Below the pieces are notes generated by a model. The model was not told the origin of the DNA. It saw nothing but the letters and a program-made list of their open reading frames with translations, and did not search any database. From a virus, in IMG/VR virus record IMGVR_UViG_3300006914_000021, positions 1 through 26,781 of that record: a DNA stretch of 26,781 bases; one strand, written 5' to 3'. Below are positions 1-26,781 of the stretch, piece by piece. Position 1 is the first letter of the stretch. Each line of letters starts with the position of its first letter. A program made the position numbers and the translations under genes.

Positions 1-171
1 GTCGAACTCGATAACTATCCGCTTGATGTCGGCGATTGGAAGATCTTCTGACATCACGACCATTTCTTCGTTGACCAACGTGTATGTCTTTGATTCTTCC
101 AGATCAAAGAATGGAACGACATCCAGAACCATCTCCGACGCACCATTCTTGAATTCGACGGTGGTTCTCAC
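1..171 (-). CDS. hypothetical protein, 3' part outside window
   Basis: An open frame starts at a GTG with a GGAGG ribosome binding site just upstream and runs off the left edge after 57 codons without a stop. Its GTG overlaps the TGA of the DUF2786-type gene (GTGA), the same coupling seen along this strand. The visible part is acidic and hydrophobic in alternation (for example VVPFFDL, VIEFD), which suggests a small beta-rich protein. I recognise no family. The start is well supported by the Shine-Dalgarno and the overlap; the product is unknown. Confidence 0.7.
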   Translation of the reverse strand, partial: MRTTVEFKNGASEMVLDVVPFFDLEESKTYTLVNEEMVVMSEDLPIADIKRIVIEFD

Positions 172-1082
172 TGTGCCTCCTGCAGATCCAGATGGCTGAA
201 ATGCCTCTCGCCGACGTTGTCAATATAGACGACGTAATCCGCTCTCGACGATCCGTTAGAGACAATTCGTCCTGTCTTGCCCATCAGCGCAGGTTCTTGG
301 TCACAGTAGACCACTCGAACTCGAGTGCCTTCCGGAAATCGCAGTGCTGCGGTTTCCTTCCCTGTGATTCCGTTGGCCTTCAGATGGATCTTGTTTGCCG
401 CATCCCGTCCTTGCCGAACTCCTTCAGGATTGAATTTGCGGCTGGCTGAAAGAGACGATGCCTTCTTCTTGAACTGGTTCATGAACTCGTCGACGGCATC
501 CTGTGACTTCTTGATCCGCATCAGAGCTTGGTCGTCGCTTGATCGTCCTTTGAGTTCTTCGAGATATCGCTGCGCAAGACGGACAACGAATGCTTCGAGC
601 CACGAATCACGAAATCCGTGACCAACTGGAACTCCTTCTCGTTTGCACTTCAGCAGATACTGATATGCGGCAGTCTTCGACATTCGAGCGGCCGCGCGTT
701 GAAGTGTCATGAACATGAACTCGGCGACCGCGCAGTCATCCGGACGACCGACCAACGTGATCACGCTCGAATTCGGATAGACCAGGATGCGGCAGAAGTG
801 AGCCTCGGCGACGATTCCTGCGAGCTTCTCGATCCACAGGACTCGTTTCAGCTTGACCTTGATTCCAGGATACTTGTCGTAGTCGATGAAATGTTTGGTG
901 ACTGGCTGGTCGCGTTCCATTGCCGCGAACTCAATGTCGCTCATGTGGAGCTTGTGGTCGAGCAACATCTTCTGGAGCAGTTCGGCGAATGCCTGAGCTT
1001 CTTGTTCGGAGCCAATGGCTTTGGCTCCTTCGGCCATGTTCTTGATCTTGGTGAGCTTGTCGATAAGCTTGGAATCAGTCAT
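168..1082 (-). CDS. DUF2786-like phage protein
   Basis: 304 residues. The first 55 residues (KLIDKLTKIKNMAEG, then a run rich in Glu/Ala ending in LLDHKLHMSDIE) match the pattern of the DUF2786 helical domain found in many phage and bacterial proteins: a leucine-rich helix, an EAxAF-type helix and a final helix with H/L. The middle (about 90-215) is charged and probably helical. The last 50 residues (GTRVRVVYC, then a conserved-looking GKTGRIV) resemble a small SH3/KOW-like beta barrel. The biochemical role of DUF2786 proteins is not established. The ATG overlaps the stop of the preceding small gene by 4 bases, so it is translated as part of the chain. Confidence 0.75.
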   Translation of the reverse strand: MTDSKLIDKLTKIKNMAEGAKAIGSEQEAQAFAELLQKMLLDHKLHMSDIEFAAMERDQPVTKHFIDYDKYPGIKVKLKRVLWIEKLAGIVAEAHFCRILVYPNSSVITLVGRPDDCAVAEFMFMTLQRAAARMSKTAAYQYLLKCKREGVPVGHGFRDSWLEAFVVRLAQRYLEELKGRSSDDQALMRIKKSQDAVDEFMNQFKKKASSLSASRKFNPEGVRQGRDAANKIHLKANGITGKETAALRFPEGTRVRVVYCDQEPALMGKTGRIVSNGSSRADYVVYIDNVGERHFSHLDLQEAQ

Positions 1083-1303
1083 GCCGCAACCTTCTTCTGA
1101 CCATTCTTTCGCTTGTTGACTTCGTAGAATTTCTCGGTATACATCTCACCATAGAAATTCTCGAGTGCGGTCGCGATAACGAACGACGGAAAGACGTTGA
1201 ATCGTTGCGCATCCTTCTGGATTCGTACTCGAATTTTCGGATGGATGCATGAAAAGACCGAACGACGACCACCTCGGATTGCTCGTTGACGCATTCGTGA
1301 CAT
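1079..1303 (-). CDS. small basic protein, possible DNA-binding
   Basis: 74 residues counted from the ATG at 1303, which has an AGAGG ribosome binding site about 6 bases upstream. A longer reading from a GTG at 1321 is possible but has no such site. The N-terminus is very basic (RMRQRAIRGGRR), and the middle (IQKDAQRFNVFPSFVIATAL) could form a strand and two helices like a short ribbon-helix-helix protein, though I cannot confirm this. It is the first gene after a promoter-like motif at 1350-1369 and is coupled to the DUF2786-like gene by ATGA. A regulatory role is only a guess. Confidence 0.65.
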   Translation of the reverse strand: MSRMRQRAIRGGRRSVFSCIHPKIRVRIQKDAQRFNVFPSFVIATALENFYGEMYTEKFYEVNKRKNGQKKVAA

Positions 1304-1349
1304 GGTAGCCTCTTCTCCCACTGTTTCGGTGAAATACCGAAGTTCGATA

Positions 1350-1369
1350 CGACTAGTATACTACGAAAT
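1350..1369 (-). promoter_or_regulatory. minus-strand promoter candidate (CGTAG-TATACT)
   Basis: On the minus strand the motif TTTCGTAGTATACT contains a -10 hexamer TATACT, one base from TATAAT. The 14 bases are identical to those at 5050-5063, and the similarity extends a few bases on both sides. It lies in a true gap 50 bases before the start at 1303. There is no good TTGACA at 17 bases, so it may depend on a phage or activator protein. It probably drives the leftmost minus-strand genes. Confidence 0.55.
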
Positions 1370-1393
1370 AGTCACGAATGAAAGAAATTTCCT

Positions 1394-1582
1394 TCAGACG
1401 CGTCCGCGAATATTTCCGCAGTCGCGACACGTCCATGTCATGCGAAGTTGTTGGATATCAGTCCAGAATGTTTCGGTCTTATCTTCGTTGCGATGAGGAC
1501 AGAGTCGTGGTTCGAGAGGGTAAGTCTTCGGCTTCTGAGGTTCCGGAGGCGGCGGATCAAAGAGACTGAACAGGTCAGTCAT
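1394..1582 (-). CDS. small zinc-binding protein
   Basis: 62 residues from the ATG at 1582, which overlaps the upstream TGA (ATGA). The ORF can be extended 12 codons further, but the coupled start is preferred. The N-terminal third is proline-rich (LFDPPPPEPQKPK). The C-terminal half carries a Cys at CPHRNED and a CRDCG knuckle about 30 residues later, a pattern that could bind one zinc ion with His residues. Function unknown; small zinc proteins like this are frequent in phage early regions. It is the last gene before the 1350-1369 promoter motif. Confidence 0.7.
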   Translation of the reverse strand: MTDLFSLFDPPPPEPQKPKTYPLEPRLCPHRNEDKTETFWTDIQQLRMTWTCRDCGNIRGRV

Positions 1583-1884
1583 TTGTTCTCTTCTGATTTT
1601 GGGAACAGATCCTTCCATTCGAGCGCGATTGGCCGTCGCTTGATCTCGAACATCACAATCAGTGCTCTGATTCCACTCTGCATATCACTGTGAGATTCAG
1701 GATATGCTAGATCTGGTCGAGCTTCATGATGGCCAGCTAGGAATGTTTCAAGAATGGCTTGTTCCAGCCACTCGTATTCTGGTTTCAACGATGCTTTGGC
1801 CATTATTCCTTCACCAGTTATTCGGTAAGATTGCCCACGTTGCAACGTACCTTTCGGAATGATTATGATGTGATCTTTAGCCAT
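1579..1884 (-). CDS. hypothetical phage protein
   Basis: 101 residues from the ATG at 1884; the TGA of the upstream gene overlaps it (TGATG). A TTG one codon earlier is also possible. The N-terminus (HIIIIPKGTLQRGQSYRI) looks like a beta hairpin; the rest is amphipathic helices (EYEWLEQAILETFLAGHHEARPD cut here for length). I recognise no family. Strict coupling to both neighbours supports that it is translated. Confidence 0.65.
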   Translation of the reverse strand: MAKDHIIIIPKGTLQRGQSYRITGEGIMAKASLKPEYEWLEQAILETFLAGHHEARPDLAYPESHSDMQSGIRALIVMFEIKRRPIALEWKDLFPKSEENK

Positions 1885-2156
1885 CAATCTATTGATATCT
1901 CGTAGTATCGTGCTTGTGGATGTGGACCTTTCGAGTCTGGTGCTTGTTTCTGAAATTCTTGCTCATATCGTGACACGAATTCCTCGAACGTGAGCTCGCG
2001 AATCACTTGGAAGCTGCCGCGAAACCATTTGCCTCGATAATTGAGAAATTGGTTCTGATAGATCTTGCCTTGTTGAAATTCGTCGGTAGACCATGCGATG
2101 GTGATTCCCATCAATCTTCCATCTCGTAGGGATGAGACCATTCGCAAGGAATCCAT
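1884..2156 (-). CDS. hypothetical phage protein
   Basis: 90 residues from the ATG at 2156. A TTG at 2162 would add two residues. No clear Shine-Dalgarno precedes either, so the start is uncertain. The sequence has aromatic-rich beta segments (GKWFRGSFQVIRELTF) and a helix (EEFVSRYEQEFQK). No recognisable domain. Its stop overlaps the next ATG (TGATG). The roughly 50 bases before it, up to the zinc-finger gene stop at 2205, hold no obvious element. Confidence 0.6.
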   Translation of the reverse strand: MDSLRMVSSLRDGRLMGITIAWSTDEFQQGKIYQNQFLNYRGKWFRGSFQVIRELTFEEFVSRYEQEFQKQAPDSKGPHPQARYYEISID

Positions 2157-2204
2157 CGCCAAATCAACACATTGATTGGCGTGCGGATTAGGAACCAGAC
2201 GATT

Positions 2205-2408
2205 CTAACCACGTGCTACCAAATCTTGCAATTCGTCATCACATTTCTCGCAGATGTGGAATCCATTCGGTGTCCTCTGTGTTGGTGTTCGTCCTGATTT
2301 GCTTCCACCAGGATAACAGAAATCACACGGAATATTCTCAGTGAAAGTCGAACTCCGGGTTCTGATAGATTCGGATTGCTCTTCCGGAGATTCCTTCTCT
2401 TTGTCCAC
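2205..2408 (-). CDS. small zinc-finger protein overlapping the metallopeptidase gene
   Basis: 67 residues from a GTG at 2408 preceded by AAAGG at 6 bases. It carries CDFC and CEKC pairs 21 residues apart, a clear four-cysteine zinc site, in the part that does not overlap. The first third overlaps the 3' end of the metallopeptidase-like gene by 71 bases in another frame, which is long for this region. A downstream non-canonical start cannot be excluded. Function unknown, possibly nucleic-acid or protein binding. Confidence 0.55.
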   Translation of the reverse strand: MDKEKESPEEQSESIRTRSSTFTENIPCDFCYPGGSKSGRTPTQRTPNGFHICEKCDDELQDLVARG

Positions 2409-2964
2409 GTTGTGCCTTTCGAATCTTGTTCTGCGCAGCAGTAATCCACCGATCTGCGCCAGCCAACACTTCTTGCCAGGATCGTGTCTCTGCCAACTCC
2501 GACCATCGAGTCCGCAGACGCTTGTACATCTTCGGACGAAGGAGTTCGAGGAGTGATGGGTTCGTGACGAAAAGACGAAAGATTTCGGCGAACCATTCGT
2601 TCGGATTTGGACAGTAGCCAGAGATGGGATCCTCAGCAGTCTCGATCAACCAGACTTTGGCGACCAAGCCACCGCGAGCACCACGTGCATCTTCGACATG
2701 ATGGCCAAGTTCGTGAGCGAGAACTCCGTATGGTGTGCGATCAACGACATATCCAGGATAAGACCAAGCACGAACGGAACGACCAATCGGAGCGCACGCA
2801 TCAACCCAGATGCGGATGACAGAATCACGATAATAGGCACAGACACCGAAATCAGGATCCTTTCCAGGATACGACTCGATCTCAGGTATCCGGACGTGAT
2901 TCAGCGCACACCAACGTTCGATGTGCAGCAGACCTTCGTGAAATAGTTCAGCACGAGATTTCAT
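2338..2964 (-). CDS. putative zinc metallopeptidase-like protein (HELGHH)
   Basis: 208 residues. Residues 84-89 read HELGHH inside VLAHELGHHVEDA, the HExxH zinc-binding signature of gluzincin/metzincin-type metallopeptidases. A glutamate-containing helix follows at NEWFAEIFR (122-130), the right distance for a third zinc ligand (HExxH about 35 residues before E), as in gluzincins. There is no signal peptide, so it should act in the cytoplasm. Such short proteins occur in phages with unknown substrates; proteolysis of a host factor is inference. The start has an AAGGAG site and overlaps the TGA of the upstream 54-residue gene. Confidence 0.75.
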   Translation of the reverse strand: MKSRAELFHEGLLHIERWCALNHVRIPEIESYPGKDPDFGVCAYYRDSVIRIWVDACAPIGRSVRAWSYPGYVVDRTPYGVLAHELGHHVEDARGARGGLVAKVWLIETAEDPISGYCPNPNEWFAEIFRLFVTNPSLLELLRPKMYKRLRTRWSELAETRSWQEVLAGADRWITAAQNKIRKAQRGQREGISGRAIRIYQNPEFDFH

Positions 2965-3125
2965 GTTGGTGGATTCTCCTTGTCTTGGAATGCACGCAAC
3001 AGAATAGTGAGAATTGTTATCATGTCGAACACATCATCTGAAGTTGCTTCCTTCTCCATCTCTGCTTCTAGCCAAGTCATAGTGACTTGCTGGACGAACG
3101 TGTTCAACAAGTCACTCTTAGTCAC
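2961..3125 (-). CDS. 54-residue coupled hypothetical protein
   Basis: A 54-residue frame starts at a GTG overlapping the TGA of the nuclease-like gene (GTGA) and ends in a TGA overlapping the ATG of the metallopeptidase gene (ATGA). It exactly fills the gap between them. The sequence is acidic and helical (WLEAEMEKEATSDDVFDM, then ITILTILLRAF), like a small helical adaptor. No family recognised. The double overlap is the main evidence that it is a gene. Confidence 0.65.
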   Translation of the reverse strand: MTKSDLLNTFVQQVTMTWLEAEMEKEATSDDVFDMITILTILLRAFQDKENPPT

Positions 3126-3472
3126 GGATTCAGTCCGAAGTGTGGCATCACAACAGCGAGTCCTTGTGACGCGAGTGTTTCACCGAGTGAAACTCCGTCA
3201 AGATAGACGTCGCAGACCCATCTCGCGAAGCTCTGTTCGTCCTTGAAGCTCTGGACAGTGATGACTTTCGCTGCCTTAATCAGATTCTCGGCAGCATCCC
3301 GTGCTTTCAGACCAGAACCATCCGGATTCGAGAGCTCCGGACAATTGAAGCGATGCAGACGGACAATGACGATCAGGAACACTCGAAATCCGAGGTCGAG
3401 TCGGAAGGTGTAGGTGTCACCATCGTGCACGTTCACCACTTCGGCGACGCGATAGATATACGTGGGATTCAT
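3122..3472 (-). CDS. staphylococcal nuclease-like (SNase) protein
   Basis: 116 residues, slightly shorter than a full SNase domain. The hallmark order is present: VVNVHDGDTY (12-21, calcium-binding Asp pair), VRLHRFNCPE (37-46, with Arg38 and Glu46 spaced as the catalytic Arg35/Glu43 of staphylococcal nuclease), and a late Arg84 before CDVYLDG. The family cleaves DNA or RNA with calcium. There is no signal peptide, so it likely acts in the cell, perhaps in host DNA breakdown. The C-terminus ends early (SQGLAVVMPHFGLNP). The start is supported by AAAGGA 7 bases upstream. It follows a strong hairpin at 3489-3520. Confidence 0.85.
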   Translation of the reverse strand: MNPTYIYRVAEVVNVHDGDTYTFRLDLGFRVFLIVIVRLHRFNCPELSNPDGSGLKARDAAENLIKAAKVITVQSFKDEQSFARWVCDVYLDGVSLGETLASQGLAVVMPHFGLNP

Positions 3473-3488
3473 GAAATCCTTTCAAATC

Positions 3489-3520
3489 GGGAGCCAGGAA
3501 CTCCGGAATCCCTGGCTCCC
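3489..3520 (-). terminator. strong hairpin between genes, no U-run
   Basis: GGGAGCCAGG (3489-3498) and CCTGGCTCCC (3511-3520) form a perfect 10-bp stem with a 12-base loop that itself contains TCCGGA. It sits on the minus-strand transcript between the gene ending at 3616 and the SNase-like start. It lacks a T-rich tail, so it may be a partial terminator or an RNA processing/stabilising element. The 140-base gap around it (3473-3615) shows no convincing ORF. Confidence 0.5.
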
Positions 3521-3615
3521 TTCGCCGTCACGCTCCGCTCGTCGGCATGGCCTACCAACGAGTTCCCGTCGTTGGAGTTGACCAACGCAGGTTCGTAGAC
3601 ATGGACGGACGATCT

Positions 3616-4416
3616 TCACGCCATCTTGACTTCGTCGGTATCGTGATCCACATCGAACGTCGCGTCGTCGGATGCGTCGTCCATGCTTTCGTCGCGGTCG
3701 ACCACGATCTGCTTACCCTTGAGATTCTCGTGGAAGACTGCCATGTAGTCGAGGAGATTCTTGTCTTGGACGAATCCGGCACGCTTGATGACGTAGACGC
3801 CATACGGACCAGAATCAGACTTCTCGCTCTTGGCTTCAACAGTGTAGACACCTGAGTAGATCGGCGCATCGCTGAACTTGATGAAGCCAGTCAGACGATC
3901 CGCAGCACGACTCGCGAACTTGTTTGTGCATTTGATGGACAGCACGATTGGCATCGGATTGACGCCTTTGCGGAACATCTGGATCACGAATTCAACGAAC
4001 TTCGTCGCCTTCGGCTTCTTGCGTTCACCAGTTTCTGGATCGGTAGACCAATCGTTCCGAGGATCACCGACGGGAACGTTGAAATCCCGGACGCCACCAC
4101 CCTCTTTCCTCGGAATGAACTCAATGCGAACGACGTCGCGTCGAGCGGGGATGAAAGTGATGGGACCACGTCCGTAGATCTCCTGGGTGAGATCGTTGAA
4201 CAGATCGTAGAGCTTCAGACCTTCGATGTAACTTGAAGAGTCCGGAATCATCTCCGGAGACACGCTCTGAGCGATGGCAAGCCGTGGGAGACGAATCTCG
4301 TTCGCGTCAATTTCCTCCGTTCCTTCGTGTGTGTGAGGGATGAAACTCGGTCGCGCCATCGAGACGGTCGGGAGTTCCATCAGAGCATCTGGCTTCGGAT
4401 CGTCGGCCATGTTCAT
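3616..4416 (-). CDS. conserved phage protein, possibly ssDNA-binding/recombination accessory
   Basis: 266 residues. The segment LPRLAIAQSVSPEM, a tract with YIEGLKLYDLFNDLTQEIYG, and then GPITFIPARRD looks like a conserved phage family I have met beside recombination and replication genes. I do not know an experimentally proven function. The middle is beta-rich and the C-terminus strongly acidic (DESMDDASDDATFDVDHD), as in phage single-strand binding proteins, whose acidic tails recruit partners. That suggestion is inference. It overlaps the upstream stop by 4 bases and is followed by the 3489-3520 hairpin, which may set its transcript 3' end. Confidence 0.7.
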   Translation of the reverse strand: MNMADDPKPDALMELPTVSMARPSFIPHTHEGTEEIDANEIRLPRLAIAQSVSPEMIPDSSSYIEGLKLYDLFNDLTQEIYGRGPITFIPARRDVVRIEFIPRKEGGGVRDFNVPVGDPRNDWSTDPETGERKKPKATKFVEFVIQMFRKGVNPMPIVLSIKCTNKFASRAADRLTGFIKFSDAPIYSGVYTVEAKSEKSDSGPYGVYVIKRAGFVQDKNLLDYMAVFHENLKGKQIVVDRDESMDDASDDATFDVDHDTDEVKMA

Positions 4417-4979
4417 CCTTTCGTGAAGACCACTTTCGTGATCATGTAAGCACGAGTTCCGTCAGGTTCGTTCTGTCCCGAGAGTAGCAGATCTTTCGCA
4501 ATAGAGTTTGCTGTTGGCCACGGAAGCGCGAGTTGCTGCTCATAGCCATGACGAACGCACCACTTCCGGAACTCTGACTTCTCATCGACTGAAAGCCATG
4601 GTTCATACTGGATGCGGATGGTGTCGTCGGTGGCGAGCTTGAGAGATTTCGTTGCCTCGACCTCGTATTGGTCAACAAGCAATTGCTTGTAGGCTTCAAC
4701 ATGGTCGTTGATCTCTTTCAGGACACCCTTGAGAGCATCTTTGATGTAGCGAGTCTTCGAGTATTCGGCAGCCAAGCTGTAGGCTTGAATCACCGAACCG
4801 CGATTCAGCATTTTCGTCATCTCGCCAAGATTGTGGATTGCCTTGACAAGATCGTCAACACCGATTTCTTTCTTGACGATCTTCTGCTTAACTGCTTTGA
4901 CGCGTTCGTGTTTGGTGGAATCTTCGAAGTCGGGAACTGCTTGAAGACGAGGGAGGGTCAGATGATCGTACTTACCCAC
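4413..4979 (-). CDS. conserved phage protein of unknown function
   Basis: 188 residues from a GTG at 4979 with CAGGAG eight bases upstream. The N-terminal 100 residues are helical and charged (VKAVKQKIVKKEIGVDDLVK). The C-terminal part contains WLSVDEKSEFRKWC and YEQQLALPWPTANSIAKDLL. I recognise no domain. It is the first gene after the promoter motif at 5044-5064 and is coupled to the putative ssDNA-binding gene, so the two probably work together in DNA replication or recombination. Confidence 0.7.
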   Translation of the reverse strand: MGKYDHLTLPRLQAVPDFEDSTKHERVKAVKQKIVKKEIGVDDLVKAIHNLGEMTKMLNRGSVIQAYSLAAEYSKTRYIKDALKGVLKEINDHVEAYKQLLVDQYEVEATKSLKLATDDTIRIQYEPWLSVDEKSEFRKWCVRHGYEQQLALPWPTANSIAKDLLLSGQNEPDGTRAYMITKVVFTKG

Positions 4980-5043
4980 GTCACACGCTCCTGCCAGACT
5001 CTTCGGTTGGCTGGGTGAGTCGGCGAACCTCGCCGAAACTCAA

Positions 5044-5064
5044 CGACTAAGTATACTACGAAAT
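5044..5064 (-). promoter_or_regulatory. minus-strand promoter candidate (CGTAG-TATACT)
   Basis: On the minus strand it reads TTTCGTAGTATACT followed by TAGTCG, almost identical to the copy at 1350-1369. It lies just after the helicase stop and about 65 bases before the GTG at 4979. A small hairpin (TCGGCG, loop, CGCCGA) is in the leader between promoter and start. The -35 region is poor, as at the first copy. Confidence 0.6.
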
Positions 5065-5078
5065 CGTTCTGAACGCTA

Positions 5079-6743
5079 TCACGAACTTTGTGATTCTTTC
5101 GGAGATTCATCCTCCAATTCTTGGATCCATGCACTCGTTGTCCATGTCGCGATCTCTTCTTTTCGTCGTTGTGCTTTGTCGATGATGTGATCGATGGTGC
5201 GCTGACCATTCGGTCCTTCAGCAATCATGTGGAAGTAACTGACTGCGTGAATCTGACCTTCACGATGAACGCGATCATCGAATTGTTTCTCGATGAAATA
5301 GCTGTAGTCGCGTGACATCTTGACGATTGTATGAGAGCCAGTAAAGTTGTAACCAAAAGCACCTGCTGATGTTGCGAGTACGACTGCTGGTCGTGTTTTA
5401 TCAGCAGTCATGGGATGTAGCAATCGAACTGCTTCACGTTTTTCAAGACCGCCACGGAGCTCACCAACATCAAGATTTGGGAACTCATCTCGGAGCTTCG
5501 CAGCGGCTCGAGCAAGTTCAGGACGGAATCGGATGCGAACGAGTGCTTTGAATGCAGAATCTTCTTCAAGACGGATCTTCAGCCACTCGATGAACACATC
5601 CTGTTTCTCAGAACTCAGTTCACGGACAGGATCTACTGGTCTTCGTGACCTTTCAGTGAATGGGATGAAATCCGGTCGGGTTTCATCTTTCATTTCTTCC
5701 TGGATTTCATCTTGGAGTGGTGATTCTTCAAGACCTCCGATAAATCCTGATGTGATCTGCGACAGACGCATGGCTTTCACAACTGCTTGCGCTGCCGCCG
5801 AAACTGCTTCTGGACTCTTCAGCCAGAGAACCATTTCATCTTTCATCTCCTTGTAGCGTTTCCATGTTGCTGGCGAGAGTGTAACCGGAATCACCACTGG
5901 AGGGAGCTTTGGCGGAAGATCGACGCAGTTCTCTTTCAGACGACGAAGCACGTATGGCGCAAATCGTTGCTGTAGATCCTCGATGTTCTGCCATCCGAGA
6001 TTGATCTTGTAGATGTGACCATCGCGAGTTTCTTTCGATGTTCGCATCTGATATCGTCCACGAAACATCTCCTTGGTTGGACAGTCAAGGATGTCCGGAT
6101 GCATCATGTTACCCTGACTGAACATATCCATCGGTGAGTTAGCGATTGGTGTTCCGTTCAGGAGAATCACTCGACCCACTTTCTTTCGGATCGTGCGGAC
6201 TCCTTTGGTCTGCAGAGACTTACTGCTTTTGATGGCTGTTGATTCATCGAGAACGAGCAGAGTAGATCGTTTCATCAATGGAACAAGAGGTTCGAGGTGT
6301 TTCTTGTTCCGAAGATACTCGTAGTTGGTGATTGTCCAATAGAGACGACGATTCGCGAACTCTGGAATCCACTTCCACGTTCGCCACTTCCCATGATAGA
6401 GAGTGATTTGGCTCGGTAACTTCTCCCAGAGATGTTTCGCGAGCTCGCCAAGTTCTGGATCGTACCACACGAGACGAGTTGCTGCTGGTGCGACGACTAT
6501 GACATGATCAATGATCCTCGCGAGGAATAAGAGCTGTGCAGCTGCGATAACTTGAAGTGTCTTGCCGGCACCCATCTCATCGAAGAGTGCGAAATATGGA
6601 TTCTCGAGCAGTTTCTTGATTCCGATGACTTGGTGAGCCCATGGTCGGAATCGGCATCGCTCAAGATGAAATTTCTCTCGGAGGAGTAGAGTTTCAGGAG
6701 TGTCTTGGACTTTCTTGGCGGGGACTACGAGTTCGTCATTCAT
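5079..6743 (-). CDS. SNF2-family DNA helicase/ATPase
   Basis: 554 residues, a compact two-lobe SF2 enzyme. Visible motifs: FRPWAHQVIGIKKLL (Q-like region), DEMGAGKT (55-62, Walker A), VVAPAATRLVW (motif Ia), LVLDESTAIK (Walker B, DESTAIK at 166-172), LLNGTPIANS (motif III, 194-203). In the second lobe there is ATSAGAFGYNFTGS (motif V) and DDRVHREGQ (489-497), equivalent to the QxxxRxxRxGQ arginine finger of SNF2 proteins. These use ATP to translocate on duplex DNA; phage copies are thought to help replication or recombination. It starts 8 bases inside the preceding small gene without a clear Shine-Dalgarno, so translational coupling is likely. Confidence 0.92.
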   Translation of the reverse strand: MNDELVVPAKKVQDTPETLLLREKFHLERCRFRPWAHQVIGIKKLLENPYFALFDEMGAGKTLQVIAAAQLLFLARIIDHVIVVAPAATRLVWYDPELGELAKHLWEKLPSQITLYHGKWRTWKWIPEFANRRLYWTITNYEYLRNKKHLEPLVPLMKRSTLLVLDESTAIKSSKSLQTKGVRTIRKKVGRVILLNGTPIANSPMDMFSQGNMMHPDILDCPTKEMFRGRYQMRTSKETRDGHIYKINLGWQNIEDLQQRFAPYVLRRLKENCVDLPPKLPPVVIPVTLSPATWKRYKEMKDEMVLWLKSPEAVSAAAQAVVKAMRLSQITSGFIGGLEESPLQDEIQEEMKDETRPDFIPFTERSRRPVDPVRELSSEKQDVFIEWLKIRLEEDSAFKALVRIRFRPELARAAAKLRDEFPNLDVGELRGGLEKREAVRLLHPMTADKTRPAVVLATSAGAFGYNFTGSHTIVKMSRDYSYFIEKQFDDRVHREGQIHAVSYFHMIAEGPNGQRTIDHIIDKAQRRKEEIATWTTSAWIQELEDESPKESQSS

Positions 6744-6957
6744 GTGAGTTCGGTTTATCTTGTAGTTCGTTCCACAAATTCACATCTGGTGTGATGACTG
6801 CACCATTGTTTCGGATTTCTGCCCATGACCATGATTCAGCGCCTTCGACACGAAGTAGGAACTGAATCTCACCAGTTGGTAACTCAGGATGGTTTGTCTC
6901 ACGTAGAATCCGTTGAACTGCGTCAGCAATCTCACGCTTCTGTCGAACTGAAAACAT
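6736..6957 (-). CDS. small conserved phage protein
   Basis: 73 residues. The N-terminus (MFSVRQKREIADAVQRILRE) is one amphipathic helix. The next part, LPTGEIQFLLRVEGAESWSW and then AEIRNNGAV, is a recurrent phage small-protein sequence with no known function that I often associate with helicase/exonuclease neighbours. GAGGAAT lies just before the ATG. The 3' end overlaps the SNF2 gene by 8 bases. Confidence 0.7.
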   Translation of the reverse strand: MFSVRQKREIADAVQRILRETNHPELPTGEIQFLLRVEGAESWSWAEIRNNGAVITPDVNLWNELQDKPNSHE

Positions 6958-6963
6958 AATTCC

Positions 6964-7746
6964 TCATTTGGTTGGGAAAACTCCATGAAGAGCATCTGAT
7001 GCAATCTTCTTCGCATCAGATAGAAATCCATCATCGCGGACAATCCACTCCAGATATCCACGATCTCTTTCGAGCACTTTCTCGATCCAGATCTCCTTGT
7101 GCTTTCCGAATCCCATCACGCAACGACCATCTTTCCAGAGGAACTTGCCTTTCTTGTCGATACGATTAGAATTCTTGTTGAAACACATGTCGTGCAGAAG
7201 TTGCAGATCGGCAGGAAGCACATCAGGATGACGTTGGAGTTGCGCAATTGCGACTTCAAGTGCATCTTTGGCATCACCAGCCGCTCGATGTTGATCCGTT
7301 GGTTTTCGACCAAGATATTCCTCGACCGCATCCACCAATCGTCGTTTCTTTGCGACTCCCCATAATTTGTAGGAATCGAGGAGTCGTGCGCCGTCTGATG
7401 ACCAACGAACTCCAGAACGATCCATTTCATCCTGAATGACATCGATGTCGAAGACGATGTTGTAACCACAGTAGTCACAATTCTGGAATCCTGTTGCTAG
7501 ATTCGCAGCAATCTGATGAAATCGCGGAGCTTTCGCCACCATCTCATCATTGATGCCGTGAATCTCTGTTGCTCCTGGCTCAATTGGTTCACCAGGATTG
7601 ATGTAGGAACACCATTCCTTTGGTTTCCGTTTGTCTGGATACTCGACCACAAAACCGAGTTCCACAATCCGATGAGTTCGGAGTGTGGTCTCAACATCGA
7701 CAGCGATGAGAGGTCGAGTAAGTTCAAGAATGTCGTGAATTCGCAT
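6964..7746 (-). CDS. DnaQ-like 3'-5' exonuclease (DEDDh)
   Basis: 260 residues. Exo I is AVDVET (Asp17, Glu19), Exo II is GYNIVFDIDV (Asp100), and Exo III is HRAAGDAKDA (His153, Asp158), which makes it a DEDDh nuclease like the proofreading subunit of Pol III. The C-terminal 70 residues contain GFGKHK and then YLEWIVRDDGFL, matching the FGK...YLxW module fused to many phage DnaQ-type exonucleases. It may proofread for the phage polymerase, whose own exonuclease motifs look altered. The start lies within the end of a small upstream gene (23-base overlap) and lacks a strong ribosome site. Confidence 0.88.
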   Translation of the reverse strand: MRIHDILELTRPLIAVDVETTLRTHRIVELGFVVEYPDKRKPKEWCSYINPGEPIEPGATEIHGINDEMVAKAPRFHQIAANLATGFQNCDYCGYNIVFDIDVIQDEMDRSGVRWSSDGARLLDSYKLWGVAKKRRLVDAVEEYLGRKPTDQHRAAGDAKDALEVAIAQLQRHPDVLPADLQLLHDMCFNKNSNRIDKKGKFLWKDGRCVMGFGKHKEIWIEKVLERDRGYLEWIVRDDGFLSDAKKIASDALHGVFPTK

Positions 7747-7864
7747 ATCGATGTGGCATCAGTCGGATAAATTCGACAATCTGTCCTGTTCTCACATCTA
7801 TCCAGCGTTCAACATGAGGCCAATGTCGATACGCGAGGAATGCCCACCATCCTGGTTCAGTCAT
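7724..7864 (-). CDS. 46-residue coupled hypothetical protein
   Basis: A short frame starting at an ATG that overlaps the TGA of the gene before it (ATGA) and ending 23 bases inside the exonuclease gene. The peptide is aromatic and basic (EPGWWAFLAYRHWPHVERW, then DVRTGQIVEFIRL). No family recognised. It was identified by the unbroken chain of overlaps between 7974 and 7746 and by plausible composition. Its translation would carry ribosomes onto the exonuclease start, which lacks a good Shine-Dalgarno. Confidence 0.55.
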   Translation of the reverse strand: MTEPGWWAFLAYRHWPHVERWIDVRTGQIVEFIRLMPHRYANSRHS

Positions 7865-7974
7865 CGGTGTGGTGGATATTCTCGCCACTCCGAACGGATT
7901 GGCAGACTATCAGACATTCGCATATCCTTCCAGTCGTGCCATTTGCGTGAGAGCCACAGAATGAATCGTAGCAT
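7861..7974 (-). CDS. 37-residue coupled hypothetical protein
   Basis: A tiny frame between the stop of the 181-residue gene (TGATG at 7974) and the next small gene (ATGA at 7861-7864). The peptide MLRFILWLSRKWHDW and the following basic-acidic stretch could be an amphipathic, membrane-touching helix. It is too short to place in a family. Evidence is the exact overlap at both ends. It could be a translational bridge rather than a working protein. Confidence 0.45.
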   Translation of the reverse strand: MLRFILWLSRKWHDWKDMRMSDSLPIRSEWREYPPHR

Positions 7975-8519
7975 CAGTAGTTCCTCGTTTCCCAGAAGAT
8001 GGTGTTTCTACGAAGGACACCAACTGGACAATCGAAACACGTGAATTCTATTGTCGCATCAGGAAAGAGATCAAAGAGTGCGTCCAAATCATCACGTGAT
8101 GGAGGATCCATGAACGAGTTGAGTAGAACGAACGTTTCGACTGGTGAACGTGGTTTGAGTATGCCTTGTGACATCGCCACACGCATAGGAAAATGACTAG
8201 CGCCAATAAAGCCTTCAAGACCACGAAATGTTCGACACACCTCGCCTTGAATCGTTTGATGTGAATCAGGAACGCGATCATCGATGAAATAATTGCCTAG
8301 TCCGTGAAGTGAATCCCACAAATGGACTTCAGTCCAGAATATATCTCGTGTAACACCTCGCCACATTCCACCACCGCCACCACGTTGTGCCATACGAAAT
8401 CCATATTCGGGAACTTCCCATGACCAAGCGATATCAGGATCTTGGGTTAGTCGTGTTCGGTTGCCGAGAACTCCTCGATGCCAGAGATCGAAGAATTCAG
8501 CTTTTGTTCGTATCTCCAT
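7974..8519 (-). CDS. hypothetical phage protein
   Basis: 181 residues. It has an N-terminal helix (TKAEFFDLWHRGVLGNRTRL), a glycine run (RGGGGGMWRGV) and aromatic-rich segments with a single cysteine pair (FTCFDC) near the end. I do not recognise the family. The gene lies downstream of the thymidylate synthase homologue in the same transcript, overlapping the intervening 70-residue gene by 23 bases. A role in nucleotide or DNA modification metabolism is suggested only by location. Confidence 0.65.
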   Translation of the reverse strand: MEIRTKAEFFDLWHRGVLGNRTRLTQDPDIAWSWEVPEYGFRMAQRGGGGGMWRGVTRDIFWTEVHLWDSLHGLGNYFIDDRVPDSHQTIQGEVCRTFRGLEGFIGASHFPMRVAMSQGILKPRSPVETFVLLNSFMDPPSRDDLDALFDLFPDATIEFTCFDCPVGVLRRNTIFWETRNY

Positions 8520-8709
8520 CTTTGGTCACACGAAATTGTGCGGATCCAACAAAGTTGGCGATCATGTCAACTTTGTCAGCTTCGTTTCGGATCGCTTCGG
8601 CGAGTTCGTTGTACATTCTCACACGACTGCTGCCAACTGCAGTCTGCTCAACATCACGCGCAATGCGACGGAGATTGAGACTGATTTCCTTCACTGTTTC
8701 AATTCGCAC
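8497..8709 (-). CDS. 70-residue hypothetical protein
   Basis: A GTG at 8709, preceded by GAGAAGG at 7 bases, opens a 70-residue frame that overlaps the end of the thymidylate synthase gene by 11 bases and the next gene by 23. The peptide (ETVKEISLNLRRIARDVEQT, then VRMYNELAEAIRNEADKVDM) is helical with heptad-like spacing and could form a short coiled coil. The frame is open further upstream, but those codons lie inside the synthase and look unlike protein. Function unknown. Confidence 0.6.
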   Translation of the reverse strand: MRIETVKEISLNLRRIARDVEQTAVGSSRVRMYNELAEAIRNEADKVDMIANFVGSAQFRVTKDGDTNKS

Positions 8710-9799
8710 GTTTGACCTTCTCTTCCCAGATCTTCTGACGACGAAGAATCCACTCGGTTGCTGCGAACAGCCAATCAACAGGTTTGCCGACGGCGACAGA
8801 CGCAGCATTGAGTTCGAGTAGTGCTTGAGAGAATCGTTCTGGTGCTGGCAACTCTCGCCAAGCTTCGTGAGCTTGCAGAATCTTGAGAACCATCTCCTGC
8901 CACGGATTCGGATTCCGTGGCTTGATACGTTCGAGTCCGAAGTGCGTGTCTGCCTGCAGCAGGATTTCAGTGATCTGGTCATCGAGTCTTCTGATGGTTA
9001 CCGACGGATGTTCGAACTGCGTCGTCGGATAGATCATCGGAAGATTCTCGACGTATCCCGTCTCGTAAGGATTCGGCGTGTTGATGAAATCAGCGACAGA
9101 TTTCACTTGCTCGAACGCCTCGCGATATGCGTGCCAGTTGACTGAGATCTGGCGAAAGACTCCAACCGGACAGCCGATCCAGATTGCCATATATTCGAGG
9201 AGAACTGAGAAGTGCACAGCGTTGGCACCATACGCTCCCCAGATGATATCATTGGATCGGCAAAACAGAGTCATGTCGAGCCGACCTTCTTGATCACGTT
9301 GAAATGTTAGGCAGAGATTGCACGGAAATGCTTTGCCATTCTTGCCGAGATCAGATGTGGGATCCCACATCTGGAGCACACAACGACGACTATCGCGATG
9401 GACGCGAAGTTCTTCAGCAATCGGTTCGAGTTGATCGAATTCGAACCACTTGCGCCATCGGTAGCCATACGCATCGTGGATGGTTTTTCCGTCATCGCTG
9501 TAGTTGATCATGTTCTTTGCATAGCGAGCGACGGATCCAGCATCGTTGCGTCCGTTCAACATCCACAGACTTTCGTAGAGATGGAAGAACGGATTGGCGT
9601 CGCGTTCTGGCCAGAACAGCACGCGTTCGAGTGGTTTCCGATATATGGTTGTGACCGGATACGGAGTCAGGATGACTTTCCCGTTCCGACTATCGCGTTC
9701 GTCACCATGTAAGATCAGGTGACTGACAGCAATTGGCAATACTTCGTGCACATTGCGTGCATCAATCACTACCATCTGTGGAATTTCACGAACGATCAT
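8699..9799 (-). CDS. thymidylate synthase family protein (TS or dUMP hydroxymethylase)
   Basis: 366 residues, longer than bacterial ThyA (264). The fold markers are present: FHLYESLWMLNG (Glu76, equivalent to E. coli Glu58), catalytic Cys160 in AFPCNLCLTFQ, CRSND (Arg181, Ser182, Asp184 for phosphate), Asn193 in WGAYGANAVHFS (aligned to the uracil-contacting Asn177) and NWHAY (His223, Tyr225, equivalent to His207/Tyr209). Asn rather than Asp at 193 points to dUMP, not dCMP. The variant GAYGAN loop and the absence of the WDEW tryptophans differ from true ThyA. Whether it methylates or hydroxymethylates dUMP cannot be read from sequence. With hmdU-kinase-type genes just upstream, 5-hydroxymethyl-dUMP synthesis is plausible. 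Confidence 0.88.
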   Translation of the reverse strand: MIVREIPQMVVIDARNVHEVLPIAVSHLILHGDERDSRNGKVILTPYPVTTIYRKPLERVLFWPERDANPFFHLYESLWMLNGRNDAGSVARYAKNMINYSDDGKTIHDAYGYRWRKWFEFDQLEPIAEELRVHRDSRRCVLQMWDPTSDLGKNGKAFPCNLCLTFQRDQEGRLDMTLFCRSNDIIWGAYGANAVHFSVLLEYMAIWIGCPVGVFRQISVNWHAYREAFEQVKSVADFINTPNPYETGYVENLPMIYPTTQFEHPSVTIRRLDDQITEILLQADTHFGLERIKPRNPNPWQEMVLKILQAHEAWRELPAPERFSQALLELNAASVAVGKPVDWLFAATEWILRRQKIWEEKVKRAN

Positions 9800-10035
9800 G
9801 ATCGTGTCTCCGGAAAGAATGGCGTAGCGAGAATAGTTGGTTCTGGCCGAAGTTGACCACCTTCGATGTAACCGTGGTCTTCTACAGTTTCACCATCCCA
9901 CATCACTGAATACATGATACATTTCTGCCCAGTGCCAGACGGTGTGGATGAGTAGACGCGATTGATTTTCCCACGTTTGAAGGGACGCAGTTCATCCCAC
10001 GTGGATTTGATGACGCGGTCGCCGACTTTGAACAT
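9796..10035 (-). CDS. small SH3-like barrel protein
   Basis: 79 residues beginning MFKVGDRVIKSTWDELRPF, followed by GKINRVYSS, IMYSVMWDGETVED and GYIEGGQLRPEP. The pattern of short strands with a VGDRV start and a WDGE turn resembles KOW/SH3-like or YorP-type small barrels found in phages. It is coupled on both sides (TAATG upstream, ATGA to the thymidylate synthase gene). It is probably an accessory of the modification enzymes or a nucleic-acid binder; function unproven. Confidence 0.65.
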   Translation of the reverse strand: MFKVGDRVIKSTWDELRPFKRGKINRVYSSTPSGTGQKCIMYSVMWDGETVEDHGYIEGGQLRPEPTILATPFFPETRS

Positions 10036-10886
10036 TAGAGATACCGACGTTTCAGTCGTTGACCTTGGGCACCACGACTGTATTTGTCATACTCGCAAAG
10101 CCAATGTTCGACTTCGCGCATCTCCCACTGTTTCCAATCTGCTGGCCAATAATGAGAATGCTGGCTCATGGCCAACAGATTGTCGCACTCCTTCAACATC
10201 TCACACTGGTCAGTCTGGGATCCACGATGAAATGCTCGTGAGTTGTCACGAAGAATGCGACCCATACCATGAGTTGCGCCAGGACCGAGATTGGCCCAAT
10301 TCATGATATCGACTGCATCCTCCAACACGGGAGTCCATCGCAAATCAGTCACAACTTCGTATGCCATGAATGGTCCAAGATATGGAATATCCTGAAGATC
10401 CATCCACGCACGACGAAGTGAGTTTCCCCAGAGCTTGACCATGTCTGGTAGAAGGATTCTGGCCACTCGAACACATTCGAGGATTCCATCAAGCTTGTTC
10501 TTTCCAGTCAACGTCTTGATCATGTATGCACCAGTGACCAATGGCTTCACATGAACGAGACGTCGGTTTGCTTCATCCTGATTCCATCCGTTGAGCAGCA
10601 GATCCTGGATGACTTCACCAGTCTCGATGCGGTTGAACCAACGGAAGATGATGGTAGCTTCGACGATCTTCAGATAATTGCGTTTAACGCAGAGAGGAAA
10701 TCGCACGTTGTCGCGAAACCAGACGGTTGTTCGGTCATCTTCACGATGGACGTTGCAGAACCGATACTCCTGAAACACACCGTCTGTGGTCCATGGCCAG
10801 GGAAGACCTTGTTCTCGTCTCAGTTTGATCTGATATCGTTCGCGTGCGGTCGCGAAGAACTTCAGACGTTGATCGTCGACGGCCAT
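10035..10886 (-). CDS. 5-hmdU DNA kinase helical-domain protein (DNA base hypermodification)
   Basis: 283 residues. The N-terminus ARERYQIKLRREQGLPWPWT followed by YRFCNVHREDDRTT (41-54) is the signature I associate with the helical domain of 5-hydroxymethyl-dU DNA kinases, described in phage thymidine hypermodification systems. A helix-hairpin-helix-like part reads YLGPFMAYEVVTDLRW (169-184) and NLGPGATHGMGR (199-210), as in DNA-glycosylase-type folds. It should bind hydroxymethyluracil-containing DNA and act with the P-loop kinase encoded directly upstream, whose 3' end it overlaps by 25 bases; in some phages I believe these are fused. Exact chemistry here is inference; membership in a base-hypermodification family is fairly firm. 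Confidence 0.82.
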   Translation of the reverse strand: MAVDDQRLKFFATARERYQIKLRREQGLPWPWTTDGVFQEYRFCNVHREDDRTTVWFRDNVRFPLCVKRNYLKIVEATIIFRWFNRIETGEVIQDLLLNGWNQDEANRRLVHVKPLVTGAYMIKTLTGKNKLDGILECVRVARILLPDMVKLWGNSLRRAWMDLQDIPYLGPFMAYEVVTDLRWTPVLEDAVDIMNWANLGPGATHGMGRILRDNSRAFHRGSQTDQCEMLKECDNLLAMSQHSHYWPADWKQWEMREVEHWLCEYDKYSRGAQGQRLKRRYL

Positions 10887-11449
10887 CCCATTGCCTCCAG
10901 AACTGCATTCAATGCGTCAGTTCGGTTCAGAAGACGGAAATCAACTCCAGCGTCACGGAAACGCGAACGCTGATTCTTGACTCCTTCCATCTTCTTGTGG
11001 GCCGTCTTGATTGTAGATTCTTTCATCTCCTGGACGGAGCCTCGTTCGTCTCGACGTGCCTGGATGCTCGCAATGCAGACGTCAAGCGGAGTGTTGAGTT
11101 CGATGACCATCAACTGATACCGACGCTTGAGATCACAACATCGGATCACATCACTGGCAACGATGAGACCTTCGTAGATCACATCCCATCCCATCTTGGC
11201 TGGCGCTTCGATGAGTTCGTAGATGTAGTCAAGTCCGTTGAGAGTGTCGCAACCACCACATGCTGTTTCGTAATGGCCAGGAACGTAGAGAGGACGAACC
11301 AAACTTCTTGGTTCACGATAGAACCTGTAACCGACTGGCTGCTTTCTACCAGAACGGAACATTGGTTCACGGACCTGGTAGTTCTTCATCAATTCACGCA
11401 CGATGAAACTCTTGCCAGAACCGGACGTTCCTCTTAGATTGATTATCAT
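10862..11449 (-). CDS. P-loop nucleotide/5-hmdU DNA kinase
   Basis: 195 residues. Walker A GTSGSGKS (7-14) directly at the N-terminus after MIINLR, a YETACGGCDTL motif (60-70) and VIYEGLIVASD (90-100). This order (P-loop, CGGCD, EG) is typical of the P-loop kinases proposed or shown to phosphorylate 5-hydroxymethyluracil in phage DNA. A lid-type region with basic residues (ARRDERGS) follows. It is the first gene after a promoter motif at 11468-11478, only about 20 bases from the -10. Its partner helical-domain gene overlaps it. A free-nucleotide kinase is the alternative. Confidence 0.82.
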   Translation of the reverse strand: MIINLRGTSGSGKSFIVRELMKNYQVREPMFRSGRKQPVGYRFYREPRSLVRPLYVPGHYETACGGCDTLNGLDYIYELIEAPAKMGWDVIYEGLIVASDVIRCCDLKRRYQLMVIELNTPLDVCIASIQARRDERGSVQEMKESTIKTAHKKMEGVKNQRSRFRDAGVDFRLLNRTDALNAVLEAMGWPSTINV

Positions 11450-11467
11450 GACTTTACTGGTGCCTAT

Positions 11468-11478
11468 ATTCTACTACG
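11468..11478 (-). promoter_or_regulatory. minus-strand promoter candidate (CGTAG-TAGAAT)
   Basis: On the minus strand CGTAG is followed immediately by TAGAAT and then ATAGG, aligning with CGTAG-TATACT at 1350-1369 and 5044-5064. It lies about 20 bases before the kinase ATG, so the leader is very short. A tandem 11-base repeat (11499-11520) lies upstream of it in the position of an activator or -35-region site. Confidence 0.5.
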
Positions 11479-11498
11479 TTTTCTTGTGAAAAGCTAGA

Positions 11499-11520
11499 AG
11501 AAACGTTGCAGAAACGTTGC
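11499..11520 (-). repeat. tandem 11-base repeat upstream of the kinase promoter
   Basis: Two perfect adjoining copies of AGAAACGTTGC (minus strand GCAACGTTTCT). The 11-base period places both on one face of the helix, each with the palindromic core AACGTT. The location 20-50 bases upstream of the -10 makes it a candidate binding site for a regulator of the hypermodification genes. It lies between the stop at 11526 and the promoter. Confidence 0.6.
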
Positions 11521-11525
11521 TGTAA

Positions 11526-11954
11526 CTATCTTTGATCCGGATGACATTGGCCGTTGCATCCGATGTGGAGGCACTTTGAACAAGTCGGACGATTCTCGAT
11601 TTTGTATGGTGTGATTTTGCTGAAATCACGACCATGACGTTGTGCCGCTCGATCTTCAAGCAACCAGATCGCACATTGTAATTGAAGAATTACTCCGTCA
11701 TTTCGTTTGTCAGGAATCTGATTGTTGAGATATTTCACTCGGTCAATCAGTGCGCGAAGGACTTCCTGAATGGTGGTTCCGGGATGATGGTAGACATTGC
11801 CAGGATATCCTGGTCCTTCGCGTTTCACGAACTGAAGTGTGTTGGTGCGGAATGGTCGCGATACTTCTTGTTCTGGATCGTTCAGTTCCGCGACTTCTGG
11901 TTCACCATCAAGCCACTGGAGTTCGTAGACGTGACCAGGATCAATAACCTTCAT
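11526..11954 (-). CDS. conserved phage protein with C-terminal cysteines
   Basis: 142 residues from the ATG at 11954, which overlaps the upstream TGA (ATGA); the ORF could start 17 codons earlier inside the HD gene. The segments KVIDPGHVYELQWLDG, QFVKREGPGYPGN and TTIQEVLRALIDRVKYL form a family I have seen in phages beside replication and nucleotide genes, with no assigned function. The C-terminus (CSKCLHIGCNGQCHPDQR) carries four cysteines and a histidine and probably binds zinc. Confidence 0.72.
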   Translation of the reverse strand: MKVIDPGHVYELQWLDGEPEVAELNDPEQEVSRPFRTNTLQFVKREGPGYPGNVYHHPGTTIQEVLRALIDRVKYLNNQIPDKRNDGVILQLQCAIWLLEDRAAQRHGRDFSKITPYKIENRPTCSKCLHIGCNGQCHPDQR

Positions 11955-12535
11955 GTTGTGATCATCCTGAAATAATCGAGAAAGAGTTGCTCTGACCACT
12001 TCCAATCCCAGAACGACCAGTGCCCAACCAGATCTTCTTCCTCTTTGGTCATCGCTGGAAATTCACCATCACCTGGTCCGTGATGTTCATCAATCACAAA
12101 ATCCTTGCCGAATGCTTTCCTCGCTTCAAAGCGGACCATCACTCGATCGGCTTTGGTGATAGAAGGATGAAGACTCATCGGAAGATCAAATCTCTGGTAG
12201 ATTCGACTCTGCACTTCGTGTTCGAGGAGTCGATATCCATCAAGAAATGCTGTCCTCTTGATCCATCTCGTGATGTCACCGAGATATGCTTCTGCTGCAT
12301 CATGCAGAAGTGCTTGGAGTCGGATCCATTTCGCTTGCGCAAATGGATCTTTCTCCACTACGCGAACGACATAGACTGAATGTTGCGCGACACTGATCGG
12401 CTTCTTTGAATGGCCAGCAAACCGATTGCACAATGCCAGCGCATGTGCGATATCTTCGATGCAGATATCCTCGTGTCGAAGATCGGTCGGGTCGATATGC
12501 TTGCCAGTGAACGTCGTCTGCAACCAGTTAGTCAT
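11951..12535 (-). CDS. HD-domain phosphohydrolase (YfbR-like nucleotidase)
   Basis: 194 residues. The HD metal site is visible: ISVAQHSVYV (His52), ALLHDAAEAYLGDI (His78, Asp79) and a downstream KADRV helix. Spacing and the HDAAEAYLGD wording match phage and bacterial YfbR-type enzymes, which remove phosphate from deoxynucleoside 5'-monophosphates. A phage could use it to prune dNMP pools, for example normal dTMP or dCMP when a modified thymine is being made; that use is inference. It is coupled on both sides by ATGA overlaps. Confidence 0.85.
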   Translation of the reverse strand: MTNWLQTTFTGKHIDPTDLRHEDICIEDIAHALALCNRFAGHSKKPISVAQHSVYVVRVVEKDPFAQAKWIRLQALLHDAAEAYLGDITRWIKRTAFLDGYRLLEHEVQSRIYQRFDLPMSLHPSITKADRVMVRFEARKAFGKDFVIDEHHGPGDGEFPAMTKEEEDLVGHWSFWDWKWSEQLFLDYFRMITT

Positions 12536-12747
12536 GACTCGAGATAGACGTTCTTCGCTCTCGGTCCGCGCTGAGAATGTTCCAGATCATCCTCGAACGT
12601 GACCTTGTCGTCCTGAGTCATCTCGGTGATCTCCGCGTTCCGGAGATTGCTTTTGTGGAAGAAATATTCGCGACCATCGTCACCCTTGATGAAACCGAAT
12701 CCCTTGTCGATGATCACTCGTCGAATCGTACCATGTATCGCCGCCAT
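12532..12747 (-). CDS. cold-shock domain protein (CspA-like)
   Basis: 71 residues, the usual length for a Csp. RNP1 is KGFGFI (15-20) and RNP2 is YFFHKS (28-33). The ending RGPRAKNVYL is also typical. These bind single-stranded RNA or DNA and act as RNA chaperones. The ribosome site is an ideal AGGAGG at 6 bases, one of the strongest in the window, so it may be made in quantity. It is followed by the HD gene via ATGA. Confidence 0.93.
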   Translation of the reverse strand: MAAIHGTIRRVIIDKGFGFIKGDDGREYFFHKSNLRNAEITEMTQDDKVTFEDDLEHSQRGPRAKNVYLES

Positions 12748-12755
12748 GTCGCCTC

Positions 12756-13130
12756 CTAGAACTTGAAATCAAGCTCAACGCTGCCGATTTCGAACTCCCG
12801 CCGATGACCCGGATACGCTGTTACTTCGATGACTTTCACTGTGATTGCCGACGGATGGATTCCTGTCTTCCGTTTGAAGATTTCGAGTTGCGTGCGGAGG
12901 GCGTTGACCAAATTGACCTTGAGTAAAGAAATCTCTTCGGCGACGAGCATAACGTCCATAGATGTCTCCATAGACTGTTGGTGGCTCGAAGATAGAGGTT
13001 CCGTCGAGCCGTCGGAGATTAGGAAGTCGCCACGATTCATCGGACAGTGTGCTTCGCTGTGGTATCCACGTCCGCATATCCGGCACTTCGGGCCAAGCGA
13101 AAGGAATGGGATCCCAGGTTGTGGCGACAT
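12756..13130 (-). CDS. zinc-knuckle and helical hypothetical protein
   Basis: 124 residues. CRICGRGYHSEAHC near the N-terminus is a CCHC-type knuckle. The second half (MLVAEEISLLKVNLVNALRT, then IFKRKTGIHP and ITVKVIEVTAYPG) looks like genuine protein with a helix followed by beta strands. Its stop lies 9 bases before the Csp start region. The first part shares its DNA with the coupled frame from 13230. The exact start is uncertain; the half-way methionines (at MDVMLVAEE) are an alternative. Confidence 0.6.
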   Translation of the reverse strand: MSPQPGIPFLSLGPKCRICGRGYHSEAHCPMNRGDFLISDGSTEPLSSSHQQSMETSMDVMLVAEEISLLKVNLVNALRTQLEIFKRKTGIHPSAITVKVIEVTAYPGHRREFEIGSVELDFKF

Positions 13131-13230
13131 ATGGCGGACTCACTTTCTGCAGCGCGTCCGCTGCTTCTTGTGGTGAGAGTGGTTGAAGACCGACGCATGA
13201 AACTATGATGCCGATAATTGTACAGGTCAT
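12775..13230 (-). CDS. overlapping frame starting at 13230, hypothetical
   Basis: The ATG at 13230 overlaps the upstream TGA (ATGA), as for proven neighbours, so ribosomes should enter this frame. The N-terminus has a short hydrophobic stretch (CTIIGIIVSCVGLQPL) and then SPQEAADALQKVSPPY, which looks like protein. After about residue 50 it becomes Arg/Ser-rich while the +1 frame (the 13130 gene) looks like the real coding sequence. Either a short gene, a frameshifted single gene, or truly overlapping genes is possible. The second half should not be trusted. Confidence 0.35.
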   Translation of the reverse strand: MTCTIIGIIVSCVGLQPLSPQEAADALQKVSPPYVATTWDPIPFAWPEVPDMRTWIPQRSTLSDESWRLPNLRRLDGTSIFEPPTVYGDIYGRYARRRRDFFTQGQFGQRPPHATRNLQTEDRNPSVGNHSESHRSNSVSGSSAGVRNRQR

Positions 13231-13760
13231 TTGTCAGGATCCTCGTATTGAAGATGGGATGCGTTCGGTTGATCTGGATGTTGTTCAGACCATGATTTCC
13301 ATCCTTTCTCGGTGAACTCAGTCGAGTAGACTTCGCCTCGCGGAAGAATCGGCTGCCAGTTCTCGTCGCAGAAAACACGATAGTGCGTCACGATTGCTCT
13401 GGCGGTTGGCATCTTTGCAGATTCCATCCACACGAGTTTCTTGTTCTCGCCGAAGAATGCATCAACCCACTTCTCGGCCAGTTTGTTGTCGAACGGACGT
13501 CGCTGATGAGTGACTGGATCAGCAAACGACAACGACAAGTGAAGACATTTGTCGTAATCAGGATTCTTAAACCACCCACTCGAATGCATGCCCTCATCTC
13601 GAGTGAAGATGATCAGAGTTCCTGTTGCAGCATGGAAATGAGTGCACGGTGCATCTGGCAGACCTTGACCACGATGCGTTTGCCGAGTCATCGCGATCAG
13701 GCGTGCGTTGGCCGCGAACGACGACAACGATTCAAGAGTTCGCTTGTCAATGAACATCAT
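13227..13760 (-). CDS. conserved phage protein of unknown function
   Basis: 177 residues. It starts at an ATG overlapping the upstream TGA with GAGG just before it. Segments LESLSSFAANARLIAM, PDAPCTHFHAATGTLIIFTRD and SSGWFKNPDYDKCLHLSLSF form a sequence I recognise as recurring in phages, with no function known to me. It has several His and aromatic residues. The gene lies between modification-type genes and small zinc proteins; no specific role can be read. Confidence 0.7.
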   Translation of the reverse strand: MMFIDKRTLESLSSFAANARLIAMTRQTHRGQGLPDAPCTHFHAATGTLIIFTRDEGMHSSGWFKNPDYDKCLHLSLSFADPVTHQRRPFDNKLAEKWVDAFFGENKKLVWMESAKMPTARAIVTHYRVFCDENWQPILPRGEVYSTEFTEKGWKSWSEQHPDQPNASHLQYEDPDK

Positions 13761-14212
13761 TTACCTCGCGTAATGTTCGGCAATTTCATGCGTTCCGGAT
13801 ACTTCTCAGCAAACGCACGGAATTTCGCAATCGTTGCTTTGTTGCTGAGCAGATGCTCCTCCTTCGCAATCGGATCCGAATATTCGGTTTCGACGACAAT
13901 CTTGCCATAGGCTTCGAGTGTAGGAATCGCCAGACGATCACGAGCACGGAGCAGAACGAGTGGTTCCTCTTCCGGAACTTCCTGACCGTTGGATGTTTTG
14001 ATGACCGAGATCTTCGCTGTTCTTAGATCTGCGTGGATGTGGAAACGAGACGTTAGTTGCCTATTCATTGAGACCAATGGTTCGTGCAGCATATTTCTCG
14101 CAGCACCAGGATCCTTGCATTCGAGCGCTGTGCAGACCAATTGATGTTCATTGTTCACAGAAAGCGTATGATTTCCGCACGACGGACACAAGACGTCTTG
14201 GATGAGTATCAT
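13757..14212 (-). CDS. zinc-ribbon phage protein
   Basis: 151 residues counted from the ATG at 14212, which has GGAG at 6 bases and overlaps the glycosyltransferase stop (TGATG). A start 4 codons upstream (14224) is less likely. The N-terminus carries CPSCGNHTLSV and, 14 residues after the first pair, C-x4-C (VCTALECKD), a zinc ribbon. The remainder is charged and partly helical (LRARDRLAIPTLEAYG; ATIAKFRAFAEKYP). It is not assigned to a family with known function. Confidence 0.68.
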   Translation of the reverse strand: MILIQDVLCPSCGNHTLSVNNEHQLVCTALECKDPGAARNMLHEPLVSMNRQLTSRFHIHADLRTAKISVIKTSNGQEVPEEEPLVLLRARDRLAIPTLEAYGKIVVETEYSDPIAKEEHLLSNKATIAKFRAFAEKYPERMKLPNITRGK

Positions 14213-14985
14213 CACCATCTCCATTTTGGTCCGCGAACCAGTCGCCAGTTCGGGATTGTTTGCAAACCACCGTCAAGAGTGCGATATCCGTTGCACGTGA
14301 CTGTATCAGGAAATCGTGACAGAATGATCCGCTTCGCTTCTTCTTGCACTTCCTTCGATTTGTTCATCGACGAATCGCGAAGTGCTTCTCGTTTGTCAAC
14401 ACCGATCGCAGCGACTCGACCCAGACAACCATCTTTCTCACGATGTGCTGCCGAACGGTAGACATCTTCGTATGCCGGCAGATTTTCGTCGAGGAAGAAG
14501 GAAGGATCTTCGCATGCTGCACATAGTTGCGCACCACCAGTGATCAAACCGAATGTTCGCTTGAAACCAGTTCCGAGCCAATCCTTGCGTGCCGTATTCT
14601 GAAATCCGTTGAGTGATGTTCCGAGTGCTTCAGCACACTTCCGCGCTTCTGTGATGGCTTCAATCCACGGAATTGGTCCTTGCTTGTTCACGAACATATT
14701 CGCATGCCAGTCATCATCGAGTCGGAAGTAGAACCGAAATCCTGCCTTGAATGCTTGCCGATAGCACTCAAGAGATTGCGGAATCATTCCGACTTTTCCT
14801 TCAACCACTCGAATCTGGGAATTGGCGATGGTCTTGTTCGCTTCAAGTGTTCGTGGATCTGATTGAATGATGATCGGCAACGAAATGTTTTGCTGTAGCA
14901 ACAGTTGCAAAGTGCGCAACGGAGTTGCTCGTTTCGTCGGAATGATGATGACCGTATCCTTCAGGATTTGGTCGGTTTCAGCCAT
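14212..14985 (-). CDS. GT-A glycosyltransferase, TAGT-like (DNA base modification)
   Basis: 257 residues. The start TVIIIPTKRA is a GT-A nucleotide-sugar strand, the metal-binding motif is FRLDDDW (87-93, DxD type), and an acidic AYEDVYRSA (171-179) sits where GT-A enzymes place a base or acceptor-site acid. This layout resembles the TET/JBP-associated glycosyltransferases predicted to add sugars to hydroxymethylated bases in phage DNA; no TET/JBP oxygenase is in the window. It would act on modified thymine here if the pathway is right. Ribosome site AGGAAA lies 8 bases upstream; the start overlaps the radical SAM gene by 25 bases. A glycosyltransferase for another acceptor is the alternative. 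Confidence 0.62.
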   Translation of the reverse strand: MAETDQILKDTVIIIPTKRATPLRTLQLLLQQNISLPIIIQSDPRTLEANKTIANSQIRVVEGKVGMIPQSLECYRQAFKAGFRFYFRLDDDWHANMFVNKQGPIPWIEAITEARKCAEALGTSLNGFQNTARKDWLGTGFKRTFGLITGGAQLCAACEDPSFFLDENLPAYEDVYRSAAHREKDGCLGRVAAIGVDKREALRDSSMNKSKEVQEEAKRIILSRFPDTVTCNGYRTLDGGLQTIPNWRLVRGPKWRW

Positions 14986-15950
14986 ATCGGTTTCCTGTGA
15001 TTGTAAGCAGATTCGGTCAGCGCAATCTGCTCTGGAGTTGGCGGATCGTAGTGAGGAAGAAGTCCGCTGCGTGGAGCTGACGGAGCATCACATTCGCGAC
15101 ACGGACCCCAGTTCCGATCGTGTTGCAGAAGTCGTGCTCGAGCGGCTTCCATCTTGGGATGTTTCCAGAGCTCCTCGAGCGTGAACGTGTTGACGTTGCC
15201 GATAATATACTCCATCCGCCAGTCGTCGCAGCAGAGCGTGAGATTGCCTTCAGTCGTGAACGTCATCTCACGAAATGGTCGACCACAGTTGCGATGGAGT
15301 GGTTCACGAATTTGCTTGGTCTGATTACTTCCAGCATGAGTCTTGACGAGACGACTTTGATGTTCACCATCTCGAACTGACAAATCATCCATCAAGATGA
15401 TAGTCCTCTGCCACGTATTGTGCCGAGCATACGGACTTTCACCAGCTGGCATCATCTCGTCGAAATAGTCAACAACTCGCACATCTTTCAGAGCCCACGC
15501 TTGCTCACGAAGTTGATCGCGTCGTTCTTTCGGATAGTAGGTATCGAGCAAGATGAAATTCAATCCTGTCTCGAAGATCTTCTCGACTGCGTCCTGCATC
15601 CGATTCCGCAGAGTGTCACCATTCGTGGTAACCATGATGCTGGCTTCAGGCAGATACTTTCGGAACATCTTGAAGATTTCAAGATGTTTCGGATGCATCA
15701 GTGGTTCGCCACGCATCGCATACTCGACACGGATTTTCGGACACCAGTCGGCAGCCTGAGATGCGATTCGTTCGGCAGTCGTGAGAGACATGTATTCGTA
15801 GTTGCCTGGTCCTTCGCGAATCGCCGTGATCCCGCAGAAATGGCAGAGACCACCAGGACCGGATCCGTGGCGCATCGAGCAACCACGAACCAATTCAGGC
15901 TGAAGGCACCACGGAGTGCCACCTTCATCAGCGCGCAGTTGCTTGGCCAT
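14961..15950 (-). CDS. radical SAM enzyme with SPASM-like C-terminus
   Basis: 329 residues. The iron-sulfur cysteines appear as Cys24 (VRGCS), Cys36 and Cys39 (CHFC): CX11CX2C rather than the usual CX3CX2C, an expanded loop with precedent in Elp3-type enzymes. A GEP motif (81-83) and VTTNGDTL (107-114) fit the SAM-binding barrel. The C-terminal part has CGRPF (Cys222), GNLTLCCDDW (Cys240, Cys241) and CREC (284-287), typical of SPASM/twitch clusters. Related phage radical SAM enzymes rearrange amino-acid adducts on thymine, and I infer a similar role. GAGGAA precedes the ATG; it overlaps the phosphatase gene by 23 bases. Confidence 0.85.
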   Translation of the reverse strand: MAKQLRADEGGTPWCLQPELVRGCSMRHGSGPGGLCHFCGITAIREGPGNYEYMSLTTAERIASQAADWCPKIRVEYAMRGEPLMHPKHLEIFKMFRKYLPEASIMVTTNGDTLRNRMQDAVEKIFETGLNFILLDTYYPKERRDQLREQAWALKDVRVVDYFDEMMPAGESPYARHNTWQRTIILMDDLSVRDGEHQSRLVKTHAGSNQTKQIREPLHRNCGRPFREMTFTTEGNLTLCCDDWRMEYIIGNVNTFTLEELWKHPKMEAARARLLQHDRNWGPCRECDAPSAPRSGLLPHYDPPTPEQIALTESAYNHRKPIWLKPTKS

Positions 15951-16389
15951 AATTCCTCACGAAATGCTCGAATCGCGGATTGTGTAACAGTCGCGGACGT
16001 TGAAGACGAATTCGGTCGATGATCTCTCCTGGTGGAACTCCTGTGACTTCAGCACAGGCAGGGATGGCAATGAGTGCGGACCGATTGTATCCGGAATCGC
16101 AGTGAACCAGGACTCCGGTGTATTCCATTGTCTCAGCGACCTCGTTGATGAGATCAGTGACCTGAGTTGGAATCTCCTGCAAACGACTGTCCCGCAGAGG
16201 AACATGTTTGTAGACGATTCCGACTGTTTGGCACGCACGTTCGAGGAAGTCGTCAGCAATGATGGCAACGTTCAACACCTTCCCGATATCCTTCTCGTGG
16301 ATTTCGCGAAGCATCACTGTCGAGAGAATTCCTCTCGTGTGTCCACGAATGAATAGTCGTGGATGAAGTTCAATCAAGCGAGCGGACAT
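15928..16389 (-). CDS. dual-specificity-type (Cys-based) phosphatase
   Basis: 153 residues. The active-site loop is HCDSGYNRS (96-104), a perfect HCx5RS signature with nucleophile Cys97 and Arg103. A general acid candidate is Asp67 in VPLRDSR, correctly upstream. The fold order (VLNVAI strand, ADDFLERACQ helix, VHC strand) fits dual-specificity phosphatases. They hydrolyse phosphate from proteins, nucleotides or lipids. Between the radical SAM gene and the helical transferase candidate, a substrate in base modification (for example a phosphorylated hydroxymethyluracil or its by-product) is conceivable but unproven. GAGG lies before the ATG; it overlaps the upstream gene by 16 bases. Confidence 0.85.
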   Translation of the reverse strand: MSARLIELHPRLFIRGHTRGILSTVMLREIHEKDIGKVLNVAIIADDFLERACQTVGIVYKHVPLRDSRLQEIPTQVTDLINEVAETMEYTGVLVHCDSGYNRSALIAIPACAEVTGVPPGEIIDRIRLQRPRLLHNPRFEHFVRNYGQATAR

Positions 16390-17342
16390 GGTCGCCTCAC
16401 AGGATTCTTGAGATTCGTTGTTGCCTTGAAATCGTAGATTGCGTCAGACCACGTGTAGCCATAATTGTACAACACGTAGCCAAGATCTTTGCGCACGCCA
16501 TCCCATCCATTGAGCTCACCGAGAGCCCACGAAGGACTCACGATCTTTCGGACTTCGAGATGCTGACTCTTGAAGTCTGACTTCGTTCCCCACCAGCCAG
16601 CGATTTCCATCTCGTAGCCAAGCTCGGAGTCGAGACTTCGTCCCGGGTATTGGCGATGTGTCTTGTAGGATTCCTTATATTCGCAGAGCATGACTTCTTG
16701 CTCGAACCGCGAAATCTGGAGTCCGTGCTCACGAATCTTCTTGTAGTTATCGGCAGCAAGTTCCTCTGCGTTCTTTATCGCAGCATGCGAATTGAGCCGA
16801 CAGTCATCGTTTCGGTCGTAGATCAGATTCAACGCTTCGCGAGGACTCCATCCTCCGTCGGCACGAATATCTGGACATTCAGCTGAGATGAGATCCATTC
16901 GATGCCAGATCTCGCACAATTTAGTCGCTGCGTATCGGCCGACATGATGCATATCTTTCGCGAAGTCCCACACTTCCTCGAACTCAGCATCTTTGAGAGT
17001 CTGGAGTTCTCTGACAACGTTCTTGAATCCCCAGAGGTAGTCCGACATCCGTTCCGGTGATTTTACTGTTCGACGTTCGCGACGAGTGCGAAGACCAGGC
17101 CAATATTCCTTGAGCCATTCCTCGGTTGATTTCGGATCCTCATGATTCTCGGGAAACACATGCGTCCACATTGCTTCAGCAGACGGCACATTGTAGAATC
17201 CGACATAGAGCATGGATCGCCAAACCTTCTCGACGAAATCACAGTCTCGAGACATTTCGACGACTGCTTGCATGTGAGGATCTGGACCTCCGGTGAGTCT
17301 CTCGTACATGCAGAAATCGAAGAAATGTTGGAAGTGATTCAT
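16374..17342 (-). CDS. helical HhH protein, candidate amino acid:DNA transferase-type
   Basis: 322 residues from the ATG at 17342, one base after the upstream TAA; the longer reading frame upstream is dropped because it overlaps a coupled gene. The N-terminus FDFCMYERLTGGPDPHMQ and VWRSMLYVGFYNVPSAEAMW is followed by a DNA-glycosylase-like helix-hairpin-helix HHVGRYAATKLCEI and an acidic pair DIRADGGWSPREAL. This reminds me of the alpha-glutamyl/putrescinyl-thymine pyrophosphorylase and amino acid:DNA transferase proteins, which displace pyrophosphate on activated hydroxymethyluracil to attach an amino acid or amine. I cannot prove the family from memory. Position beside radical SAM and glycosyltransferase genes supports it. 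It could also be an unrelated HhH DNA-binding enzyme. Confidence 0.45.
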   Translation of the reverse strand: MNHFQHFFDFCMYERLTGGPDPHMQAVVEMSRDCDFVEKVWRSMLYVGFYNVPSAEAMWTHVFPENHEDPKSTEEWLKEYWPGLRTRRERRTVKSPERMSDYLWGFKNVVRELQTLKDAEFEEVWDFAKDMHHVGRYAATKLCEIWHRMDLISAECPDIRADGGWSPREALNLIYDRNDDCRLNSHAAIKNAEELAADNYKKIREHGLQISRFEQEVMLCEYKESYKTHRQYPGRSLDSELGYEMEIAGWWGTKSDFKSQHLEVRKIVSPSWALGELNGWDGVRKDLGYVLYNYGYTWSDAIYDFKATTNLKNPVRRPCPLA

Positions 17343-17343
17343 G

Positions 17344-17529
17344 TTAGATCTCGCGATACGCCATCTGTGAACCAGTTGGGATTTCGACGAGCTTGAATCG
17401 TTGGTCAAATTCTTCGAGCAAACGATCCGCATGCTGCGCGGCTTGTGTGGAACCAAGCGCATCCGAATGAGGATCTGGCTTGTGGTTCGCTGCGAAAAGT
17501 GCCCATAGCAGTGCACGCGATGGAGTCAT
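17344..17529 (-). CDS. 61-residue hypothetical protein
   Basis: Its ATG overlaps the upstream TGA (ATGA) and its TAA is one base before the next ATG. The peptide begins TPSRALLWALFAANHKPD and continues with an acidic helix (AAQHADRLLEEFDQRF). No known domain. Good composition and coupling at both ends support a real small gene; function unknown. Confidence 0.6.
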   Translation of the reverse strand: MTPSRALLWALFAANHKPDPHSDALGSTQAAQHADRLLEEFDQRFKLVEIPTGSQMAYREI

Positions 17530-17924
17530 TTGTCACTCTCAAATTGGTGTTGATGTGCACGGATAATGTAATCGCACACCCAGTTGTGGTCAAATCCTGC
17601 TCGACGATTCACAGATTGTTGCCACTTCGCGAACTCAGATGGAGGAACGATGTAGATTTCTTTGTTGTCGTCCACCTTCGAGTAGATGATGTACCGGCAA
17701 AATCCGTGTTTCGCAAGACGGAGGCATGTGAGTTCTTGAATGCCCTTGGACGTGAAATCTGGATCCGCGTATTTGACTTCCCACCATGATGTGTAATGAT
17801 TGCCGACAACGACAATATCAGGAACACCAGATGTTGTCTGCCCAGTTTCCAGACGGAGAACGACCCAAGGAACACGGGAACGCAATTCCCGAACGAGATC
17901 AGCTTTGAGAGATTTTTCGTCCAT
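17526..17924 (-). CDS. VRR-NUC-type PD-(D/E)XK nuclease
   Basis: 132 residues. The core reads SGVPDIVVVG (32-41), WWEVKYADP (47-55) and then a Gln-containing helix KGIQELTCLRL (60-70). This is the D-x(n)-ExK-Q layout of VRR-NUC proteins, which act on branched or flapped DNA and are frequent stand-alone phage enzymes. The catalytic candidates are Asp36, Glu49 and Lys51. It is encoded just after the polymerase and a small zinc-binding gene, fitting replication-fork or junction processing. It overlaps the upstream small gene by 26 bases. Confidence 0.82.
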   Translation of the reverse strand: MDEKSLKADLVRELRSRVPWVVLRLETGQTTSGVPDIVVVGNHYTSWWEVKYADPDFTSKGIQELTCLRLAKHGFCRYIIYSKVDDNKEIYIVPPSEFAKWQQSVNRRAGFDHNWVCDYIIRAHQHQFESDK

Positions 17925-18075
17925 CTTGCTTTACTGCTGGAATCATCAACACCACGTAATGATAGAGACAAACACGCATCTTGCCTTTCTCATGAAAATC
18001 TATGATTTCTTGCCCGAGATGTTTACATCCTTCTACTTGACACAGATACGGATGTGGTTCAATCGGGAAGTTCAT
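17899..18075 (-). CDS. 58-residue putative zinc-binding protein
   Basis: The ATG overlaps the polymerase TGA (ATGA). The frame ends 26 bases inside the nuclease gene. Ligands are visible as CQVEGC (12-17), H19, H28 and CLYHY (36-40), a plausible zinc finger. It is too short to place but has good composition. It probably accompanies the polymerase or nuclease. Confidence 0.62.
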   Translation of the reverse strand: MNFPIEPHPYLCQVEGCKHLGQEIIDFHEKGKMRVCLYHYVVLMIPAVKQDGRKISQS

Positions 18076-20069
18076 GCTGCTTCGTTGTACTCCTGAATGT
18101 CACGCCAGTTCGGACCGTAATTCGTCTCCCACAGAATTGGAATTCTGGTCTTGAACGACTGCCGATTCAGGATCTTGTGCACCTCACGAACAGTTTCGAT
18201 TCCACCTCTTGCGTCACCATCCACTTCATCATGAACAGTGTAACGAAGCAGGAATCCAATTTGACGCGATACTTTGTGGAGCTCGACAAGCTTCTGCTTC
18301 ATGATGTCGGCAGCACTCGGCTGGATTCGAGTGTTCAGAGCCTTGTGCGCTCGTTCACCACCAGGAAACGTGCTTCGTCGACCCAAGATTGACTTGATGT
18401 ATCCCCGATTCTTCGCCAACTCCTCCGCTTTCTTCATCATTGGCTTGACTTCGGGGATCATTCGATTGTATAGTGCTTCGACCTCAAATGCTTCCTTCAG
18501 ATCCGGAGCATCACGCCAGTTGTCATCATGCAGCAACTCCAGATAACGTTGTTTCGTGATGAATCCTAGCATCCATGCTTTCTTCCGAGTTCCTGCTCCG
18601 TAGATCTGAGCGAAATTCGTGTCTTTGTTGCGACGATAGGTCAGATCCGGTTTGTAGACCTTCCACATCTTGTGCGTTTCTTTATGGAAGCTCGCTTTCG
18701 GGTTTTCTTCGTAGATCCTCGCGAGTCGATCCGACTTTGTTTCTTCCGCGAAGAGACGATACTCAATTTGCATCGCATCAGCGGATAGGAATAAAGCATC
18801 AGGATGGTCCGTCTTGTCCGGCACGTGAAGACGACGGATGATGAACAGTTCATCATCGTGCGAATCGTCTTCTTCATCGTAGCCAAACATAGTTCTTTGC
18901 TTTGCGGGTTTAATCGTCCGCTGAATGCCGAATCCTTCAACAGGTGCCTTCGTAAGTCTCGTAGAAGAAAATCGGCCTGAAATAGTGCCAGCTGTGTCTC
19001 TTTCATTCCACTCATCTTTCTGAGATGGAAGCTGATGCATTGCGAAACGAAGGATTCCAGTTGACCGATCTACCAACTGCGCATAGGGCAACAGATAGCT
19101 GTTGCGCAAATCCATGAGCTTGCTGATAGTGAATGCGATTTCAGTTTCTTCGGAATGATGGCGATGTTTCTTGAGGATGTCGGTAGTGAAACTCGGTTGC
19201 CCTTCCGGATGTGACGCACTTGGTGCCGTGTATTCGAGTGGGATTCCAATCTTCGTCCACAACCGAGCCATGTCAGAAGAAGAATTGACGTTGAGACGGA
19301 ATCCTGTCAGTTCGTAGAGCCGACGATATCCTTTCTCGATAATGCGTTGAGTCTCCGTCACCCAGCGGTCGAGGAGTTCAACATCAATCTTCGCTCCGTT
19401 CTTCTCCATCTCGCATACGACGTAGATGATCTCATCCTCTAGTTGTCGCACTTTCTGCAACCCGAGTTGAGTCATCTTAGGCCAGAAGATATCTCGGAGT
19501 AACTTGACTTGGCGAACATCTCCCACCGCTCGAACAGCAATCATGCCAGGAGGATAGTAAGCCATCCGTGCAGGATCGAGCTTCCATCCATCAACCACCA
19601 AGACTTTCTGTTCATCAGGAGGGAGGAAATCGCGACAAAGTGAAGCGAGTGAGAATTCTTGACGATGATCGTCTAGAAGAGCAGCATAATGTGCAACGTC
19701 AGAAACCTGGTTCCTTTGCTCTTCAAGGTCCACGCCCCAAACACGAGCCATGTGGACCTCGAATTTCGTTGCGAGATTCGTGATCCGTTTGCCACGAACC
19801 TGTTCGTGAAACCATCTCTTGCAAATTGCTTCATCATGTTGCGGACCGTCGAAGTTTCGGTGACCCCAGCCAAGATATCCGGATCGACCGTCTGGGAGGA
19901 ACCAGCCACATCCAAATGGCTTCGAACCTCCCCACCATCTAACTCCATCGGTCTCAAAATCGAGAAAGATTTCATTGATACCATCCAGGATGGGAGGGTC
20001 TTCTGGTTTCCACTGGGATTGTGGATAATCCGGACGGATGAGATCAAAGAGACTTTGCGATTGAGTCAC
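18072..20069 (-). CDS. DNA polymerase I (family A), with variant exonuclease motifs
   Basis: 665 residues, the size of phage Pol A lacking a 5' nuclease. Motif A is FLSADAMQIEYRLF (Asp431, Glu436, Arg438), motif B is RRNKDTNFAQIYG (479-491, Lys482, Phe486 rather than Tyr) and motif C is VHDEVDG (612-618, with Asp614). The 3'-5' exonuclease part has FLDFETDG (Asp37, Glu39), NLATKFEV (98-105, with Glu104 where Asp is expected) and AVGDVRQV (Asp184, without the usual Tyr before it). Start GTG lies 9 bases after the previous stop, without a strong ribosome site. It should be the replicative enzyme and must copy any modified thymine. Confidence 0.94.
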   Translation of the reverse strand: MTQSQSLFDLIRPDYPQSQWKPEDPPILDGINEIFLDFETDGVRWWGGSKPFGCGWFLPDGRSGYLGWGHRNFDGPQHDEAICKRWFHEQVRGKRITNLATKFEVHMARVWGVDLEEQRNQVSDVAHYAALLDDHRQEFSLASLCRDFLPPDEQKVLVVDGWKLDPARMAYYPPGMIAVRAVGDVRQVKLLRDIFWPKMTQLGLQKVRQLEDEIIYVVCEMEKNGAKIDVELLDRWVTETQRIIEKGYRRLYELTGFRLNVNSSSDMARLWTKIGIPLEYTAPSASHPEGQPSFTTDILKKHRHHSEETEIAFTISKLMDLRNSYLLPYAQLVDRSTGILRFAMHQLPSQKDEWNERDTAGTISGRFSSTRLTKAPVEGFGIQRTIKPAKQRTMFGYDEEDDSHDDELFIIRRLHVPDKTDHPDALFLSADAMQIEYRLFAEETKSDRLARIYEENPKASFHKETHKMWKVYKPDLTYRRNKDTNFAQIYGAGTRKKAWMLGFITKQRYLELLHDDNWRDAPDLKEAFEVEALYNRMIPEVKPMMKKAEELAKNRGYIKSILGRRSTFPGGERAHKALNTRIQPSAADIMKQKLVELHKVSRQIGFLLRYTVHDEVDGDARGGIETVREVHKILNRQSFKTRIPILWETNYGPNWRDIQEYNEAA

Positions 20070-20078
20070 GACTCAAGT

Positions 20079-20396
20079 CTATTCGGCGCTGATGGTGAGA
20101 TCCTCCAGGATCAACACGTCCTGGTCGATTTCCTCCAGATTCAGATTCTCCCACTCGTCGATCATCGCGCCGACGGCGCTGCCTTTGTCTGATTCCTGCC
20201 ACTTCTCAGACTTCTCGTCGAATTCACCTTGCAGTCGTTCGAGCAACGAATCACGAAATTCTGCGAGTTGAGTCAGGATCTCGTTGTAGTTGTCAACCGC
20301 GTGCTGCAGCAGTTCCTTAGTCTGGTTGTAGGTCCCCCTGAGATCCTCAAAAGTCTTCGCTTCCTCGGCAGTGAGCTTGAAGGCCATGAGACACAT
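20079..20396 (-). CDS. coiled-coil hypothetical protein
   Basis: 105 residues, acidic. From residue 8 it is almost all heptad-type helix (EEAKTFEDLRGTYNQTKELL; QLAEFRDSLLERLQGEFDEK) with an acidic tail (DEWENLNLEEIDQDV). A small structural or scaffolding role with the polymerase downstream is possible but unknown. The start may be at 20396 or 20387 (third codon later); neither has an ideal ribosome site. It is preceded by the 14-bp hairpin at 20426-20463. Confidence 0.7.
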   Translation of the reverse strand: MCLMAFKLTAEEAKTFEDLRGTYNQTKELLQHAVDNYNEILTQLAEFRDSLLERLQGEFDEKSEKWQESDKGSAVGAMIDEWENLNLEEIDQDVLILEDLTISAE

Positions 20397-20425
20397 CCAA
20401 TCCGGAGATTAGGAGAGGAAATGGT

Positions 20426-20463
20426 GCTGGCTCGCCGGAGGGAGTTTGTTCCGGCGAGCCAGC
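20426..20463 (-). terminator. 14-bp hairpin between minus-strand genes
   Basis: GCTGGCTCGCCGGA (20426-20439) and TCCGGCGAGCCAGC (20450-20463) are perfect reverse complements with a 10-base loop. It has no U-run, so complete termination is uncertain; attenuation or RNase processing is likely. Like the hairpin at 3489-3520 it shares a GAGCCAG/CTGGCTC core. The 130-base gap (20397-20525) otherwise has only a doubtful 34-codon ORF that would read through the hairpin. Confidence 0.55.
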
Positions 20464-20525
20464 GTCAAGACGTGAGGGCTACCAACCCAGCGTCCTGACC
20501 AACTTGCGAACATGTCGACGACGAG

Positions 20526-20897
20526 CTAGGCCGACGCCTGGGCGAACGGCTGCTCGACGTTGCCACCGGTGCCCGGCAGCGGAGCGCTCGACGATCCCTG
20601 CGACGCATTCGACTCGGCCATCTTCTGGAGCCGCTCGAGCTTCCGCTGGGTCTTCGCGATGCGCTCGGCGAGAGCCTCGGGCGACGTCTCCGCGGCCTTC
20701 TTCGCGAGACGCTCGGCACGAGCCTTCTCCTTCTCGTTGGCCTCCCGGAATGCATCGGACTCGAGCGTGATGCTCTCCGGAGCGCCACTGTCGGCGAATG
20801 CCTTGCGCGAGATGATGACGCGAGCGCGAGTGCCAGGCAGAAGGAACGTTGCTCCACCCTTCTCGTGCCGCTTGTGAAGTGTTGCCGTGAGCTGCAT
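20526..20897 (-). CDS. GC-rich coiled-coil protein
   Basis: 123 residues. A basic, beta-like N-terminal part (QLTATLHKRHEKGGATFLLP) is followed by an Ala/Lys/Glu coiled coil (KARAERLAKKAAETSPEALA; RKLERLQKMAES) and a flexible Gly/Ser/Pro tail. It has an ideal AAGGAG ribosome site and is the first gene of the minus strand after the divergent control region. Its coding is clearly richer in G+C than neighbours, which is often seen in abundantly made phage proteins or recently acquired ones. Function unknown. Confidence 0.75.
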   Translation of the reverse strand: MQLTATLHKRHEKGGATFLLPGTRARVIISRKAFADSGAPESITLESDAFREANEKEKARAERLAKKAAETSPEALAERIAKTQRKLERLQKMAESNASQGSSSAPLPGTGGNVEQPFAQASA

Positions 20898-20942
20898 TGT
20901 TCTGATCTCCTTGAATGAAAGTAATACGCGATCGATACCTAT

Positions 20943-20965
20943 AGTATACGCGCGAGCACGCGTGC
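20943..20965 (-). promoter_or_regulatory. minus-strand promoter with GC-rich palindrome
   Basis: On the minus strand TATACT (20943-20948) provides a -10 about 45 bases before the strong ribosome site at 20,905. Immediately upstream lies GCACGCGTGC (20956-20965), a perfect palindrome inside an imperfect longer GC-rich one, taking the place of a -35. A repressor or activator operator is a good guess. Confidence 0.5.
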
Positions 20966-20981
20966 GCGCTACTAGAAAATA

Positions 20982-21008
20982 CGGGTGATGAAAGAATTAT
21001 TCGGGTGA
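20982..21008. repeat. two CGGGTGA direct repeats, 20 bases apart
   Basis: CGGGTGA occurs at 20982-20988 and 21002-21008. The 20-base period corresponds to about two helical turns. Both lie between the divergent promoters, in a 150-base non-coding stretch with no ORF, so they may be binding sites of a regulator. Two copies of a 7-mer are weak evidence alone. Confidence 0.35.
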
Positions 21009-21117
21009 AGAGTCTGGAGTGATTTATCTAGTCAGCACCAGACGAGAAACATTCGGCGTCGCCACCACGTAGAACATAAAATCTTTCTGATGCAATGTTG
21101 TCATGAACGTTAGGGTA

Positions 21118-21146
21118 TTTACATTTGGCCAGATTTACGGTAGAAT
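21118..21146 (+). promoter_or_regulatory. plus-strand sigma70-like promoter
   Basis: TTTACA (21118-21123), 17 bases, TAGAAT (21141-21146): each hexamer is one or two bases from consensus and the spacing is ideal. Transcription should start near 21153, producing a leader of about 145 bases before the primase GTG. This is the best bacterial promoter in the window and the likely host-RNA-polymerase start for the replication module. Confidence 0.75.
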
Positions 21147-21267
21147 GACTTGCCGATTGGGGCATTATGCGGACGCGCGTCATTCCTTGTAAGATAGAGG
21201 AATGTTAGGACTGCCCACCCCAATCACAGTTCTTGGATTCCCCAATCGGCAATCTACCAAATGGGCA
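21139..21267 (+). other. structured leader / nested inverted repeats (possible RNA switch or origin)
   Basis: TTGCCGATTGGGG (21150-21162) is perfectly complementary to CCCCAATCGGCAA (21240-21252), with GGTAGA outside matching TCTACC. Within lie GCATTATGC, the palindrome GACGCGCGTC (21172-21181) and CATTCC...GGAATG (21181-21186/21199-21204). The same GATTGGGG arm can also pair with CCCCAATC at 21218-21225, and TGCCCA (21212-21217) with TGGGCA (21262-21267). So the leader has mutually exclusive foldings. It could regulate the primase, or form a replication origin. There is no ORF in it. Confidence 0.6.
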
Positions 21268-21297
21268 ATTCAGCAGTGAAACGACGAGGCGACCATC

Positions 21298-23310
21298 GTG
21301 CCGGAGCTACCAGACTGGCTTCAGAGTTATGTAGATAGAGGATTCCGTCTAATCTATTGGCCGCGAAAAGAGGGTGAGCAACTTACATGGAAAGGTCCGC
21401 GAGAAAAGAATTGGCCTGAGAAAGAATATGATCTTCGACAATTTGATGAAGATCATGATAACATTGGTGTAATCCTTGGAACAGAAATCAAACCAGGCCG
21501 ATATCTCGTCGACATTGACTTTGACTCGCCAGAAGCGATTGCACTTTCCGCACGATTCTTCCCATTAACAGGAGTGATGTGGGTCCGTGGTGAACGTGGC
21601 CACGCATTCTACACCACTCCGAAACCAGTTGTCAAGCGAGCATTCGAGAATGTAGATGGAGTCACTTTCCTCGAAATGCGAGGAACCAAGGCAGACGGGA
21701 GTTATGGTCATCAGACCATGATTCCACCATCAATTCATCCGTCTGGCGAGAAACTTGAACTATCGTCCAAGATTGCGCATCTTGAAATCACACATCTAGA
21801 AAATCTTGAACATTCTGTGATTTTGTGCGCAGTCACGTGTTTGTTCTTGAAGAATCTTGGTCATCGTGCATTTATCCATGAAACACGATTGCAACTTGCT
21901 GGCTTCCTTCTTGAATGTGGTCTTTCTGTTGAAGATACAATTCTGATTGGCGAATCGATTGCTAATGCAACTCACAACAACATTAATGATGTTCCTCTTA
22001 CAGTTAGAACAACTGCTGACAAGCTTCAGAATGGCCAGCCAGTTCAAGGAACGAAGCAACTCATTGCGACTCTCGGAAATGATGACCGAGCCAAACAAAT
22101 CGTCCATCGTGCACAAGATTGGCTCGGTGGGAATCCATTCCTTGTTGATCATAAAGACCATATCCTGAAAGACCATCAAGAAAATATCCGCAGAGCGATC
22201 CAGAAACTCGACATCACCTTGAGTTTCAACGCATTTGCACAGTCGCCGCAAGTGCATTACAATGGCTATGTCGGCAGGCTCGAGGATTATGTTGTTGACC
22301 AGATATGGCTCGACATCGACCAACGATTCCATTTCCGTCCAACCAAGGATTTCTATCATACAGTCCTAGCGAATCTTGTTCGGAAACAAACATATCATCC
22401 TGTTCTTGATTATCTGAAGACATTGAAGTGGGATGAAACACCACGACTTGATACGTGGCTGATTGATTATGCTGGAGCAGCAGATTCTGAATACACCAGA
22501 GCAGTTTCCTCGATGGTGTTGATAGCAGCAGTTCGCCGAGTGAGGCAACCGGGATGCAAGTTTGATGAACTCTTGATTCTGGAATCAGAGCAAGGCCAGT
22601 ACAAATCGAGTGCATTGCGAACTCTTTGTCCAGATGAGAGTTGGTTCTCCGATGATCTTCCCCTGAATGTTGATTCGAAAGTGGTGATTGAACGAACACG
22701 AGGAAAGTGGATCATCGAAGCAGCTGATCTCTCAGGAATGAGGGCAAGTCAGGTCGAGCATCTGAAAGCCATGTTGTCTCGACAAGTTGATGGTGCTAGA
22801 CTTTCCTATGATAGGTTGTTGACTGAGTATCCGAGACAGTGGATAGTGATTGGAACGACGAATGATCATGTATATCTGAAAGATTCAACAGGCAACAGAC
22901 GCTTCTGGCCGATGCAGATCAAGCAGTTTGATATTCGAGGATTGAAGGAAGCTCGGGATCAGATTTGGGCTGAAGCAGTTCATAGAGAAGAAGCTGGTGA
23001 GAGTATTCGATTGGATCCGAGTCTCTATTGGCTTGCGGAACTACAGCAAGAGAGAAGAAGAGAAGAGGATCCTTGGGAAGGAGTTCTGGACCAATTTCTT
23101 GATGGGAAGGACAGAGCATCTTGGGATGACTTGTGGGGAGTGCTCAAGATTCCGATTGATAGAAGGAGTAATATTGATCAGAAGAGAATAACGACGATCA
23201 TGGATAGATTCGGATTCAAGAGACAGGCGATGAGACCAGTTGGTGGCGGGAAAGTGATGAAGATGTGGGTGAATAAGAGGGAGAAGCAGGAGAGATTGGA
23301 GGAAGAATGA
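21298..23310 (+). CDS. primase-polymerase / VirE-like helicase
   Basis: 670 residues from a GTG with GAGG 8 bases upstream. The N-terminal Prim-Pol domain shows NIGVILGTE, the metal motif VDIDFDSPEA (71-80), RGERGHAFY and PPSIHPSGE (143-151). The C-terminal part resembles VirE/D5-type SF3 ATPases: DYLKTLKWDETPRLD, a P-loop ESEQGQYKSSA (429-439, with Tyr in place of the Gly before Lys), WIIEAADL (471-478), VIGTTND (517-523), and TGNRRFWP (531-538) as arginine-finger-like. It should make primers and unwind DNA at the fork. The codons are A/T-richer than in the packaging genes. It is the first gene after the structured leader. Confidence 0.9.
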   Translation: MPELPDWLQSYVDRGFRLIYWPRKEGEQLTWKGPREKNWPEKEYDLRQFDEDHDNIGVILGTEIKPGRYLVDIDFDSPEAIALSARFFPLTGVMWVRGERGHAFYTTPKPVVKRAFENVDGVTFLEMRGTKADGSYGHQTMIPPSIHPSGEKLELSSKIAHLEITHLENLEHSVILCAVTCLFLKNLGHRAFIHETRLQLAGFLLECGLSVEDTILIGESIANATHNNINDVPLTVRTTADKLQNGQPVQGTKQLIATLGNDDRAKQIVHRAQDWLGGNPFLVDHKDHILKDHQENIRRAIQKLDITLSFNAFAQSPQVHYNGYVGRLEDYVVDQIWLDIDQRFHFRPTKDFYHTVLANLVRKQTYHPVLDYLKTLKWDETPRLDTWLIDYAGAADSEYTRAVSSMVLIAAVRRVRQPGCKFDELLILESEQGQYKSSALRTLCPDESWFSDDLPLNVDSKVVIERTRGKWIIEAADLSGMRASQVEHLKAMLSRQVDGARLSYDRLLTEYPRQWIVIGTTNDHVYLKDSTGNRRFWPMQIKQFDIRGLKEARDQIWAEAVHREEAGESIRLDPSLYWLAELQQERRREEDPWEGVLDQFLDGKDRASWDDLWGVLKIPIDRRSNIDQKRITTIMDRFGFKRQAMRPVGGGKVMKMWVNKREKQERLEEE

Positions 23311-23723
23311 CGAACGCTAAATGTGAAGTTTGTGGAAGAGAAGGGAAGCATAATGATTATCGTGTTTTGAAAATACATGGAGGAAGTGACCTTCCAGCAA
23401 ACAAGGTTGTTCTTTGCGACAATTGTCATATTAAGAAGAAGACATTTGATAAGATGATCTTCACGTTACCAGTAAACCGAGACCAGTTGCGCGAGTGGTT
23501 TGATTTAGCATTTCAAGATGATCATTCTGCACGAGAGGAATTTTTGCGGATATTGAAGATGGTTTTGAGAGAAATGTTGGAGATTTCGGATGAGATAGAT
23601 AAGACACCAGACTATGCTGGTGAGTGGGAACGATTGAAGAAGGAGAATGGTGGTATTGTTAGAAATCCGATGAGTCTATTTGAGATTGAAATTCCACGAC
23701 CGAAAGGAAGGTTCGAGTTGTGA
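23307..23723 (+). CDS. HNH-like zinc protein
   Basis: 138 residues. CEVCG (6-10), His24 in LKIHGG and CDNCH (37-41) form a zinc-binding HNH-like core: two CxxC pairs with a central His and a final CH. HNH endonucleases nick or cut DNA; the first His and the last His are present but the Asn is not certain. The rest is a charged helix (QLREWFDLAFQDDHSAREEF). The start overlaps the primase stop (ATGA) with GGAGGA upstream. Phage HNH proteins beside terminase often aid packaging cleavage; a homing role is an alternative. Confidence 0.7.
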   Translation: MTNAKCEVCGREGKHNDYRVLKIHGGSDLPANKVVLCDNCHIKKKTFDKMIFTLPVNRDQLREWFDLAFQDDHSAREEFLRILKMVLREMLEISDEIDKTPDYAGEWERLKKENGGIVRNPMSLFEIEIPRPKGRFEL

Positions 23724-23806
23724 AACCTTTGTCGTAACCGTGTAAGCGGTAACCAACCCGGCTTCCAAACTTACCCCACTCTCTTTTACTTCCCAGCCTT
23801 TTCCTC

Positions 23807-23815
23807 TGCTATACT
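23807..23815 (+). promoter_or_regulatory. extended -10 plus-strand promoter candidate
   Basis: TGCTATACT is an extended -10 (TGn before TATACT). The upstream TTACTT at 18 bases is a weak -35. The initiation point would be about 23822, just before the three GTTAC boxes, giving a long leader to the terminase genes. It could drive late genes with or without an activator at the boxes. Confidence 0.5.
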
Positions 23816-23849
23816 TTATTTCTTTCAGTTACAATAGTTACAAGGTTAC

Positions 23850-23878
23850 AAAGAATAAAAAGGACCGTAAACCGGTCC
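23850..23878 (-). terminator. intrinsic terminator, minus-strand orientation
   Basis: On the minus strand GGACCG, loop GTTTA, CGGTCC is followed by TTTTTATTCTTTG: a 6-bp GC-rich stem with a U-tract. No U-tract follows the hairpin in plus direction. It would end a minus-strand transcript entering from the terminase side, either an antisense RNA or a 56-codon ORF (23880-24050) that ends exactly at the hairpin. It may equally insulate the primase region from minus-strand noise. Confidence 0.6.
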
Positions 23879-24103
23879 GTCAGAATCGATCTTCCGTAAC
23901 TCCTTCGTAACCTCTCGAGCCTTTCAACTCGTTACCAGAAACTTCAATCGAACCTCTTGAGGTGCTCTTGGGTTCCTCAGAACTTCTCACCACTTGCTCG
24001 AACGAAGAAATTTTGTTGAAAGAAACATTGCTCTGCAAACTTTTCCACATAAACAAGAAACTTTGTTCTTTACTTCCACAAGAACAGCAACTAAGCTGGA
24101 CGT

Positions 24104-24469
24104 GTGGAGCCGTCAAAATCGTCCTTGTTTGAGGTCTTGAAAGACAGACCCTCAACTTCCTCCACGGAAGCACGGACCAAGGACACGGCCGAAACTCCAC
24201 TCACCAAGAAACAAATCAAGGAACGATTCCAGCTGTCCGCTGGCAAAGCCATCGAAGCACTTGACAAGGCGATGGTGAAGGCTGACTGGCCGGATGTTAT
24301 CAAGGCAGCAACAGCGATCCTCGACCGAGCAGGATATGGGCCGAAGTCCACGATCGCGATCGAGGAGTTGCCTGAAGATCTTTCCTCGCTGACAGATGAG
24401 CAACTTGCAGAGCGAGCAGAGCGCGTCGCGAAGATGTTGCGGAAAGAAACAGCAACGAGCGTTCATTGA
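24104..24469 (+). CDS. putative small terminase subunit
   Basis: 121 residues from a GTG at 24104; an in-frame TAA four codons upstream excludes longer forms and the ribosome site is weak. Ser/Thr/Lys-rich N-terminus, then helices KKQIKERFQLSAGKAIEALD and DVIKAATAILDRAGYGPKST, and a C-terminal helix (LTDEQLAERAERVAKMLRK). Such short helical proteins with a RAGYGP turn precede phage large terminases and are taken as small terminase subunits that recognise packaging DNA. The assignment is by position and type, not a detected DNA-binding domain. TTGA overlap leads into the large subunit. Confidence 0.6.
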   Translation: MEPSKSSLFEVLKDRPSTSSTEARTKDTAETPLTKKQIKERFQLSAGKAIEALDKAMVKADWPDVIKAATAILDRAGYGPKSTIAIEELPEDLSSLTDEQLAERAERVAKMLRKETATSVH

Positions 24470-26046
24470 CCACTTCCTCGAGCTTAATCCTCGAGATCCC
24501 GACCTCCATCACTCCACCACCGTCTTTCGAAGAGATTCGTGAACAGTATCACAGGATAGAGAAGGAAATCCTTCGTCGGCAGTATGTTCGTGACCCGGAT
24601 CTGTGGGCAGAACATCGGATGAAGGCATTCCTGTGGTCTGGTCAGCGCAAGATTCTTACAACTGTTGCCATGAATCGGCGGACAGCGATCAAGACCTGCC
24701 ATGAGATGGGCAAGTCTTACGTTGACGCATTGTTGGCAGCGTGGTGGATCGACAGTCATCCCGTTGGCTCAGCATTCGTTGTCACGTCCGCGCCTACAGC
24801 AAGCCAGGTCAAGGCTATATTATGGCGCGAGATCAGGCGCGCGCATACGCGCGGGAAATTAGCGGGACGAACCAACAAGACCGAATGGTATCTGCCTGTC
24901 GGCGACAAGGAGGAACTCGTCGCGTTCGGGCGGAAACCTGACGAGTACAATCCCGATGCGTTTCAAGGCATCCATGCTCTCTTCGTTCTGGTCATCTTCG
25001 ATGAAGGAAATGGTATTCGTGGTCCTCTTTGGGAGGCCGCGGATTCGCTCATTGCCAACGACAACAGCAAGATCGTCGTCACAGGAAATCCTGACGATCC
25101 CTCTGGCGAGTTCTTCGAAGCCAGCAAGCCAGGATCCGGGTGCGCTGTCGTCGAGTTCAGTGCCTTCGACACTCCCAACTTCACAGGTGAGCCAATCCCC
25201 GAGCACCTCAGTCAGTTGCTGATTGGTCACACATACGTCGAAGAGAAACGACGCAAGTGGGCATCGAACTGGATCTGGGTTGACCGAGACGGACAGCCAT
25301 GCGAGCCAGCACATGGCGTCCGGTGTGTTCCGCCTGAAGGAGCGCGATCAGAGGACACGAATCCCTATTGGCAGAGCAAGATCCTCGGTCTCTTTCCGGA
25401 GCATGCTGATTCTGGTGGTCTCATCCCGATTTCTTGGATTCGTGCTGCTCAGACTCGCACACTGAAACCCGAAGGAGCTAATCATCTCGGTCAGGACGTC
25501 GGTGCTGGTGGTGATGCGTCCACTGTTGCTCATCGTCGTGGTGGAGTGGTGCGCATTATCAACGAGGACCACAATCCGGATACGATGCAGACGTGTGGTC
25601 TGCTGATCGGTTTCCTCAAGTCCAAGAATGCGTCGCTCGCCAAAGTCGACATGATCGGCATTGGTCGCGGCATCGCTGACCGTGCCAAGGAACTCAAGCA
25701 ACCAGTCATCGGCATCAATGTCGGCGAGGCACCATGGCCTGCTGAGTGCTTCGACATCGAAGAAGGAATGGATCCCGAGGGATTCATGAATCTTCGAGCT
25801 CAGTTGTACTGGTGGCTGCGCATGTTGTTCGAGAAAGGACTTATCGACATCGATGCTTTCGATGATGATCTGGCTGGCGAGCTGGTCGAGATTCGCTACA
25901 AGCGACTCTCGTCCGGCAAGATTCAGATCGAGAGCAAAGGAGAGGCGAAGAATCGTGGTATTCCGTCGCCGAATCGTGCCGAGGCAGTAATGCTCTCGGT
26001 CGCTCCGGAACCTCCGAAGAAGAAACGATACTCTGCGACCTGGTGA
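24466..26046 (+). CDS. large terminase subunit
   Basis: 526 residues from a TTG overlapping the previous TGA. ATPase: Walker A KTCHEMGKSYVDA (78-84 core), Walker B VLVIFDEGNGI (Asp179, Glu180), motif III VTGNP (205-209). Nuclease (RNase H-like): HLGQDVGAGGDAST (Asp344, Asp350), KVDMIGIGRGIADR, and a final PNRAEAVML helix. It has the two-domain plan of terminase large subunits that drive DNA into the prohead and cut concatemers. No Shine-Dalgarno is obvious, so translational coupling to the upstream gene is expected. Confidence 0.93.
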   Translation: MTTSSSLILEIPTSITPPPSFEEIREQYHRIEKEILRRQYVRDPDLWAEHRMKAFLWSGQRKILTTVAMNRRTAIKTCHEMGKSYVDALLAAWWIDSHPVGSAFVVTSAPTASQVKAILWREIRRAHTRGKLAGRTNKTEWYLPVGDKEELVAFGRKPDEYNPDAFQGIHALFVLVIFDEGNGIRGPLWEAADSLIANDNSKIVVTGNPDDPSGEFFEASKPGSGCAVVEFSAFDTPNFTGEPIPEHLSQLLIGHTYVEEKRRKWASNWIWVDRDGQPCEPAHGVRCVPPEGARSEDTNPYWQSKILGLFPEHADSGGLIPISWIRAAQTRTLKPEGANHLGQDVGAGGDASTVAHRRGGVVRIINEDHNPDTMQTCGLLIGFLKSKNASLAKVDMIGIGRGIADRAKELKQPVIGINVGEAPWPAECFDIEEGMDPEGFMNLRAQLYWWLRMLFEKGLIDIDAFDDDLAGELVEIRYKRLSSGKIQIESKGEAKNRGIPSPNRAEAVMLSVAPEPPKKKRYSATW

Positions 26047-26047
26047 T

Positions 26048-26781
26048 ATGGCAAAAGTGCTGAACTTCCGCACTCTGGTCTCTTCGCTCATGTCACGTGC
26101 TGACCTCGCGGCACTGATTGGTCGTGGATTCGGTCGGAATCGAGACTACTACAAGGCACTCGGCTACGAACGAGTCATCAGTCAAGCGCAATATCGCGAA
26201 GAGTTCCGACGAAATGCGGTGGCTGCGCGCATCGTGGAAGCGATGCCGAAGGCTACGTGGCGTGCTGGTGGCGAGCTCATCGAGGACAACGATCCCGAGA
26301 ACATCACTGCGTTCGAAACAGCATGGAATCTGCTGGACGAGAAGTTCCAGATGTGGTCCCTGTTCGAACGTGCTGATACACTCGCTGGGTTGGGTCACTA
26401 TGCGATTCTCCTCGTCGGCGCACCTGGTGATCTTTCGACTCCTCTCCTTCGCTGTTCATTCCAACAACTGGCTTATTTCACACCATACTCCGAGGAAGAC
26501 TCACCAATCCAGAAGAGCGATCTTGATTCCGCCAGTCCGCGATTTGGCATGCCATCTGTGTATGGCTTGCGTCGGATCACGGAAACTGCGTTGCTGAATC
26601 AGTCGCGCGACGAACGTGGTCGTCCCGTCGACTGGACGCGAGTCTTTCACATTGCCGACGGACTCCTAGACTCTCATTCCCACGGCATCCCTCGACTCGA
26701 ACGCTGCTGGAATCTCGTTGCCCACGATCTCATCAAGGTCGTCGGTGGTGGTGCCGAGGCATTCTGGAAGCGTGTCGATGG
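26048..26781 (+). CDS. phage portal protein (DUF1073-like), 3' part outside window
   Basis: 244 codons visible from an ATG at 26048, 1 base after the terminase TGA. Segments NAVAARIVEAMPKATWRAGG, YAILLVGAPGD, LAYFTPYSEED, VDWTRVFHIADGLLDS and GIPRLERCWNLVAHDLIKVV, then GGAEAFWKRV, match the core of DUF1073-type portal proteins (also the family in which the anti-CBASS Acb1 enzymes are found, though the order here is that of a portal). The portal forms the ring for DNA entry and is normally directly downstream of the large terminase, as here. Confidence 0.88.
   Translation, partial: MAKVLNFRTLVSSLMSRADLAALIGRGFGRNRDYYKALGYERVISQAQYREEFRRNAVAARIVEAMPKATWRAGGELIEDNDPENITAFETAWNLLDEKFQMWSLFERADTLAGLGHYAILLVGAPGDLSTPLLRCSFQQLAYFTPYSEEDSPIQKSDLDSASPRFGMPSVYGLRRITETALLNQSRDERGRPVDWTRVFHIADGLLDSHSHGIPRLERCWNLVAHDLIKVVGGGAEAFWKRVD

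Follow-up and report, generated by a model that had tools for sequence, protein, structure and literature searches.

The described systems that come closest to the locus reported here are two gene clusters of Pseudomonas phages. In phage M6, in which the modified base is 5-aminoethyl-dU, the cluster spans gp51-gp59, and genes for an amino acid:DNA transferase (ADDT), a radical SAM enzyme, a kinase, its helical partner or adaptor (HMUDK_hel, HEL), a thymidylate synthase homologue (TS) and an HD-domain enzyme lie in one stretch near PolA, together with a gene for a PLP enzyme. In PaMx11 (gp46-gp52) the order is ADDT, tailoring genes, kinase, HEL, TS and HD enzyme, and the tailoring genes encode an FAD enzyme and an acetyltransferase. 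Rhodococcus phage Tonitrus and phages of Gordonia are carriers of aGPT-Pplase2, with an ADDT followed by a kinase and a further protein (PMC11955845). Bacillus phage SP-15, for which glycosyltransferase genes have been listed, offers with its glycosylated dihydroxypentyluracil a precedent for a sugar on a hypermodified thymine, although the base there is modified by a dihydroxypentyl chain and a kinase, a radical SAM enzyme and a phosphatase are not mentioned in that source (PMC5977210).

The DNA analyzed here, called the window in what follows, is a stretch of 26,781 nt of the IMG/VR virus record IMGVR_UViG_3300006914_000021; its source is an uncultivated virus of bacteria, and the genes with which this virus would disguise its thymines look like a complete set. 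The seven proteins named in an earlier note, namely TS, a P-loop kinase, HEL, ADDT, a Cys phosphatase (DSP), a radical SAM enzyme (rSAM) and a glycosyltransferase (GT), are all present on the minus strand within positions 8699-17342, and six of them have family matches, while the seventh, GT, has a GT-A fold. We give a probability of about 0.75 to the reading that the cluster carries out a post-replicative thymine hypermodification like those of M6 and PaMx11, though with other tailoring enzymes.

Core genes and limits of the pathway

The core genes and their order are those of M6 and PaMx11. TS (8699..9799), of the dUMP hydroxymethylase type, matches the PHROG thymidylate synthase family phrog_5131 (E=1e-111) and is 46% identical to M6 gp58 and 45% to PaMx11 gp51; its catalytic cysteine C160 is conserved together with N193 of the GAYGAN loop, which the earlier note had pointed out. 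HEL (10035..10886), previously described as a helical-domain protein, matches Pfam HMUDK_hel (PF18723, E=4.5e-39) over the cut-off and is 47% identical to PaMx11 gp50. The P-loop kinase of the 5hmdU DNA kinase type (10862..11449), which overlaps HEL by 25 bp, scores over the cut-off for AAA_33 and below it for Pfam HMUDK_HMUD1; it shows 46% identity over 133 aa to PaMx11 gp49, with which it has the GHYETACGGCDT block in common in the alignment, and 23% to M6 gp54. PaMx11 thus provides the closest HEL and kinase, and for all three proteins the identity to the nearer of the two phages is 45-47%. The name terminase small subunit, found for the kinase in PHROG 800 and in the M6 and PaMx11 records, was considered and rejected.

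The conserved set also includes a gene that the earlier list did not contain, for an HD-domain deoxynucleoside-monophosphate phosphatase (HD nucleotidase; 11951..12535, minus strand; phrog_318, E=1e-44), of the same position class as M6 gp59 and PaMx11 gp52 and conserved in the IMG/VR relatives L005, L006, L021 and others. ADDT (16374..17342), once likened as an HhH-type protein to the amino acid:DNA transferases, is placed among them by Pfam PF18724 (E=5e-9, over the cut-off), in a divergent clade of the aGPT-Pplase group; the ADDT genes of L021, L072 and L034 likewise score over the cut-off, and that of M6 belongs to another clade. In cultured phages the search with the window ADDT found only Gordonia and Rhodococcus phages (25-27% identity), which, unlike the window, have a TET-like protein or an oxidoreductase before ADDT and no rSAM, phosphatase or GT annotated beside it. 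A profile of the window ADDT clade alone found neither solved ADDT structure in the PDB; both were matched only after sequences of further clades, including M6 and PaMx11, had been added to the profile. No match was obtained when bacterial genome contigs were searched with the ADDT alignment. With a dUMP hydroxymethylase, a kinase with HEL and an ADDT, the locus has the genes expected of a 5hmdU pathway of the M6/PaMx11 type. Outside the pathway, the minus-strand gene at 18072..20069 encodes a family A DNA polymerase (DNA_pol_A, E=9e-29), the enzyme expected to copy 5hmdU-containing DNA in this phage.

ADDT, DSP, rSAM and GT lie end to end, with overlaps of 16, 23 and 25 bp, and the kinase, HEL, the small ORF p9796 (9796..10035, minus strand, 79 aa) and TS form a second run of overlapping genes, in which p9796, for which family searches gave no match, overlaps TS by 4 bp and HEL by 1 bp. 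The limits of the pathway had been called uncertain; unrelated small genes are indeed present, further down the ADDT operon, but the limits can be drawn better from these two runs. In comparison with a 97% relative, nonsynonymous and synonymous changes number 0:6 in GT, 0:4 in rSAM, 2:11 in DSP and 6:32 in ADDT, and the low nonsynonymous counts indicate purifying selection on the four genes.

Phosphatase, glycosyltransferase and radical SAM enzyme

The cluster is a new combination in a known tailoring slot, in which M6 and PaMx11 hold a PLP enzyme with a radical SAM enzyme or an FAD enzyme with an acetyltransferase. M6 has no relative of the window DSP and no GT annotated in this slot, no cultured phage was found in which an ADDT pathway is combined with a predicted GT, a radical SAM enzyme and a phosphatase, and the nucleotide search with the cluster gave no match in cultured phages.

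DSP (15928..16389) is a dual-specificity-type phosphatase, in line with the earlier call of a Cys-based enzyme: it matches DSPc (E=3e-10, over the cut-off), and the HCX5R signature of this domain is present as HCDSGYNRS (C97-x5-R103), with the CX5R kept in five lineages in the alignment. Its relatives in the PDB are DUSP10 and others (E~1e-9), and no full-length relative was found in cultured phages. In five IMG/VR lineages DSP lies at or beside ADDT, and phosphatases unrelated to it hold a similar place elsewhere, namely an LMW-PTP in Simon, L034, L040 and L047 and an HAD protein overlapping ADDT in L072.

GT (14212..14985) carries the DDD motif D90-D92, invariant in ten relatives, as the DxD-type acidic motif. 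The AlphaFold model (mc7a0229c747c; pLDDT 91.5, pTM 0.89) bears out, in the absence of a Pfam hit, the GT-A fold that had been proposed from LDDDW, with structural matches of Z up to 14.8 over 225 aligned residues (rmsd 4.0). Its viral fold matches are TAGT and the beta-glucosyl-HMC-alpha-glucosyltransferase, so that the modeled fold comes closest to those of phage glycosyltransferases associated with DNA bases; it permits no inference on donor and acceptor. The window GT does not reach the gathering cut-off of TAGT (PF20691), a relative in L072 obtains 19.5 bits against the 27.5 of this cut-off, and the sequence search retrieved no PDB chain and no cultured-phage record.

The GT without a Pfam name, the resemblance of DSP to protein phosphatases such as DUSP10 and the small unrelated genes of the same operon would also suit DSP, rSAM and GT being cargo for other targets, e.g., host proteins or surface glycans, that merely share the operon. 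This is improbable, since the three genes recur beside the same core despite the different gene orders of the lineages, and the viral fold matches of GT act in connection with DNA bases. The same recurrence in independent lineages and the same fold favor the sugar or phosphatase step that the earlier note had added to a 5hmdU-based thymine hypermodification, which is the best-supported reading of the locus.

rSAM (14961..15950) scores over the cut-offs of both Radical_SAM and SPASM, and to this extent the earlier call stands; its cluster motif is C24-x11-C36-x2-C39 rather than CX3CX2C. The auxiliary cysteines C222, C240, C284 and C287 align with those of BtrN, whose sequence profile is matched with E=3e-16, and form a four-Cys twitch cluster in BtrN spacing. 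BtrN and SpeY, twitch radical SAM dehydrogenases that act on antibiotic cyclitols, are also the best fold matches of the rSAM model, the confidence of which is moderate (pLDDT 70), so that the link to BtrN rests mainly on the sequence profile. In comparison with these two enzymes, the window protein and its relatives in L005 and L006 have an 8-residue insertion, resulting in C-x11-C-x2-C; L036 and L069 retain the canonical CX3CX2C. A distant match in MT835743 (23%), the only one in cultured phages, was dropped, its neighbors resembling bacterial ABC transporter and V-ATPase genes.

M6 gp53 is an isomerase that shifts the amino acid from an N- to a C-linkage, and the position of rSAM between ADDT and kinase, which is also that of gp53, would agree with an equivalent reaction in the window, to which the radical SAM step had earlier been likened. 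This likeness did not hold: a BLAST comparison of rSAM with gp53 gave no hit at E 0.1, the best solved relatives of rSAM are radical dehydrogenases, its neighborhood yielded no PLP enzyme and its relatives occur in loci without ADDT, making an isomerase of this kind very improbable. Instead, rSAM adjoins GT or is one small gene apart from it in four of the five rSAM lineages (the window, L006, L036 and L069), and the lack of both kinase and ADDT in L036 and L069 suggests that rSAM acts on a sugar and not on an amino acid.

Kinase, glycosyltransferase and helical protein across lineages

Gene order varies among the IMG/VR relatives, being ADDT-DSP-rSAM-x-GT-methyltransferase-KIN-HEL in L006, ADDT-rSAM-DSP-HD-KIN-HEL-TS in L005, in which no GT was found on a contig that ends just before ADDT, and ADDT-DSP in L021 and L033. 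Neither GT nor DSP occurs throughout the group, and the core can therefore do without either. The window GT family occurs with kinase and ADDT in six lineages (the loci L006, L029, L034, with five tandem copies, L049 and L072 among them) and once without kinase, in L030, where a TAGT-like gene is also present. Across 66 lineages, the partner of HEL is either the kinase or a TAGT glycosyltransferase, and the two pairings are never combined; in 13 lineages a TAGT-type GT accompanies TS and HEL without kinase and without ADDT, which makes direct glycosylation of 5hmdU likely in those phages.

These 13 lineages, together with the TAGT-like fold of the window GT, also lend themselves to the view that 5hmdU has two parallel fates in the window virus, GT glycosylating it directly at some sites, as for base J, and kinase, HEL and ADDT producing aminoacyl-thymine at others, with the phosphatase returning phosphorylated sites to 5hmdU for GT. 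Such a division is possible, though doubtful: the window GT family keeps company with kinase and ADDT, and is found without the kinase only in L030, and GT overlaps rSAM within the ADDT operon.

Proposed pathway and its meaning

In the hypermodification of the M6/PaMx11 kind that we favor, homology gives good support to these steps: the TS homologue would produce 5hmdUMP, from which 5hmdU would enter DNA, the kinase with HEL would phosphorylate 5hmdU in DNA, and ADDT would swap the phosphate for an amino acid. The HD enzyme would lower a competing deoxynucleoside monophosphate, e.g., dTMP. Synteny, overlap and recurrence suggest that these modified thymines are also the target of GT, rSAM and DSP. 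In the most likely scheme, GT would add a sugar, the BtrN/SpeY-like rSAM would oxidize or otherwise rearrange a C-H in the sugar or in a side chain bearing a hydroxyl, and DSP would remove phosphate, probably from unreacted 5-phosphomethyl-dU left by ADDT. How the last steps follow one another, and which base results, is guesswork. Tentatively, the kinase, ADDT, GT and rSAM may yield a thymine that bears an amino acid together with a radically oxidized sugar, with HEL as a general reader of 5hmdU-DNA that is docked to a kinase or to a glycosyltransferase in different phages.

To our knowledge, thymine hypermodifications of such kind either derive from amino acids or, in SP-15, consist of an alkyl chain carrying a sugar, and we know of no precedent for the action of a radical SAM enzyme on a sugar in DNA, which would be new. 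The pairing of HEL with kinase or TAGT offers a direct test of the role of the helical protein, a question that its pairing with the kinase alone cannot answer. The cluster and its relatives would unite amino-acid and sugar chemistries on thymine, and their sets of kinase, ADDT, GT, radical SAM enzyme and phosphatase are ready for making new DNA bases.

Core genes and placement of the virus

The gene set proposed in the earlier note is confirmed by the identities of the genes and by the predicted fold of the glycosyltransferase (GT), and its interpretation as thymine hypermodification through 5hmdU, with an added sugar or phosphatase step, is supported by synteny, recurrence and selection; the pathway order, amino acid, donor sugar and final base, and the roles of the phosphatase and radical steps, are inferred. 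The thymidylate synthase homologue (TS), the HMUDK_hel protein (HEL) and the 5hmdU DNA kinase-type protein are 45-47% identical to the nearer of their counterparts in the Pseudomonas phages M6 and PaMx11. TS keeps the catalytic C160 and, as previously noticed, N193, the Asn of the GAYGAN loop, which is present in M6 gp58 and reads GALGAN in the PaMx11 counterpart, gp51. HEL, the adjacent kinase and the HhH-type protein pass the Pfam cut-offs for HMUDK_hel, AAA_33 and amino acid:DNA transferase (ADDT), respectively, in agreement with their first reading, and the block GHYETACGGCDT is common to the kinase and PaMx11 gp49. The ADDT clade of the window is distant from M6 gp51 (16-19% identity). 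Published work on these phages describes two successive steps on 5hmdU in DNA, the first by a 5hmdU DNA kinase and the second by a transferase (PMC6449724; PMC11955845). The label of terminase small subunit carried by the kinase (PHROGs phrog_800; GenBank M6 gp54 and PaMx11 gp49) looks wrong. Two adjacent kinase paralogues precede HEL in six loci (L023, L040, L072, L086, L089 and L095).

The 26.8 kb virus record has a close relative in the 53 kb IMG/VR contig 3300050505_000145 (97% identity across 21 kb), which also shares a perfect 22-bp palindrome, CAGATGTGGGATCCCACATCTG, within the TS gene (9352-9373). Judged on its replication genes (PolA, a VapE-like primase, a SNF2 helicase and a gp34-like protein), with a PolA 21-23% identical to those of M6 and PaMx11, the virus is placed near their group but outside it.

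The tailoring slot between ADDT and kinase

The slot that holds PLP and radical SAM (rSAM) genes in M6, and FAD and acetyltransferase genes in PaMx11, is occupied in the window instead by a Cys phosphatase (DSP), an rSAM and the GT, in this order after ADDT, each overlapping the preceding gene by 16-25 bp. Comparison with the 97% relative reveals purifying selection on all three (nonsynonymous and synonymous changes: DSP, 2 and 11; rSAM, 0 and 4; GT, 0 and 6). Against the same relative, the frame 12756-13130 has 7 nonsynonymous versus 1 synonymous change. It is overlapped by the frame 12775-13230, which is open in both genomes and whose start overlaps the preceding gene, so the real gene here is probably this second frame. 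Further tailoring variants, besides the HAD phosphatase of L072 described below, are a Gfo/Idh/MocA oxidoreductase between ADDT and GT (L029:6911-7930) and a class I methyltransferase after GT (L006:12091-12726).

DSP is the Cys-based phosphatase it was taken for, with an intact HCX5R signature. Five lineages carry it, each together with the near ADDT clade. In four of these it comes immediately after ADDT and the ends of the two genes overlap; in L005 the rSAM stands between. An LMW-PTP unrelated to DSP precedes the kinase in Simon, L034, L040 and L047, and it follows an amidoligase-like gene, also before the kinase, at L015:9986-11399, L040:7317-8812, L047:6588-8064 and L034:2731-4285 (the amidoligase-like Pfam match is weak, below cut-off, and in Simon only). 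An equally unrelated HAD phosphatase overlaps ADDT at L072:4445-5071. Such recurrence of unrelated phosphatases in like position suggests a real phosphatase step, in which DSP would, as a first guess, remove unreacted 5-phosphomethyl-dU; alternatively, its substrate could be an amino acid or a sugar that bears a phosphate.

The assignment of a radical SAM/SPASM enzyme was sound. A five-sequence profile matches BtrN at E=3e-16 and brings the four cysteines of the auxiliary cluster into register, and a model of moderate confidence has BtrN and SpeY as top fold matches. Both are dehydrogenases of the twitch radical SAM type associated with cyclitol antibiotics, SpeY by its PDB title. M6 also has an rSAM in its slot, gp53, but sequence comparison detected no similarity between the two. 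The motif reads C-x11-C-x2-C in the window enzyme and two relatives, with a loop inserted relative to the usual C-x3-C-x2-C of L036 and L069; this insertion may mark an ADDT-linked branch. In four of the five lineages with this rSAM family a GT, of the window's family or of the TET-associated type (TAGT, PF20691), is adjacent or one small gene away, and neither kinase nor ADDT was found anywhere on the 60-63 kb contigs of L036 and L069. Because rSAM relatives thus stand beside GTs even where ADDT is missing, the favoured target of the enzyme is a sugar or, alternatively, a hydroxylated side chain.

The model of the GT (alignment of ten relatives; pLDDT 91.5, pTM 0.89) has the GT-A fold that had been claimed, matching GalNAc-T2 across 225 residues with a Z of 14.8 and an rmsd of 4.0. 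Its best matches among viral models (TM about 0.6-0.7) are glycosyltransferases. Many of them bear the name TAGT and a single one that of beta-glucosyl-HMC-alpha-glucosyltransferase, families tied to DNA bases; since the GT of the window falls under the Pfam cut-off for TAGT, it is not filed there. Its family is found with kinase and ADDT in the window, L006, L029, L034, L049 and L072, and without kinase in L030; no GT was detected in L005, whose contig stops at ADDT. Five tandem copies (L034:5294-9180) separate the ADDT/amidoligase-like/LMW-PTP block from the kinase.

HEL in kinase and TAGT loci

The HEL search returned 80 IMG/VR loci, giving 66 lineages after three further loci were added. 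TAGT loci keep TS and HEL; ADDT is absent, and the kinase occurs in 0 of 13 (L019, L030, L036, L044, L046, L052, L056, L069, L075, L079, L081, L084 and L090). The kinase loci (48 lineages) are without TAGT, and the mutual exclusion has a Fisher p=4e-10, calculated over lineages that are related and not independent. Neither kinase nor ADDT was found in eleven whole records with TAGT, which may be fragments; in one, L031, TAGT is below the Pfam threshold and was detected by a local profile. L019 carries, between HEL and TS (9613-12637), two TAGT glycosyltransferases, one other protein and a MobA-like NTP-transferase, as if this phage made its own activated sugar. Because kinase and TAGT loci exclude each other while both keep HEL, this protein may serve either enzyme as a general adaptor to 5hmdU-DNA.
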